A stretch of DNA of 64,000 nucleotides from Pseudomonadota bacterium (GTDB lineage Bacteria; Pseudomonadota; Alphaproteobacteria; Rhodospirillales; Magnetospirillaceae). Numbering within the stretch: the stretch's first letter is position 1; each line of letters begins with the position of its first letter. A program made the translations under genes and the position numbers. Location: assembly GCA_021847015.1 (NCBI GenBank), contig JAJZVW010000006.1:62001-126000 (forward strand). Reading direction: 5' to 3'. The notes below the pieces were generated by a model that saw only the letters and a program-made list of their open reading frames with translations, had not been told where the DNA came from and searched no databases. Shown here in pieces: positions 1-64,000 of this stretch.

Positions 1-2
1 AC

Positions 3-102
3 CAGCAGTTCTCATTACGGGTCCGACACGCCACAATTCCCCCTCTCCCGCGGTGCGGGAGAGGGGATTTCGCCGCCACCGGCGCCACAATGAGATTTGC
101 GA
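3..102. repeat. Possible degenerate MITE copy with its own hairpin
   Basis: The left end CAGCAGTTCTCATTACGG (3-20) matches 15 of 18 bases of the perfect terminal repeat of the element at 60261-60404. A weaker inverted match lies at 85-102 (about 11 of 18). Between them, 40-66 forms a 12-bp stem with a 3-base loop (CCCCTCTCCCGC / GCGGGAGAGGGG), different from the core of the other copies. It lies just past the 3' end of the cyclase gene, so the hairpin could also act as its transcription terminator, although no T-run follows. The target duplication cannot be tested because the window begins here. Confidence 0.4.
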
Positions 103-133
103 GGAAGACGGCGGGGCTCCGAATGCCCGGCCC

Positions 134-1978
134 TCAGCCGGTGGCGGATCGCCAGGAGATTTCGAACAGCGGGACGGGATCGCGGAACCCCTTGAGGATC
201 CGGCTGCCGGCCGGTACGAACGATGCTCCCTTGCCGGAGGCCAGATCCTTGACCACGGCGGTGCACAGGATCTGATCCGGGTCGGTGGCGGCGCATACCC
301 GCGCGGCGAGCTGGACCGTGCTGCCGTAGAGGTCGTCCTCCTCCTCGATCGGCTCCCCGGCGTTGAGGCCTATGCGCAGCCGCATCCCCAGTTCGGGATG
401 CCGCTGGTTGTGGGCTTCGACGCCGCGCTGGATTTGCGCCGCGGCTTCCACCGCGCCCGACGCCGACGGGAACGAGGCCATGATGCCGTCGCCGGTGTGC
501 TTGATTTCGCGGCCCTCCTGCTGGGCGATGGCGGAACGGACGATGCCGTTGTGGCTGCGCACCACCTCCTGCGCCGCCATGTCGCCCTTGGCCTGGGTCA
601 GGTCCGTGGAACCGACCATGTCGGTGAACATGACGGTGACGATGCTGGCCTTCTTCTCCGTCGGGTGCCCCCATTCCCTGATCACGCCTTCCAGCCCGCG
701 ATGGGCTTCGCGTTCGCGGCCGTCGAGGAAATCGTTCATGGCGCTGCGGCCGGCCTGGATCACCCGCATGTAGCGCGGCTCCAGCAGGTATTCGGGCAGG
801 TGGTCCTGGAACCGGTCGGCCATCTCCCCGGCGGTGCCCAGCGTCTCCAGCGCCGTGCCGGTGAGTTGGCGGCGGTCGCCGTCATCCAGCCGGCTGGTCT
901 CGCAAAGGGTGTCGACGCCGCCGGCCACGTAGAGGTGCAGGGCGAATTTGTTGTAATTGTCCAGGCGGATGGCGATGGCCCGGATGACGTCGAGGGCGGT
1001 GTCCAGGAAACGCATGAGCGCCGAGCGCGGCGGTTCGGCGGCGGCAAGGGGCGGCGGCGGAACCTCCGCGGGCTTCGGTTCGGGATTCGGTTCGGCCGCC
1101 GGATCGGGCCCCGCCGGGGCGTGCTCCGGCGGTTCCGGTTCGGCGCGCTGGTGGGGTGGTTCGGCCGCCGGGGGCGGCGGCACCGCGACGGAAGGGGCGG
1201 CCGGCACCGGCTCGGCCGGCGGCTCGCCGGACGGCCCGCCTAGTCCGAGTTCCGCCAGCATCTCCTCGGTCAATGCCTGCCGGGCCAGGCGATCGAGCGA
1301 ACGCTTGAGTTCCCGCGACCGGTCGTTTTCGGCGGCGGCGGCGGCTGGCGGCGGCGGCGCCGGCCGGTGGCGGACCTTGACTTCGGCCTGGCGCGGCAGA
1401 AAACGCATCGCCAGGGGGACGGCGGCCATCAGGAACGTCAGAATGAAGACGGCGAACAATATGCCCGGGTAGTTCTCCGGCTGGACGTTCACCGCCACGC
1501 CCCATTTCCACATGGTCATGATGGCGTCGGGGGTGATCTTGACCGCCAGCATCGCCACCACCAGGGCCGCCGCCAGGATGGCGGCCAGCCGCAAGACCAC
1601 CTGGCTGGCGGCCCGCGCCTCGGGGACCTTCTTCCGTGGCGGGGGGCGGGACGGAGCGGGCTCGGCCGCCGATGGCTTGCCGGAGGGCTGCGACGCGGAG
1701 CGCCCGGAACCGCCGCGGGCGGCGGCCGGCGCGGGAACGGGCCGCGCGGCCGGCCGCGACTTGTCCACCGGCGCCTTTCCGGTCATGTAGACGTCGGCTT
1801 CGTCGAAGGTATTGGAATCGGTGTGGTACGTCTCGCGGACCACCCGAACCTTCATGGCATGCTTTTCGAGTTCTTTGGCCTCGGCGATGGCCTCGTCGCG
1901 CTCGTTGCGCGGAAAACGCGCATGCAGCATCCACCCGCGCGGCTCGAGGACGTAGACCTCGTAGTGGACGATCATCAT
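134..1978 (-). CDS. Membrane-anchored class III adenylate/guanylate cyclase
   Basis: Protein of about 614 residues. The start chosen is the ATG pair at 1978/1975 (protein MMIVHYEVYVLEPRGW), because the 10 extra residues of the longer frame look non-coding. Order: a compact N-terminal domain (about 1-85), a Pro/Ala-rich linker, two membrane helices (about 125-150 and 170-190), a second Pro/Ala/Glu-rich linker, a helical region, then a C-terminal class III cyclase domain over the last 180 residues. The cyclase domain carries VMFTDMVGSTD, with the first metal-binding Asp, and KHTGDGIMASF, with the second. Such proteins make cAMP or cGMP from the nucleotide triphosphate at the cytoplasmic face of the membrane; which nucleotide cannot be read here. 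The N-terminal domain is not one I recognise and is presumably regulatory. No operon partner is close. Confidence 0.85.
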   Translation of the reverse strand: MMIVHYEVYVLEPRGWMLHARFPRNERDEAIAEAKELEKHAMKVRVVRETYHTDSNTFDEADVYMTGKAPVDKSRPAARPVPAPAAARGGSGRSASQPSGKPSAAEPAPSRPPPRKKVPEARAASQVVLRLAAILAAALVVAMLAVKITPDAIMTMWKWGVAVNVQPENYPGILFAVFILTFLMAAVPLAMRFLPRQAEVKVRHRPAPPPPAAAAAENDRSRELKRSLDRLARQALTEEMLAELGLGGPSGEPPAEPVPAAPSVAVPPPPAAEPPHQRAEPEPPEHAPAGPDPAAEPNPEPKPAEVPPPPLAAAEPPRSALMRFLDTALDVIRAIAIRLDNYNKFALHLYVAGGVDTLCETSRLDDGDRRQLTGTALETLGTAGEMADRFQDHLPEYLLEPRYMRVIQAGRSAMNDFLDGREREAHRGLEGVIREWGHPTEKKASIVTVMFTDMVGSTDLTQAKGDMAAQEVVRSHNGIVRSAIAQQEGREIKHTGDGIMASFPSASGAVEAAAQIQRGVEAHNQRHPELGMRLRIGLNAGEPIEEEDDLYGSTVQLAARVCAATDPDQILCTAVVKDLASGKGASFVPAGSRILKGFRDPVPLFEISWRSATG

Positions 1979-2167
1979 GGCGTCTCGGTACAACCCCCGG
2001 CCCGGCATCGAAATGCCGGCAATCCAATGCCTGCTCTACCGTCTCCCCAGGCGGAAGTCCACCGGAAAGACGCGAGCTGGCCTATGGCAGGAGGCTGGGC
2101 GACGGGCTCGCGGAGCGGGGCGGCCGGAGCGGCGGCATCCATGGCCGCCGCGGCGCCCCGAAACGGC

Positions 2168-2392
2168 CTACTTCTTCAGGCCGAAATTGGCAAAACGCTT
2201 GTTGAACTTGGCGATCTGGCCGCCGGTGTCGACCATGCGATGCACGCCGGTCCACGCGGGGTGGGACTTGGGATCGATGTCGAGGCGCAGGGTATCGCCC
2301 GGCTTGCCAAAGGTCGACCGGGTCTTGAACTCGGTGCCGTCCGTCATGACCACGGTAATGTCGTGGTAGTCGGGATGAATGTCCTTTTTCAT
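2168..2392 (-). CDS. rpmE: 50S ribosomal protein L31
   Basis: 74 residues beginning [19 protein letters not shown], with the L31 signature [12 protein letters not shown] near residue 40. It lacks the CxxC zinc ribbon of some L31 proteins, which is usual for alphaproteobacterial L31, so zinc-dependent exchange is not expected. It is part of the large ribosomal subunit and helps bridge the subunits. A ribosome binding site (GGAGCAGGA) precedes the ATG. It stands alone between the cyclase gene and cyaY. Confidence 0.95.
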
Positions 2393-2522
2393 GGCCGTCC
2401 TGCTCCGGAGAATCGAAGGCGCCTTCTATAGCCAAAACCCCTTGGCGGCGCAACAGGGAATACGCGTTCCGCTGGGCTTCGAATTCAGGTTTCGAATCCG
2501 TCAATGTCATCGTTACCCGCCT

Positions 2523-2615
2523 GTCATCCCGACAGAGCGACAGCGACGAGGGATCCTTCAGCCGCTGGCGGCTGCCGTTTGTGCCTGAAAGATCCCTCTC
2601 TCCGCTCGGGATGAC
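2523..2615. repeat. Palindromic repeat copy R1 (GTCATCCCGA type)
   Basis: An imperfect inverted repeat running from GTCATCCCGACAGAGCGACA to CTCGGGATGAC, in the 370-bp gap between rpmE and cyaY. Its inner arm also pairs (GAGGGATC with GATCCCTC). The copy at 15305-15389 is its closest relative: both share the loop text GTTTGTGCC and similar flanks on both sides (GGTTTCGA... before, GCCATCACTC or ACCATCACTC after), so the two belong to one longer subfamily. The rest of the gap shows nothing else clear apart from the cyaY ribosome binding site. Confidence 0.8.
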
Positions 2616-2762
2616 GCCATCACTCTGGGGGACATCGGGGATTCGGTTATCCGAGTTCGTTGCACTGGCGCGTTCCGCCTTTCATGCGGTCCTTCGCCCG
2701 GCGAACATGGTTGCGCCGGGCTGCGGCATGGCTAACATCCCGGCCAACAAGGAGGCACAGGA

Positions 2763-3095
2763 ATGGAAAACGACGACACGGATTTCGCCACTGTGGCCGA
2801 GGCCGTCTTGGAAGGGCTGGCCGACACCGTGGACGACGTTCTCGGGGACGAGATCGACGTGGAGCTTCACGGCGGTATCCTCACCCTGTCCCTGTCGGAC
2901 GGGGGACAATACGTGATCAACAAGCACCAGCCCAACCGCGAGATTTGGATGTCCTCGCCGGCCAGCGGCGCCTGGCACTTCGCCCATGCCGGCGGGCGCT
3001 GGCTGTCCACCCGGGAACCGCGCGCCGTTCTCACCCAATTGCTGGCGGCCGAATTGGCGGCGAAGTACGGCCGGGACATCGCCTTCGAGGTGTGA
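2763..3095 (+). CDS. cyaY: Frataxin-like iron-binding protein CyaY
   Basis: 110 residues, the usual CyaY length. The acidic first helix (DDTDFATVAEAVLEGLADTV) and the strand motif YVINKHQPNREIWMSSP followed by GAWHF are diagnostic for frataxin. The family binds iron and modulates iron-sulfur cluster assembly by the Isc machinery in the cytoplasm. An AGGAGG ribosome binding site lies 7 bases before the ATG. No isc genes are nearby; the next gene downstream is the heme-copper-like subunit, 88 bp away. Confidence 0.92.
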   Translation: MENDDTDFATVAEAVLEGLADTVDDVLGDEIDVELHGGILTLSLSDGGQYVINKHQPNREIWMSSPASGAWHFAHAGGRWLSTREPRAVLTQLLAAELAAKYGRDIAFEV

Positions 3096-3183
3096 GGCGA
3101 GGACGCCCGGTCCGGCAGGCCTATCGGCAGGGTGGCATCGGCGGGCGCGTCCCCCCATCTGGATGCCCCGAAAGGGGAAGCCG

Positions 3184-4536
3184 ATGGTCCAGCCCGATAC
3201 CTTTGCCGCACTGTCGCCTCCGGCGCGGGCCGTGCTGCGGGCCTGGGCGCTGCTGGCGGTGGGGGCGCTGGCCGTGGCGGGAGGACTGGCGCTTCTGCTT
3301 GCCCTGGCGCGCGCTCCGGGGACCGGCACCTGGCTTCCGTGGGGGGCGGACTTCTTCTTCAGGGGCCTCGTCACCCATGTGGTCTTCGCCTTTCAGATCT
3401 GGTTCCTGGCGGCTTTCGGCGCGGTCCTGACCCTGGCGGTCCCGTCGGCGGCCGATCGGGGCGGGCTCGGGCCGCCATTGGCGGCGTCGGCGGGAACGGC
3501 GCTGCTGCTGGTGCCGACCCTGGCCGGGTGGGGCGAGCCGTCGCTGAACAATTACGTGCCGGTCCTGGACCATCCCCTGTTCTTCGCCGGTCTGGCGGCG
3601 GTGGGCGGAGGGGCCGGCGCGGCCGCGCTGCGGGGTGTTTCCCGCCCGCGGGATTGGGCGCGCGGGCCCGCCCCGTTCGGGATGGCCATGGCCTCCCTCG
3701 GGCTTCTGGCCGCGCTGGCGTGTTTCGTCCTGGCCGCGCTGCTGATCCCTTCGGATACGGACCCGGCGCTGCGCGACGAGCGGCTGTTCTGGGGCGGCGG
3801 GCATGTGCTGCAATTCGTCAACACCCTTCTGCTGATGGCGGGCTGGCAGACCCTGTCCGAACGGGCGTTCGGGCAGGGTCCGCTGCCGCCCGCCCTGGCG
3901 AGGGCCTGTTTCGCCTCCCTGGCGGTATGGTGCGCGCTGGCGCCGCTTCTTTATCTCAGGCTCGACGTTCTCGGCCTCGCCAGCCGGCAGGCCTTCACCG
4001 AATTGCTGTGGTGGGGATTGCCGTTGCCACCGTCGCTCATGGGGGCCGGCCTGGCATGGCGGATGCTGGGGCGCCGCCTGGACTGGCGCTCGCCGGCGGT
4101 GCTGGCCTCGGCCCTGTCCCTGGCGGTATTCGCCCTGGGCGGGGCCGCCGGTTTCGCCCTCGGGGTGGGGGATACCCGCACGCCGTCCCATTACCACGCG
4201 ATGATCGGCGGCGTGAACCTGGTGCTGATGGGCCTGTTCCACACCGTCGTGCTGCCCGCGCTCGGCCGCGCGCCCATCCCGGGACCGATGGTGCGGTGGC
4301 AGTTTCTGCTGTTCGGCGGCGGCCAGCTCCTGCACGCGCTGGGCTTCTACCTGGCCGGGGCCGAAGGCGCTCCCCGCAAGACCTTCGGAGCCGCGCAGGG
4401 GCTGCACGGGGTGGGCGAATTGGCGGCGATGGCCGTGGTGGGGGTGGGCGGAGCGGTGGCGGTGGCCGGCGGAATCCTGTTCGTCGCGCAGACGCTCCGG
4501 TGCCTGCTGCGCCCGGGGGCACGCCATGCGCCGTGA
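3184..4536 (+). CDS. Heme-copper oxidase subunit I-like integral membrane protein
   Basis: 450 residues, almost entirely hydrophobic, with roughly 12 membrane helices. Heme-ligand-like histidines are visible: H65 (GLVTHVVFAF, helix II type), H207 (WGGGHVLQFVN, helix VI type) and H336/H338 plus H353 (SHYHAMIGGVNLVLMGLFH, helix X type). The helix VII His-His pair that completes the CuB site of classical oxidases is not seen; the matching stretch reads FTELLWWGLPLPP. The start at 3184 was chosen because the longer upstream frame runs through cyaY. The next gene overlaps by 11 bp and encodes a CuA protein, so the two probably form one complex. It may be a divergent quinol/cytochrome oxidase or a nitric-oxide-reductase-type enzyme. 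Family membership is fairly secure; the reaction is not. Confidence 0.75.
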   Translation: MVQPDTFAALSPPARAVLRAWALLAVGALAVAGGLALLLALARAPGTGTWLPWGADFFFRGLVTHVVFAFQIWFLAAFGAVLTLAVPSAADRGGLGPPLAASAGTALLLVPTLAGWGEPSLNNYVPVLDHPLFFAGLAAVGGGAGAAALRGVSRPRDWARGPAPFGMAMASLGLLAALACFVLAALLIPSDTDPALRDERLFWGGGHVLQFVNTLLLMAGWQTLSERAFGQGPLPPALARACFASLAVWCALAPLLYLRLDVLGLASRQAFTELLWWGLPLPPSLMGAGLAWRMLGRRLDWRSPAVLASALSLAVFALGGAAGFALGVGDTRTPSHYHAMIGGVNLVLMGLFHTVVLPALGRAPIPGPMVRWQFLLFGGGQLLHALGFYLAGAEGAPRKTFGAAQGLHGVGELAAMAVVGVGGAVAVAGGILFVAQTLRCLLRPGARHAP

Positions 4537-5026
4537 GGAAATCCTGGGAAAAACACCCGCCGAGCGGCTGGCGGTGACGGCCTTCGCCGGGATCACCCTG
4601 GCCCTGGCGCTGCTGATGCCGGGCTGGCGGGCCGACGACCGCGCGCCGCCCGACGGCTATGCCATGAGTCCGGACGCCTTCGTCCGCTGGGAGGATGCCT
4701 TCGCCGCGCGCAACGCCACCGGGCGGATGGTGCAAATCGGTCCCCTGGTGCGTCCGCCGCCGGGCGACGTGCCGGTGCTGGCACGCCGCTTCGCCTTCGT
4801 GCCGGCCCTGGAATTGCGGGCGGGACGCACCTACCGGCTGCATCTGTCCGCCGCGGACGGCGTCCACAGCGCCGCCCTGGACGGGCGCGAGGTCCTGCTG
4901 GTGCCGGGCCGGGTGGCGGTGTTGGCGATAACGCCCAGCCGCCCCGGCATCATGACCCTGCAATGCGGCGAATATTGCGGCATCGGCCACAGCCGCATGA
5001 CGGCCGCCATCACCGTGATTCCCTGA
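4526..5026 (+). CDS. CuA-domain protein, cytochrome c oxidase subunit II-like
   Basis: 166 residues: one N-terminal membrane anchor (about 14-33) and a periplasmic cupredoxin-like domain. The CuA ligand set is complete: H114 (DGVHS) and the C-terminal loop CGEYCGIGHSRM, giving C147, E149, C151, H155 and M158. It is about half the length of an ordinary subunit II, with one rather than two helices. It overlaps the 3' end of the preceding subunit I-like gene by 11 bp, so the two are likely co-translated. Role inferred: accepts electrons from a periplasmic cytochrome or cupredoxin and passes them to the partner subunit. No subunit III, Sco/SenC or heme A/O synthase gene is nearby. Confidence 0.82.
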   Translation: MRREEILGKTPAERLAVTAFAGITLALALLMPGWRADDRAPPDGYAMSPDAFVRWEDAFAARNATGRMVQIGPLVRPPPGDVPVLARRFAFVPALELRAGRTYRLHLSAADGVHSAALDGREVLLVPGRVAVLAITPSRPGIMTLQCGEYCGIGHSRMTAAITVIP

Positions 5027-5087
5027 CGCGACGAAAGACCGGTCGTTCCGGACGCTCCGTCGGAACGACATCTTTTCATCTACAGCG

Positions 5088-6404
5088 TCACACCCCGCTG
5101 TCCGCGGTCTCGCCCTCCTCGCCGGGCGGACGGAGCAGGACCTTGTCGATCCGGCGGCCGTCCATGTCCACCACCTCGAATCGCCAGCCTTTCCATGAGA
5201 AATGCTCGCCGACCGACGGCAGGTGCTGAAGCCCGGCGAGGATGAAGCCGGCCAGGGTGTGGAAGTCGCCGACCTCTCCCATGCCGGCCAGACCGGTGTG
5301 GGATTCCACCTCCTCGACCGCCAGTCCGGCATCCATCAGCCAACTGCCGTCGTCGCGGAGGATTGCTGCGGGGCCTTCCTCCTCGCCCGGTCCCGGCAAC
5401 TCCCCGGCGATGGCTTCGAGGATGTCGGTGAGGGTGACCACCCCCTCGATCCCGCCGTATTCGTCAAGCACCACCGCCATGGCAGCGCCGCTGCGGCGAA
5501 AGATGTCGAGCAGGCGCGGGACCGGGGTCTCCTCGTGCACGGCGGGGGCTTCGGCCACCGCCGCCAGGATGTCGAACCTTTTGCCTGAGAGCAGGCGGTC
5601 CAACAGGACGCGGGTGTCCAGAACCCCCACCAGCTCGTCCAGGCCGCCCTGGGCCACCGGGAACCGGGAGTGCGGTGTCTCGGCGATGACCCGTTTCAGG
5701 GTCTCGACGGGGGTGTCGGTGTCCAGCCAGACGATGTCCGGCCTGGGCGTCATGATGCTCCCCACGGGCCGGTCGGCCAGCCGCATCACCCGGTCCAGCA
5801 TTTCCTTTTCCGCCGGCTCGATCACGCCGGCCAGAGCGCCTTCCGCGATCAGCGCCCGGACTTCCTCTTCGGTGACCGCCTTGGCGCCGTGGCCGCCCTG
5901 GCCCATCAGGCCCAGCATCGCCTCGGTGGAGGCCCGCAGCAGGCCGACCAGGGGCGCTCCGGCGGTGGCCACCAGCCGCATGGTCGGCGCCACGCGCACG
6001 GCCACCGCCTCGGCGTGGCGCAGGGCGAGCCGCTTGGGAACAAGTTCCCCGACCACCAGGGACAGGTAGGTGATGATCGCGACCACCACGGTCATGGCCG
6101 CCTGCTCGGCGTAGGGGGCGGTGGCGGGAAAGGCGGTGGCCAGCCAGCCTGCCAGCCGGGCGCCCAGCGTGGCGCCGGAATAGGCGCCGGCGACGATGCC
6201 CACCAGGGTGATGCCGATCTGTACCGCCGACAGCATGCGGCTGGGGTCGGCGATCAGGTCGAGGGCCGCGCGGGCGCCGTGCCGGCCGCTGCTGGCCAGG
6301 CGCTTCAGTTCGGCCGGGCGCGACGACACCAGGGCCAATTCCGACATGGCGAAAAAGGCGTTGAGCACGATGAGGCCGAGGACCACGGCGATCTCCGTCC
6401 ACAT
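5088..6404 (-). CDS. CNNM/CorC-HlyC family membrane protein with CBS pair
   Basis: 438 residues. Residues 1-180 form the DUF21 membrane domain with about four helices (starting MWTEIAVVLGLIVLNAFFAM), followed by a CBS pair (about 205-330, with SIMTPRPDIVWLD and PRLLDIFRRSGAAMAVVLDEYGG) and a C-terminal CorC_HlyC domain (about 345-430). Relatives are annotated as hemolysins but several act in magnesium or cobalt efflux; transport of a divalent metal is the better guess. It is divergent from the oxidoreductase pair that follows, with about 225 bp between the starts. Confidence 0.88.
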   Translation of the reverse strand: MWTEIAVVLGLIVLNAFFAMSELALVSSRPAELKRLASSGRHGARAALDLIADPSRMLSAVQIGITLVGIVAGAYSGATLGARLAGWLATAFPATAPYAEQAAMTVVVAIITYLSLVVGELVPKRLALRHAEAVAVRVAPTMRLVATAGAPLVGLLRASTEAMLGLMGQGGHGAKAVTEEEVRALIAEGALAGVIEPAEKEMLDRVMRLADRPVGSIMTPRPDIVWLDTDTPVETLKRVIAETPHSRFPVAQGGLDELVGVLDTRVLLDRLLSGKRFDILAAVAEAPAVHEETPVPRLLDIFRRSGAAMAVVLDEYGGIEGVVTLTDILEAIAGELPGPGEEEGPAAILRDDGSWLMDAGLAVEEVESHTGLAGMGEVGDFHTLAGFILAGLQHLPSVGEHFSWKGWRFEVVDMDGRRIDKVLLRPPGEEGETADSGV

Positions 6405-6631
6405 CGGCCCCTCGCGGTTGCGGGGGGGACGGCACGGTGTCCGTCCCCCGGTTCGGACGCCCCGTCAACGCGCGATCCCCGGACCTTGTTCCGCCCCGCG
6501 CCCATCCTTCGGGGAGCGGCGCACCCATCCGGCAGGGCCGCCCTCCCGAAGGGAGCAGGTCTCCTGTCCGGTTGCCCGCAAGGATGGGGACGGTGTTCGC
6601 TTGCCGCTCGGAGACGTGCCGGGGACGAACG

Positions 6632-7351
6632 ATGGGTTGGGGTAGACGGGATTTCCTGCGGGCCTGCGGCGCCGGGGTCGTGGCCGCAGCCCGCGCGGCC
6701 TGGGCGCGGACTCCGCGGCCGGTGCGCCGGCCTCCGCCGCAATCCCGGGTTCGCTGGGCGCGGGGCATGCCGCCGGCGGAAACCCTGCTGTTTTTCACCG
6801 CTCCCGAGGCGGCGTTCGTCACCGCCGCGACCGACGTGCTGCTTCCCGCCGACGATGCCGGCCCAGGCGGAGTGGAGGCCGGTGTCGTCCGCTACATCGA
6901 CCGTCAACTGGCGGGAGCGTTCGGCGGCGGCACCCGCACGTACCGCCTGGGCCCGTGGCGCGACGGGACGGCCGCGCAGGGCGATCAACTGCCGCTGACC
7001 CCGGCGGAAGCCTACCGGGTGGCCATCGCCGATATCGAGGCCATGTGCGGGGATTGCTACGGCGGCCCCTTCGCCACCCTGGCCCCGGCGCAAAAGCGGG
7101 AAATCCTGGGCGGCCTCGATTCGGGCGATATCGGCCTGGCGCGGGTTCCCGGCACGGTGTTCATGGACATGCTGCTGGCCAACGCGCGGGAAGGGTATTT
7201 CGCCGATCCGGCTTATGGCGGCAACCAGGGCGCGGCGGCCTGGACGATGGTCGGCTATCCCGGCGCCCGCGGCGATTACGCCCGCGACATCCTTGCGTTC
7301 CGCGACAAGCCGTTTCCGGTGGAACCGGTTACGCTGGCCGATCTGCAATAG
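6632..7351 (+). CDS. Gluconate 2-dehydrogenase subunit 3 family protein, Tat-exported
   Basis: 239 residues from the ATG at 6632, chosen because the protein then opens with a twin-arginine signal (MGWGRRDFLRACGAGVVAAA); the longer frame to 6437 would bury this signal. The mature part resembles the small gamma subunit of membrane-bound gluconate/sorbitol-type dehydrogenases (FVTAATDVLLPADD near the start, and GDCYGGPFATL). The subunit escorts the flavoprotein partner through the Tat system to the periplasm. The gene for that partner begins 11 bp downstream. The substrate is not readable. Confidence 0.82.
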   Translation: MGWGRRDFLRACGAGVVAAARAAWARTPRPVRRPPPQSRVRWARGMPPAETLLFFTAPEAAFVTAATDVLLPADDAGPGGVEAGVVRYIDRQLAGAFGGGTRTYRLGPWRDGTAAQGDQLPLTPAEAYRVAIADIEAMCGDCYGGPFATLAPAQKREILGGLDSGDIGLARVPGTVFMDMLLANAREGYFADPAYGGNQGAAAWTMVGYPGARGDYARDILAFRDKPFPVEPVTLADLQ

Positions 7352-7362
7352 GCGTCGCGGCG

Positions 7363-9144
7363 ATGGCGACGCGGCTGAAACCGGTCGATGCCGTGATCGT
7401 CGGCATGGGATGGTGCGGCGCGATCCTTGCCCGCGAACTGGCCGATCTGGGTCTCTCGGTGGTCGGCCTGGAACGGGGGGAATGGCGGAACACGCATCCG
7501 GATTTCGCCCCGGGCCACATGCACGACGAGCTGGGCATCGCGGTGCGCGGCCAATTGGCCCAGGACGCCTCGCGCCAGACCGTCACCTTCCGCAACCATG
7601 CCGGCGAGACGGCGTTGCCCTTGCGCCGGCTGGGGGATTTCCGTCCGGGCGAGGGAGTGGGCGGGCGCGGGGCGACCTGGAGCGGGCGCTCCTTGCGCCT
7701 GCTCGCCTCGGATTTCAGCCTGCGCAGCGGGATCATCCGCCGGTACGGCGAAAAAGCGGTCGGCCCGGACATGACGATCCGCGACTGGCCCCTTTCCAGC
7801 GAGGACCTCGAACCTTTTTACGACCGTTTCGAATATGTCTGCGGCGTTTCGGGCAAGGCCGGCAACATCCGCGGCCGCATCGTCGAGGGCGGCAACCCGT
7901 TCGAGGCGCCGCGCTCGCGCCGTTACCCCAATCCGCCGCTGCACGCCAGCCTGGCCATGATCCTGTTCGAGGCCGCCGCCCGCCGTTTCGGCCTGCACGC
8001 GTTCCCACTGCCCTCGGCCAATCCGTCCCGGTCCTACACCAACGCCTACGGCATGACGATGGCGGCATGCCGCTATTGCGGTTTCTGCGAGGGGTTCGGC
8101 TGCGCCGTGGCGGCCAAGGCCAGCCCGCAGACCGCGGTGCTTCCGGCCCCGGGGCGCGCGGCCGGTTTCCGGCTCCGCACGCGGGCGCAGGTGCTGAGGG
8201 TCGATCGCGGTAGGGATGGCGCGCGGGCCGCCGGGGTGACCTATCTCGACGCCGCCGGGCACGCGTTCGAGCAGCCCGCCGATGTGGTCGTGCTGGCCGC
8301 CGGGGTATTCGGCAACGTCCACCTGATGCTGGTGTCGGGTATCGGCGAGCCTTACGACCCGGCGGCGGGGCGGGGGGTGATCGGCGCCAACTACGCCCAC
8401 CAGACGCAATCGTCGGCGACGCTGTTCTTCCGCGACCGGATATTCAACAATTTCATGGGCGCGGGTGCGCTCGGCATGGCCATCGACGATTTCAACGGCG
8501 ACAATTTCGACCATACCGGCCTCGATTTCGTCGGCGGTGGTGCGATCGTCGCCGCCAGCGGCGGCGCCCATCCGATCCGCTACCACCCGGTGCCTCCCGG
8601 CACGCCCCGCTGGGGCGGCGCCTGGAAGCGCGCGGTGAAGCATTGGTACAACCGTTCCATGCGCATCGAGACCTATGGGGCGGCCATGGCCTATCGCGGC
8701 AACCGCCTCGACCTCGACCCCGTCTACGAGGACGCCTGGGGACGGCCGCTGCTGCGGCTGACCTTCGATCACGGCGCCAACGACCTGCGCATCTCCCGGC
8801 ACCTTACCGCCATCGCCCGGCAGCTCGGGGCCGCCTTGCGGCCGGACCACGCGTCGATCCGGCACGAACCGTCTCCCTATTCCCCGGGAGCGGCGGAATC
8901 GCCGCCGGCCGGCCATTTCCGCGATCCCACCGGCGGCGCGATCATGGGCGACGATCCCCGCACCAGCGCCGTCAACCGCTACCTGCAATGCTGGGACGTC
9001 CCCAATCTGTTCGTGGTCGGCGCGTCCGCGTTTCCCCAGCATCCCGGTTGCGATCCCACCGCCACGGCGGCGGCCTTGGCCTATTGGGCGGCGGAGGCGG
9101 TCCGGTTGCAGTACGTGAAAAGCCCGGGACCCCTGGTCGGTTAG
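7363..9144 (+). CDS. GMC-family FAD oxidoreductase (gluconate 2-dehydrogenase alpha-like)
   Basis: 593 residues. An N-terminal FAD dinucleotide fold (VDAVIVGMGWCGAILARELA, residues about 8-27) and a C-terminal GMC domain ending in NLFVVGASAFPQHPGCDPTA mark the family of gluconate, sorbitol and 2-ketogluconate dehydrogenases. A Cys-rich stretch (CRYCGFCEGFGC, about residue 230) is reminiscent of the cluster-binding cysteines of some GMC dehydrogenases. It starts 11 bp after the gamma-like subunit gene, so the two form a unit; export would rely on that partner's Tat signal. The diheme/triheme cytochrome c subunit usually encoded third is missing: the next gene, on the other strand, is a sensor kinase. 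Confidence 0.85.
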   Translation: MATRLKPVDAVIVGMGWCGAILARELADLGLSVVGLERGEWRNTHPDFAPGHMHDELGIAVRGQLAQDASRQTVTFRNHAGETALPLRRLGDFRPGEGVGGRGATWSGRSLRLLASDFSLRSGIIRRYGEKAVGPDMTIRDWPLSSEDLEPFYDRFEYVCGVSGKAGNIRGRIVEGGNPFEAPRSRRYPNPPLHASLAMILFEAAARRFGLHAFPLPSANPSRSYTNAYGMTMAACRYCGFCEGFGCAVAAKASPQTAVLPAPGRAAGFRLRTRAQVLRVDRGRDGARAAGVTYLDAAGHAFEQPADVVVLAAGVFGNVHLMLVSGIGEPYDPAAGRGVIGANYAHQTQSSATLFFRDRIFNNFMGAGALGMAIDDFNGDNFDHTGLDFVGGGAIVAASGGAHPIRYHPVPPGTPRWGGAWKRAVKHWYNRSMRIETYGAAMAYRGNRLDLDPVYEDAWGRPLLRLTFDHGANDLRISRHLTAIARQLGAALRPDHASIRHEPSPYSPGAAESPPAGHFRDPTGGAIMGDDPRTSAVNRYLQCWDVPNLFVVGASAFPQHPGCDPTATAAALAYWAAEAVRLQYVKSPGPLVG

Positions 9145-9158
9145 GACGGTGGACGGAG

Positions 9159-11618
9159 TCAGACGTCCTTGCCCGCATCGGCAGCCACCGCATAGACCGT
9201 GGCGACCTCGGCCTCGGCACGGGACCATTCGGCCGCCAGCCGCCCGAGAAGGGAACCGACCGCGCCGGTCGCCCCGTCTTTGCAGGCGGTCTCGATGTCG
9301 CCGCACAATTCGCCCAGGGCCGGGCAGCAGGCGTAGCGCGCCATTCCCTTGAGGTCGTGGGCGGCCTCGGCGGTCGCGGCGAAATCGCCGTCGCGGGCGG
9401 CGTCGCGGATGCGCGCGTGAAGCGCGCCGCCGTTGTCGAGGAACAGGCGCAGGAAGCCGGCCCAGTCCCGCTCGCCGACGAGGTCGCGCAGTTTCCGCAA
9501 CGCCGCCTCGTCCACGGCCGGACGGCTGTCGCCGCCGCCGAGCGCCGGGCAGACGGCGGCGACCGCGCGGTCGAAGGCTTCGGGGTCCAGGGGCTTGGCC
9601 ACGTGGCCGTTCATGCCGGCGGCTAGGCACCGTTCCACATCGTCGGGGAAGGCGTTCGCGGTCAAGGCGATGATGGGAACGTTTCCGGCGGGCGGGGGAA
9701 GGGCGCGAACCGCGCGGGCGGCGTCGATGCCGTCGAGGCCGGGCATCGCCATGTCCATGAGGACGAGGTCGAAGCCGCCCTGCCGCGCCAGCTCCACAGC
9801 CTCCCCGCCGTCGGCCGCGGCCGTGACCGCGTATCCCCTCCGTGCGAGCAGGGCCGAGGTCACCTGGCGGTTGAGCGCATTGTCCTCCGCCAGCAGGATG
9901 GACAAGGAGGGGGGATGCGCGCGGGCCGGCGGCTTTGCCGCCGCCTCGCCGGTGGGGGCGGGGACGCCCAGGCGGAGCGCGAAGGAAAACGTGCTGCCCG
10001 CGCCCGGAGCGCTTCGCACCGCGATCGTTCCGCCCATCGCCTGCACCAGATGGCGGCAAATGCTGAGGCCGAGGCCGGTTCCGCCGTGTGCCCCAGGAGA
10101 CGCCTGGACGAAGGGATCGAAGATGTCGGCAAGCCGCTCGGGCGGGATGCCGATGCCCGTGTCGGCGACGGCGAAGCGGAGCGGCATACCGTCGCCGGCG
10201 GGCGGGCCGGCGGGCCCGACCGAGAGCACGACGCTCCCGCTCGGGGTGAATTTGACCGCGTTGCCCATCAGGTTGACGAGGATTTGGCGCAGGCGTGCCG
10301 GGTCGCCGGACAGGGTGTGCGGAACGCCGTCTTCGATCCGGCACGCGATCTCCAGACCCTTTTCCCGGGCGGGGGGCGCCATGGCGGCGCAGACGCTGGT
10401 TGCCAGTTTGCGCAGGTCGAAGCCGACGGTCTCGAACGGCATATCCCCGCGTTCCAGCCGCGACACGTCGAGGATGTCGTCAAGGATGCGCAGCAAGCCG
10501 TGGGCGGCCTCGCTGACGATTTCGACCCGCTCGCGCTGACAGGGCGGGAGCGTGTCGCCCATGGCCAGTTCCGTCATTCCCAGGATGCTGTTCATGGGCG
10601 TGCGGATCTCGTGGCTCATCACCGCCAGGAAGCGGGCCTTGGCCAGCGCCGCGCGTTCGGCGGCCATGCGGGCGGCTTCCTTGTCCGCGCTCTCGCGCCG
10701 CAAGGCGGCCATCGCCGCTTCGGCTTCGGCCGTGGCCGCCGACAGGAACAGGCCGACCAGGGCGATCACCGCCAGGAAGCCGTGGAGGTAGGCGAAGCTC
10801 TGCCGGAAATCGCCGTGGGCGAACGGGCCGTGGCCGCCGGCCGTGCCGATGACGGCGACGGCCGACAGCAGCAGCACCCACAAGGTCACGACGTGCGGGG
10901 GAAAGCGCACGGCGATCCAGATGACGGCGGGCACCGCCAGATAGCTGAGGGGGCCCAGCGCCGGGTTGGCGGGCAGGGCGAACATGACGACCCACAAGGA
11001 TGGCAGGAGCAGCCCCGCCAGCGCCGCCTCGGCGGTGCCGGGGCCGAAGCCGCGCGTCCAGCGGCGGAGGGTCAGCAACGGCGGTGCCACCACGAGCACG
11101 CCGAGCGCGTCGCCCGCCCACCACACCAGCCAGGTCAGCGACGGGTTCCCCTGGCCCCCGGCCATCGCCGCCAGGGAGAGGGTGCCGATGCTGGCGCTCA
11201 GCAGCGGGCCGATGGCCGCCGCCGCGGCGACGAACCGGAAGACGCTGCGGGGATTGGCGAACAGGTCCTCCTGCCCCAATCGGCGCAGCAGCAGGGCGCC
11301 GGCGACGGCGGGCAGCGAATCGCCGATGGCGACGACGATGGAGAACGGCAGCGAGCCCGAAGCCCCGATATTGACGGCGAAGGACCCGGCGACAAGGGCG
11401 GGCAGGGCGGCACGGCCGTAGCGCCACACGGCCCAGAAGGCGATGCCCGTCGGGGGCCAGATCAGCGAGACGGTGGTGCCCATGTAGGGCAGCGACAGGC
11501 CTATCCGGCCGGCGATCAGATAGGCCAGGGCCAGCACCAGGCTGCCGCAAACAAACCGGAAGCGGGTGCCGCCCATGGCGGTGATGCACAATCGGTCAAT
11601 GCGCCCGATGGCCGTCAT
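9159..11618 (-). CDS. Hybrid sensor histidine kinase: MASE1-HisKA-HATPase-REC-Hpt
   Basis: 819 residues. A MASE1-type membrane sensor of about 8 helices (residues 20-300, with SLIWPPTGIAFWAVWRYG near 51) is followed by a short coiled region, HisKA with the phospho-acceptor H336 in AVMSHEIRTPMNS, a HATPase domain (ADTGIGIPPERLADIFDPF near 486, GGTGLGLSI near 512), a receiver domain (LLAEDNALNRQ, phospho-Asp D622 in LVLMDMAMPGLDG) and a C-terminal Hpt domain with H754 (EAAHDLKGMARYA). A whole phosphorelay thus lies in one chain and should pass phosphate to a response regulator encoded elsewhere. The signal is unknown. A second ATG at 11576 is an alternative start. No response regulator lies next to it. 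Confidence 0.92.
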   Translation of the reverse strand: MTAIGRIDRLCITAMGGTRFRFVCGSLVLALAYLIAGRIGLSLPYMGTTVSLIWPPTGIAFWAVWRYGRAALPALVAGSFAVNIGASGSLPFSIVVAIGDSLPAVAGALLLRRLGQEDLFANPRSVFRFVAAAAAIGPLLSASIGTLSLAAMAGGQGNPSLTWLVWWAGDALGVLVVAPPLLTLRRWTRGFGPGTAEAALAGLLLPSLWVVMFALPANPALGPLSYLAVPAVIWIAVRFPPHVVTLWVLLLSAVAVIGTAGGHGPFAHGDFRQSFAYLHGFLAVIALVGLFLSAATAEAEAAMAALRRESADKEAARMAAERAALAKARFLAVMSHEIRTPMNSILGMTELAMGDTLPPCQRERVEIVSEAAHGLLRILDDILDVSRLERGDMPFETVGFDLRKLATSVCAAMAPPAREKGLEIACRIEDGVPHTLSGDPARLRQILVNLMGNAVKFTPSGSVVLSVGPAGPPAGDGMPLRFAVADTGIGIPPERLADIFDPFVQASPGAHGGTGLGLSICRHLVQAMGGTIAVRSAPGAGSTFSFALRLGVPAPTGEAAAKPPARAHPPSLSILLAEDNALNRQVTSALLARRGYAVTAAADGGEAVELARQGGFDLVLMDMAMPGLDGIDAARAVRALPPPAGNVPIIALTANAFPDDVERCLAAGMNGHVAKPLDPEAFDRAVAAVCPALGGGDSRPAVDEAALRKLRDLVGERDWAGFLRLFLDNGGALHARIRDAARDGDFAATAEAAHDLKGMARYACCPALGELCGDIETACKDGATGAVGSLLGRLAAEWSRAEAEVATVYAVAADAGKDV

Positions 11619-11675
11619 GCGCCATCCGTCCTCCCCCCCGGCAGGGCCGTTCGGTGCCCGTTTTCACCCGCCGAT

Positions 11676-11797
11676 GTCATCCCGACCGAGCGCAAACGAG
11701 TGAAGGGATCTTTCACGCGCGGCGCGTCCCGCACCGGAGATCACGTCTGGCGGCGGAGCCGCCGGCGCCTGAAAGATCTCGTTTCGCTCGGGATGAC
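11676..11797. repeat. Palindromic repeat copy R2
   Basis: Runs from GTCATCCCGACCGAGCGCAA to TTTCGCTCGGGATGAC in the 233-bp gap between the sensor kinase start and the 3' end of the glucosidase gene. The arms pair as in the other copies (GTCATCCCGA with TCGGGATGAC, AAGGGATC / AAAGATCT inside). The loop is longer than usual (about 122 bp in all). No terminal MITE repeats are seen beside it. The remainder of the gap holds no other recognisable feature. Confidence 0.75.
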
Positions 11798-11851
11798 AAT
11801 GAACGACGCAGGATGGTCGAAAACTGAACGGCCCCGTTCCGCCCATACTTA

Positions 11852-14002
11852 TCACATCTCCAGGCGGATCTGCACGTCGCCGCGGCGGCGCTGCACGTTG
11901 ACGCCGACGCTGTGGGGGTGGCGGTCGAGGATGACGTCGGTCATGGAATTGCCGATCATCAGGCCGGAAATCTCGACCCGGTCCAGCGACTCGGGCAGCG
12001 ACGGGTGGTGGAACACCAGGGTCGGCGGGTCGGCGATCACCTCCAGTCCCAGGACCGCCTGCAGGAGCAGGAAGGGGCTGCCGGCGGACCATGCCTGGGG
12101 AATGCAGGCCACCGGGTACAGCGTCGGCCCCTGTCCGGCCTGGCGCGGGAAGCCGCAGAACAGTTCCGGAAGCCGGTTGAGGTCCACCGACATGGCGGCC
12201 TCGAACATGCCGTCCAGCACCTTGCGAGCGCGGTCGGCCATGCCGTAGCGGGCCAGGCCGGCGGCGATGATGGAATTGTCGTGGGGCCACACCGAGCCGT
12301 CGTGGTAGCTCATGGGGTTGTAGCGCCGTTCCCCTTCGGCCAGGGTCCGCACGCCCCATCCCGAGAACATGTCCGGCCCCATCAGCGAATCCGCCACGCG
12401 CCGCGCCCGGTCGGCGCGGACGATGCCGCAGAACAGGGCGTGGCCGGGGTTCGAGCTTTCCACCGTGCACGGCACCTTGTCGCCGTCCAGGGCCAGGGCG
12501 TAGGTGCCCTTGTCCTCCAGCCAGAACGCCTTCTCGAAGGCGGTCCTGAGCGTGGCCGCCTCGGCGCGCAGCAGGCGGGCGCGGGCCCGCATTCCCAGGC
12601 CGTCGGCGATCTCGGCGGCGCCCTGCTTGGCGGCGTAGACGTAGGCCTGCACCTCGACCAGGGCGATCGGCCCGTGCGCCAGCCGGCCGTCGGAATGCAT
12701 CACCGAATCCTCGGAATCCTTCCACCCCTGGTTGGCCAGCCCCTGGGGTCCCTTGCGCTGGTATTCGACGAACCCGTCGCCGTCGCAATCGCCGTAGCGG
12801 TCGATCCATTCCAGGGCGCATTCGATGTTGCTCCACAGGCCGTCGAGCACCGACCGGTCGCCGGTGCGCCGCCAGTATGCGGCACCCAGCATGATGAACA
12901 GCGGCGTCGAATCGGCACTGCCGTAATAGGACCCGTAGGGCACCTCCCCAAGATTGGCCATCTCGCCCTGCCGCCATTCGTGGAGGATCTTTCCGGGTTC
13001 GGCGTCCTGCACCGGGTTCTGGTGGCGGGCCTGGTTGGCCGCCAGGGTGGACAGCACGCCCCGCGCCATCGAGGGGTCCAGCCACAGGTATTGCAGGGCG
13101 GTGATGATGCCGTCGCGGCCGAACACCGTGGAAAACCACGGTACGCCGGCATAGGGATAGGGGCCGTCGGGAGTCTGGGTCTCCAGCATGCGCAAATCCG
13201 CGGTCGAGCGGTCGATCCAGTGGTTGAACTGCTGGTTCGAGGTCCGGATGCGGCAGCGGCGGGTGGACAGCTTGTTCACCAGCTTTTCGCGGCTGCGGGC
13301 GAAGGTTTCCGCCGAGGGCGGCCGCGCGCCCTCGAACGAGGCGGTGTGGTACAGCTCGAACGGCCGCAGCGGCTCCAGCCGCGGCGAGAAGCGGGCATGG
13401 TTGCCGGTTAGTTCGGCGGGGGGTTCCGAGAATCCGATCCAGGTGTGCCGTCCGATTCCGTCCAGCCCGTCATAGCTCATCACCACCACGGAATCGGTGA
13501 CCTCGCCCCCTTGGCGGCCGCGCTCCTTGCGCCGCATCCCCCGCACCTCGAACACGTCGGCGAAATCGGCGTCGAACAGGTAGGTCAGGTCGAGGTCGAG
13601 GGCGGAATCGCCGTAATTGAAGACGCGGGTGCGGCAATACAGGGCACCGTGCCACAGGTACTGGGAGCGGAACACGTGGATGGTCCCGCGCGGAATGATG
13701 CGGTTGCCGCCCATCGGGATGTCGGGATTGGTCAGGTCCACCGCGACGAAGGCGTTGTGCTCCTGGACGGTGGAGGACAGCAGCAGCGGGCGCTGCTGAC
13801 CAAGGTGGAACTCATGGTGGGACAGCATGCGGGTGCCGCGGTGATAGGTGCCCTGTTCGCCGCCGCCCACCGACCCCATGTCGCCGTAACGGTCGAACAC
13901 GGCGAAGGTGTCCCCGTCCTTCAAGGTCAAGGTGCGCATCGCCACCCGCGGACTGGTGGCGAGCACATAGGCGTGGCCCTGGAACTTGATGATGTCGCTC
14001 AT
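11852..14002 (-). CDS. Glycogen-debranching-type amylo-alpha-1,6-glucosidase
   Basis: 716 residues from the ATG at 14002 (MSDIIKFQGHAYVLATSPR). The N-terminal domain (about 10-200; GGEQGTYHRGTRMLSHHEFH) is the bis-type debranching enzyme N-terminal fold, and the C-terminal half (about 290-690) is an alpha/alpha barrel with PWFSTVFGRDGIITALQYLW, YHDGSVWPHDNSIIAAGLAR and SAGSPFLLLQAVLGLE. The family hydrolyses alpha-1,6 branches or acts on related alpha-glucosides in the cytoplasm. The start overlaps the stop of the upstream glycosyltransferase by 4 bp (ATGA), so the two genes are co-translated and probably serve one carbohydrate pathway. The exact substrate is uncertain. Confidence 0.88.
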   Translation of the reverse strand: MSDIIKFQGHAYVLATSPRVAMRTLTLKDGDTFAVFDRYGDMGSVGGGEQGTYHRGTRMLSHHEFHLGQQRPLLLSSTVQEHNAFVAVDLTNPDIPMGGNRIIPRGTIHVFRSQYLWHGALYCRTRVFNYGDSALDLDLTYLFDADFADVFEVRGMRRKERGRQGGEVTDSVVVMSYDGLDGIGRHTWIGFSEPPAELTGNHARFSPRLEPLRPFELYHTASFEGARPPSAETFARSREKLVNKLSTRRCRIRTSNQQFNHWIDRSTADLRMLETQTPDGPYPYAGVPWFSTVFGRDGIITALQYLWLDPSMARGVLSTLAANQARHQNPVQDAEPGKILHEWRQGEMANLGEVPYGSYYGSADSTPLFIMLGAAYWRRTGDRSVLDGLWSNIECALEWIDRYGDCDGDGFVEYQRKGPQGLANQGWKDSEDSVMHSDGRLAHGPIALVEVQAYVYAAKQGAAEIADGLGMRARARLLRAEAATLRTAFEKAFWLEDKGTYALALDGDKVPCTVESSNPGHALFCGIVRADRARRVADSLMGPDMFSGWGVRTLAEGERRYNPMSYHDGSVWPHDNSIIAAGLARYGMADRARKVLDGMFEAAMSVDLNRLPELFCGFPRQAGQGPTLYPVACIPQAWSAGSPFLLLQAVLGLEVIADPPTLVFHHPSLPESLDRVEISGLMIGNSMTDVILDRHPHSVGVNVQRRRGDVQIRLEM

Positions 14003-15069
14003 GTCCAGACCGATCCCCCCACAGCCGGGCGGACCCGCGGTCTGAGCGCGGCGAGGCGGCGGTAGAGGGCGACATATTCGGCGGCCATGCGGTCCGCCGC
14101 GAAGCGCCGCTCGAACGCCGCGCGGCACGCGGCCCGGTCGAAGCGGCCGCAGGCTTCCACCGCCCGCGCGGCCGCGTCGATCGATTCGACGACGTATCCG
14201 GTGGTTCCCTCGTCCAGCACCTCCGGCACGGAGCCGTTCCGCCAGGCGACGGTGGGGGTTCCGCAGGCCATCGCCTCCAGCATCACCAGGCCGAACGGCT
14301 CCGGCCAGTCGATGGGGAAGAGGTGCGCCAGGGCGCCGCCCAGGAACGCCGCCTTCTCGCGTTCCCCGATCTCGCCCAGCCATTCCACCAGCGGGTCGTC
14401 GAGCAGGGGGCGCACCACCGCCTCGAAATAGTCGCGGTCGGCGGCATCGGCCTTGGCCGCCGCCTTCAGAGGGATGCCCACCCGCCGGGCGATGGCGACG
14501 GCCCGCTCGAAGCCCTTTTCCGGCGAGAAGCGGCCGAGGAAGGCAAGATAGGCGCCGGAGGGGACGGAAGAGAACGGCAGCAGGCCGGGCGGCAGGCCGT
14601 GGTGGACGGTGTCCACCCAGTTGGCCCACGGGATCGGCGCGCGCTGGGCGGCCGAGATCGACACCAGCGGCAGGTCGTCGTATTCGCGGTAAAGCGGCGC
14701 AAGGTCGTGAAGGTCCTGGCGGCCGTGCAGGGTGGTCAGGGCGGGGACGGGCAGCCGGCGGATGCTCGGGTAATGCAGGTAGTCGCAGTGGAAATGGATG
14801 ACGTCGAAATCTTCCGCCCGCGCTATCACCGATTCCACTTCCAGGACGTGGTAGACCGTGCGGTCGCGGCAGGACGCGTCAAGCCTCAGGGCGCGCGGGC
14901 AGCAGCGCACCAGGCGGGCCGATGTGCGGGAATCGCCGCTGGCGAAGAGGGTGACGTCGTGGCCCATGGCCACCAGGGCCTCGGTGAGATAGAAGACCAC
15001 CCGTTCCGTGCCGCCGTAGAGCTTCGGGGGTACCGCTTCGTTCAGAGGCGCGACCTGGGCGATCCGCAT
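13999..15069 (-). CDS. Glycosyltransferase family 4 protein
   Basis: 356 residues. The start at 15069 is set by a strong GGGAGGAGG ribosome binding site 5-6 bases upstream; the alternative at 15087 lies upstream of that site. It begins MRIAQVAPLNEAVPPKLYGG, the GT-B opening with the glycine loop (YGGTERVVFYLTEALVAMG), and has the C-terminal donor-binding motif EPFGLVMLEAMACGTPTVAW near residue 265 with the catalytic Glu of the EX7E pattern. It transfers a sugar from an NDP-sugar. It is translationally coupled (4-bp overlap) to the debranching-type glucosidase, which suggests alpha-glucan or glucosyl-glycoside metabolism. Confidence 0.88.
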   Translation of the reverse strand: MRIAQVAPLNEAVPPKLYGGTERVVFYLTEALVAMGHDVTLFASGDSRTSARLVRCCPRALRLDASCRDRTVYHVLEVESVIARAEDFDVIHFHCDYLHYPSIRRLPVPALTTLHGRQDLHDLAPLYREYDDLPLVSISAAQRAPIPWANWVDTVHHGLPPGLLPFSSVPSGAYLAFLGRFSPEKGFERAVAIARRVGIPLKAAAKADAADRDYFEAVVRPLLDDPLVEWLGEIGEREKAAFLGGALAHLFPIDWPEPFGLVMLEAMACGTPTVAWRNGSVPEVLDEGTTGYVVESIDAAARAVEACGRFDRAACRAAFERRFAADRMAAEYVALYRRLAALRPRVRPAVGGSVWT

Positions 15070-15304
15070 GAGTCCTCCTCCCGTCAACCTTGCCCATCAG
15101 GGCCGAAGGTGGGCGGCCTTCCGGCGCGCGGCAATCGGCCATGGGAGGCAGGGAACTTTCGGCGGGATCGGCCGTGGCGGCTGGCGTCGCCGGTCGGCTG
15201 CGGAGCATGGAGGGTATCGTGGCGCCGATTGATGCACGGGCGCCCTGGGCAGGGCTCCGAACCATCGGGTTTCGAGTTGGTTGACGTCATCGTCCCCCCC
15301 CCCC

Positions 15305-15389
15305 GTCATCCCGAACGAGCGACAGCGATGAGATGCCGCTGTCGGCTACCGTTTGTGCCCGAAAGATCCCTCTCGCCGCTCGGGATGAC
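15305..15389. repeat. Palindromic repeat copy R3
   Basis: From GTCATCCCGAACGAGCGACA to GCTCGGGATGAC, preceded by a run of ten or more C residues. It shares flanks and loop text with R1 at 2523-2615. It lies in the 636-bp gap upstream of rpoH. The part before it (15070-15304) shows no gene or clear signal. Confidence 0.75.
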
Positions 15390-15466
15390 ACCATCACTCG
15401 CGGGGGCGTCAAGGGTTCGGTCATGAGTTGGAGCCAGCCTGAACCCACACGGCCCTGGGCGCGTGC

Positions 15467-15496
15467 TTGACGCCCCTCCCCCGGGATCGGCATAAT
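15467..15496 (+). promoter_or_regulatory. Putative rpoH promoter
   Basis: TTGACG at 15467-15472 and CATAAT at 15491-15496 are separated by 18 bases and lie about 210 bp before the rpoH start. The leading C (CTTGAC) also fits a heat-shock sigma -35 box, but no good CCCCAT -10 follows, so a housekeeping promoter is preferred. The long leader between it and the ATG could carry thermosensor-type structure, which I could not test. Confidence 0.45.
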
Positions 15497-15705
15497 GTTC
15501 GGGTGGATAAGTATCCGGTGCCCATAAGGGGCCGGATGCCGCAAGAGGGGCCAGACCGACCCGGTTGGCCGTACTGTCAGGTTGCTCGTGGGAGAACTAT
15601 GACGATGTCGAAATCGCGCACTATCGCTCCGGCGTTCGCGCCGTTCCCCGTTCCGCCGGCCATCGTCGGGCCGGTTGCCGACATTGCCGAGGGGAGGTGA
15701 GCACC

Positions 15706-16581
15706 ATGGCCAACACCCTTACGCTGCCCGTGGTTGACGGCGGTCTCGCCGCCTACCTGCGCCAGATTCGCGTCTTTCCCATGCTGGACGCGGACGAGGA
15801 ATACATGCTCGCCAAGCGCTGGCTTGAGCATCAGGACACCCAGGCGGCCCACAAGCTGGTGACCAGCCATCTGCGTCTGGTGGCCAAGATCGCCATGGGC
15901 TACCGGCATTACGGCCTGCCGCTGGCCGACCTGGTGGCCGAAGGCAATATCGGCCTGATGCGGGCGGTCAAGAAATTCGACCCGGAGAGGGGATTCCGTC
16001 TGGCGACCTACGCCATGTGGTGGATCAAGGCCTCGCTCAACGAATTCGTCCTCAATTCCTGGTCGCTGGTCAAGGTTGGGACGCTGGCGGCGCAGAAGAA
16101 GCTGTTCTTCAATCTGCGCCGGATCAAGGCCAGGCTCAACCTTTTGGAGCAGGGGGATCTGCCGCCCGAGCAGGTCGCCGCCATCGCCCGCGAACTGGAT
16201 GTGGGCGAGGACGACGTGGTGGCGATGAACCGTCGCATGAGCGGCCGCGACGCTTCCCTCAACATCCCCGTGGGCGAGGGCGCCAGCGAGTTGCAGGACC
16301 TGATCGCCGACGATTCCGACAATCAGGAAGCCAGCGTCGCCCGTGGCGAGGAACTCAGCAAAGGGCGCAAGCTGATCGCCCGCGCCTTGCTCGGCCTCAA
16401 CGAGCGCGAGCGGGACATCTTCGTCCAGCGCCGCCTCAGCGACGACCCCCCGACCCTGGAGGAACTGGGGCAGCGTTACGGCGTCTCGCGCGAGCGCATC
16501 CGCCAGATCGAGGTTTCGGTCTTCAACAAGGTTCAAAGCCTGGTCAAGGCCGGCTTCGCCGCGGCCTTGCCGGCGGCGTAA
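15706..16581 (+). CDS. rpoH: RNA polymerase heat-shock sigma factor RpoH (sigma-32)
   Basis: 291 residues. The start at 15706 follows a strong GGGGAGGTGA ribosome binding site. Region 2 is clear (GNIGLMRAVKKFDPERGFRL, ATYAMWWIKASLNEFVLNSW), and the RpoH box QKKLFFNLRRIKAR, which separates RpoH from other sigma-70 members, sits near residue 130. Region 4 has the helix-turn-helix PTLEELGQRYGVSRERIRQI at about 250. It directs polymerase to heat-shock genes; lon, clpP and clpX in this window are typical targets in the family. Alphaproteobacteria often carry two or more rpoH copies, and this may be one of several. Confidence 0.95.
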   Translation: MANTLTLPVVDGGLAAYLRQIRVFPMLDADEEYMLAKRWLEHQDTQAAHKLVTSHLRLVAKIAMGYRHYGLPLADLVAEGNIGLMRAVKKFDPERGFRLATYAMWWIKASLNEFVLNSWSLVKVGTLAAQKKLFFNLRRIKARLNLLEQGDLPPEQVAAIARELDVGEDDVVAMNRRMSGRDASLNIPVGEGASELQDLIADDSDNQEASVARGEELSKGRKLIARALLGLNERERDIFVQRRLSDDPPTLEELGQRYGVSRERIRQIEVSVFNKVQSLVKAGFAAALPAA

Positions 16582-16591
16582 CCTCCTCCGC

Positions 16592-17266
16592 TCAGATCGC
16601 CATCGCCGGCCCGCCAGGCAGGGCGGGCGGTGGCGCCGGCTTGTCCGGGGCGACCGGCGCGTCGGCCGGCCGCGGATCGGCGGTGACCTGCGGCCGGGGC
16701 GCCGCGACGGGCGGCGGCGCCTCGTCGCCGTATCCGGCGGCCGGCGCGGTCAGCGGCTCCGGTGCCGGGGCGATGACGAGACCCGGCGGGGGAGCGGGAA
16801 CGGGCTCCGGCGCGGGCGGGCCGGTAAACGTCCGGCCGGTGAAGCTCCGCTGAATCGGGTTCCGGGGGTAGCTTGGGGTGGTGACGGCCGGAAGGACGAT
16901 TTTCGGGACGGCGATCTTCGGCACGGCAATCGCGGTGACAACGCCGCCGGCGCCGCCGGCGCTGACCTTGGGACCGAAATTCAGCATGTCGATCACCGAC
17001 TGGTCGGCGATGCCGTCCACCGGCAGGCCGACATCGTGCTGGAAGGCGGCGACGGCCTTCCGGGTGGCGGGCGTGACCTCGCCGCTGGCGGGGCCGTCGT
17101 AATAGCGCCGCTGGGCAAGCTGCCGCTGGATTTCCGCGACGAAGATGCGGGCCAAACCGGGAGCGAAACGGTGGCCGGGATCGGCCCCGCCGTTCACCGA
17201 TTGCGCCTGGGCCGCCACGGCTATGAGCAGCGCGGCGGCCAACGCGATTGGGGCGGAAAGACGCAT
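16592..17266 (-). CDS. Exported peptidoglycan-binding-domain protein
   Basis: 224 residues with a cleavable signal peptide (MRLSAPIALAAALLIAVAAQA, cut after AQA). Residues about 35-95 form a PG_binding_1 domain (EIQRQLAQRRYYDGPASGEV, then TRKAVAAFQHDVGLPVDG). The rest is Pro/Ala-rich, low-complexity and probably extended. The domain binds cell-wall peptides in the periplasm, and no catalytic domain is visible, so it is likely a wall-associated accessory protein. It converges with rpoH, with a 10-bp gap. Confidence 0.75.
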   Translation of the reverse strand: MRLSAPIALAAALLIAVAAQAQSVNGGADPGHRFAPGLARIFVAEIQRQLAQRRYYDGPASGEVTPATRKAVAAFQHDVGLPVDGIADQSVIDMLNFGPKVSAGGAGGVVTAIAVPKIAVPKIVLPAVTTPSYPRNPIQRSFTGRTFTGPPAPEPVPAPPPGLVIAPAPEPLTAPAAGYGDEAPPPVAAPRPQVTADPRPADAPVAPDKPAPPPALPGGPAMAI

Positions 17267-17407
17267 GACCGGCTCCCCCCGGAGCGCCGCCCGCCACCCG
17301 AGCGGCCGGCCGGCACCCCCACGCTCTGCCGCCCCAAGGCGGGCGGCCAGCTTTTGTGACGCGCACCATACTACCCAAAAATTGCGGCAATGGGAAGGCG
17401 GCCGTTC

Positions 17408-17519
17408 GGGTGGTTCTCGTTGTGGGCTCTTTCGCCGTCATCCCGACTGGGCGCAAGCGGCCGGAGGGATCCTTCACCCGGAAACGCCGGAAAGATCTCT
17501 CCGCTGCGCTCGGGATGAC
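17408..17519. repeat. Palindromic repeat R4 with a left MITE-type terminus
   Basis: GGTTCTCGTTGTGG at 17412-17425 matches the left terminal repeat (GGTTCTCATTATGC) of the element at 60261-60404 at nearly every position, and the text that follows (CTCTTTCGCCGTCATCCC) tracks the same internal sequence. The palindromic core is 17437-17519, from GTCATCCCGACTGG to GCTCGGGATGAC. I see no matching right terminus, so this copy looks truncated on that side. It lies upstream of the peptidoglycan-binding gene. Confidence 0.6.
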
Positions 17520-17541
17520 AACGCAACCGAGCCGCGGCCGT

Positions 17542-17724
17542 TCAGCCTTTCAGCGCCACCGCCGCCACCGCGATGGCCACCAGCACCGCCGCCGCCGCCG
17601 CGCGCATCAGCCGGGCGCGGAGCGGAGCGGAATTGTCGTTGGCCGGCGGCGGGATGCGGCGGGGCGGCGCCACGGGGCCGCTTCCGTAGAGGGCTGGCCG
17701 GCGCCGTCCTCCGGGGTCAGCCAC
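17542..17724 (-). CDS. Small tail-anchored hypothetical protein overlapping gltA
   Basis: 60 codons from a GTG at 17724 that overlaps the end of gltA by 8 bp. The C-terminal third is a single hydrophobic helix ([20 protein letters not shown]), preceded by a Pro-rich segment with [13 protein letters not shown], a PANDN string of a kind I recall from many small alphaproteobacterial proteins. Overlap with gltA suggests translational coupling. No function can be offered, and in such GC-rich DNA the frame might be fortuitous. Confidence 0.4.
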
Positions 17725-19039
17725 GCCGGTCCAGCGGCACGTAGTGACGCATCGGCTCGCCCACGTAGAGCTGACGCGGGCGGCCGATCTTCTGGTCGGG
17801 GTCGGTCAGCATCTCGTGCCACTGGGCGATCCAGCCCACGGTGCGGGCGAGGGCGAACAGGCTGGTGAACATCTGGGTGGGGATGCCCATGGCCTGGAAG
17901 ATGATCCCCGAATAGAAATCCACGTTGGGGAACAGTTTGCGCTCGATGAAATAATCGTCGTTGAGCGCGATGTGCTCCAGTTCCAGGGCGAGATCGAGCA
18001 GGGGGTCGTCCTTCATCCCCAGTTCGTCCAGCACCTCGTGGCAGGTGCGCTGCATGATCTTGGCGCGCGGATCGTAGTGCTTGTAGACCCGGTGGCCGAA
18101 GCCCATCAGGCGGAACGGGTCGTTCTTGTCCTTGGCGCGGCCGATGTATTCGGGGATGCGAGCCTTGGTGCCGATCTCGGTAAGCATCTGCAACACCGCC
18201 TCGTTGGCGCCGCCGTGGGCCGGGCCCCACAGGGAGGCGATGCCGGCGGAGATGCAGGCGAAGGGATTGGCCCCGGACGAGCCCGCCAGCCGCACCGTCG
18301 AGGTGGAGGCGTTCTGCTCATGGTCGGCATGCAGGATGAGGATGCGGTCCATCGCCCGCGCCAGCACCGGGTTGACCTTGTACTCCTCGCACGGGGTGGC
18401 GAACATCAGGTGGAGGAAGTTTTCCGAGTAGCTCAGGGCGTTGCGCGGATACATGAACGGCTGGCCGAGGGAGTACTTGTAGGCCCAGCTCACCACCGTC
18501 GGCATCTTGGCGATCAGCCGGTAGCCGGCGATCATCCGCTGGTGCGGATCGTGGATGTTGGTGGAATCGTGGTAGAAGGCCGCCATCGCGCCCACCACCC
18601 CGCACATCACCGCCATCGGATGGGCGTCGCGGCGGAAGCCGCGGAAGAAGAAGTTGATCTGCTCGTTGAGCATGGAATGACGGGTGATGTCGCCGACGAA
18701 CTTCGTCTTCTGGACCGCCGTGGGCAACTCGCCCTTGAGGATCAGGTAGGCGACTTCGAGGAAATCCGAATGTTCGGCCAGTTCCTCGATGGGATAGCCC
18801 CGGTGGAGGAGGATCCCGTTGTCGCCGTCGATGTAGGTGATGGCCGATTTGCAGGAGCCGGTCGAGGTATAGCCGGGATCATAGGTGAAGATCCCGAGGT
18901 CGTTGTAGAGCGGACGGATGTCCATGACCTTCGGTCCCACGGTTCCCGGCAGCAGCGGCAATTCCAGCGTTCTGCCGTTGCTGTTGTCGATCAGGGTGAC
19001 GGTTTCCCGCGGCGTCTTGGTCTCGGCTTTGGTGGTCAT
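17717..19039 (-). CDS. gltA: Citrate synthase
   Basis: 440 residues, type II (hexameric, Gram-negative) length. The start at 19039 follows a GAGGTGA ribosome binding site; an ATG-type start 18 bases earlier would place that site inside the gene. Active-site motifs: [12 protein letters not shown] (His), [12 protein letters not shown] and [15 protein letters not shown] (catalytic His and Arg). It condenses oxaloacetate and acetyl-CoA to citrate at the entry of the TCA cycle. It follows gltX on the same strand with 158 bp between, which contain a MITE-like element. Confidence 0.97.
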
Positions 19040-19087
19040 GTCGGTCACCTCATCCACGATGATTTGCCAAAAGGCACCGGCGTCGGC

Positions 19088-19176
19088 CAGCGATCCTCGT
19101 TATGCCCCGTTGACGATGTCATCCCGAGCCTTTCGGCTCGGGATGACAACCACAAACACATTCATGAGAACCGGTG
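19088..19176. repeat. Short MITE-like copy between gltX and gltA
   Basis: The left end CAGCGATCCTCGTTATGC (19088-19105) matches 15 of 18 bases of the perfect terminal repeat at 60261. The right end (CATGAGAACCGGTG, to 19176) is the inverted counterpart. The core is a perfect 13-bp hairpin, GTCATCCCGAGCC-TTTC-GGCTCGGGATGAC (19118-19147). The 9 bases outside each end, GGCGTCGGC and GCCATCGGC, agree at 7 of 9 positions, which fits a decayed target duplication. Size is 89 bp. Confidence 0.6.
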
Positions 19177-19196
19177 GCCATCGGCCAACGGTTCTC
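19166..19196 (-). terminator. Hairpin just after gltX
   Basis: Read on the minus strand, the sequence 2 bases past the gltX stop folds as GAGAACCG-T-TGGCC, loop GAT, GGCCA-C-CGGTTCTC: a 13-bp stem with one mismatch, followed by ATGAATGTGTTTG. It overlaps the right terminus of the MITE-like copy, so the terminator seems to have been built partly from the inserted element. Function as a terminator is inferred; the T-run is poor. Confidence 0.5.
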
Positions 19197-19197
19197 G

Positions 19198-20619
19198 TCA
19201 CTCCGCCAGCCCGCGACTCCCCCGTCCCCCCGCGTCGTCGATACGGCCCAGGCTTTCGTCCCGTCCCAAAATCTCCATGACCTCGAAGACCGGCGGCGAC
19301 ACCGAAGCGCCGGTGAGCGCGGCCCGCACCGGCTGCGCGACCTTGCCCAGCTTGAGGTTCCGCTCTTCGGCGAAGCGCCGGGCGGAATCCTCCAGCGCGT
19401 CCTTGGTCCATGACGCGACCGATCCCAGAACGGCGCGGAAGGCGGCGAGATCGCCGGCGCCCTCCTCCAGCAATTTGGCCGCCCTGTCGTCCATCGCCAG
19501 AGGCCGGGCGCGGACGAGGAACAAGGCGGAATCCGCCAGTTCGGCCAGGGTCTTGGCCCGCTCCTTGAGGCCGGTCATGGCGGCCCGCAGCCGGCGTTCG
19601 CCCTCGGCGTCCACCGCATGGCCCAGGCGCGCTTCCACGAGCGGCTGCACCAGGGCGGTCAGGCGCCCGTCGTCAGCCTGGCGCAGGTAATGGGCGTTCA
19701 GCGCGGCGAGCTTGGTGAAATCGAAGCGCGCCGGCGAGCGGCCGACGCTGTCCAGATTGAACCACTCCACGGCCTGCTCGGTGGATATGATCTCGTCGTC
19801 TCCGTGGCTCCAGCCCAGGCGCAGAAGATAATTGCGCATGGCCTCGGGCAGATAGCCCATGTCGCGGTAGGCTTCCGCCCCCAGGGCGCCGTGCCGCTTC
19901 GACAATTTGGCGCCGTCGGGGCCGTGGATCAGCGGGATATGGGCGAATTGGGGGACGTCCCAGCCGCAGGCCCGGTAGAGCTGGAACTGGCGGAAGGCGT
20001 TGGTCAGGTGGTCGTCGCCGCGGATGACGTGGGTGATGCCCATGTCGTGGTCGTCCACCACCACCGACAGCATGTAGGTGGGCGTGCCGTCGGCGCGAAG
20101 CAATATCATGTCGTCGAGCTGGCCGTTCGAGACCCGCACCTCGCCCTGGACCAGGTCGGCGATGACGGTCTCGCCGTCCTGCGGGGCCTTCAGACGGATC
20201 ACCGGCGGCACGCCGGCCGGCGCCTCGGCCGGGTCGCGGTCGCGCCAGATCCCCGGATAGCGCATGGGCAGGCCCTTGGCCCGCTGCTCCTCGCGGATGG
20301 CGGCCAGCTCCTCTTGCGAGCAGTAGCAGCGGTAGGCCGTGCCCTCGTCCAGCAGGCGCCGGGCCACCTCGGCGTGGCGGGCGGCGCGGGCGAACTGGAA
20401 GACCGGCTCGCCGTCCCAGTCGAGACCCAGCCATTTGAGTCCGTCGAAGATCTTGTCCACCGCGTCGGCGGTCGAGCGGGCGCGGTCGGTGTCCTCGATG
20501 CGCAGGCGGAAAACGCCCCCGTGGTGGCGGGCGAACAGCCAGTTGAACAGCGCCGTGCGGGCACCGCCGATATGGAGGTAACCGGTGGGCGAGGGGGCAA
20601 AGCGGGTGACAACCGTCAT
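19198..20619 (-). CDS. gltX: Glutamyl-tRNA synthetase
   Basis: 473 residues from the ATG at 20619 ([20 protein letters not shown]), which places the class I HIGH signature (LHIG, residues 15-18) in its usual position; the open frame upstream of this ATG is not coding. The KMSKS-type loop AKLSKRHGA lies near residue 240. It charges tRNA-Glu with glutamate in the cytoplasm. Many alphaproteobacteria have two GltX proteins, one of them charging tRNA-Gln for later amidation; which type this is cannot be decided here. Divergent from comEC. Confidence 0.96.
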
Positions 20620-20748
20620 GAATGTCCTGGCCTGGCGATCATTTTCGAGTTTTGGTGAACGGGGGCCGCACGGGATGCGCGGGCGGGACGGCCCGGACCC
20701 GGCGGCTATCTGTGTAAAACTGGCCTTCTGTAGCATATTCTGCCGGCC

Positions 20749-22989
20749 GTGACAGCCCGCTGTTCGGGATGGATGCCATCGGAGCCGCCCAACGGGATGG
20801 GGACGGACCTGTACGTAAGGCTTGGGGAAACGGCCGGAACCCTGCGGCAGGCTGCCCACCGGCGGCTGGTGGCGGAACGCGACCGCTGGCCGTTGTGGCT
20901 GCCCGTCGCCGTCGGCGCGGGCATCGCCGTCTACTTCGCGTTGCCGGCCGAACCGCCGTCCTGGACGGGGGCGGTTGTCTTCGCCGCCGCCCTTGGTCTC
21001 GCTCTGGCCGGGCGGCGCACCCCGCTGCTGGTGCCGGCGATGGCTGTCGGCCTGGCCGCGCTGGGGTTCGCGGCGGCGTCCTGGCGCACCGCCGAGGTGG
21101 CGGCCCCGGTGCTGCAACGGCCGTCGGGGGCGGTAAATCTCGCCGGCACCGTCGCCCAGGTGGAGCCGCGGCCCGCGGGCGGACGGCGGGTGACTCTGGA
21201 CGATGTGCGCTTCGACGACGGCGCCCTGGACGGTCCGGCGCCGACCCGCGTGCGGCTGACGTTCAAACCGGCGCTGCCGGCGGTCGAGGTCGGGCAGCGC
21301 ATCCGCGTCCGCGCTTTGCTGGTGCCGCCGGCGCGGCCGGTGGCGCCGGGGAGCTACGACTTCGCCCGCAAGGCCTGGTTCATGGGACTGGGGGCCACCG
21401 GAACCGCCCTCGGCGGCGTGGAGATGCTGACCGACGGCCCGCCGCCGACGGCGGTGGAACGCGTCCGGCTGGTCCTCAACGGCCTGCGGCAGAGGATCAC
21501 CGCCCGCATCCAGGCGGTCCTGCCCGGCTGGGAGGGCGGCGTGGCCGCCGCCATCGTCACCGGGCAAACGGCGGGCATCCCGGAGAAGGTCCTGGCCGAT
21601 TTCCGCAATTCGGGCCTGGCGCACATCCTGGTCATCGCCGGGCTGCACATGGGCATGGTGGCGGGGTTGGTGTTCTTCGCGGTGCGGGGCGGGCTGGCGC
21701 TGGTCCCGCCCATCGCGCTGCGCTGGCCGATCAAGAAATGGGCGGCGGCGGCCGCCCTTGCGGTGATCGGCTTCTACGCGGTCCTGGCCGGCATGCCGGT
21801 GCCGGCCACCCGCGCCTTCCTGATGGCCGCCCTCGTCCTGGTGGCGGTGCTGTTCGACCGCCCGGTGCTCACCATGCGTCTGTGGGCGCTGGCGGCGGCG
21901 GCGGTGCTGCTGGCCGAGCCCGAACAGCTGGCCGGGCCCAGCTTCCAGATGTCCTTCGCGGCCGTCGCCACCCTGGTCGCCACCTACGAGGCCGCCGGCC
22001 CCTGGCTTGCGGGGCTGCGCGGGCGGTATCCCGGCCGGCTGGCGGGAATCGCCCATCGCGTGGGGCGGATGGCGCTGACCAGCGTGGCGGCGGGAGCGGC
22101 GACCACCGTCTACGGCCTCTATCATTTCAACCGCATCGCCCTGTGGCAGGTGGCCGCCAACCTGCTGGCGGTGCCGCTGACGGGGACGGCGGTGATGCCC
22201 TTCGCCATCGCCTCGCTGGCGCTGATGCCGTTCGGGGCCGAGGCGTGGGCCCTGGTTCCCATGGGCTGGGGCATCCGTGCCGTGGGCTGGGTCGCCGCCT
22301 GGGTCTCGTCCTGGCCCAGCGCCGTGCTGGCGGCGCCGGTGCTGCCGGCCTGGGGGTTGGCGCTGTTCTCCCTGGGCGGGCTGTGGCTATGCCTGTGGCG
22401 GGGACGCTGGCGGCTGTGGGGCCTGCCCGCGATGGCGCTGGGCCTGGCCGGCATGGCGCTGGACCGGCCGCCCGACCTGCTGGTGGACGGGCGCGGCCAG
22501 AGCTTCGCGGTGCGCATGGCCGACGGTTCGCTGCTGATCTCCAAGGGCGGGCGCATCCAGCGCGATACCTGGGGCCGGCGGGCGGGGCCGGTGTCGGCGG
22601 AATGGTGGCCGAAGCAGGGGCGCAGCGGCGACGGACGGCTGTCCTGCGATTCCCAGGGCTGCCTTTACCGTCTTGGCGGAAGGGAAGTGGCGCTGGTGTT
22701 CGACGAGTCGGGTCTCGACGCCGCCTGCGCCGGTCCGGCCGTGGTGGTCAGCGCCGTGCCCATCCGCGGCGCCTGCCGGGGGGCCGGAACGGTGATCGAC
22801 CGCTTCGACCTGTGGCGCCGGGGCGCCCACGCGCTGTGGCTGGAGACGGACGGGCGGGTGCGGGTGGAAAGCGCCGCCGATTCCCAGGGCGACCGGCCGT
22901 GGAGCTTCCATCCCCGGCGGCGGACCCGCCGGCCCGGGACGGCCGCGGCTAGTGCACCGACACATTCGGAAGGTGCACCGACCTTCTGA
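20749..22989 (+). CDS. comEC: ComEC/Rec2-family DNA uptake channel protein
   Basis: 746 residues. The N-terminal DUF4131 region has two or three helices ([17 protein letters not shown]) and a soluble OB-like part. The Competence domain (about 270-560) contains [32 protein letters not shown], then a long run of helices. The C-terminal region (about 580-740) follows the position of the metallo-beta-lactamase-like domain but lacks HxHxDH, as is common in this class. The family forms the inner-membrane channel for single-stranded DNA in transformation. The last codons ([12 protein letters not shown]) and the stop fall inside a long hairpin repeat (22952-23003), so the original C-terminus may have been replaced by it. 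The start could also be the ATG at 20797. Confidence 0.9.
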
Positions 22990-23003
22990 ATGTGTCGGTG
23001 CAC
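22952..23003. repeat. 52-bp near-perfect palindrome containing the comEC stop
   Basis: Arms GTGCACCGACACATTC (22952-22967) and GAATGTGTCGGTGCAC (22988-23003) are exact inverse complements. The inner bases continue as GGAAGGT-GCACCG-ACCTTCT, giving a stem of about 23 bp with one mismatch and a 6-base loop. The stop codon of comEC (22987-22989) lies within it. It could end transcription of comEC and of the convergent dadA, but no T-run follows on either strand. Confidence 0.85.
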
Positions 23004-23030
23004 AATTCATTGATTTTGTGGGCCGATTCA

Positions 23031-23068
23031 CCTGACAAAAGGTTCAAGGTCATGAACCTTTTGTCGGG
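23031..23068. terminator. Second hairpin between comEC and dadA
   Basis: GACAAAAGGTTCA (23034-23046) and TGAACCTTTTGTC (23053-23065) pair perfectly over 13 bp around a 6-base loop (AGGTCA), and the stem extends to 16 bp with a G-T pair at 23033/23066. The arms carry AAAA and TTTT, so transcripts from both directions have short U tracts. Together with the preceding palindrome it separates convergent comEC and dadA. A bidirectional terminator is the simplest reading. Confidence 0.6.
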
Positions 23069-23077
23069 ATCGGACCA

Positions 23078-24331
23078 CTAGAACCGGTCCAGACCCAGGC
23101 CGATGATGTCGATCTCGGGCTTCCGACCCGACAGCAGATCGGCGATCACCCGGCCCGAGCCGCAGGCCATGGTCCAGCCCAGCGTGCCGTGGCCGGTGTT
23201 CAGCCACAGGTTCTCGTACGGTGTGGCGCCCAGCAGCGGCACGCTGTCGGGGGTGACCGCGCGCAGGCCGGTCCAGGGCTGGGGGGTATCGTAGTCGCCG
23301 CCATCCGGGAACAGGCTGCGCGCGCGCTCCAGCAGCAGGCGCCAGCGCCGGTCGTTGAGGTCTGTGTCCCAGCCGGCGGTTTCCGCCGTGCCGGCGATGC
23401 GCAGGCGTTCGCCCAGGCGGGAATAGACCGTCTTGAACTCGTCGTCCGTGATCGAGACCTTGGGGGCGCCGCCGTGCCCCGCCACCGGCACGGTCACGGA
23501 ATAGCCCTTGGCGGGGATGATGGGCAGGCGCAGGCCGAGCGGACGGGCGAGCAGGGGGCTGTAGCTGCCCAGCGCCAGCACCACCCCGTCGGCGGCGAGC
23601 CGGCCGTGGTCGGTGACCACGCCGGTTACGCGCTTGCCCGAATGCTCCAGGGCGCGCACGGTGACGCCGGTGCGGAACGTCACGCCCTGTCCAGCCGCCA
23701 AATCCGCCAGGCGGCTGGTGAACAGATAGGCGTCGCCGCTTTCGTCGCCGGGGGTGTGGATGCCGCCGGCCAGCTCGGGCGCGACATGGGCCAGGGCCGG
23801 CTCGATGGCGACGCATTCGGCCGGGGTCTTGTCCAGCCGGGGCAGCCCGAAGCGGCCCATCAGGCCGGCGGCGGCGCGGGCATGGGCAAACTCGGCCGGG
23901 TCGCGGTAGATGTGGAGGATGCCGTCGGTGCGCTGCTCGTAATCCAGCCCGGTTTCGGCCCGCAATTCCTGCAAGCACTGACGGGAGTACAGCGCGACGC
24001 GGATCGTGCGCTCGGTGTTGACCTCGGCGCGGGACGCCGTGCAATTGGCCAGGAAACGCACGCCCCAGGCCCACAGGCGCGGGTCCCAGCGGGTCCAGCG
24101 GAACACCAGCGGCGCGTCGTCGCGCCCCAGCCACCGCAGCATCTTGCCCAGCACCGCCGGATTGGCCCACGGCTCGGCATGGCAGGGGGAAACCTGCCCG
24201 CCATTGGCGAAGCTGGTCTCCAGCCCGGGCCCTTCGCGGCGTTCGGCCACCACCACCTCGTGGCCGGCGCGGGCGAGATACCAGGCGGTGGCCGTTCCCA
24301 CCACCCCGGCGCCGAGAACCACAACCTTCAC
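23078..24331 (-). CDS. dadA: D-amino acid dehydrogenase small subunit
   Basis: 417 residues. The start is GTG at 24331, preceded by AGGAGGATGAT, a strong ribosome binding site. The FAD fold opens the protein (MKVVVLGAGVVGTATAWYLA), and GQVSPCHAEPWANPAVL (near 46) and the end PLLGATPYENLWLNTGHGTLGWTMACGSG (shown here in part: NTGHGTLGWTMACGSGR) are typical DadA stretches. It oxidises D-amino acids such as D-alanine to 2-oxo acids at the membrane, passing electrons to the quinone pool. No alanine racemase dadX lies next to it. Divergent from the NAD(P)HX repair gene. Confidence 0.93.
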   Translation of the reverse strand: MKVVVLGAGVVGTATAWYLARAGHEVVVAERREGPGLETSFANGGQVSPCHAEPWANPAVLGKMLRWLGRDDAPLVFRWTRWDPRLWAWGVRFLANCTASRAEVNTERTIRVALYSRQCLQELRAETGLDYEQRTDGILHIYRDPAEFAHARAAAGLMGRFGLPRLDKTPAECVAIEPALAHVAPELAGGIHTPGDESGDAYLFTSRLADLAAGQGVTFRTGVTVRALEHSGKRVTGVVTDHGRLAADGVVLALGSYSPLLARPLGLRLPIIPAKGYSVTVPVAGHGGAPKVSITDDEFKTVYSRLGERLRIAGTAETAGWDTDLNDRRWRLLLERARSLFPDGGDYDTPQPWTGLRAVTPDSVPLLGATPYENLWLNTGHGTLGWTMACGSGRVIADLLSGRKPEIDIIGLGLDRF

Positions 24332-24436
24332 ATCATCCTCCTGCCCTGCATGGCTCCGTCCTAGCGCAACGGGCCGAAAGCGGCAATCCCTCCGGAGTAA
24401 GGGCTGGGTTGCATTCGCCCAGCGCGGGGGTAGGCT

Positions 24437-25936
24437 GTGAAAAAAATGGGGGCCTCGATGAGTGCCGGAATCCTGCTGTCGGTCTCACAGATGTATCGCG
24501 CCGATGCCCTGGCCATGGCGGCGGGGGTGGCCGGGGAGCGGCTGATGGCGGCGGCGGGGTGGGCGGTCGCGCGCGAGGTCCGCCGCCGGTTCCTCCCCTG
24601 CCGGGTGGCGGTGCTGTGCGGCCCCGGCAACAACGGCGGCGACGGGTTCGTCGCCGCGCGGCACCTCGCCCGCGCCGGCTACGCGGTGCGGCTGGGCCTG
24701 CTGGGCGAGATCGGAGGATTGAAAGGGGATGCGGCGGCCATGGCCGCCCGCTGGCGGGGCCGGGTCGAACCCCTGGCTCCGTCCGTGCTGGACCGGGCCG
24801 ACATGGTGGTGGACGCGCTGTTCGGGGCCGGGCTCGCCCGCCCGCTGGAGGGTGCCGCCGCCGCGCTGATGGCCGAGATTGCGGGGCGTGGCCTGCCGGT
24901 GGTGGCGGTGGACGTGCCTTCCGGCGTTGACGGCGACACCGGCCGCGTGCTGGGCGCCGCGCCCGATGCGGTCGCCACGGTGACGTTCTTCCGCAAGAAG
25001 CCGGGCCATTTGCTGCTGCCCGGCCGGCGCAAGTGCGGTGCGGTGGTGGTGGCCGACATCGGCATTCCCCCCGCGGTGCTGGACTCCATCCGCCCCCAGA
25101 CCTGGGAGAACGGCCGCGACCTGTGGCAAGGGGATTTCCCCTGGCCCGGTTCCGAGACCCACAAATACGCCCGCGGCCATGCGCTGGTGGTGGGCGGGGC
25201 CGAGATGACCGGCGCCGCCCGCCTCGCCGCGCTGGCGGCCAGGCGGATGGGGGCGGGGCTGGTGAGTGTGGCGGCGCCCGACGGCGCGCTCGCCGTCTAC
25301 CGGGCCGGCGAGCCGGGCACCATCGTCGGTTCCCTGGCCGAGTACGGCGGGATGCTGGCGGATTCGCGCAAGAACGCCGTGCTGATCGGCCCGGGGGCCG
25401 GCGCGGACGAGGATACGCGTGGCCGCGTCGAGGCGGCGCTGTCGGCGGGCAAGGCGTGCGTGCTCGACGCCGACGCCCTGACCGCCTTCGCCGGCCAGCC
25501 CGACCGCCTGTTCACCGCCTTGACGCCCCTAGCGCTGCTCACGCCCCATGACGGCGAGTTCGGGCGGCTGTTCGGCGACGTGGCTGGCAGCCGGCTGGAG
25601 CGGGCGCGGGAAGGGGCGCGGCGCTCCGGCGCGGTGGTTCTGCTCAAGGGCGCCGATACGGTCGTCGCCCACCCCGACGGCCGCTCCGCCGTCAACGCCG
25701 ACGCGCCGCCCTGGCTGGCCACCGCCGGGGCGGGGGATGTGCTGGCCGGCATGGCGGTGGGGCTTTTGGCCCAGGGGATGGAGACCTTCGCCGCCGCCTG
25801 CGCCGCCGCCTGGGTCCACGGGGCGGCGGCCGGCCGCGCCGGGCCGGGCCTGATCGCCGAGGATCTGGCCGATTCCCTGCCGCCGGTACTGGCGGCGCTC
25901 CATCGTAACTCCTCCCTCCTTTCGCACGCTTGTTGA
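24437..25936 (+). CDS. nnr: Bifunctional NAD(P)HX epimerase / ADP-dependent dehydratase
   Basis: About 499 residues. The N-terminal YjeF_N epimerase domain (residues 10-215) contains LCGPGNNGGDGFVAARHLAR and VDVPSGVDGDTG; the C-terminal ribokinase-like dehydratase domain (230-490) contains HKYARGHALVVGG, TPHDGEFGRLFG and the anion-hole motif ATAGAGDVLAGMAVGLLAQG. The enzyme repairs hydrated, inactive NADH and NADPH. The frame begins at GTG 24437; ATGs at 24446 and 24458 are alternatives, and the latter has GGGGG 5 bases before it. The first residues are not conserved enough to decide. Confidence 0.93.
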   Translation: MKKMGASMSAGILLSVSQMYRADALAMAAGVAGERLMAAAGWAVAREVRRRFLPCRVAVLCGPGNNGGDGFVAARHLARAGYAVRLGLLGEIGGLKGDAAAMAARWRGRVEPLAPSVLDRADMVVDALFGAGLARPLEGAAAALMAEIAGRGLPVVAVDVPSGVDGDTGRVLGAAPDAVATVTFFRKKPGHLLLPGRRKCGAVVVADIGIPPAVLDSIRPQTWENGRDLWQGDFPWPGSETHKYARGHALVVGGAEMTGAARLAALAARRMGAGLVSVAAPDGALAVYRAGEPGTIVGSLAEYGGMLADSRKNAVLIGPGAGADEDTRGRVEAALSAGKACVLDADALTAFAGQPDRLFTALTPLALLTPHDGEFGRLFGDVAGSRLERAREGARRSGAVVLLKGADTVVAHPDGRSAVNADAPPWLATAGAGDVLAGMAVGLLAQGMETFAAACAAAWVHGAAAGRAGPGLIAEDLADSLPPVLAALHRNSSLLSHAC

Positions 25937-25992
25937 CCGGGCGGCCGCCCGGCCATGATCGCCGTGGTACCGGATGGAGGCGGAGGCCGGGC

Positions 25993-27348
25993 ATGACCCA
26001 GCCGGTGAAGACGTCCCTGCTCGCCCGCATCAAGGGATTGGCCACGTCGTGGCGCGAGGTCGCGCGCGCCGGCCGGGCAAAGGAGGTGGCGCCCGCCCCC
26101 GATCTGCCCGATGGGGACCGCGCCCGCCTGCGCGAGCGCATTCGCGCCTGCCTGCAAGGGCGCGGCGGCGAGGTTTCGGCGCGGGCGCGCGCCGCCGCCC
26201 TGGGGCGCGACTATCTGGGTCTGAACCCCGTGGGCCGCCGCCGCTTTCTCCTGCTTCTGGCCGAGGAGTTCGGTCCCGACCGCCGGGCGGTGGACGAGGC
26301 GATCGAGCATCTGCGGGCGGCCGGCGGCGATCCCGCCTTGCGCGCCAAGGCCGAGCGGGCCCTCCGGGCCGTGCTGGAGCCGCCGCGGGTGCGGCTGCTC
26401 ACCCAGTTCAACGGCCTGCCCGAGGGGGTCGAGTTCCTGGTGGACATGCGGGCGGAACTGCTGGCGCTGGCCAGGGCCGATCCCGCCCTGGCGGCGGTGG
26501 AGGCCGATCTCAAGGGGCTGCTGGCGGCGTGGTTCGACGTGGGCTTCCTGGAACTGGCGCGCATCACCTGGCGCTCGCCCGCCAGCGTCCTCGAAAAGAT
26601 CATGGCCTACGAGGCGGTCCACGTCATCGAGGACTGGGAGGATCTGAAAAACCGGCTCGACGATTCCGACCGCCGGCTATTCGCCTTCTTCCATCCCCGC
26701 ATGCCCGACGAGCCGCTGATCTTCCTCGAAGTGGCGCTGACCCGGGGGATGACCGCCAACATCCGGGACCTCCTGGACCCTCGGGCGCCGGCCGCTGAGG
26801 GGGCCGACGCCGACACCGCCATGTTCTATTCGATCACCAACGCGCAGAAGGGGCTGGCCGGCATCAGTTTCGGCAGCTTCCTCATCAAGCGCGTCGTCGA
26901 GGAGGTGTCGCGGGACTTCGAACGCGTCACGACGTTCGCCACCCTGTCGCCGCTTCCGGGGTTCCGGCCGTGGCTGGAGGACCAGCCGGATTTCCGGGAC
27001 GGGCGGCTGGGGGAGATCCTCCGCCGCGACGGCTGGCACGGCGATCCCGCCCTCGCCCAGGCGGCCCGGGGGGCGTTGTGCCGGCTGGCGGCCCGCTATC
27101 TGGTGTTGGAGAAGCGTCCCGACGGCAAGGCGCTCGATCCCGTCGCCCATTTCCACCTGTCCAACGGGGCGCGGCTGGAGCGCCTCGACTGGCTGGCCGA
27201 CACCAGCCCCAAGGGGCTGGCGCAGTCGTCCGGGGTGATGGTCAATTACGTCTACGAGCCCGCCGCCATCGAGGCCAATCACGAGGCCTACGCGGGCGGC
27301 GGGGGGGTGGCGATGTCGGCGGAGATGCGCGCGCTGCTGAAGGGATAG
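25993..27348 (+). CDS. Malonyl-CoA decarboxylase
   Basis: 451 residues, matching the family (about 450). N-terminal helical domain to about residue 160, then the GNAT-like catalytic domain: FFHPRMPDEPLIFLEVALTRGM (in part), FYSITNAQKGLAGISFGSFL, TFATLSPLPGF (catalytic Ser-type motif) and VMVNYVYEPAAIEANHEAY with the conserved His near the end. It converts malonyl-CoA to acetyl-CoA and CO2 in the cytoplasm. The start at 25993 (MTQPVKTSLLARIKGL) was chosen over the frame start at 25930 because the added part is Arg/Gly-rich. It follows the NAD(P)HX enzyme by 56 bp; no malonate transporter or synthetase is adjacent. Confidence 0.93.
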   Translation: MTQPVKTSLLARIKGLATSWREVARAGRAKEVAPAPDLPDGDRARLRERIRACLQGRGGEVSARARAAALGRDYLGLNPVGRRRFLLLLAEEFGPDRRAVDEAIEHLRAAGGDPALRAKAERALRAVLEPPRVRLLTQFNGLPEGVEFLVDMRAELLALARADPALAAVEADLKGLLAAWFDVGFLELARITWRSPASVLEKIMAYEAVHVIEDWEDLKNRLDDSDRRLFAFFHPRMPDEPLIFLEVALTRGMTANIRDLLDPRAPAAEGADADTAMFYSITNAQKGLAGISFGSFLIKRVVEEVSRDFERVTTFATLSPLPGFRPWLEDQPDFRDGRLGEILRRDGWHGDPALAQAARGALCRLAARYLVLEKRPDGKALDPVAHFHLSNGARLERLDWLADTSPKGLAQSSGVMVNYVYEPAAIEANHEAYAGGGGVAMSAEMRALLKG

Positions 27349-27353
27349 GGGAG

Positions 27354-28685
27354 TTATGCCGTCGTGATGTCGTGGACGAACTTGTCGACCTGGCGCTGAA
27401 GTTCGGCCGAGGTGGCGGCCAGGGCGGTGGCGGCGCCCAGGACGTCGTGGGCCGTCGATCCGGTGCGGGTGGCGGCTTCGGACACGCGGCTGATGGTGCC
27501 GGTGACCTCCTGGGTGCCTTGCGCCGCCTGCTGGACGTTGCGGGCGATTTCCTGGGTGGCGGCGCCCTGTTCCTCCACCGCCGCGGCGATCGAGCCGGAA
27601 ATCTCGTTGATCTGGCCGATGGTCGAGGCGATGCCGCCGATGGCGCCCACCGCGTCGCGGGTGGCCCCCTGGACGGCGGCGATCTGGGAGCCGATCTCGT
27701 CGGTGGCCTTGGCGGTCTGGGTGGCCAGGTTCTTCACCTCGTTGGCGACCACCGCGAAGCCGCGGCCGGCCTCGCCGGCGCGGGCCGCCTCGATGGTGGC
27801 GTTCAGCGCCAGCAGGTTGGTCTGGGCGGCGATGTCGTTGATCAGCTTGACAACCTGGCCGATGCGGCTGGCCGCTTCGGCCAGGCTCTGCACGATCTTG
27901 TTGGTGCGGTCGGCCTCCTCCATGGCGCCCGAGGCGATGCGGGCGGAGTTGGCGACCTGGCGGCTGATCTCGGTGATGGACGCCGACAATTCCTCGGCGG
28001 CGGCGGCCACGGTCTGGATGTTGGTGGTGGCCTGCTCGGCGGCGGCGGCCACGGTCAGCGACTGCTTCGAGCTGTCCTCGGCGGTGGCGGACATGGTCCG
28101 CGCCGCGCCTTCCATCTGCGACGCCGAGGTCGCCACCGAGGCGACCAGTCCCTTGACGTCGCGCTCGAAGGCGTCCGCCTTGGCGCCCAGCTCGCGGGTG
28201 ATGATCGCCTGGGTGTTGGTTTCGATGAACACCGAGGTGGCGAGGTCCATGTCGAGGAAGGCCGCCTTGTTGACCGCGGCGATGACCTGCGCCAGCTTTT
28301 CCGGCTTCTTGCGGTAGGCCTCCACCGCCAGCGCGTGGACCCGGTTCAGGGTGAAGCAATACCCGGCGGTGTACCACCGCGGTTCCAGCCCGATCCTTTG
28401 GTGCGTGCGCCCGATCTCGGTGGCCTGGGCCAGATAGCGGTCGTCGAAATTGCCGGCGAACACGCTGTCAAGCCAATGGAGCCGCTGCATCTTCCGGGCA
28501 TGCGTCATCACCTCGGGATTGCGGAACTTCGACGCGGTGGCGGGGTTGCCGGCGATGTGGTTGTAAAAGGCATCGAGCATCCCGTCGATGCGCGGGGCAA
28601 GCACGTCGCGGAATTCGCGAAGTGTACGGCGGGTTTCGTCGTCGATTTGCAGAAAGGCGAGACGGGCGGCGCGGTCCAGGTCCAT
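27354..28685 (-). CDS. Globin-coupled methyl-accepting chemotaxis protein (HemAT-like)
   Basis: 443 residues with no membrane helix. Residues 1-170 are a protoglobin-type sensor globin ([21 protein letters not shown] supplies the proximal His region near 70, followed by [18 protein letters not shown]). Residues 200-440 are a coiled MCP signalling domain with the conserved hairpin tip region [22 protein letters not shown] and [16 protein letters not shown]. Such proteins bind O2 (or NO/CO) at heme and signal to CheA, giving aerotaxis from the cytoplasm. No che genes are close. The protein ends 5 bp from the malonyl-CoA decarboxylase stop (convergent). Confidence 0.92.
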
Positions 28686-28882
28686 GCGAGTGTCCTACCT
28701 TCGTATCGGCTGGTAATTCTATAGGCTAACTGCGATTTGGCCGCAATTTTAAAATATAGTTAATTCGGGCGAGCCCGAAGTAATGGCGCAAGGCGCAAGA
28801 CCGGGCCGGAACGGGGCCGTTCCGGCCGATCCCGGACCGATGGCGCCGGACGCGAGAGAAGGCCTGTATCGCTGCGCGCGAC

Positions 28883-28893
28883 TATGCTATAGA
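28883..28893 (+). promoter_or_regulatory. Putative -10 region of tRNA-Leu promoter
   Basis: TATGCTATAGA ends 44 bases before the tRNA-Leu 5' end. TGCTATAG is a -10 form often seen before stable RNA genes in alphaproteobacteria. A convincing -35 is not visible at the expected spacing. Confidence 0.4.
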
Positions 28894-28936
28894 GGCCGCT
28901 TCCGGCGGGCCGGCCCCTGGCGCGTGTTCGCTCCCG

Positions 28937-29021
28937 GCGGGCGTGGTGGAACTGGTAGACACACTGGATTTAGGTTCCAGCGGCGCAAGCCATGGGGGTT
29001 CGAATCCCTTCGCCCGCACCA
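28937..29021 (+). tRNA. tRNA-Leu (anticodon UAG)
   Basis: The acceptor stem GCGGGCG (28937-28943) pairs with CGCCCGC (29011-29017), followed by discriminator A and an encoded CCA. The anticodon arm CTGGA-TTTAGGT-TCCAG has TAG at 28971-28973, reading CUN leucine codons. A long variable arm (CGGCGCAAGCCAT region), typical of class II tRNA-Leu, and a T arm GGGGGTTCGAATCCC are present. It lies just upstream of tig. No integrase or duplicated 3' end suggesting use as an attachment site is seen. Confidence 0.97.
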
Positions 29022-29111
29022 GCCCCGCGCCAGCGCGTCCGCAAGGGATCAGCCCGGTTGCCGTCGGAAACCCACGACACCGAACTCCATAGATCGATTG
29101 GCGAAAGACTG

Positions 29112-30500
29112 ATGCAGGTAAGCGAGATTGAAGCCGACGGCTTGAAGCGCGAATTCAAGGTCGTCATCCCGGCGGGCCACCTGGAAACGCGGATGCAGGA
29201 GCGGTTGACGGAAATCGCCCGTACCATTCAGATGCCCGGCTTCCGGCCCGGCAAGGTGCCCCTGAAAATGGTGCGCCAGAAATACGCCTCGGCCGTGATG
29301 GGCGAAGTGCTGGAAAAGGCCGTGAACGACGGCGCCCAGTCCGCCATCTCCGAAAAGGGCTTGCGCCCGGCGGTTCAGCCCAAGGTGGAGATCACCAGCT
29401 TCCAGGAGGGCGCGGATCTCGAATTCAGCGTGGCCGTCGAGGTGCTGCCCGAGATCACGCCGATGGATTTCGCCACCATCGCGTTGCGCCGCGAGAAGGC
29501 GGGCGTGCCCGATTCCGAGGTGGACATCGCCCTCGGCCATATCGCCGAACGCGGCGAGACCAGCGAGCCGGTGGACCGTGAGGCCCGTGACGGCGACACG
29601 GTGGTGATCGATTTCGTCGGCACCCAGGACGGCATCGCCTTCCCGGGCGGGTCGGCCGAGGAGTACCAGCTCAAGCTCGGCTCCGGCGCATTCATCCCCG
29701 GCTTCGAGGACCAGTTGCTCGGCAAGAAGGCCGGCGACGAGGTCGTCGTCGAGGTCACCTTCCCCGAGTCCTACGGCAGCGAAGCGCTGGCCGGCAAGGG
29801 CGCGCGGTTCGACGTCAAGCTGCGCGAAGTGCGCCAGACGCAGGTCCGGGCCATCGACGACGACTTGGCCAAATCGGTGGGGCTGGACAGCCTCGACGCC
29901 CTGAAGCAGGCGGTCCGCGAGGAGATCGGCCGCGAGCTGGATTCCCTGGCGCGGCTCAAGCTGAAGCGCAAGCTCCTTGACGTTCTTGCCGACAATCACG
30001 ATTTCCCCGTTCCGGCGGCGCTGGTGGACGGCGAGTTCGAGGGGATCTGGAAGCAGGTCGAGGACGACCGCAAGGCCGGCCGGCTGGATGCCGCCGATGC
30101 CGCCAAGAGCGAAGAGGACCTGACGGCCGAGTACCGCAAGCTGGCGGAGCGCCGCGTGCGCCTCGGCCTCCTGCTGGCCGAAGTCGGCCGCTCCAACAAC
30201 ATCAGCATCAGCCAGGACGACCTCAACCGGGCGCTGATGAACGAAGCCCGCCGCTTCCCCGGTCAGGAACACTTGGTGTTCCAGTACTACCGCAACAATC
30301 CGGAAGCGCTCGACAGCCTCCGCGCGCCGATCTTCGAGGACAAGGTCGTCGATTTCATCCTCGAACTGGCCAAGGTCGAGGAAACCGAGGTCTCCGCGGC
30401 CGAGCTGCGCAAGGACCCGGACGAGGCGGCCACGGCCGAGGAGGAAACGGGCGGGGGTAAGGCCAAGAAGCGCTCTTCCAAGAAGAAGAGCGCCGAATAA
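29112..30500 (+). CDS. tig: Trigger factor (ribosome-associated chaperone)
   Basis: 462 residues from the ATG at 29112 (MQVSEIEADGLKREFKVVIP). The N-terminal ribosome-binding domain has GFRPGKVPLKMVRQKY (the usual GFRxGKxP signature, near 42). The FKBP-type prolyl isomerase domain (about 155-245) has DGDTVVIDFVGT and LGSGAFIPGFEDQL. The helical C-terminal chaperone domain follows, ending in a Lys-rich tail (KAKKRSSKKKSAE). It shields nascent chains at the exit tunnel. The order tig-clpP-clpX-lon is a widespread protein quality control cluster. Confidence 0.97.
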   Translation: MQVSEIEADGLKREFKVVIPAGHLETRMQERLTEIARTIQMPGFRPGKVPLKMVRQKYASAVMGEVLEKAVNDGAQSAISEKGLRPAVQPKVEITSFQEGADLEFSVAVEVLPEITPMDFATIALRREKAGVPDSEVDIALGHIAERGETSEPVDREARDGDTVVIDFVGTQDGIAFPGGSAEEYQLKLGSGAFIPGFEDQLLGKKAGDEVVVEVTFPESYGSEALAGKGARFDVKLREVRQTQVRAIDDDLAKSVGLDSLDALKQAVREEIGRELDSLARLKLKRKLLDVLADNHDFPVPAALVDGEFEGIWKQVEDDRKAGRLDAADAAKSEEDLTAEYRKLAERRVRLGLLLAEVGRSNNISISQDDLNRALMNEARRFPGQEHLVFQYYRNNPEALDSLRAPIFEDKVVDFILELAKVEETEVSAAELRKDPDEAATAEEETGGGKAKKRSSKKKSAE

Positions 30501-30554
30501 CACTCGTGCGGCGTCGCGCGCTCCGGTAAGGCTCTGACTAAAGAAGGATCGACC

Positions 30555-31214
30555 ATGAGAGAGAGAGACCCCATCGACCTCTACATGAATACCCTGGTTC
30601 CCATGGTGGTCGAGCAGACCAACCGGGGCGAGCGCGCCTACGACATCTATTCCCGGCTTCTGAAGGAACGCATCATCTTTCTGACGGGCACGGTTTTCGA
30701 TGAGATTTCCAGCCTCATCTGCGCCCAGTTGCTGTTCCTGGAATCCGAGAACCCGAGCAAGGACATCGCGTTCTATATCAATTCGCCGGGTGGCGTGGTG
30801 ACCTCCGGCCTCGCCATCTACGACACCATGCGGTACATCCGCCCCGCCGTCTCGACGGTGTGCATCGGCCAGGCCGCCTCGATGGGCTCCCTGCTGCTGG
30901 CCGCGGGCGCCCGCGGCAAGCGGTTCGCCCTGCCCAACGCCCGGATCATGGTCCATCAGCCGTCGGGCGGCTTCCAGGGACAGGCGACCGACATCGAGAT
31001 CCACGCCCGCGAGATCCTTTCACTGCGCTCGCGGCTCAACAATATCTATGTCGAGCATACCGGCCAGCCGCTGGAGGTCATCGAGCAGGCCATGGAACGC
31101 GACAAGTTCCTGTCGTCGGCCGAGGCCAAGGAGTTCGGCCTGATCGACGACGTGGTGTCCAGCCGGCCTCTCCCCGAAGGCGATTCCCCGCCGGCGGGGA
31201 CCGTCGAGACCTGA
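30555..31214 (+). CDS. clpP: ATP-dependent Clp protease proteolytic subunit
   Basis: 219 residues. Catalytic triad: S109 in GQAASMGS, H134 in MVHQPSGG and D183 in MERDKFLS. The axial-pore and handle regions match the family, and the C-terminal tail ([15 protein letters not shown]) is slightly extended. Fourteen subunits form the barrel that degrades proteins fed by ClpX, encoded 179 bp downstream. A GAAGGA ribosome binding site precedes the ATG. Likely part of the heat-shock regulon, with rpoH in the same window. Confidence 0.97.
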
Positions 31215-31393
31215 TCGCGCCGGCGGAAGGGGCCGGAGAATGGTTGCTTTGCCCGCTTGCCCTTCGCCGTGGCGCCTGGACGCGGCCACGCGGAGGGTGG
31301 GCCGCGGCACGTATGGGGGGAATTTCGTTGTGTGCGGCTTTCCGGTATGGCTAACATGATTCCTCCCTGGCCGCGTTACCGAATGGAGTTTCG

Positions 31394-32662
31394 ATGACCA
31401 AGTCCACGAGCGGCGATTCCAAGAGCACCCTGTATTGCTCCTTCTGCGGAAAGAGCCAGCACGAGGTGCGCAAGCTGATCGCCGGGCCGACCGTGTTCAT
31501 CTGCGATGAATGCGTCGAGCTGTGCATGGACATCATACGGGAAGAGCACAAGACGCATCTGGTGCGCTCGCGGGACGGCGTGCCCACGCCGCGGGACATC
31601 CGCGCGGTCCTCGACGATTACGTCATCGGCCAGGACTACGCGAAGAAAGTCCTGTCGGTCGCCGTCCACAACCACTACAAGCGGCTCCAGCACGGCGGCA
31701 AGAGCGGCGACATCGAGATCGCCAAGTCCAACATCCTGCTGGTCGGCCCCACCGGCTGCGGCAAGACCCTGCTGGCGCAGACCCTGGCGCGCATCCTCGA
31801 CGTCCCCTTCACCATGGCCGACGCCACCACGCTGACCGAGGCCGGCTATGTGGGCGAGGACGTGGAGAACATCATCCTCAAGCTGCTCCAGGCGGCGGAA
31901 TACAACGTCGAGCGGGCCCAGCGCGGCATCGTCTACATCGACGAGGTCGACAAGATCAGCCGCAAGTCCGACAACCCGTCCATCACCCGCGACGTTTCGG
32001 GCGAGGGCGTGCAGCAGGCCCTGCTCAAGATCATGGAAGGGACGATCGCCTCGGTGCCGCCCCAGGGCGGGCGCAAGCATCCGCAGCAGGAATTCCTCCA
32101 GGTGGACACCACCAACATCCTGTTCATCTGCGGCGGCGCCTTCTCCGGGTTGGAGAAGATCATCTCCCAGCGGGGCAACAAGGGCACGTCGATCGGCTTC
32201 GGCGCCGACGTGCGCAATCCCGAGGAGCGCCGGACCGGCGACGTCCTGCGCGAGGTCGAGCCCGAGGATCTGCTGAAGTTCGGCCTGATCCCCGAGTTCG
32301 TCGGCCGCCTGCCGGTGCTGGCGACGCTCGAGGATCTCGACGTGGACGCCCTGATGGAGATCCTGTCCAAGCCCAAGAACGCCCTGGTCAAGCAGTACCA
32401 GCGGCTGTTCGAAATGGAGGATACCCGGCTGTCGTTCACCGACGACGCCATGCGGTCGATCGCGGAAAAGGCCATCGCCCGCAAGACCGGCGCCCGCGGA
32501 CTGCGCTCGATCATGGAAACCATCCTTCTGGACACCATGTTCGAACTCCCCAGCCTCGATTCCGTCGAGGAGGTGGTGGTCAACGGCGAAGTGGCGGAGG
32601 GCCGGGCGAAACCGCTTTACATCCATTCGGAGCGGCGCGAGGACGTCGGCAGCAGCGCCTGA
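31394..32662 (+). CDS. clpX: ATP-dependent Clp protease ATPase subunit ClpX
   Basis: 422 residues. The N-terminal C4 zinc domain ([14 protein letters not shown] ... [10 protein letters not shown], residues 12-40) selects substrates. The AAA+ core has Walker [16 protein letters not shown] (near 118), Walker [11 protein letters not shown], and the ClpP-binding IGF loop ([12 protein letters not shown] near 275). It unfolds tagged proteins and threads them into ClpP. The 178-bp gap after clpP contains no gene. Confidence 0.97.
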
Positions 32663-32873
32663 TATCCCGGCAGGGAATCGGACGGGCGGCGGGTCATCCA
32701 GGGCGCTTCGCAACTGGGCGTTCGGGTTGGGCCACTCGGCCGGTCAACTGTGCCGACGGTAGGGGCGGGTGTTCTTGACGGGGGAGGGGACCCGCACCAC
32801 GTAGGTAGGACGAGGAAACGTTTTTAACAGGCACTTTCGGGTAACTCCCGGGTGCAGGCAAAATAGAGGTAGC

Positions 32874-35276
32874 ATGGTCGAGACCGCACGAGGCGACGTC
32901 TTCCCCGTCCTTCCGCTCCGCGACATCGTGGTGTTCCCGCATATGATCGTGCCCCTCTTCGTGGGCCGGGAAAAGTCGGTGCGCGCGCTGGAGGACGTGA
33001 TGCGCGACGACAAGCAGATTCTGCTGGTCGCCCAGAAGAACGCGTCCCAGGACGATCCCACCACCGACGACATCTACACCGTCGGCACGGTGTCCACCGT
33101 CCTTCAGCTCCTCAAGCTGCCGGATGGCACCGTCAAGGTGCTGGTCGAGGGCGGCCGGCGTGCCCGCATCACCGGCTTCACCGAAAACGACTCCTTCTTC
33201 CAGGCGACGGCCGAGGTCATCGACGAGAAGGAGGGCGACCGCCAGGAGATGGAGGCGCTGTCCCGCTCGGCGGTGTCGCAATTCGAGCAGTACATCAAGC
33301 TCAACAAGAAGATCCCGCCCGAGGTGCTGGTTTCGGTCAACCAGATCGAGGACCCCGCCAAGCTGGCGGACACCATCGCCTCGCACCTCAGCCTGAAGAT
33401 CGCCGAGAAGCAGGAACTCCTGGAGATCGAGACGGTCTCCGAGCGCCTGGAGCGCGTCTATTCCTACATGGAGGGCGAGATCGGCGTCCTTCAGGTCGAG
33501 AAGAAGATCCGCAACCGCGTCAAGCGGCAGATGGAGAAGACGCAGAGGGAATACTATCTCAACGAGCAGTTGAAGGCGATCCAGAAGGAACTGGGCGAGA
33601 GCGAGGAGGGCCGCGACGAGGCGACCGAATTCGAGGAGCGGATCAAGAAGACCCGCCTGTCGAAGGAGGCCCACGAGAAGGCCATGGCCGAGCTCAAGAA
33701 GCTCAAGACCATGAGCCCGATGTCGGCCGAGGCGACGGTGGTCCGCAACTACCTGGACTGGATGCTGAGCATCCCGTGGAAGAAGCGGACCAAGGTCAAG
33801 AAGGACGTCAAGCTGGCCGAGAAGGTCCTCAACCAGGACCATTACGGCCTCGACAAGGTCAAGGAACGCATCCTGGAATACCTCGCCGTGCAGACCCGCA
33901 CCGAGAAGGTCAAGGGGCCGATCCTTTGCCTGGTCGGGCCGCCCGGCGTCGGCAAGACCTCGCTCGGCAAGTCCATCGCGCGGGCCACGGGGCGAACCTT
34001 CGTGCGTATGAGCCTGGGCGGCGTGCGCGACGAGGCGGAAGTCCGCGGCCATCGGCGCACCTATATCGGCTCGATGCCCGGCAAGATCATCCAGGGGATG
34101 AAGAAGGCCAAGTCGTCCAACCCGCTGTTCCTGCTCGACGAGATCGACAAGCTGGGTGCGGACTGGCGCGGCGATCCGGCGTCGGCGCTGCTCGAAGTGC
34201 TCGACCCCGAGCAGAACGCCACCTTCAGCGACCATTACCTGGAGGTCGATTACGACCTGTCGGATGTGATGTTCGTCACCACCGCCAACTCGCTGCGCAT
34301 GCCGCAGCCGCTGCTGGACCGTATGGAGGTCATCCGTCTCGCCGGCTATACCGAGGACGAGAAGGTCGAGATCGCCAAGCGGCACCTGATCGGCAAGGTG
34401 GAGAAGGCGGCCGGGCTGACGACCGGCGAGTGGTCCATCACCGATGACGGGCTGCGCGACCTCGTCCGCTACTACACCCGGGAAGCGGGCGTCCGCAGCC
34501 TGGAGCGCGAACTCGCCAACCTCGCCCGCAAGGCGACCAAGGAAATCGTCCTGTCCAAGAGGAAGCGGGTCATCGTCACGCCCAGGAATCTGGAAAAGTA
34601 CGCAGGGGTTCGCCGGTTCCACTACGGCGAGGCGGAACTTGAGGACCTGGTCGGCGTGGTCACCGGCCTCGCCTGGACCGAGGTGGGCGGCGAATTGCTG
34701 TCCATCGAGGCGGTCACCATGCCGGGCAAGGGCAATTTCAGCCACACCGGCAAGCTGGGCGACGTGATGCAGGAATCCGTTCAGGCGGCCCGCTCGTACG
34801 TCCGGTCGCGCTCGGTCAGCTTCGGCCTCAAGCCGGTGGTGTTCGAGAAGAAGGACATCCACGTCCACGTTCCCGAAGGCGCCACGCCCAAGGACGGCCC
34901 CTCGGCGGGTGTGGCCATGTGCACGGCCATCGTCTCGGCGCTGACCGGGATCGCGGTGCGCAAGGATGTGGCGATGACCGGCGAAATCACGTTGCGCGGG
35001 CGCGTCCTGCCCATCGGCGGGCTCAAGGAAAAGCTGATGGCGGCATTGCGCGGCGGCCTCGGCACGGTGCTGATCCCCAAGGAGAACGAAAAGGATCTGG
35101 CCGAGATTCCCGACAATGTGAAGAAAGGCCTGGACATCGTGCCGGTCGCGACCGTCGACGAGGTGCTCCAGCGGGCGCTGACCCGCATGCCTGTGCCCAT
35201 CGAATGGGAGGAACCGGCCGAGCCCGCGGCCGCCGTGGCCAAGGATGCGGGGGTGGCCGCCGTCACCACGCACTGA
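32874..35276 (+). CDS. lon: ATP-dependent protease Lon
   Basis: 800 residues: N-terminal substrate-binding domain (1-200; VFPLLPLRDIV-type opening [20 protein letters not shown]), a coiled linker, the AAA+ module with [19 protein letters not shown] (near 355), and the Ser-Lys protease domain with the catalytic Ser in [10 protein letters not shown] and Lys in [10 protein letters not shown]. It degrades misfolded and regulatory proteins in the cytoplasm. Start at 32874 with AGAGGT upstream. The 211-bp gap after clpX leaves room for its own promoter; I found only a weak TTGACG (32775-32780) with no clear partner. A strong terminator follows. Confidence 0.97.
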
Positions 35277-35289
35277 CCGGTTAACAGAT

Positions 35290-35331
35290 GGTCGGCCGCT
35301 ACCCGACACGTAGCGGCCGATCATTTTTTTT
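35290..35331 (+). terminator. Rho-independent terminator of lon
   Basis: TCGGCCGCTAC (35292-35302) pairs exactly with GTAGCGGCCGA (35310-35320) around a 7-base loop, the stem extending two more pairs, and a run of eight T (35324-35331) follows. It ends 55 bp after the lon stop and isolates lon from hupB. Confidence 0.93.
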
Positions 35332-35413
35332 CGGAACAATCGTTTGGAAATCGCCGCCGGAGGCTATTTCGTCAAAAAATGGCGGAAAGCCTCGATTTCG
35401 CGGGTTTTGCCGA

Positions 35414-35441
35414 TTGACGCTCCCTCCCCCCCGAATTAGAC
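35414..35441 (+). promoter_or_regulatory. Putative hupB promoter
   Basis: TTGACG (35414-35419) and TTAGAC (35436-35441) are 16 bases apart and lie about 70 bp before the hupB start, directly after the lon terminator. This is the only good housekeeping-type promoter in the gap. Confidence 0.45.
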
Positions 35442-35512
35442 TGCCTGTCATCCGTTTTCGGTAGCCGGCCAAAGGCGGCTAGTCCGAAGGGTTTAACGAA
35501 GGGGGCCATCAG

Positions 35513-35785
35513 GTGAACAAGAACGATCTCGTGACGGCTGTGGCGAACAGCACCGGCCTTTCGAAGACTGACGCAGCCAAGGCTGTCGATGGTGTTTTCG
35601 ATGCCATTACCAGCGCGCTGAAGGGCGGCGACGAAGTGCGTCTCGTGGGTTTCGGCACCTTCGCCGTCGCTGAACGGGCCGCGTCCGAGGGACGCAATCC
35701 GCGCACCGGGCAGAAGATCGCGATTCCGGCGTCCAAGCAGCCCAAGTTCAAGGCTGGCAAGGGTCTGCGCGACTCCGTTCAATAA
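35513..35785 (+). CDS. hupB: DNA-binding protein HU
   Basis: 90 residues, the standard HU length, with a GTG start at 35513. It opens MNKNDLVTAVANSTGLSKTD and carries the beta-arm signature VGFGTFAVAERAASEGRNPR with the conserved Pro at the arm tip (GRNPRTGQKI). HU dimers bend and compact DNA with little sequence preference. The pair lon-hupB is conserved in many proteobacteria. It has its own promoter and terminator. Confidence 0.96.
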   Translation: MNKNDLVTAVANSTGLSKTDAAKAVDGVFDAITSALKGGDEVRLVGFGTFAVAERAASEGRNPRTGQKIAIPASKQPKFKAGKGLRDSVQ

Positions 35786-35806
35786 GACATTTCACCAGCC
35801 TATCGG

Positions 35807-35845
35807 GTGCCGGTTGCGGGGCGGCAGCCGGCACTCTTCATTTCC
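35807..35845 (+). terminator. Hairpin terminator of hupB
   Basis: GTGCCGGTTGC (35807-35817) pairs with GCAGCCGGCAC (35824-35834) over 11 bp, one of them a G-T pair, and is followed by TCTTCATTTCC. It lies 21 bp after the hupB stop. Confidence 0.6.
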
Positions 35846-35920
35846 GGCCGGAGTCTAGTTGCCGACGGGCGCGCCATGCGCGTATGACTGACGTCCCGGA
35901 ATGCCGGCCATCGACATTGG

Positions 35921-35996
35921 GGGCGGTTAGCTCAGCCGGTAGAGCGCCTGCTTTACACGCAGGATGTCGGCGGTTCGAACCCGTCACCGCCCACCA
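35921..35996 (+). tRNA. tRNA-Val (anticodon UAC)
   Basis: The acceptor stem GGGCGGT (35921-35927) pairs with ACCGCCC (35986-35992), then discriminator A and encoded CCA. The D arm has GCTCAGCCGGTAGAGC, the anticodon arm CCTGC-TTTACAC-GCAGG has TAC at 35954-35956, and the T arm carries GGTTCGAACCC. It reads GUN valine codons. It stands between hupB and the nuo operon. Confidence 0.97.
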
Positions 35997-36015
35997 AAAT
36001 CCCAACACTCGCGGG

Positions 36016-36161
36016 CAGCCGGCCGTTCCGGCGTCTCTTTCGCTGTCATCCCGAGCCGACGGCGAGGGATCTTTCCGGCACTTTCGCGTGAAAGATCCCT
36101 CAGTCGCTCCGCTCCCTCGGGATGGCACCATGCCCTGATGCCGCGATAACGAGAATCGCTG
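36016..36161. repeat. MITE-like copy upstream of the nuo operon
   Basis: From the core (36045) to the right end the text is nearly identical, in opposite orientation, to the element at 60261-60404, including TGATGCCGC before the terminus GATAACGAGAATCGCTG (to 36161; consensus GCATAATGAGAACCGCTG). The left terminus has decayed: only CAGC and TTTCGCTG are still recognisable between 36016 and 36044. Length is 146 bp, against 144 for the intact copy. No target duplication is visible, so this is an old insertion. It starts 19 bp after tRNA-Val. Confidence 0.7.
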
Positions 36162-36503
36162 TCCTGGAACGCGCCGCCTTGACTCCGCGGGTGGTTCGGG
36201 CTAAACACAGCCACCCGCAAGGGTTGTCTTTGTCCGGTTGGACGCGGCGGCCCTTTCTTGAATCCCTCCAAAGATATGGAGACCCCTCAACATGGGTGGC
36301 ATTACGGCGCGCTTGGCGCTATTGTCTGCGCCCGAAGCCGCTCCCACAAAGGGGGTAGAGCGGTTCGTGACCTTTTATTTCGGTAGTGCAATTTTTATAT
36401 TGACGTGAAGTCAGCGATTGACCGGGCGGGGGAGGCCGAGCGGCGCGCGGCGCCGATGGGCCGATATTCCCGGCTTGGCCAATAACGCTTGCGAGGCAGG
36501 GAC
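36162..36503 (+). other. Leader region of the nuo operon
   Basis: 342 bp without a credible gene. It must contain the nuo promoter. An AT-rich stretch, TGCAATTTTTATATTGACG, at about 36386-36404 is the most promoter-like segment, but I cannot assign -35 and -10 boxes. A GAGGCAGGGAC ribosome binding site ends the region before the nuoA start. Confidence 0.4.
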
Positions 36504-36869
36504 ATGGACGCTTGGCTGCTTGAGTATCTGCCTATCCTGATTTTCCTGGGAATCGCCTCCGCCATCGCCGTCATCGCGATCGCGGCCTCGTGGCTGGTGG
36601 CGCGGCAAAAGCCGGACAGCGAGAAGGCCGCCGCCTACGAATGCGGGTTCGACCCTTTCGGCGACGCCCGTTCCAAATTCGACGTCCGCTTCTATCTGGT
36701 GGCCATCCTGTTCATCATCTTCGACCTTGAGGTGGCATTCCTGTTCCCATGGGCGGTCGCTCTGGGCAAGCTCGGGCTGTTCGGGTTCTGGTCGATGATG
36801 GCGTTCCTGGGGGTGCTGACCATCGGTTTCGTTTATGAATGGCGGAAGGGAGCCCTGGAATGGGAGTGA
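36504..36869 (+). CDS. nuoA: NADH-quinone oxidoreductase subunit A
   Basis: 121 residues with three membrane helices. The motif [20 protein letters not shown] (near 40-59) holds the conserved Cys loop at the quinone cavity, and [12 protein letters not shown] marks the second helix. Start at 36504 ([12 protein letters not shown]), after the ribosome binding site GAGGCAGGGAC; an ATG-type codon 15 bases upstream overlaps that site. First gene of a compact 14-gene complex I operon, which oxidises NADH, reduces quinone and pumps protons. Confidence 0.97.
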
Positions 36870-37423
36870 CGCCGTCGTCCGAGGTGGTGACCGCTACTCA
36901 TGCCCAGCCGCTGCCCGCGGGCGCGGCGCAGGAGCAGGTGCTGCGGCTGGTCACCGACGAGATCGCCGACAAGGGATTCGTGCTGGCCTCGGTGGACAAG
37001 CTGGTCAATTGGGCGCGGACCGGCAGCCTGTGGCCGATGACGTTCGGCTTGGCCTGCTGCGCGGTGGAGATGATCCACTCCGCGTGCTCGCGCTACGATC
37101 TGGACCGGTTCGGGGTGGTGTTCCGGCCCAGCCCGCGCCAGTCCGACGTGATGATCGTCGCCGGCACGCTGACCAACAAGATGGCCCCGGCGCTGCGGCG
37201 CGTCTACGATCAGATGGCGGAGCCGCGCTGGGTGATTTCCATGGGCTCGTGCGCCAACGGCGGCGGCTATTATCACTATTCCTACGCCGTGGTGCGCGGC
37301 TGCGACCGCGTCGTGCCGGTGGACGTCTACGTCCCCGGCTGCCCGCCCACCGCCGAAGCCCTTCTTTACGGCATCCTGCAACTTCAGAAAAAGATTCGGC
37401 GGACGGGATCCATCGCCCGCTGA
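36860..37423 (+). CDS. nuoB: NADH-quinone oxidoreductase subunit B (N2 cluster)
   Basis: 187 residues from the ATG at 36860, overlapping nuoA by 10 bp, with GGAAGGGAG upstream. The N2 [4Fe-4S] ligands are visible: adjacent cysteines in [10 protein letters not shown], Cys in [10 protein letters not shown] and Cys in [13 protein letters not shown]. This subunit carries the last cluster before quinone at the junction of the peripheral arm and membrane. Confidence 0.97.
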
Positions 37424-37444
37424 ACCCTGGGACGGCCAGTAATC

Positions 37445-38053
37445 ATGACGCATGCTCTGAAGGACCTGGGCGATTACATCGCTGCCGCCCTGCCCAACGA
37501 CGTGCTCGGGACCGAGGTCAACCGCTGCGGCGAGCTGACCGTCACCGCGCGCACGCCGGCCATCCTCAAGGTGCTCGCCTTCCTCAAGGATGATGCGGGC
37601 TGCCTGTTCAAGCAGCTGATGGACGTGTGCGGGGTGGATTGGCCGGGGCGCGAGCCGCGCTTCGACGTGGTTTACCACCTGCTCTCCATGAAGCACAACC
37701 AGAGGGTGCGGGTGAAGGCCGCCGCCGATGAGGATACGCCGGTGCCGTCGGCCACCGCCCTGTTCAGTTCGGCTGGCTGGTTCGAGCGCGAGGTGTGGGA
37801 CATGTACGGCGTGCCGTTCTCGGGCCATCCCGACCTGCGCCGCATCCTCACCGATTACGGCTTCGAGGGGCATCCCCTGCGCAAGGACTTCCCGCTGACC
37901 GGGTATGTGGAGATGCGCTACGACGACGAGCAGAAGCGGGTCGTGTACGAGCCGGTGAAGCTGACCCAGGACTACCGCAGCTTCGATTTCCAGTCGCCGT
38001 GGGAAGGGCCGGGCCTGCTGCCGGGCGACGAGAAGGCGGAGGGGAAACGCTGA
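37445..38053 (+). CDS. nuoC: NADH-quinone oxidoreductase subunit C
   Basis: 202 residues, the 30-kDa subunit. The signature [22 protein letters not shown] lies near residue 116, followed by [15 protein letters not shown]. It is separate from nuoD, unlike the fused nuoCD of enterobacteria. It is a scaffold of the quinone module. Two bases separate its stop from the nuoD start. Confidence 0.97.
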
Positions 38054-38055
38054 CC

Positions 38056-39234
38056 ATGGCCGAAGCGCAGATCCAGAGCTACAACATCAACTTCGGTCCC
38101 CAGCATCCGGCCGCGCACGGAGTGCTGCGCCTGATCCTGGAAATGTCGGGCGAGGTGGTCGAACGCGCCGACCCGCATATCGGCCTGCTGCATCGCGGCA
38201 CCGAAAAGCTGATCGAGCACAAGACCTACACCCAGGCCATCCCCTATTTCGACCGGCTCGACTACGTCGGGACCATGAACCAGGAGCACGCCTTCGTGCT
38301 GGCCGCCGAACGGCTCCTGGGCATCGAGGTTCCCGAGCGCGCCAAGTACATCCGCACGCTCTATTGCGAGATCGGGCGCATCCTCAACCACATCCTCAAC
38401 GTCACCTCCTTCGTCCTCGACGTCGGCGGCATGACGCCGCTGCTGTGGGGCTTCGAGGAACGCGAGAAGCTGATGGAGTTCTATGAGCGCGCCTCGGGGG
38501 CGCGGCTCCACGCCAACTACTTCCGCGTCGGCGGCGTCGCCGCCGATCTGCCCGCCGGCCTGCTGGAGGATATCGCCGCCTGGTGCGAGAGCTTCCCCAA
38601 GGTCCTGGACGACATGCGGGTGCTGGTGGACGAGAACCGCATCTTCAAGCAGCGCACCGTCGATATCGGAACCGTCAGCCCCGAGCAGGCGCTGGATTGG
38701 GGCTTCACCGGGCCGAACCTGAGGGCCTCGGGCTTCGCCTGGGATTTGCGCAAGGCGCAGCCCTACGAGGTCTACGACCGGATGGATTTCGACATTCCGG
38801 TCGGCAAGAACGGCGACGGCTACGACCGCTATCTGGTGCGGGTGATCGAGATGCAGGAAAGCATCAAGATCATGAAGCAATGTATCGAGAAGATGCCGGG
38901 CGGGCCGGTCAAGGTGGACGACCGCAAGGTCGCGCCGCCGCCGCGCGGCGAGATGAAGCGCTCCATGGAAGCGCTCATCCATCACTTCAAGCTGTTCACC
39001 GAGGGCTTCCACGTGCCCGCCGGCGAGGTGTACGCGGCGGTCGAAGCGCCCAAGGGCGAGTTCGCCGTCTATCTGATCGCCGACGGCACCAGCAAGCCCT
39101 ACCGCTGCAAGATACGGCCGCCGGGCTACGTCCACCTCCAGGCCCTCGACATGCTGTCCAAGGGCCACATGCTGGCCGACGTGGTCGCCAACATCGGCTC
39201 CATCGACATCGTTTTCGGCGAGATCGACCGATGA
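38056..39234 (+). CDS. nuoD: NADH-quinone oxidoreductase subunit D
   Basis: 392 residues, the 49-kDa subunit. It opens [21 protein letters not shown]; the [12 protein letters not shown] motif includes the His that lines the quinone site, and [12 protein letters not shown] follows. The hydrogenase-like fold has lost its metal ligands, as in all complex I. The stop overlaps the nuoE start (ATGA). Confidence 0.97.
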
Positions 39235-39833
39235 CCAATCCAGAACCCGCCACCTTCGCGTTCACGCCCGAGAACCTGGCCCGTGCGAAGGCCATCATCG
39301 CCAAGTACCCCGAAGGCCGGCAGCAGAGCGCGGTGATGCCGCTGCTCGATCTGGCCCAGCGCCAGGACGGCTGGGTGACCCGCGCGGCCATGGAAACCAT
39401 CGCCGACATGCTGGAGATGGCGCCGATCCGGGTCGAGGAGGTGGCCACCTTCTACACCATGTACAACCGCCGCCCCATGGGCCGGCACCACGTCCAGGTC
39501 TGCACCAACATCTGCTGCCAGTTGCGCGGCTCCGACGGCGTCGGCGCGGCGGTGAAGCAGGAATTGGGGGTGGAGTGGGGCGAAACCACCGAGGACGGCG
39601 CCTTCACCCTGTCCGAGGTCGAGTGCCTGGGCGCCTGCGTCAACGCGCCGATGATGCAGGTCGGCGACGATTACTACGAGGACCTCACCCCCGACGGCGC
39701 CCGCGCGGTGCTGAAGGCGCTGAAGCAGGGCGACGCGCCCAAGCCCGGCCCCCAGAACGGCCGGCAATTCTCGGCTCCCGAGGGTGGGCCCACCACCCTG
39801 ACGGACCTGCCCCTTGGCACGGAGAAGGCCTGA
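39231..39833 (+). CDS. nuoE: NADH-quinone oxidoreductase subunit E (2Fe-2S)
   Basis: 200 residues, thioredoxin-like. [2Fe-2S] cluster N1a ligands: CTNICC (near 90) and [12 protein letters not shown] (near 130). The C-terminal tail of about 40 residues ([18 protein letters not shown]...) is a usual alphaproteobacterial extension. Overlaps nuoD by 4 bp and nuoF by 1 bp. Confidence 0.96.
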
Positions 39834-41119
39834 TGCTGCGCGACCAGGATAGGATCTTCACCAACCTCTACGGCCTGCACGACTGGCGGCTGGCCGGGGC
39901 GCGGGCGCGCGGCGACTGGGACGGGACCAAGGCCATCCTGGAGCGGGGCCGCGACGCCCTCATCGAGGAGGTCAAGAATTCGGGGTTGCGCGGCCGCGGC
40001 GGCGCCGGCTTCTCGACCGGCATGAAATGGTCGTTCATGCCCAAGCAGCCGGGACCCCGGCCCCATTACCTGGTCATCAACGCCGACGAGGGCGAGCCCG
40101 GGACCTGCAAGGACCGCGAGATCATGCGCTTCGACCCGCACAAGCTGGTCGAGGGTGCGCTGATCGCCGGTTTCGCCATCGGCGCCCATACCGGCTACGT
40201 CTACATCCGCGGCGAATTCGTGCGCGAGGCCGAGCATCTCCAAACCGCCATCGACGAGGCCCGCGCGGCCGGGCTGATCGGCCCCAACGCCTGCGGCTCG
40301 GGCTGGGATTTCGAGCTGTACGTCCATCGCGGCGCCGGGGCCTACATCTGCGGTGAGGAATCGGCGCTGATCGAAAGCCTGGAGGGCAAGAAGGGCCAGC
40401 CCCGCCTCAAGCCGCCGTTCCCGGCCGGCGTCGGGCTGTACGGCTGCCCCACCACCGTCAACAACGTGGAATCCATCGCCGTGGTGCCGGCCATCATGCG
40501 CCGGGGCGCCGTCTGGTTCGCCGGTCTCGGCCGGCCGAAGAACTCGGGCACCAAGATCTTCTGCATTTCCGGCCATGTGAACCGGCCGTGCAACGTGGAA
40601 GAGGAGATGGGCGTCCCGCTCAAGGAACTGATCGAGCGCCATGCGGGCGGCGTGCGCGGCGGCTGGGACAATCTGATGGCGGTGATCCCCGGCGGCTGCT
40701 CGGTGCCGGTGCTGCCCAAATCGGCGTGCGACACGGTGCTGATGGATTTCGACAGCCTGCGCGACGCGGGATCGGGCCTCGGCACGGCGGCGGTGATCGT
40801 CATGGACAAATCCGCCGACATCGTCCGCGCCATCGCCCGGCTGTCGCACTTCTACATGCACGAATCCTGCGGTCAGTGCACGCCATGCCGGGAAGGCACC
40901 GGCTGGATGGCGCGCATGATGGGCCGCATGGTCACCGGCGACGCCACCCTGGACGAGATCGACCTGCTGGAACAGGTCACCCGCCAGGTGGAGGGGCACA
41001 CCATCTGCGCGCTGGGCGACGCCGCCGCATGGCCGATCCAGGGCCTCATCCGCCACTTCCGGCCCGAGCTTGAGCGTCGCATCCACGAGCGCCAGGCGTC
41101 CGGCACCCGCGCCGCCTGA
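39833..41119 (+). CDS. nuoF: NADH-quinone oxidoreductase subunit F (NADH/FMN site)
   Basis: 428 residues, the 51-kDa subunit. NADH-binding [16 protein letters not shown] near 50, FMN-binding [15 protein letters not shown] near 80, and N3 [4Fe-4S] ligands in [12 protein letters not shown] (near 345) with a further Cys in [13 protein letters not shown]. It accepts hydride from NADH. The TGATG junction with nuoE implies coupled translation. Confidence 0.97.
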
Positions 41120-41133
41120 GGAGACAGGAGACC

Positions 41134-43206
41134 ATGCCCAAGCTGACCATCGACGGGATCGGGATCGAGGTCGAGGCCGGAACCACCATCCTCCAGGCGG
41201 CCGACATGCTCGGCATCGAGATTCCCCGCTTCTGCTACCACGAGCGCCTGGCCATCGCCGGCAATTGCCGCATGTGCCTGGTGGAGGTCGAGAAGATGCC
41301 CAAGCCGGTGGCGTCCTGCGCCATGCCGGTGGGCGAGGGGATGGTTGTCCGGACCAACACCCCGGGCGTGCGCAAGGCGCGTCAGGGGGTGATGGAATTC
41401 CTGCTCATCAACCATCCGCTGGACTGCCCGATCTGCGACCAGGGCGGCGAGTGCGACCTCCAGGACCAGGCCATGGCCTACGGCCGGGATCGCGGCCGCT
41501 ACCACGAAGACAAGCGGGCGGTGGCCGACAAGGAGTTCGGGCCGCTCATCGAGACCTTCATGACGCGCTGCATCCAATGCACCCGCTGCGTCCGCTTCAT
41601 CACCGAGATCGCGGGCGTGCCGGAACTGGGCGCGCTGGGCCGGGGCGAGCACATGGAGATCGCCACCTATCTCAACAGGGCGATCGATTCCGAGCTGTCG
41701 GGCAATCTCATCGATTTGTGCCCGGTGGGCGCGCTCACCAACAAGCCGGCCTCCTACACCTACCGCTCGTGGGAACTGAAGAAGACCGAATCCGTGGATG
41801 CCATGGACGGCCTGGGTGCGGCCATCCGCGTCGATACCCGCGGCAACGAGGTGATCCGCATCCTTCCCCGCGCCAACGACGCCGTTAACGAGGAATGGCT
41901 GTCGGACCGCTCCCGCTTCGCCTGCGACGGGCTCAAGCACCAGCGTCTCGACCGCTGTTACATCCGCCAGGACGGCCGCCTCCAGCCGGCTGCGTGGCCC
42001 GAGGCTTTGCAGGCGATCGCCGCCCGCCTCAAGGGGGTGCCGGCGGCCAGGATCGCCGCCATCGCCGGCGACCAGGCCGATTGCGAAACCCTGGTGGCCA
42101 TGAAGGATCTGATGGCGTCCCTGGGCTCGCCCCACCTGGATTGCCGCCAGGACGGCGCCAAGCTGGAGACGGGGGTTCGCGCCTCGTACCTGTTCAACGC
42201 CACCATCGCCGGCATCGAGGAGACCGACGCGCTGCTGGTCGTCGGCAGCAATCCGCGCAAGGAAGCGCCGGTGCTGAACGCGCGCATCCGCAAGCGCTGG
42301 CTCAAGGGCGGCTTGACGGCGGCGGTGGTCGGCCCCGACGGGGATTTCGGCTTCCGCCACGAATGGCTGGGCGACGGGCCGGCGACCCTGGCCGAGATCG
42401 CCGCCGGCCGGCATCCTTTCTTCGAGGTGCTGAAGGCCGCGCGGAAGCCCATGCTGATCCTGGGGCAGGGCGCCTTGGCGCGCGACGACGGGGCGGCCGT
42501 GCTGGGCCTGGCCCGCACGCTGGCCGAGACGACGGGGATGGTCAAGGACGGCTGGAACGGCTTCAGCGTCCTGCACACCGCCGCCGCGCGGGTCGGCGGG
42601 CTCGACCTCGGCTTCGTGCCGGGGCAGGGCGGGCGCGACGTGGCCGGCATCGTCGCCGGCGCCGCGGCGGGCGAGATCGAGGCGGTGTTCCTGCTCGGCG
42701 CCGACGAGGTGGAGATGAACGCCCTGGGATCGGCCTTCGTGGTCTATCTGGGCAGCCACGGCGATGCCGGCGCTCACCGGGCCGACGTGGTGCTGCCGGG
42801 CGCGGCCTATACCGAGAAATCCGCCACCTGGGTCAACACCGAGGGCCGGGTCCAGCGAGGCCGGCTGGCGGTATTCCCGCCGGGCGAGGCCAAGGAGGAT
42901 TGGAAGGTCGTCCGCGCCCTGTCCGGCGCGCTGGGCAAGCCGCTGCCCTACGACGGCCTTGCGCAGGTCCGCGAGCGTCTGGCCGCCGTCAATCCGGTCT
43001 TCGCCACCCTCGGCGCGGCGGCTCCGGCCGGGTGGGGGGCGTTCGGCGGCGGCGGTCCGGTGGCCGGCGCGCCGTTCGTGTCGCCCATCGACAACTTCTA
43101 CATGACCGATCCGATCAGCCGGGCGTCGAAGACCATGGCCGAATGCACGGCCACCTTCGGCGCCACCTGCGGCTGCAACCATCAGAAGACGGGGACCCAT
43201 GGCTGA
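41134..43206 (+). CDS. nuoG: NADH-quinone oxidoreductase subunit G
   Basis: 690 residues, the 75-kDa subunit. The N-terminal ferredoxin domain supplies N1b ([20 protein letters not shown]) and N5 ([18 protein letters not shown]), then [10 protein letters not shown] for N4, followed by the molybdopterin-oxidoreductase-like body without a cofactor. The extra N7 ligands of some species are not obvious. Strong ribosome binding site GAGGAGACAGGAG. It overlaps nuoH by 8 bp. Confidence 0.97.
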
Positions 43207-44227
43207 GCTGCTCGACGGGCTTCTGCCTCCCATGGTCTGGCGACTTGTCGTCATCGTCGTCCAGATCGTCGCCATCGTGCTGCCGCTCCTGGTCGCGGTC
43301 GCCTACCTCACCTATGCCGAGCGCAAGGTGATCGGCGCCATGCAGCTGCGCAAGGGCCCCAACGTGGTCGGTCCCTTCGGCCTGTTGCAGCCCCTCGCGG
43401 ACGGCCTCAAGCTGTTCCTCAAGGAAACGGTCATGCCCACCGGCGCCAACCGCGCCGTGTTCCTGATCGCGCCGATGCTGACCTTCGCCCTGTCCCTGGT
43501 GGCGTGGGCGGTGATCCCCTTCGACGAGGGCGTGGTGCTGTCCGACATCAATGTCGGCATCCTGTACCTGTTCGCCATCTCGTCGCTCGGCGTCTACGGC
43601 ATCATCATGTCCGGCTGGGCGTCCAACTCGAAATACGCCTTCCTGGGCGGCCTGCGCTCCGCCGCGCAGATGGTGTCCTACGAGGTGTCGATCGGCTTCG
43701 TGCTGATCGCGGTGCTCCTCTCGGTGGGGTCGCTGAACCTGACCAAGATCGTCGAAGCCCAGAAGACCGTCTGGTTCGTCATTCCCCATCTGCCGATGTT
43801 CGTGGTGTTCGTGGTGTCGGGTCTGGCCGAAACCAACCGCTCGCCCTTCGACCTGCCCGAGGCCGAGGCGGAGCTGGTGGCCGGCTACAACGTCGAATAT
43901 TCGGCCATGGCCTTCGCCCTGTTCTTCCTCGGCGAATACGCCAACATGATCCTGATGAGCGCCATGACCGCCATCCTGTTCCTGGGCGGCTGGCTGCCGC
44001 CGCTCGACGTGTGGCCGCTCAACGCCGTTCCGGGCATCGTCTGGTTCGCCCTCAAGATCGCCCTGGTGCTGTTCATCTTCCTGTGGGTGCGCGCGACCTT
44101 CCCGCGCTACCGCTACGACCAGCTCATGCGCCTGGGCTGGAAGGTGTTCCTGCCGTTTTCGCTGTTCTGGCTGGTGCTGACCGCGGGCGTGCTGGTCGGC
44201 TTCGGCTGGCTGCCCAACCAGGGCTGA
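43199..44227 (+). CDS. nuoH: NADH-quinone oxidoreductase subunit H
   Basis: 342 residues, eight membrane helices. The signatures [20 protein letters not shown] (near 38) and [20 protein letters not shown] (near 205) line the quinone tunnel and proton entry. Joins the peripheral arm to the pumping modules. An 11-bp gap with GAGGAGG separates it from nuoI. Confidence 0.97.
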
Positions 44228-44238
44228 GGAGGCTCGCC

Positions 44239-44727
44239 ATGTCGTTCCTCGACCGTACCGCGCGGGCGTTTCTCCTGACCGAGCTTGTCCAGGGCTTGGC
44301 GATGACGCTGCGCTACATGTTCAAGCCCAAGGTCACCATCAACTATCCCTACGAAAAGGGGCCGCTGTCGCCGCGTTTCCGGGGCGAGCACGCGTTGCGC
44401 CGCTATTCCAACGGCGAGGAGCGCTGCATCGCCTGCAAGCTGTGCGAGGCCGTCTGCCCGGCCCAGGCCATCACGATCGAGGCCGAGCCCCGCGCCGACG
44501 GTTCGCGCCGCGCGCGCCGCTACGACCTCGACATGACGAAGTGCATCTATTGCGGCCTGTGCCAGGAGGCGTGCCCGGTGGATGCCATCGTCGAGGGGCC
44601 GAACTTCGAATTCGCGACGGAAACGCGGGCCGAACTGCTCTACGACAAACAGCGCCTGCTGGACAACGGCGACCGGTGGGAGGCCGAATTGGCCATGCGC
44701 ATCGCCGCCGACGCGCCCTACCGGTGA
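44239..44727 (+). CDS. nuoI: NADH-quinone oxidoreductase subunit I (two 4Fe-4S)
   Basis: 162 residues. Two ferredoxin motifs, [12 protein letters not shown] (near 63) and [12 protein letters not shown] (near 102), bind clusters N6a and N6b. The N-terminal amphipathic segment ([20 protein letters not shown]) lies on the membrane. Start at 44239 with GAGGAGGCT upstream. Confidence 0.97.
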
Positions 44728-44740
44728 TTGGGGGAACCGC

Positions 44741-45352
44741 ATGTTCTCGGCTCTGATCTTCTACATGTTTGCGGCGCTCGCGGTGGCGAGCGGGGTGATG
44801 GTCATCTCCGCCCGCAATCCCGTGCATTCCGTGCTGTTCCTGATCCTGTGCTTCTTCAACGCGGCGGGCCTGTTCCTGCTGCTCGGCGCCGAATTCCTGG
44901 CGATGGTGCTGGTGGTCGTCTACGTGGGCGCGGTGGCGGTGCTGTTCCTGTTCGTGGTGATGATGCTCGACATCAACGTCGTCGAACTGCGGGAAGGCTT
45001 CCTGCAATACCTTCCCACCGGCGCCGTGGTCGGCATCGTCCTGCTGGTGGAACTGATGGTGATGTTCGGCGGCTGGGCGTTCGCCCCCGACGTCGAAGCC
45101 CTGATCCAGGCCCCCGCTCCGGCGGCGGAGCAGATCACCAACACCGAAGCCCTGGGCCGTCTGCTTTACACGACCTACGCCTACCTGTTCCAGGCGTCCG
45201 GGCTGCTGCTGCTGGTGGCCATGGTCGGCACCATCCTGTTGACGCTGCGCCGCCGCGAGGGCGTGCGCAAGCAGGTGATCGCCCGCCAGTTGGAGCGCAC
45301 GGCCGCCGGGTCGGTCGAAATCCGCAAGGTCCCCACCGGGGGAGGCATCTGA
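44741..45352 (+). CDS. nuoJ: NADH-quinone oxidoreductase subunit J
   Basis: 203 residues with five membrane helices. [18 protein letters not shown] (near 59) is the pi-bulge helix motif of the family. The soluble tail after about 165 is basic. Its stop overlaps the nuoK start by one base (TGATG). Confidence 0.96.
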
Positions 45353-45663
45353 TGTTCGAGATCGGTCTCGCCCATTACCTGACCGTCGCCGCGATCCTGT
45401 TCACGCTGGGGGTGTTCGGCATCTTCCTCAACCGCAAGAACGTCATCATCATCATGATGTCGATCGAGCTGATGCTGCTGGCGGTCAACCTCAATCTGGT
45501 GGCCTTCTCGTCCTTCCTGAACGATCTGGTCGGGCAGGTCTTCGCCATGTTCATCCTGACCGTCGCCGCCGCCGAGGCGGCCATCGGCCTCGCCATCGTC
45601 GTCGTCTTCTTCCGCAACCGCGGCACCATCGCGGTCGAGGAAATCAGCCAGCTCAAGGGGTAA
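45352..45663 (+). CDS. nuoK: NADH-quinone oxidoreductase subunit K
   Basis: 103 residues, three helices. The second helix carries the proton-path Glu in [16 protein letters not shown], and the third has a Glu in [13 protein letters not shown]. Length is standard. Six bases separate its stop from nuoL. Confidence 0.97.
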
Positions 45664-45669
45664 TAAGCG

Positions 45670-47601
45670 ATGATGTACGTCGCCGCCGTCTTCCTGCCGC
45701 TGCTGGGCTCGATCGCCGCCGGCCTGTTCGGCCGATTCATCGGCGACCGCGGGGCCCAGGTGGTCACCACGCTGCTGCTGGGCGTCTCGGCCGCGCTCGC
45801 GGTGCCGATCTTCACCAGCGTGGCGCTGGAAGGCCATTCGGTCATCGTGCCGGTGCTGCACTGGATCCGCTCGGGCTCGCTGGATGTGTCGTGGGCGCTG
45901 AAGTTCGACACCCTCACGGCGGTGATGATGATCGTCGTCACCTGGGTGTCGTTCATGGTCCACGTGTACTCGGTGGGGTACATGGCCCATGACCGCTCGA
46001 TCCCGCGCTTCATGTCGTATTTGTCCCTGTTCACCTTCGCCATGCTGATGCTGGTGACCTCGGACAACCTGGTGCAGCTCTTCTTCGGCTGGGAGGGCGT
46101 GGGCGTCGCCTCCTACCTGCTGATCGGCTTCTGGTACGAGCGGCCGTCGGCCTGCGCGGCGGCGATCAAGGCGTTCGTGGTCAACCGCGTCGGCGATTTC
46201 GGCTTCGCGCTCGGCATCTTCGGCATCTTCTTCCTGTTCGATTCGGTGTCCTTCGACACCATCTTCGCGGCGGCCCCGGCCAAGGCCAACACCATCGTCC
46301 ATTTCTTCGGAATCGATTGGAACGCCATCACCATCGTCGCCCTGCTGCTGTTCGTGGGCGCCATGGGCAAGTCGGCCCAGATCGGCCTGCACACCTGGCT
46401 GCCCGATGCCATGGAGGGCCCGACCCCGGTTTCCGCGCTGATCCACGCCGCCACCATGGTGACCGCCGGCGTGTTCATGGTGGCGCGCATGAGCCCGCTG
46501 TTCGAACTGTCGAACACCGCGCTCATGGTGGTGACGCTGGTGGGCGCGGCGACGGCCTTTTTCGCCGCCACGATCGGCTGCGTGCAGAACGACATCAAGC
46601 GCATCATCGCCTATTCGACATGCTCGCAGCTCGGCTACATGTTCTTCGGCATCGGCGTGTCGGCCTATCCGGCGGCGATCTTCCACCTGTTCACCCACGC
46701 CTTCTTCAAGGCGCTGCTGTTCCTGGGCGCCGGTTCGGTGATCCACGCCATGTCCGACGAGCAGGACATCCGCCGCATGGGCGGCATCTGGCGCCATGTG
46801 AAGGTCACCTGGGCGCTGATGTGGATCGGCTCGCTGGCGCTGGCCGGCATTCCCTTCTTCGCCGGCTACTACTCCAAGGATTCGATCCTGGAGGCGGCGT
46901 TCGCGTCCCACACCCTCGTCGGCCACTTCGCCTTCGCCATGGGCATCGCCGCCGCCTTCCTCACCGCCTTCTATTCGTGGCGGCTGCTGATCCTGGTGTT
47001 CCACGGCAAGCCGCGCGCCGACGAGCGCGTCATGGCCCATATCCACGAATCGCCCGCGATCATGATCGTGCCGCTGATGGTGCTGGCGGCCGGCGCGGTG
47101 TTCGCCGGCTGGCTCGGCCGCGACATGTTCGTCGGGCACGAGGAGGCCGGATTCTGGAGGTCTTCCATCGAGGTCCTGCCCTCCCACCCGGCCATGGAAG
47201 GCATGCACCACGTGCCTGAATGGGTGTCGATGGCGCCGCTGGTGGTGGCCGGCTCGGGCATCGCGCTCGCCTACCTGATGTACGTGTTCGCGCCGTCGCT
47301 GCCGGGATGGCTCGCCGGGTCGATGCGCCGCGTTCACCTGTTCCTGCTGAACAAGTGGTATTTCGACGAACTGTACGACTGGCTGTTCGTCAGGCCGGCC
47401 TTCCGCCTGGGGCGCGGCCTGTGGCAGGGCGGCGACGGCGCCCTCATCGACGGCGTCGGTCCCGACGGCGTGGCGGCGGCCACCCGCGTCATCGCCCAGC
47501 GGGTGGCGCGGCTGCAAAGCGGCTACCTTTATCACTATGCCTTCGCCATGCTGATCGGCGTCGCCGCCTTCATCAGCTGGTACGTCTTCAACGCGCGCTG
47601 A
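45670..47601 (+). CDS. nuoL: NADH-quinone oxidoreductase subunit L
   Basis: 643 residues, about 16 helices including the long lateral C-terminal helix. An antiporter-like subunit: FGWEGVGVASYLLIGFWYER (near 137; key Glu), GAMGKSAQIGLHTWLPDAM (near 233; key Lys) and FKALLFLGAGSVIHAMSDEQ. It forms the distal proton pump. An ATG pair at 45670/45673 makes the exact start uncertain by one residue. Confidence 0.97.
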   Translation: MMYVAAVFLPLLGSIAAGLFGRFIGDRGAQVVTTLLLGVSAALAVPIFTSVALEGHSVIVPVLHWIRSGSLDVSWALKFDTLTAVMMIVVTWVSFMVHVYSVGYMAHDRSIPRFMSYLSLFTFAMLMLVTSDNLVQLFFGWEGVGVASYLLIGFWYERPSACAAAIKAFVVNRVGDFGFALGIFGIFFLFDSVSFDTIFAAAPAKANTIVHFFGIDWNAITIVALLLFVGAMGKSAQIGLHTWLPDAMEGPTPVSALIHAATMVTAGVFMVARMSPLFELSNTALMVVTLVGAATAFFAATIGCVQNDIKRIIAYSTCSQLGYMFFGIGVSAYPAAIFHLFTHAFFKALLFLGAGSVIHAMSDEQDIRRMGGIWRHVKVTWALMWIGSLALAGIPFFAGYYSKDSILEAAFASHTLVGHFAFAMGIAAAFLTAFYSWRLLILVFHGKPRADERVMAHIHESPAIMIVPLMVLAAGAVFAGWLGRDMFVGHEEAGFWRSSIEVLPSHPAMEGMHHVPEWVSMAPLVVAGSGIALAYLMYVFAPSLPGWLAGSMRRVHLFLLNKWYFDELYDWLFVRPAFRLGRGLWQGGDGALIDGVGPDGVAAATRVIAQRVARLQSGYLYHYAFAMLIGVAAFISWYVFNAR

Positions 47602-47616
47602 TCCGGGAACACCGTC

Positions 47617-49134
47617 ATGAACGACTGGCCTCTGCTCTCGCTGACGACGTTCCTGCCGCTGGTGGGCGCGCTGTTCATCCTCGCCATCCGCGGCGACGAC
47701 GCCAAGGTGGTGGCGCGCAACGCCCGCAACGTCGCCCTGCTGACGTCGCTCGCGACCTTCGCCGTGTCGCTGCTGATCCTCGCCCAGTTCGATCCCAATT
47801 CGGCCGAGTTCCAGCTCCGGGAAACCGCGCCCTGGCTGCCGGGCACCACGGTCAACTACGCCATGGGCGTGGACGGCATCTCGGTGTGGTTCGTGCTGCT
47901 GTCCACGTTCCTGACGCCGCTCTGCATCCTGTCCTCGTTCGGGGCGGTGCAGGTCCGCGTCAAGGAGTACATGGTCGCCTTCCTGGTCCTTGAGACCATG
48001 ATGGTCGGCATGTTCTGCGCGCTCGACCTGGTGCTGTTCTACATCTTCTTCGAAGGCGTCCTGATCCCGATGTTCATCATCATCGGCGTCTGGGGCGGCG
48101 CGCGCCGGGTGTATGCGGCGTTCAAATTCTTCCTCTACACGCTGGCCGGCTCGGTGCTGATGCTGGTGGCGATGCTGGCCATGTATTTCGAGGCCCACAC
48201 CACCGACATCCACGCGCTGATGGCCCACAGCTTCCCGCAGGCGATGCAGCTTTGGCTGTGGCTGGCGTTCTTCGCCTCGTTCGCGGTCAAGGTGCCGATG
48301 TGGCCGGTCCATACCTGGCTGCCCGACGCCCATGTCGAGGCACCCACCGCGGGCTCGGTGATCCTGGCCGGCGTGCTGCTGAAGATGGGGGCCTACGGCT
48401 TCCTGCGCTTCTCGATGCCGATGCTGCCGCTGGCGTCCGAATACTTCACGCCGCTGATCTACACCCTGTCGGCGGTGGCGGTGATCTACACCTCGCTGGT
48501 GGCGCTGGTGCAGGAGGACATGAAGAAGCTGATCGCCTATTCGTCGATCGCCCACATGGGCTACGTGACGGCGGGCATCTTCTCGGTCACCACCCAGGGC
48601 GTCGAGGGCGCGCTGTTCCAGATGCTGTCCCACGGGGTGGTGTCGGGCGCGCTGTTCCTGTGCGTGGGCGTCGTCTACGACCGCATGCACACCCGCGAGA
48701 TCGCCCGCTACGGCGGGCTGGCCAGCCGCATGCCCAAATACGCCACCGTGTTCATGCTGTTCATGCTGGCCAGCGTCGGGCTGCCCGGCACGTCCGGCTT
48801 CGTCGGCGAGTTCCTGGTGCTGCTGGGCCTGTTCCAGGTCAACACCTGGATTTCCCTGTTCGCCGCCACCGGCCTGATCCTGGGGGCCGCCTACATGCTG
48901 TACCTGTACCGGCGGGTGGTGTTCGGCAAGCTGACGCGCCCCGATCTGATGGCCATTTTCGACATGGACCTGCGCGAGGTGGCGGTGTTCGCCCCGCTCA
49001 TCGTGGTGGTGCTGTGGATGGGCGTGTATCCCGCCACCTTCCTCGACCCCATGCATGCCTCGGTGGCCAAGCTCATCAACAACTTCCAGCTTGCCCAGGC
49101 GGCCCAGTCCGCCGTGCCGCTGGCGGCGCGCTGA
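47617..49134 (+). CDS. nuoM: NADH-quinone oxidoreductase subunit M
   Basis: 505 residues, about 14 helices, antiporter-like. Motifs: [20 protein letters not shown] (near 142; Glu), [20 protein letters not shown] (near 225; Lys) and [20 protein letters not shown]-type [19 protein letters not shown] (near 300). Middle proton-pumping module. Followed by nuoN after 17 bp. Confidence 0.97.
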
Positions 49135-49151
49135 ACCGGGAGAAGACGGAT

Positions 49152-50594
49152 ATGATTCTCGACCTCGTCCCGCTCATGCCCGAACTGCTGGTGGCGGCGG
49201 CCGCGCTGGCACTCCTCATGCTGGGGGTTTTCCGCAAGGCCGACACCAGCCGCGAGGCGACCGTGCTCGCCGGCCTGGCCATGGGCGGCGCGCTGGCGGT
49301 TCTGGTCGGCGTCGAGGGCGCCCGGCAGACGGCGTTCGGCGGCATGTTCATCCTCGACGGCTTCGCCGGCTTCTCCAAGGCGCTGATCCTGGTGGCCTCG
49401 GCGATGACGGTGTCGATGTCGCTGGACTACCTGAAGCGCGAGAACATCGCCCGCTTCGAATACCCGGTGCTGGTGCTGTTCGCCACGCTCGGCATGATGA
49501 TGATGGTGTCGGCCAACGATTTCCTGTCCCTGTATCTGGGGCTGGAAATGCAGAGCCTGTCGCTCTACGTGCTGGCCGCCTATCACCGCGACAGCGCACG
49601 CGCCACCGAGGCGGGCCTCAAGTACTTCGTCCTGGGCGCGCTCGCCTCGGGCATGCTTTTGTACGGCGCCTCGCTGATCTACGGCTTCGCCGGGACGACC
49701 TCCTTCGATTCCCTGGCCAAGGTCCTGGGCGGGAGCGGCCATCCCAATCTGGGCGTCGTCGCCGGCCTGGTGTTCGTCATGGCCGGGCTCGCCTTCAAGG
49801 TTTCGGCGGTCCCCTTCCATATGTGGACGCCCGACGTCTACGAGGGGGCGCCGACGCCGGTCACCGCCTTCTTCGCCGTTGCCCCCAAGATCGCCGCCCT
49901 GTCGCTGCTGACCCGCGTGCTGATCGGGCCGTTCGGTGAACTGGCGCACCAGTGGCAGCAGGTGGTGGTGTTCATTTCCCTGGCGTCCATGGCCGTGGGC
50001 TCGTTCGCCGCCATCGGCCAGACCAACATCAAGCGCCTGATGGCCTACAGCTCCATCGGCCATGTGGGCTTCGCCCTGGTGGGGCTGGCGGCGGGCAGCG
50101 ACCTCGGCGTGCAGGGCGTGCTGATCTACGTGGCCATCTACCTGTTCATGAACGTCGGCGCCTTCGGCGTCATTCTCGCCATGCGGCAGAAGGGACGGGC
50201 GGTCGAGGGGATCGCCGACCTCGCCGGCCTCGCCAAGACCAATCCGTCCATGGCCTTCGTCATGGCGGTGCTGATGTTCTCGATGGCCGGGATTCCCCCG
50301 CTGGCCGGGTTCTGGGGCAAGTTCTACGTGTTCATGGCCGCGGTGAAGGCCGATCTGTGGACGCTCGCCATCGTCGGCATGCTCACCAGCGTGGTGAGCG
50401 CCTTCTATTACCTGCGCATCGTCAAGGTCATGTATTTCGACGACGCGGTCGAGGCGCTCGACCATCCCACCAACCCGCCGATCCGGCTGGTCATGGCGGT
50501 GTCCGCGCTGGTGGTTCTGCTCTTCACCTTCCTTCCCGGCCCGCTGCTGATCGGGGCCAAGGCGGCGGCGCAGTCCCTGTTCGCGGCGGGATGA
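49152..50594 (+). CDS. nuoN: NADH-quinone oxidoreductase subunit N
   Basis: 480 residues, about 14 helices. [20 protein letters not shown] (near 126; key Glu) and [20 protein letters not shown] (near 215; key Lys) are the usual motifs. Last gene of the operon. No clear terminator follows; instead a triple array of the palindromic repeat begins 10 bp after the stop and may take over that role. Confidence 0.97.
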
Positions 50595-50604
50595 CAGTCT
50601 TCTT

Positions 50605-50868
50605 GTCGTTCCGCGCGAGCGCCGGCGGGGAGGAACCTTCCACGCGCAGTGCCCGAAAGGTCCCTCGGCTTCGCTCGGGACGACAACGAGAAATGTGTCA
50701 TCCCGACCGAGCGCCAGCGAGGAGGAACCTTCCACGCGCGGTGCCCGAAGGGTCCCTCGGCTGCGCTCGGGACGACAACGAGGGATGTGTCATCCCGACC
50801 GAGCGCAAGCGAGGAGGGATCTTTCACGCGCGGTGCCCGAAGGGTCCCTCGGCTGCGCTCGGGACGAC
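50605..50868. repeat. Tandem array A: three palindromic units, 92-bp period
   Basis: Three 80-bp units at 50605-50684, 50697-50776 and 50789-50868, each starting exactly 92 bp after the previous one with 12-base spacers (ACGAGAAATGT(G) type). Unit 1 opens GTCGTTCC; units 2 and 3 open GTCATCCC; all end GGGACGAC, so left and right arms are of mixed subtype. Each unit can form an imperfect hairpin. The array fills the gap between nuoN and birA, ending 10 bp before the birA start. Confidence 0.9.
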
Positions 50869-50878
50869 AGGATAGGCG

Positions 50879-51634
50879 ATGTGTGACGGAATCTCCCTGC
50901 CGCCGCCATTCCGGCGTCTGGCCCTGGACAGCGTCGGCAGCACCAACGACGAGGCGCGGGCGCTGGCCGAGGCGGGGGAAGCCGCCGATTGCCTGGTGGT
51001 GTCGGCGCGGCGGCAGAGTGCGGGGCGGGGCCGCCGCGGGCGCACATGGGTCAGCCCGGCCGGCAACCTCCATTGTTCGCTGCTGGTCGCCGTCGACGGT
51101 GGCCTCGGTGCGGCCGCGCAACTGGGGTTCGCGGCGGCGGTGGCGCTGGTGGACACGCTGTCGCGGCTGGTTCCGGGGGCGGAATTCCGCTGCAAGTGGC
51201 CCAACGACATCCTCGGCCAGGGCCGCAAGCTGGCAGGCATGCTGCTGGAGCCCGCCGCCGAACGATGGCTGGTTCTGGGACTTGGCGTCGATGTCGCCGC
51301 CGCGCCGTCGCCCGAGGCGGCCGCCTTTCCGGCCGTGGCGCTGGCCGATCTCGGTTTCGGCGGGACGGCCGACGACGTGCTCGCCGCCTTCTGCGGCGAA
51401 TTCGGCCCATGGCTGGCGCGCTGGCGGCACGACGGCTTCGCTCCCGTGCGGGCGGCCTGGACGGCGCGGGCGGCCGGATTGGGCGCGGCGGCCGTGGTGC
51501 GCCTTGAGCACGAGAGCCTGGCCGGCACATTGGTGGGGCTTGACGCCGACGGCGCACTTCTCTTGGATCAGGGCGCCCGCGGCGTGCGCCGCGTCCTGGC
51601 GGGGGACGTGTTCTTCCCCGAAGCCCGCTCCTGA
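50879..51634 (+). CDS. birA: Biotin-[acetyl-CoA-carboxylase] ligase
   Basis: 251 residues. Catalytic domain only: DSVGSTNDEARALAEAG (near 18), the biotinyl-AMP loop AGRGRRGRTWVSPAGN (near 48) and KWPNDILGQGRKLAGMLLE (near 104), then a C-terminal SH3-like part. The N-terminal helix-turn-helix of the E. coli repressor form is absent, so it should only biotinylate carriers. The ribosome binding site (ACAGGATAGG) abuts repeat array A. The order nuo-birA-coaX-rnj is common in related bacteria. Confidence 0.95.
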   Translation: MCDGISLPPPFRRLALDSVGSTNDEARALAEAGEAADCLVVSARRQSAGRGRRGRTWVSPAGNLHCSLLVAVDGGLGAAAQLGFAAAVALVDTLSRLVPGAEFRCKWPNDILGQGRKLAGMLLEPAAERWLVLGLGVDVAAAPSPEAAAFPAVALADLGFGGTADDVLAAFCGEFGPWLARWRHDGFAPVRAAWTARAAGLGAAAVVRLEHESLAGTLVGLDADGALLLDQGARGVRRVLAGDVFFPEARS

Positions 51635-51652
51635 AAGCCCATTGAGGTTGCG

Positions 51653-52429
51653 ATGCTCCTGGCCATCGATTGCGGCAACACCAATATCGTCTTCGCCGTC
51701 TTCGACGGGGATGCGCTCAAGGGCGAATGGCGCGCGTCCACCGACGTGGAGCGGACGGCGGACGAACTGGGCGTGTGGCTGACGCAATTGCTGTCGATCG
51801 AAGGGCTGTCGCGGCGCGACATCGATGCCGCCATCATCGCCAGCGTGGTTCCGGCCATGGTCTTCAACCTCAAGACCCTGTGCCGGCGCTATTTCAAGTG
51901 CGAACCGCTGGTGGTGGGCGACGACGGCGTCGATCTGGGCCTCGAAATCCGGCTGGATCGCCCCGAAGAGGTCGGCGCCGACCGTCTGGTCAACGCGGTG
52001 GCGGCGCACCAAAGATATTCGGGGCCGCTGATCGTCATCGACTTCGGCACCGCCACCACCTTCGACGTGGTGGATGCCGACGGCAATTACTGCGGCGGCG
52101 CCATCGCGCCGGGCATCAACCTGTCGCTGAGGGCGCTGCACATGGCGGCGGCCAAGCTGCCGCGGGTGGCCATCGGCCGCCCTAAGCAGGTGATCGGCAA
52201 GGCTACGGTTCCGGCCATGAAGTCGGGAATTTTTTGGGGGTATGTCGGATTGATCGAGGGACTTGTGACGCGCATTCAGGAAGAGTTCGGCCAGGACATG
52301 ATGGTGGTCGCCACGGGCGGCCTGGCGCCCCTGTTCATCGAGGCCACGCCGATGATCCACAAGCTCGATCCCGATCTGACGCTGCGGGGCCTGCTGGCCA
52401 TCCACCGCCGCAACGCCAGGGCGGGTTGA
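51653..52429 (+). CDS. coaX: Type III pantothenate kinase
   Basis: 258 residues with the acetate/sugar kinase fold: [19 protein letters not shown] at the N-terminus (phosphate loop with Asp), [14 protein letters not shown] (near 103; pantothenate site) and [20 protein letters not shown] (near 123). It catalyses the first step of CoA synthesis, is not inhibited by CoA and depends on a monovalent cation, as known for the family. GAGGTTG lies before the start; it is 18 bp after birA and 2 bp before rnj. Confidence 0.96.
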
Positions 52430-52431
52430 GC

Positions 52432-54108
52432 ATGGCCGGGAGCATGGACCGGGACGAGCTGGTATTCGTCCCCCTCGGCGGGGCGGGCGAGATCGGCATG
52501 AACCTCAACCTCTACGGCTACGGCGGTAAATGGCTGATGGTCGATCTGGGCGTGTCCTTCGGCGAGGAAGGCATGCCCATGATCGACGTGGTCATGCCCG
52601 ACCCCGCCTGGATCGAGGAACGCCGCAAGGATCTGGTCGGGCTGGTGGTGACCCACGGGCACGAGGATCATCTGGGCGCCATCCATTACCTGTGGCCGCG
52701 CCTGCGGTGTCCCGTCTACGCCACGCCGTTCGCGGCGGCGCTGCTCAAGGGCAAGCTGCACGAGGCGGGGCTGGCGTCGGCCGTCCCCGTCCAGGTGGTC
52801 GAACTGGGCGGGCGCTTCACGGTGGGCCCCTTCGACATCGAGATGGTCAGCCTCACCCATTCCATGCCCGAGCCCAACGCGCTGGCCATCCGCACGCCGG
52901 CCGGAACGGTTCTGCATACCGGCGACTGGAAGTTCGACCCCGATCCCCTGGTGGGGCTGCCCGCCGATACCGAGACGCTGCGGCGCCTGGGGCGCGAGGG
53001 GGTGCTGGCGCTGGTGGGGGATTCCACCAACGTCTTCACCAAGGGCCATTCCGGGTCCGAGGCCGACGTGCGGGCCAGCCTGATCGAATTGATCGGCCGC
53101 TATCGGGGCAAGATCGCGGTGAGCTGCTTCGCCACCAACGTGGCCCGGCTGGAAAGTATCGCCATCGCCGCCGAGACCCACGGGCGCCACGTCGCCCTGG
53201 CCGGGCGGTCGTTGCGGCGGATCGACAAGGCGGCGCGCGAGCTGGGCTATCTCACCGGCATCGCGCCGTTCCTGGACGATCACGACGCCGGCTATCTGCC
53301 CGACGACAAGGTGCTTTACATCTGCACGGGCAGCCAGGGCGAGCCGAGGGCGGCGCTCAGCCGCATCGCCGCCGACGACCATCCGCACGTCACCCTGGGC
53401 GAGGGCGACGTGGTCATCTTCTCGTCGCGCATCATCCCCGGCAACGAGAAGGCCATCTTCCGGCTCCAGAACCAGTTGGTGCGCCTCGGGATCGAGGTGG
53501 TCACCGAGAAGGACGAGTTCGTCCACGTCTCGGGCCATCCGGCGCGCGACGAACTGGAGGAAATGTACCAGTTGGTGCGCCCCGGGATCGCCATCCCGGT
53601 CCACGGCGAGACCCGGCACATCCACGAACACGTCGCCCTGGCCGAGGCGTGCCAGGTGCCCCAGGCGCTGGCCATCGAGAACGGCGCCATGGTGCGTCTC
53701 GCTCCCGGGCCGGCGGCGGTGGTGGACCGGGTGCCGACGGGCAAGCTGGGTCTCGACGGCTCGGGCGGGGAGACCACGCGGCTGATCCGCCTGGATGGGG
53801 AAATCCTGCGCAACCGGCGGCGGATGGTGTTCAACGGCTCGGCGGTGGTGACGGTGGTGATGGACCGCGCCGGGCGCATGGTCGGCGACCCGCAACTCAC
53901 CGCTCTCGGGCTTCTGGACGCCGAGCACGAGGCCGAGGAGCATGCCGCCGTGGTCGATGCCGTCCGCGACGCGGTCGGCGAATTGCCGCAAAAGGCGCGT
54001 CAGGACAACGCCGTCGTCAAGGAAACCGCGCGCCGGGCAGTGCGCCGCACCCTCAAGGACATGCTCGGCCACAAGCCGGTGACCGACGTGCATCTGGTGC
54101 GGGTGTAG
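52432..54108 (+). CDS. rnj: Ribonuclease J
   Basis: 558 residues, metallo-beta-lactamase/beta-CASP fold. Zn ligands in LVVTHGHEDHLGAIHYLW (near 66), the beta-CASP insert with GKIAVSCFATNVARLESIA, and the conserved HVSGHPARDEL and PVHGETRHIHEH (near 385). A C-terminal domain of about 100 residues follows. It is a 5'-3' exo- and endoribonuclease for mRNA decay and rRNA maturation. Start at 52432, two bases after the coaX stop. Confidence 0.95.
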   Translation: MAGSMDRDELVFVPLGGAGEIGMNLNLYGYGGKWLMVDLGVSFGEEGMPMIDVVMPDPAWIEERRKDLVGLVVTHGHEDHLGAIHYLWPRLRCPVYATPFAAALLKGKLHEAGLASAVPVQVVELGGRFTVGPFDIEMVSLTHSMPEPNALAIRTPAGTVLHTGDWKFDPDPLVGLPADTETLRRLGREGVLALVGDSTNVFTKGHSGSEADVRASLIELIGRYRGKIAVSCFATNVARLESIAIAAETHGRHVALAGRSLRRIDKAARELGYLTGIAPFLDDHDAGYLPDDKVLYICTGSQGEPRAALSRIAADDHPHVTLGEGDVVIFSSRIIPGNEKAIFRLQNQLVRLGIEVVTEKDEFVHVSGHPARDELEEMYQLVRPGIAIPVHGETRHIHEHVALAEACQVPQALAIENGAMVRLAPGPAAVVDRVPTGKLGLDGSGGETTRLIRLDGEILRNRRRMVFNGSAVVTVVMDRAGRMVGDPQLTALGLLDAEHEAEEHAAVVDAVRDAVGELPQKARQDNAVVKETARRAVRRTLKDMLGHKPVTDVHLVRV

Positions 54109-54118
54109 TTTTTCCGGT

Positions 54119-54567
54119 GTCGTTCCGACCGAGCGTTAGCGACGAGGAACCTTTCAGGCGGGGTGCGTGAAAGGTCCCTCGGCTGCGCTCGGGACGACAG
54201 GTGACGTTTTGTCGTTCCGACCGAGCGCCAGCGACGAGGAACCTTTCAGGCGGGGTGCGTGAAAGGTCCCTCGGCTGCGCTCGGGACGACAGGTGACGTT
54301 TTGTCGTTCCGAGCGAGCGCCAGCGACGAGGAACCTTTCAGGCGGGGTGCGTGAAAGGTCCCTCGGCTGCGCTCGGGACGACAGGTGACGTTTTGTCGTT
54401 CCGAGCGAGCGTTAGCGACGAGGAACCTTTCAGGCGAATGTGCGTGAAAGGTCCCTCGGCTGCGCTCGGGACGACAGGTGACGTTTTGTCGTTCCGATGG
54501 AGCGCCAGCGACGAGGAACCTTTCACGCATCGTGCAGGAAAGGTCCCTCGACCTCGCTGGGGACGAC
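54119..54567. repeat. Tandem array B: five palindromic units, 92-bp period
   Basis: Units start at 54119, 54211, 54303, 54395 and 54488. Each is 80-81 bp (GTCGTTCCGA...CTCGGGACGAC), and the spacers are the same 12 bases, AGGTGACGTTTT, except the last which is the same text shifted by the extra base of unit 4. Units 1-4 share the loop CAGGCGGGGTGCGTG or a variant; unit 5 differs (CACGCATCGTGCAGG, CTGGGGACGAC). The array lies between the convergent ends of rnj and the first outer-membrane protein gene and probably serves both 3' ends. Confidence 0.93.
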
Positions 54568-54578
54568 AGGAAAGGACG

Positions 54579-55865
54579 TCACCAGCGGTACGAGATGCCC
54601 GCCGTGGCGATCTCCTCGGACAGCTCAAGGCCGATCGGCTGGCTGCCCGAGTAGAAGTTGGGGTTGCCCAAGCCGTTGACCGTGTTGGCGAAGGCGTGGG
54701 TGTAGGCGCCGTCCAGCGTCCAATGGGGGGCGAACTTGTAGGATGCGCCGACGGACACGTGCTGCTTGATGACGCCGGGGGAGATCAGGTTGAACTCCGC
54801 CTCGTTCGGGTTGAAGATATCGGTGGCATAGCTCCAGCCGGTCCGTAGCGTCAGCGCATCGGTGGCGTTCCACTTGGCGCCGATATGGTAGACGTTCATG
54901 TCCTTCCAGCCGAAGCCCGGCCCGTTGGGCGTGCCGAGCTGCGCCGTCGTCAGCTCGGTGTTTCCGATCGCGGCCACCTGACTATAGAAGATGCGCTGGT
55001 AGTCGAACATGACCGCGACGCCCTTCGTCGGCCGGATCGTGGAGCCCAGCGACAGCTCCGGGGGAATATCGAACTTGGCGGAATCGGCGAACAGACCCGA
55101 ATACTTGTGGAAGCTGGACATCCACATTCGGGTCTGATAGGCGGCCGCCATGCTCACCCACCTGTTGGCGTCCCAGACGCCGCCGAGACGGAGCCCGCCG
55201 CCGAACGACCAATCGTCGCCGTTGCCGGTGACGCTGCCCGCATTTTGCGAGGCGCCCTCGAACGGCTCCAGGCCATAGGCCCGGATGGACTGCACGGCGA
55301 AAACGGGCGCGAGGCCGATGGAGAAGCCGTCGGCGATGGTGCGGGCGCCGTTGAAGGAGACGAACGCCTGTTGCAGATTGACGCCCAGCGGGGACGAGGC
55401 CGCCGCGAAGCCCGGATTGAAGGTATGCATGCCCGCGAAGGGATTCTGGCTGTAATAGGTCTCCATGCCGCCATTGGCGACAAGGCTCACACCTACGGCG
55501 GTCTTGTCGTTGACCAGGGTATTGGCGCCGGCGCAGGGAATGAGGAACAGATTGTCCTTGCTGGAATATTCGCCCGGCGTCAGCGGGTTGGTGCCGCTGC
55601 CGGTGCCCACTTCCGCCTTGCGGTAGGGCAGGAATGCGCTCATGCACGCGCCCGCGACGTTGCCCATCTTGACGCCGACGGCGGGGTTCTCGGCCGACGA
55701 CACCGGCCCGTCGCCTTCGGTGAGGCCGGCGCCGGCCGTGCCCTGCTGGGTGACGTCGAAGCCGTTCACGAAATAGCCGTTGGTGGCGAAGGCGGGGTGG
55801 GACCAGGCGGCGGCGCCGGTCGCGCAGGCGAGCGCAAGCACGCCCCTCCACGATTTGCTGAACAT
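54579..55865 (-). CDS. FadL/OmpP1-type outer-membrane transport protein, copy 1
   Basis: 428 residues from the ATG at 55865, set by GGGAGGAAAG just upstream. Signal peptide MFSKSWRGVLALACATGAAA to AFA, then mature start TNGYFVNGFDVTQQGTAGAG, the family's conserved N-terminal hatch text. The repeated amphipathic strands end in the outer-membrane C-terminal ISYRW with terminal aromatic residues. FadL-type beta-barrels admit hydrophobic compounds (fatty acids, aromatics, hydrocarbons); the substrate here is unknown. A paralogue lies upstream on the same strand, and both have the same dyad operator before the start. The 3' end is 12 bp from repeat array B. Confidence 0.9.
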   Translation of the reverse strand: MFSKSWRGVLALACATGAAAWSHPAFATNGYFVNGFDVTQQGTAGAGLTEGDGPVSSAENPAVGVKMGNVAGACMSAFLPYRKAEVGTGSGTNPLTPGEYSSKDNLFLIPCAGANTLVNDKTAVGVSLVANGGMETYYSQNPFAGMHTFNPGFAAASSPLGVNLQQAFVSFNGARTIADGFSIGLAPVFAVQSIRAYGLEPFEGASQNAGSVTGNGDDWSFGGGLRLGGVWDANRWVSMAAAYQTRMWMSSFHKYSGLFADSAKFDIPPELSLGSTIRPTKGVAVMFDYQRIFYSQVAAIGNTELTTAQLGTPNGPGFGWKDMNVYHIGAKWNATDALTLRTGWSYATDIFNPNEAEFNLISPGVIKQHVSVGASYKFAPHWTLDGAYTHAFANTVNGLGNPNFYSGSQPIGLELSEEIATAGISYRW

Positions 55866-55954
55866 ACGCTTTCCTCCCAAGCCGCCCGTTTCGTTGCCAT
55901 GTGTTGGTTATCGGGCGTGGGCGCGCACCTTACCGGTGGGGAGCGTGCGCATCG

Positions 55955-55972
55955 GTAGTATTGGTGTACTAC
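55955..55972 (-). promoter_or_regulatory. Dyad operator GTAGTA-N6-TACTAC before OMP copy 1
   Basis: GTAGTATTGGTGTACTAC is a perfect 6-bp inverted repeat with a 6-base spacer, 90 bp upstream of the start. The same half-sites and spacing occur at 58088-58105, 85 bp before the paralogue. An AT-rich segment (ACATTAAAATATTATG) lies next to it on the upstream side. The likely binder is a dimeric helix-turn-helix regulator, possibly of the LuxR/NarL type; this is inferred only from the symmetry. Confidence 0.65.
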
Positions 55973-56059
55973 ATTAAAATATTATGATGAACGAATGTTA
56001 TGGGGCCTGGCGCAACAGTGCGAATTATTTCACGCGGATGAGCTGGAAATAATGGCATT

Positions 56060-56668
56060 GTCATACCGACCGAGCGCCAGCGAGGGAAGGGATCTTTCAC
56101 GCGTTGTGCCGGAAAGGTCCCTCGGCTGCGCTCGGGACGACAGGAAAGGGTTTGTCGTTCCGAGCGAGCGCCAACGACGAGGAACCTTTCACGCAGGATG
56201 CCCGAAAGGTCCCTCGGCTGCGCTCGGGACGACAGGGAAGAGTCTGTCGTTCCGAGCGAGCGCCAGCGACGAGGAACCTTTCGGGCGGGGTGCGTGAAAG
56301 GTCCCTCGGCTGCGCTCGGGACGACAGGAAAGGGTTTGTCGTTCCGAGCGAGCGCCAGCGACGAGGAACCTTTCGGGCGGGGTGCGCGAAAGGTCCCTCG
56401 GCTGCGCTCGGGACGACAGGAAAGGGTTTGTCGTTCCGACGGAGCGCCAGCGACGAGGAACCTTTCACGCAGGATGCCCGAAAGGTCCCTCGGCTGCGCT
56501 CGGGACGACAGGGAAAAGTCTGTCGTTCCGACGGAGCGCCAGCGACGAGGAACCTTTCACGCAGGATGCCCGAAAGGTCCCTCGGCTGCGCTCGGGACGA
56601 CAGGGAAGAGTCTGTCGTTCCGAGCGAGCGCCAGCGACGAGGAACCTTTCGCGCACGGCGCCTGAAGG
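56060..56668. repeat. Tandem array C: six palindromic units plus a half unit, 92-bp period
   Basis: Units start at 56060, 56154, 56246, 56338, 56430, 56522 and 56614; after the first step (94 bp) the period is exactly 92. Spacers alternate between two 12-base forms, AGGAAAGGGTTT and AGGGAAGAGTCT (with one AGGGAAAAGTCT). Loops also alternate (ACGCAGGATGCCC and GGGCGGGGTGCGT or GCGCG). The last unit stops about halfway (near 56668). Unit 1 has the GTCAT...GGGATC left arm of the dispersed type, suggesting that the array grew from such a copy. It separates the two outer-membrane protein genes. Confidence 0.93.
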
Positions 56669-56746
56669 CGGCAAAGGATCGAAAAACGAACCGCGCCGAC
56701 GCTTCGTCAAGCGCCGGCGCGGCAGAGGTGCGGGTAAGGGAGAGAC

Positions 56747-58003
56747 TTACCAGCGATAGGACAGGCCGACCGTGGCGATCTCTTCCGACAGCTTCAGGTC
56801 GATAGGCTGGCTGCCCGAGCCGAAGCCCGGATTGCCGATGCCGTTGACGGTGTTGCTGAAGCCGTGGGTATAGGCGCCGTCAAGCGACCACTTGGGCGTG
56901 AGCTTGTACGACGCGCCGACCGAGACGTGGTCCGTGATGATGCCGGGCGCCAGGATGTTGAACTCGGCTTCCTGCCCCTCGAACGCTTTGGTGGCGTGGC
57001 TGTAGCCGGTGCGGAGCGTCAGCGCGTCGGTGGCGTCCCACTTCACGCCGATATGGTAGACGTTCATGTCCTTCCAGCCGAAGCCCGGACCGTTGGAGGC
57101 GCCGAGGGGTGCTTGCACCAGCTCGGTGTTTCCGGTGGTGGCGACCTGGCTGTAGAAGATGCGCTGCCAGTCGAGCAGCACGGAGACCTTGCTGATCGGC
57201 CGGACGGTGAGGCCGAGCGACAGCTCCGGCGGGATGTCGAAGCCGCCCGACTCGGGGAACAGGCCGGCGTAATTGTGGAAGCGGGACATCCACATCCTGG
57301 TCTGGTACGCGGCGCCCAGGCTCAGGTACTTGTTGGCGTCCCACACGCCGCCCAGCCGGAGGCCGCCGCCGTAGGACCAGTCGTCGTGGTTACCGGTGAC
57401 GTCGTTCGGATAAAGCGACTTGCCGGTGAACGCCTCCACGCCGTAGGCGCTGAACGACTGGATCGCCAGCACCGGGGCAAGGCCGAGGGAGAAGTTGTCG
57501 GTGATCTTGCGGGCGCCGTTGAGCGAGATGAACGCCTGCTGCAGGTTGACGCCGAGCGGAGAGGTGCCCTTACCCAGGCCCGCGAAGGGATTCTGGAGGT
57601 AGTCCGTCTCCATGCCGCCATTCGCGACCATGCTCACGCCCACCGAGGTCTTGTCGTTGACCAGGGTGTTGGCGCCGGCGCAGGGGATGAAGAACAGATT
57701 GTCCTTGCTGGTGTAAGTGCCGGGCGTCAGCCCACCGCCGCTGCCCACGGTGGCCGAGCGGTAGGGCATGAAGGCGCTGAGGCAGGCGCCGGCCACGTTG
57801 CCCATCTTGACGCCCACGGCAGGGTTCAGGGCCGACGACACCGGGCCGTCGCCCTCGGTCACGCCGGCGCCGGCCATGCCCTGCGAGGTGACGTCGAATC
57901 CGTTCTGGAAATAGCCGTTGGTCGCCGAAGCGGGTTCGGCCCAGACCGCGGCCGCAGCCAGGCACGCCACGCCGGCGGCGCCCTTCAAAATCTTCCTCGA
58001 CAT
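56747..58003 (-). CDS. FadL/OmpP1-type outer-membrane transport protein, copy 2
   Basis: 418 residues. Signal peptide MSRKILKGAAGVACLAAAAV to ASA, mature start TNGYFQNGFDVTSQGMAGAG, and end LSYRW. It aligns with copy 1 along its whole length (for example NPAVGVKMGNVAGAC and GFGWKDMNVYHIG in both), so the two arose by tandem duplication but have diverged substantially. Both keep a CAGANTLVNDKT segment with one Cys. It has the same operator at nearly the same distance. A different substrate range for each copy is plausible but unproven. Confidence 0.9.
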   Translation of the reverse strand: MSRKILKGAAGVACLAAAAVWAEPASATNGYFQNGFDVTSQGMAGAGVTEGDGPVSSALNPAVGVKMGNVAGACLSAFMPYRSATVGSGGGLTPGTYTSKDNLFFIPCAGANTLVNDKTSVGVSMVANGGMETDYLQNPFAGLGKGTSPLGVNLQQAFISLNGARKITDNFSLGLAPVLAIQSFSAYGVEAFTGKSLYPNDVTGNHDDWSYGGGLRLGGVWDANKYLSLGAAYQTRMWMSRFHNYAGLFPESGGFDIPPELSLGLTVRPISKVSVLLDWQRIFYSQVATTGNTELVQAPLGASNGPGFGWKDMNVYHIGVKWDATDALTLRTGYSHATKAFEGQEAEFNILAPGIITDHVSVGASYKLTPKWSLDGAYTHGFSNTVNGIGNPGFGSGSQPIDLKLSEEIATVGLSYRW

Positions 58004-58087
58004 GCATTCCCTCCTCTGTCGCCCGCCCGGTTACGGTGTGTCCCCACGGGCTTTGGCGGACTATAGCGCGGGTGAGGATACCCATAT

Positions 58088-58105
58088 GTAGTACGCAGGT
58101 ACTAC
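58088..58105 (-). promoter_or_regulatory. Dyad operator GTAGTA-N6-TACTAC before OMP copy 2
   Basis: GTAGTACGCAGGTACTAC has the same half-sites and the same 6-base spacer as the site at 55955-55972, with an unrelated spacer sequence. It lies 85 bp before the start of copy 2. Preservation of the half-sites while the spacer differs argues for selection on protein binding. Confidence 0.65.
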
Positions 58106-58302
58106 TAGTGGTCATTTTCCGCGACTGTGACATTTTTGCTATACAAGAGGGGATTCGCTGTCCCCCGGCGGAACGGCATACGGCTTAGCCGGAAGGCCGG
58201 GCCGCGCCCGGCCGGATGTCCCCTCACGCTTCCGCGCACGCCATTACCCCGGCAGGACGTTTGCCAGGGGACCGGGGCTGTGCAAAATCCAGTCATGTCC
58301 GG

Positions 58303-58398
58303 ATGCGGTTCTCATTGCGCCCGCTGCCGGGAAATGTCATCCCCCGCCTTCGGCTCGGGATGACAGGATTCCCTGACGCCGCATGATGAGAACCGCTG
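58303..58398. repeat. Short MITE-like copy upstream of the glycosyltransferase
   Basis: Left terminus ATGCGGTTCTCATTGCGC (14 of 18 matches to the consensus end) and right terminus GCATGATGAGAACCGCTG (17 of 18). The core is a hairpin, GTCATCCCCCGCC-TTC-GGCTCGGGATGAC (58336-58364), and CCTGACGCC before the right end matches the intact copy. Length is 96 bp. The flanking 9-mers (CATGTCCGG, CCGGACGGT) do not match, so any target duplication is lost. The rest of the 490-bp gap holds the operator above and nothing else clear. Confidence 0.7.
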
Positions 58399-58493
58399 CC
58401 GGACGGTCCCTCCGCCCGCTTACGCCCGGTCGGGATGACTAGACGTAGAATCGCACGGGCATTCGGTCGGCACCACCGGCAAGGGTTCCGAGC

Positions 58494-59447
58494 ATGTACG
58501 ACAGCGTTCCCAGAGTGTGTGTCGGCATTCCGGTTTACAATGGCGAGGACTATCTCCGCGAGGCGCTGGAGTCCCTTCTCGCCCAGACCTACGGCGACTT
58601 CGAGGTGGTCGTTTCCGACAACGCCTCGACGGATTCGACGGAGCGGATATGCCGCGCGTACGCGGCCCGCGATCCGCGCATCCGCTATACCCGCACCGGG
58701 CGCAACATCGGCGCCGGACCCAATTTCAACCGGGTCTTCGGCTTCTGCCGGTCGCCCTATTTCAAGTGGATGCCCTACGACGACACGCTGGCCCCCGAGT
58801 GGCTGGCCCGCACGGTCGCGCTTCTCGACGGCGATTCCCGCGCGGTCCTGGCCCACACGGCGGTGCGCATGGTGGACGAGGAGGGGCTTCCCCTCGAAGT
58901 GCGGGCGGACGGCAAGGTCATCGACCGCCGCGGCAAGGACTTGCTGCTGGTCGAGCCCCTGCACCTGGCCGAGGGCGCCTGTCCAGCGGACCGCTTCCGC
59001 GACGTGCTGCGCCGCATGACGTGGTGCGTGGCGGGCCTGGGGCTCATCCGCGCCGAGGCGCTGAGGCGCACCCACCTGCATGGGGATTTCTACGGCGGGG
59101 ATTCCGTGGCGGTCGCCGAACTGGCGCTGCTGGGGCGCTTCCGGCAATCCGAGGAGCCCCTGTTCCTCAAGCGCTGCCACGGCACGATCTCGGTCCACAA
59201 GACCTGGCGCGAGCGGGCGCGCTGGATCAATCCCACCGGGCCCGCGGGACTGCCGTGGCTGCGGATGAGGATGGCGTATCTGAGGGCGCTGACGGTGACC
59301 GACCTCAGCCTGTCCCAGCGCCTGTCCTGCCTCGGCACGGTGGCGCGGGTGAGCGCGCGCAACCCGCTGCTTTACCGCCTGCTGCCCTTCGGGCTGAGAA
59401 GCCTGCCTGTGGTGGGCGACTGGCTGAGGGAACGGGCGCAGGAGTGA
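58494..59447 (+). CDS. Family 2 glycosyltransferase
   Basis: 317 residues. The GT-A fold opens PRVCVGIPVYNGEDYLREAL, with VVSDNASTDSTERICRAY near 41 (nucleotide-binding Asp) and the metal-site region KWMPYDDTLAPEWL near 90. No membrane helices. It transfers a sugar to a cell-surface or lipid-linked acceptor; no polysaccharide cluster surrounds it, so the acceptor is unknown. AAGGGTT precedes the start. Confidence 0.85.
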   Translation: MYDSVPRVCVGIPVYNGEDYLREALESLLAQTYGDFEVVVSDNASTDSTERICRAYAARDPRIRYTRTGRNIGAGPNFNRVFGFCRSPYFKWMPYDDTLAPEWLARTVALLDGDSRAVLAHTAVRMVDEEGLPLEVRADGKVIDRRGKDLLLVEPLHLAEGACPADRFRDVLRRMTWCVAGLGLIRAEALRRTHLHGDFYGGDSVAVAELALLGRFRQSEEPLFLKRCHGTISVHKTWRERARWINPTGPAGLPWLRMRMAYLRALTVTDLSLSQRLSCLGTVARVSARNPLLYRLLPFGLRSLPVVGDWLRERAQE

Positions 59448-59562
59448 GCGCCGAGGCGGCGTGGAGGTGGGGAGTGCCGCCGCAAAGGGGGCGCCGGCGT
59501 TGATCGCCGCCGCCGCCACCCCAATGTCGGGCATGGACCGTACACAAACCCTTCAGGCCGCC

Positions 59563-60108
59563 ATGGAGATGACCGGCGACTATGCCGTCCCCGCGCCGCG
59601 CGAGCGGGTGTGGGACGCGCTCCGCGATCCCGTCGTTCTGGCGGACTGCATCCCTGGTTGCCGGGAGTTGCGGCAACTGGCGCCCAGCGAATACGAAGGG
59701 CGTTTCCTCGGCCGGGTGGGGCCGGTCGAGGCGGCTCTGAGCGGCCGCGCCACGGTTTACGGCCAGGATTTTCCCGACGGATGGATGATGGCCGCCCACG
59801 CCCACAACCTCGGCGTTGGCTGGATCGGCGGCGAAGCCACGCTCACCCTGACTCCGGCGGGGGACGGGACCCGCATCGGTTACCGCGCCCGTGTGGATGC
59901 CGGGGGGCGCTTCGCTTCGGTCGGCCCGCAGGTTTTCCAGGTGACCGCGCGGGGGATCGCCGACGCGTTCTTCGCCCGCCTGGTCCGGCATCTCGCCCCG
60001 GTGCCGGCCGTGTCCGGGCTGGCACCCGGCCGGCGGACCACCGTGCTGGCGGTCGGGGTCACCTTGTGGGTGATGATCCTGCTGCAATTGTTCCTGTCGC
60101 GGGGGTGA
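59563..60108 (+). CDS. CoxG/SRPBCC-family protein with C-terminal membrane anchor
   Basis: 181 residues from the ATG at 59563 (MEMTGDYAVPAPRERVWDAL), the usual CoxG opening; earlier ATGs at 59524 and 59533 would add a low-complexity leader. CIPGCRELRQLAPSEYEGRF follows, and the last 20 residues (VLAVGVTLWVMILLQLFL) form a membrane anchor. In CO-oxidising bacteria CoxG tethers CO dehydrogenase to the membrane, but most family members lie away from cox genes and none is seen here, so only the fold is claimed. No strong ribosome binding site is visible. Confidence 0.75.
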   Translation: MEMTGDYAVPAPRERVWDALRDPVVLADCIPGCRELRQLAPSEYEGRFLGRVGPVEAALSGRATVYGQDFPDGWMMAAHAHNLGVGWIGGEATLTLTPAGDGTRIGYRARVDAGGRFASVGPQVFQVTARGIADAFFARLVRHLAPVPAVSGLAPGRRTTVLAVGVTLWVMILLQLFLSRG

Positions 60109-60123
60109 CGGCGTCCCAACGTC

Positions 60124-60149
60124 GTCATCCCCGCGAAAGCGGGGATCCA
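60124..60149 (+). repeat. GTCATCCCCGCG palindromic repeat, left copy
   Basis: GTCATCCCCGCGAAAGCGGGGATCCA at 60124-60149 is a hairpin (CCCCGC with GCGGGG around a short loop) of a type widespread in proteobacterial genomes. It lies 12 bp past the stop of the broken nuclease gene and is inverted relative to the copy at 60638-60663. These are the only two copies I found in the window. Confidence 0.85.
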
Positions 60150-60161
60150 TCGGTGGCACGG

Positions 60162-60623
60162 TCAACGCAAGATGTCATTATACAGGTCACGCCATTGCGG
60201 ATTGTCACACTGGACCAGTGCGATCTTCCACACCCTGCGCCATTTCTTGATTTGCTTCTCCAGCGGTTCTCATTATGCGGCATCAGGGAATGTTGTCATC
60301 CCGAGGGAGCGGAGCGACTGAGGGATCCTTCACGCGAAAGTGCCGGAAAGATCCCTCGCCGTCGGCTCGGGATGACAGCGAAAAATGCATAATGAGAACC
60401 GCTGTTGCTTCTCGCGAAGAATGGCATCCGGCATGGTTTCGTGGAATTCGACGTAAACCAGCGTATGAATGCCATATTTCTTGGTAAATCCGTCGATGGC
60501 ATCCGATTTGTGTTCCCAAGTTCGGCGGGCGATATCGCTGGTCACGCCGACGTACAGCGTGCCATTGGGTTTACCGGCAAGAACGTAGACACATGGCCGT
60601 CCCATGGACGCGCACTCTACCAT
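60162..60623 (-). pseudogene. GIY-YIG endonuclease gene interrupted by a MITE
   Basis: The 5' part (60623 to 60405) encodes MVECASMGRPCVYVLAGKPN and continues with GTLYVGVTSDIARRTWEHK, a small GIY-YIG domain of the YhbQ type, up to AILREKQ. The 3' part (60260 to 60162) encodes EKQIKKWRRVWKIALVQCDN and then PQWRDLYNDILR and a stop, exactly the expected C-terminus. Between them sits the 144-bp element plus a 9-bp duplication. Removing these 153 bp restores one 102-residue frame. As it stands, translation runs into the element and diverges after EKQQ. An ATG at 60605 (MGRPCVYVL) is an alternative start. Confidence 0.9.
60261..60404. mobile_element. Intact 144-bp MITE with 18-bp terminal inverted repeats
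   Basis: Termini CAGCGGTTCTCATTATGC (60261-60278) and GCATAATGAGAACCGCTG (60387-60404) are perfect inverse complements. The flanking 9-mers TTGCTTCTC (60252-60260 and 60405-60413) are identical, a target-site duplication. The inside is the palindromic core of this genome's dispersed repeat (GTCATCCCGAG...CTCGGGATGAC). It has no coding capacity, so transposition must depend on a transposase encoded elsewhere. Its perfect ends and duplication make it the youngest copy in the window. Confidence 0.93.
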
Positions 60624-60637
60624 TTCCACCGGCGTGT

Positions 60638-60663
60638 GGATCCCCGCTTGCGCGGGGATGACG
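60638..60663 (-). repeat. GTCATCCCCGCG palindromic repeat, right copy
   Basis: On the minus strand this reads GTCATCCCCGCGCAAGCGGGGATCCA, ending 14 bp before the nuclease start at 60623. With the copy at 60124-60149 it brackets the GIY-YIG gene in inverted orientation; similarity continues a few bases inward (TCGGTGG on one side, CCGGTGG on the other). Confidence 0.85.
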
Positions 60664-60694
60664 ATGTTGTTGGTTAGGTCAGGGATGCGAACTC

Positions 60695-62286
60695 CTACGG
60701 CGCGTAGACGTACTTGCCGCGGGTCCAGACGTACATGACGTAGGTGGGGCCGACCACGTCGCCCTTGGCGTCGAAGCCGATGCGGCCGATGGCGGTGTCG
60801 AACGTGCCGCTGCGCAGCGTGGCGGCCACCGCCTTCCATCCGGTGGTGCGGGCCTTCTCGACCGCCTGCGCCCAGGCCTGGATGGTGGCGTAGGTGTAGA
60901 GGGTATAGGCCTCGGGCTCGTAGTGCCGCGCCCGGAAATACGCCACCAGGGCGGCGTTCTGGGGCAGCAGGCGGGGATCGGGGCTGAAGGTCATCAGGGT
61001 GCCCTCGCCGGCCGGGCCGGTGATGGCCCAGTATTCCTCGGTGACGAGACCGTCGCCGCCCATCAGCACGGTTGCCAGCCCCTGGTCGCGCATCTGGCGC
61101 ACGATCAGGCCGCCCTCGGTCTTGTAGCCGCCGAGATAGAGGATGTCGGCCTTGGCGGCCTTCACCTTGGTCACCAGCGCCGAATAGTCCTTCTCCCCGG
61201 CGGTGATGGATTCGTGGAACACGGGCCGGATGCCGGCGGCGCGCAGGCCCTTTTCGAACTGGTCGGCCAGCCCCTGGCCGTAGGCGGATTTGTCGTCGAC
61301 GATGGCCACCACCTTGCCCGGCAACTTGGCCGCCACGTACCGGGCCGCAATCGTTCCCTGGCTGTCGTCGCGTCCGCAGGTGCGGAACACGTTGGGCATG
61401 CCCCGTTCGGTGAACAGCGGATTGGTGGAGGCCGGCGAAATCTGGAGGATGCCGTTTTCCAGATAGACCTCGGACGCCGGAATCGACGAGCCCGAGCAGA
61501 AGTGACCGGCCACGAACGGGATTCCCCGGGCCGCGAAATCCTCGGCCACCGAGCGGGCCTGTTTGGGGTCGCAGGCGTCGTCGGCCACGGCCAGCGCCAG
61601 TTTGTGGCCAAGGACGCCGCCATGGGCGTTGATGTCCTCGACGGCCTTGACGGAGCCGCGCCGGAATTGCTCGCCGAAGGCCGCCTCCGATCCGGTCATG
61701 GGCCCGGCGATGCCGATGGTGATGGTGGCTCCGGCGGGAAGCGCGCCGCCGGCCGGCGTGTCGGCGGGCTCCAGGGGAAGCAGGCGGGCCCCGAGGGCGG
61801 CGAGCGCCACGATCGCGGCGCCGGCGGCCAGCGCGGCGGTTCGCCGCCGCGAGGTTCCTCCGGCGGGATCGGGCCCGGCTTCCCGCCGGATGATTCTATG
61901 GCTCCGCGCCGGCCCCCGCTTCGACAGAACCGTCATCAGCGCGGCGTGGGAGTCCGCGCCCGGCGCCGTTTCCCGCCAGCCGAACGGGCCGCTGCGCGCG
62001 TAGAGCCACGGATACTGGCGCACCATGCGCCGCGCCAGCGTCAGGCGGTAGCCCAGCAGGGCGGCCGCCGCGATGACGGCGGTATCGGTCAGGACGGCGG
62101 CGGCCGACAGCAGCGGGCCGCCGAACAGGGCGAAGGCGAGGAAGCGGTCGGCCGCGCCCAGAAGCAGCACGTAGGGGATCAGGGCGGTCGCGGGCCGCCA
62201 CGCCGACGCCCGCGCCTGACCGGCCAGGGCGGCGCAGCCCCCCATGAAACCGCAGGTCAGCCCGAGGAAGACCCAGGGGTTGCCCA

Positions 62287-62287
<1 letters not shown>
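60695..62287 (-). CDS. Fusion of DUF6867-type membrane protein and LivK-like binding protein
   Basis: 530 residues. Residues 1-107 have about three membrane helices (MGNPWVFLGLTCGFMGGCAA, then ALIPYVLLLGAADRFLAFAL) and end RQYPWLYARSGPFGWRE. They resemble the separate small protein (DUF6867 type) encoded before the binding protein in many alphaproteobacterial liv operons. After a linker, a further helix at about 150-171 (RRRTAALAAGAAIVALAALG) leads to a type I periplasmic binding protein from about 188 (TITIGIAGPMTGSEAAFGEQ; DACDPKQARSVAEDFAARGI) to the end. The binding domain would be membrane-tethered rather than free. The start is the ATG at 62287, overlapping the livF stop by 1 bp; a GTG lies at 62290. 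Confidence 0.85.
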
Positions 62288-63014
<727 letters not shown>

Positions 63015-63015
<1 letters not shown>

Positions 63016-63860
63016 CAGCCGCCTCCCCGCAGGTCGCCGGCCACCTCGGGCGGCAAATCCTCGTCCTCGGCCTCGCCCAGATAGGCGCGGATCACGGCCG
63101 GGTCGCGGCGCACCTCGGCGGGCGTGCCTTCGGCGATCTTGCGGCCGTAATCCAGCACGACGATGCGGTCGGACACGCCCATGACCACGCTCATGTCGTG
63201 TTCGATCAGCAGCAGGCCGATGCCGTCGCCATCGCGGATGGATACCAGCAGGCGGTTGAGGTCCGCCGATTCGCGCGGGTTGAGGCCGGCGGCGGGCTCG
63301 TCCAGGCACAACAGCACGGGATCGGTGCACATGGCGCGGGCGATCTCCAGCCGGCGCTGGGCGCCGTAGGGCAGGGACCCGGCCTCGTCGTCGGCGTGGC
63401 GCAGAAGGTCGACGCGCTCCAGCCAATGGCGGGCCTTGTCCACGGCATGGCGTTCGGCCTCGCGGTAGCGGGCCAGGCCCAGCAGGCCGGCCAGCGAGAA
63501 CAGGCTGGCCCGCATCAGCGGCGCGTGCTGGGCGACGATCAGGTTTTCCAGCACGCTCATGCGCGGGAACAGGCGGATGTTCTGGAACGTGCGCGCGATT
63601 CCCGCCTCGCGGGCGATGCGGTGGTCGGACATGCGCTCCAGCAGCGCCGGCCCGTTGGGGCCGTCCAGCACCAGCCGGCCGATCTGGGGCTTGTAGAAGC
63701 CGGTGATGCAGTTGAACAGGGTGGTCTTGCCGGCCCCGTTGGGGCCGATGACGGCGGTGATGCGCCGCCGCTCGGCCGTGAACGACAGGTCGGTGATGGC
63801 GGCCAACCCGCCGAAGCGCATGCCGAGATGCTCGACGGCGAGCAGCGGCGCCCCGCTCAT
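63015..63860 (-). CDS. livG: Branched-chain amino acid ABC transporter ATP-binding protein LivG
   Basis: 281 residues. Walker A VIGPNGAGKTTLFNCITGFY (near 39), LivG-type RTFQNIRLFPRMSVLENLIV, a signature replaced by the usual LivG form LPYGAQRRLEIARAM, and Walker B PVLLCLDEPAAGLNP. The C-terminal acidic tail (GEAEDEDLPPEVAG) is a small extension. The start overlaps the livM stop by 4 bp (ATGA). Confidence 0.93.
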
Positions 63861-64000
63861 CCCCCGCCTCCCAGGCGGATGGTGGGCGAGCGGCCGGACA
63901 TCAGCCCCGAGGGCTTCCACAGCATGATCAGCACCATGGCGCCGCCGAAGGCCAGCATGCGGTATTGCTGGAGGTCGCGGAACCATTCCGGCAGACCGAC
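63857..64000 (-). CDS. livM: Branched-chain amino acid ABC permease LivM, C-terminal part only
   Basis: The window edge cuts this gene; only the last 47 codons are present, reading VGLPEWFRDLQQYRMLAFGG, then AMVLIMLWKPSGLMSGRSPT and a stop at 63857. The LMLWKPSGL-type helix end (LIMLWKPSGL) followed by a short basic tail is typical for LivM. The 4-bp overlap with livG and its position fit the liv operon; livH would be expected further on, outside the window. Confidence 0.8.
   Translation of the reverse strand, partial: VGLPEWFRDLQQYRMLAFGGAMVLIMLWKPSGLMSGRSPTIRLGGGG

Follow-up and report, generated by a model that had tools for sequence, protein, structure and literature searches.

A MITE insertion splits a small GIY-YIG nuclease gene flanked by CGTC-type REP palindromes

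The window analysed here is a stretch of 64,000 nucleotides of a Magnetospirillaceae genome (positions 62001-126000 of contig C10; the genome comprises 3.587 Mb in 77 contigs). A MITE has jumped into a small GIY-YIG nuclease gene of this window, generating a 9-bp target duplication and depriving the encoded protein of its last 27 residues. The interrupted gene lies between two CGTC-type REP palindromes, and this arrangement, a small GIY-YIG nuclease gene between two such REPs, is a widespread unit; what is shown here is the association. We propose a two-layer account, in which the MITE, mobilised in trans by an ISNCY-like transposase, split a gene that is itself part of a REP-nuclease unit. 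This account is likely as a whole; the cleavage of REPs by the nuclease and the movement of REPs are inferred.

The MITE and the interrupted GIY-YIG gene

The MITE occupies positions 60261..60404 (no strand assigned) and is a multicopy element of 144 bp; the folding energy of its DNA is -44.8 kcal/mol (z -7.96). Its perfect 18-bp terminal inverted repeats, located at 60261..60278 (+ strand) and 60387..60404 (- strand), both match CAGCGGTTCTCATTATGC with 0 mismatches. The element is bounded by two copies of the 9-bp target duplication TTGCTTCTC at 60252..60260 and 60405..60413 (no strand). Allowing up to 3 mismatches, the window contains 5 matches to CAGCGGTTCTCATTATGC, where 0.02 would be expected. 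Across the genome, the 18-mer end was found at up to 2 mismatches 81 times in the forward and 86 times in the reverse orientation (167 in total), whereas its reversed control gave 0 forward and 0 reverse matches.

Near-full copies of the MITE number at least 40 in the genome, their identity being 95-100% over at least 126 of the 144 bases. This number is a lower bound, as 40 of the 290 first-look candidates were scored. The best 30 copies were extracted for the tally of duplications. Exact target duplications of 9 bp were present in 20 of them and of 10 bp in two more; imperfect duplications matched at 8 of 9 positions in two copies and at 7 of 9 in one. No duplication was detected in five copies, three of which have a cut end. 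The element meets the criteria of a MITE, being short, having terminal inverted repeats, no coding capacity, a consistent duplication length, and many recent copies. Several subfamilies can be distinguished, which have their ends in common and unlike interiors. No match to the MITE was found in the plasmid collection, and the three Rfam hits around the insertion site are all far under the gathering scores. A frame check of 22 MITE sites with duplications was uninformative, given the GC-rich genome, and was left out of the evidence.

Older or partial copies with imperfect ends can be noted in the window at 58303-58398, 19088-19180, 36144-36161, and 1-20. Elsewhere, MITE copies at contig ends (the starts of L002 and L013 and the end of L025) are joined to other repeated sequence, and these joins look as though other insertion sequences had landed in MITE copies.

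The gene split by the MITE is located at 60162..60623 on the minus strand, with the stop codon at 60162-60164. When the flanks are joined and the MITE together with one duplicate is omitted, a continuous frame of 102 residues is obtained, which ends in KKWRRVWKIALVQCDNPQWRDLYNDILR and belongs to the Pfam GIY-YIG family PF01541; the part of the gene preceding the insertion matches this family with E = 8.4e-10 and 39.3 bits (cut-off 22.6). With the MITE left in place, the frame reads 24 foreign residues beyond REKQ and then stops, so that the last 27 residues of the protein are removed. Since the closest relatives align only from residue 3-9, the true start is possibly not at 60623 but at the second Met (60605), which would give a protein of 96 residues. 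Of 199 genomes of the order, 65 encode relatives of the protein (E ≤ 1e-8), with identity of up to 70%. The protein has no match in the phage collection, and a sequence search against the PDB gave weak hits, the best being 1zg2 (E 0.021). The lost 27 residues include an Asn conserved in 74 of 75 relatives; hence, the product of the split gene is probably inactive, although the loss of activity is inferred.

The first-pass annotation, made from the sequence alone, had described a 144-bp MITE at 60261-60404 with perfect 18-bp ends and a 9-bp duplication, whose deletion together with one duplicate restores a 102-residue GIY-YIG frame. Both claims held, with the reservation about the start codon given above. 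Its reading of the palindrome as an insertion is supported by the paired ends and 9-bp duplications at other genomic sites, and the search for paired 18-bp termini elsewhere, which it had proposed, was positive. The intact orthologous gene that it had suggested looking for was confirmed only in part: uninterrupted relatives with 62-70% identity exist in other genera, but the same chromosomal place has not been shown for them, and the genus of the window is represented by a single genome in the collection. We consider the insertion of the MITE into the GIY-YIG gene close to certain.

In its shortness, terminal inverted repeats, and target duplication, the element resembles the bacterial MITEs RUP, NEMIS, ERIC, and Nezha (PMC3733652), with which it also shares many near-identical copies and the absence of an internal transposase gene. 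It differs from them in its CAGCGGTTCTCATTATGC ends, 9-bp duplications, and a core that is similar to a pair of REPs.

Probable source of the mobilising transposase

Searches for the terminal inverted repeats covered 297 genomes of the order and gave matches in 27 of them, some of which encode the C-terminus of a transposase at contig ends. A 66-aa piece of this transposase has matches in 11 of the 297 genomes and led to the locus L160 in genome G286, which belongs to the same family as the window's genome. Nine transposase loci were examined for end pairs adjoining a 9-bp duplication. CAGC ends with 9-of-9 duplications were found at three of them (L160, Calothrix L187, and Saccharobesus L190), and no such end pairs were found at the other six. 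The L160 element is 1431 bp long, has the ends CAGCAATTCTAAATTTGG and CAGCGGTTCTCACTATGG and the duplication CTACGGCAT (9/9), and encodes an ISNCY-like transposase. The Calothrix element (1865 bp) is accompanied by the duplication GAAATATAC, and the Saccharobesus element (1662 bp) by the duplication TAAATAAAG; the ends of the latter have in common only CAGCAATT. Thus, the insertion sequence with matching ends that the first-pass annotation had proposed to search for is represented by elements with related ends and a 9-bp duplication in a genome of the same family and in two named plasmids.

The ISNCY-like transposase scores 22.8 bits against the Pfam DDE_Tnp_1 family, just under the cut-off of 23, and has a homologue with 39% identity annotated as ISNCY family (Gloeothece WP_013335080.1). 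An ISNCY-like ISMae2 transposase has been mentioned in Microcystis (PMC11448079). Two smaller elements also carry these ends: a 533-bp derivative in Rhodospira (L106), which has ends in common with the MITE and the 9-bp duplication CCCTGGGGT, and a 132-bp MITE in Leptolyngbya (L112), whose 9-bp duplication is CGATGATTG. The MITE ends are therefore widespread. The loci L109 and L113, considered as possible autonomous elements, were rejected in the absence of a matching end pair with a duplication.

The ISNCY-like L160 and Calothrix L187 elements have the end motif CAGC(G/A)(G/A)TTCTCA and 9-bp duplications, like the window MITE. Unlike these insertion sequences, the MITE lacks a transposase, and its genome did not yield one either. 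A search of this genome with the 66-aa query, for which the matches in 11 of 297 genomes serve as a control, and with two other queries lacking a positive control, whose empty outcome carries little weight, revealed nothing convincing. For an ISNCY-like transposase in the same genome, there was one chance-level hit (E 0.4, 33% identity); further results were no hit at E ≤ 1 and no hit with a six-sequence profile. No such transposase was found in the assembly, and the inference of the mobilising enzyme therefore rests on other genomes.

An alternative explanation is that another DDE transposase, not ISNCY-like and having similar ends and 9-bp duplications, moved the MITE. In its favour is the assembly itself, without a detectable ISNCY-like transposase. 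However, full-length ISNCY-like elements share both the end motif and the 9-bp duplications with the MITE, and one of them resides in a genome of the same family; we regard this alternative as very unlikely. The action of an ISNCY-like enzyme on the MITE in trans is the likely explanation, although the enzyme and the movement in trans are both inferred.

REP palindromes around GIY-YIG genes

The GIY-YIG gene of the window is bracketed by two CGTC REPs with their tags directed outward. The REP on the 3' side (CGTCATCCCCGCGAAAGCGGGGATCCA) is located at 60123..60149 on the plus strand (C10:122123-122149), and the REP on the 5' side (CGTCATCCCCGCGCAAGCGGGGATCCA, inverted) at 60637..60663 on the minus strand (C10:122637-122663), both with 0 mismatches. 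On both sides, the form is CGTC-ATCCCCGC(G/A)NNA..GCGGGGAT-CCA, which meets the criteria of CGTC REPs (stem of 8-9 bp, loop of 4-5 bases). These two are the only CGTC-tagged palindromes that the detector found in 64 kb; its four rows for the window correspond to them and to a palindrome at 19118-19147 that has a TGTC tag and was read from both strands. The first-pass annotation missed the REPs on both sides of the gene, the right one being outside its coordinates, as well as the likeness of the MITE core to a repeat array around another GIY-YIG gene of the same genome.

At up to 2 mismatches, 12 CGTC REPs were found in the genome of the window and none with the reversed control; five of the 12 adjoin GIY-YIG genes and seven are located elsewhere. 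The REPs at C37:28795 and C63:16100 are 29 and 21 bp away from GIY-YIG fragments, respectively, and the REP at C7:81 flanks another GIY-YIG copy. The ends of contigs C37 and C63 share 97 identical bases, so the two fragments are probably parts of one gene. Joining these contig ends yields a unit with CAGGGC..CGAACCCAGGTT ends of 20 bp and with ATCGTCGGGC as its 10-bp duplication; at the start of C7, a second copy is bounded in the same way. These ends and the duplication indicate that, in the C37/C63/C7 lineage, the unit was moved within a TIR element; since it lies wholly inside this element, the gene may be cargo in that lineage.

A fourth GIY-YIG gene (C52:650-913) is located inside a tandem array of palindromic units of about 91 bp (L271 1-1114). 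The MITE core (60294..60378, no strand) consists of two TGTC-ATCCC units in inverted orientation, in a REPIN-like manner, and its identity to the C52 array units is 77-80% over 85-88 bp where they are fully aligned. The same kind of REP-pair core is present in a second MITE-like family with CAGGGCTCCGAACTCAGGTT ends (L010 1529-1727, L042, and L052), one lineage of which, found at the contig ends L240/L267/L400, encloses a GIY-YIG gene with REPs and has a 10-bp duplication. Given the similarity to the C52 array and the similar core in the second family, the MITE is read as carrying a REP pair of the GIY-YIG type. The sequence TGTCATCCCGAG has 28 matches at up to 1 mismatch on both strands of the 64-kb window; the REP-like core is abundant there.

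In the order, 93 of 103 GIY-YIG places were covered (30 automatic, 60 fetched loci), and ten of the weakest were omitted. Of 92 places examined with the narrow CGTC detector, 23 have REPs on either side at a distance of no more than 250 bp, 15 on one side only, and 54 on neither. The density of canonical REPs differs about 40-fold: 71 in 46 kb near GIY-YIG genes versus 37 in 977 kb far from them. Many of the places without a REP according to this detector bear other palindromes at the gene ends; they only looked empty because the detector is narrow. A sequence-blind detector (stem of at least 7, loop of 3-6, within 100 bp of the gene) was applied with mechanically defined ORFs of at least 80 aa as controls, which were not matched for intergenic length. 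In the order, a palindrome was found at the 5' side of 55 of 84 GIY-YIG genes, at the 3' side of 54, and at both sides of 38, whereas the corresponding numbers for the control ORFs were 58, 67, and 6 of 659.

In the phylum sample, at least 104 of 398 genomes have a match, and 28 new loci and 59 fetched places, chosen from the top downwards and not covering all matches, were considered. Both-sided palindromes flank 40 of 91 GIY-YIG genes versus 5 of 328 controls (Fisher p 4.6e-25). Four genes were counted twice in the overlapping loci L314/L341 and L318/L344, and without them the proportion is 37/87. Both-sided palindromes are absent from 46 of 84 genes in the order and from 51 of 91 in the phylum sample; when the two samples are pooled, 76 of 171 distinct genes have a palindrome pair. 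Despite the detector being sequence-blind, a CGTC-type tag, in which GTC adjoins the stem, is present on both palindromes in 59 of the 76 pairs. The tags are both directed outward in 40 of these 59 pairs, in the same direction in 15 (12 + 3), and both inward in four.

One could suppose that the palindromes serve a small gene as terminators or as stabilisers of its mRNA and are unrelated to mobility. Control ORFs do have palindromes more often at the 3' side (67/659) than at the 5' side (58/659), as is typical of terminators. However, terminators are not expected upstream of a start codon, and in GIY-YIG genes the two sides are occupied with similar frequency (5' in 55 and 3' in 54 of 84). In addition, the CGTC tag, the outward orientation, and the matched stems remain unexplained; we regard this supposition as very unlikely.

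The stems to the left and right of the same gene are similar, with a mean identity of 0.873; in 2000 shuffles, the mean was 0.563 and the largest value 0.628. Perfect left-right matches number 43 versus a shuffled mean of 5.7 and a maximum of 13. Possibly, a part of this agreement reflects the REP type peculiar to each genome, and for this reason the palindrome class was compared with the protein tree. The classes were a loop of 4 (44 genes) and a loop of 5 (21 genes), with 10 genes unclassed. On the tree of GIY-YIG proteins, the class changes 6 times, compared with a shuffled mean of 18.1 and 0 of 500 shuffles as low, while the host family changes 45 times. When the class was shuffled within the five host families that hold both classes, the mean was 11.2 changes and the minimum was 7, with 0 of 500 shuffles as low as 6. 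The tree is poorly resolved: it is based on 95 columns, 9 of its 72 inner branches are starred, and one row is very long.

It is also conceivable that GIY-YIG genes and REPs both gather in roomy intergenic regions and that their proximity is indirect. The controls, which were unmatched for intergenic length, leave room for this, as do the REPs that are not near such a gene (37 canonical REPs in 977 kb; 7 of 12 in the genome of the window). Against it are the roughly 40-fold difference in density, the matched stems, the orientation bias, and the fact that the class tracks the protein clade within host families; we regard it as very unlikely.

The REP-flanked relatives keep the residues Y (73/73), Y (74/75), R (75/75), H (74/75), E (74/75), and N (74/75), which we take to be the GIY-YIG active site. 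This bears on another rival reading, according to which the GIY-YIG gene is passive cargo and the units are moved by another enzyme, for example, by DDE transposases acting on outer terminal repeats. The TIR ends and the 10-bp duplication that bound the C37/C63 unit and the C7 copy speak for it, as do MITE-like elements (L010, L042, and L052) that have related ends and do not contain the gene. However, outer ends were seen only for the C37/C63/C7 lineage, REP pairs accompany GIY-YIG genes across many families, the palindrome class tracks the protein clade within host families, and the active-site residues are conserved. We regard passive cargo as unlikely.

In the plasmid collection, 33 records match the GIY-YIG protein, and both-sided palindromes were found in six of the eight inspected. 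In Azospirillum lipoferum 4B p3, the REP-flanked gene is located between sufB and sufC (L401 1492-1785). The others are Novosphingobium aromaticivorans pNL2, Neisseria gonorrhoeae, Aeromonas caviae, Rhizobium CIAT894, and Sinorhizobium meliloti pSymB, the palindromes of the latter having a CCTC-like tag. The Photobacterium record has a palindrome on one side only, 173 bp away. The single locus viewed outside Pseudomonadota, that of Planktothrix, has no palindromes. Within Pseudomonadota, the statistics give good support for the REP frame around GIY-YIG genes.

Traces of movement of the units were also considered. At a locus of genus g45, the gene and its REP pairs are present in the genomes G120, G142, and G187 and absent from G222, G135, and G096; the flanks in the latter three show 83-94% identity, and the gap is occupied by dissimilar DNA with a length of about 90-700 bp. 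Presence and absence can be seen in this empty-site comparison, with no clean junction. In 12 of 82 REP-GIY-REP units, versus 0.9 expected, direct repeats with a length of 10 bp or more lie outside the outer REPs; their positions are irregular, and several of them belong to additional REPs (L221, L332, and others). A uniform target duplication around these 82 units was not found. The g45 locus and the excess of direct repeats hint at a possible movement of the units and do not prove transposition.

A putative nuclease partner of CGTC REPs

The proposed account has two layers. A non-autonomous DDE-type MITE inserted into the GIY-YIG gene, duplicating 9 bp and removing the last 27 residues; by inference, this took place under the action of an ISNCY-like transposase in trans that is no longer seen in the assembly. 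The split gene belongs, as far as the association shows, to a widespread unit in which CGTC-type REPs bracket a small gene for a GIY-YIG nuclease. The nuclease may recognise hairpins of its own REP type and nick or cut there, and the REPs, REP pairs, and the gene may then spread through repair or copying at REP sites, a role resembling the one ascribed to RAYT transposases at GTAG REPs. The MITE would thus have silenced one such nuclease, and its core would be the REP pair of another GIY-YIG lineage of the genome.

CGTC REPs were reported in 2013 as apparently having no dedicated transposase (PMC3733652). These REPs, including the neisserial dRS3, are similar to the GIY-YIG palindromes in their CGTC/TGTC tag, stem of 7-9 bp, loop of 4-5 bases, and CCA tail. 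The palindromes found here bracket GIY-YIG genes, whereas the cited paper on CGTC REPs does not contain the word GIY-YIG. The RAYT-REP systems (REPtrons) have a comparable organisation, a small gene between inverted REPs with the repeat type matched to the gene lineage; in the GIY-YIG units, however, a GIY-YIG nuclease is located between the REPs instead of an HUH tyrosine transposase. The gene of the window shares the GIY-YIG fold and a possible spread through cutting with GIY-YIG homing endonucleases (PMC1564403). Unlike them, it is free-standing, encodes about 100 residues, and lies between palindromes, with no intron or intein seen. No paper joining GIY-YIG with REP, RAYT, dRS3, or palindromes was found by title in the open-access literature searched, and to our knowledge no paper states a link between a GIY-YIG nuclease and REPs.

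The GIY-YIG nuclease is a strong candidate for the partner of CGTC REPs. That it acts on them is inferred and could equally well prove true or false. A bolder reading, for which the evidence is just as evenly balanced, is that CGTC REPs and REPINs have their dedicated enzymes in small free-standing GIY-YIG nucleases, in parallel to RAYTs, and that MITEs pick up REP pairs. In this reading, the enzyme and the hairpin stem would co-evolve, the units would move within and between proteobacterial genomes, and MITEs would spread REP pairs.

By itself, the MITE is one more bacterial MITE family of a familiar type, and greater significance would attach to the REP-flanked nuclease. With a candidate enzyme named and many natural enzyme/stem pairs available, the question of the CGTC REP partner becomes testable. 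If the proposal is true, a role would be found for a common family whose annotation goes no further than GIY-YIG nuclease family protein.
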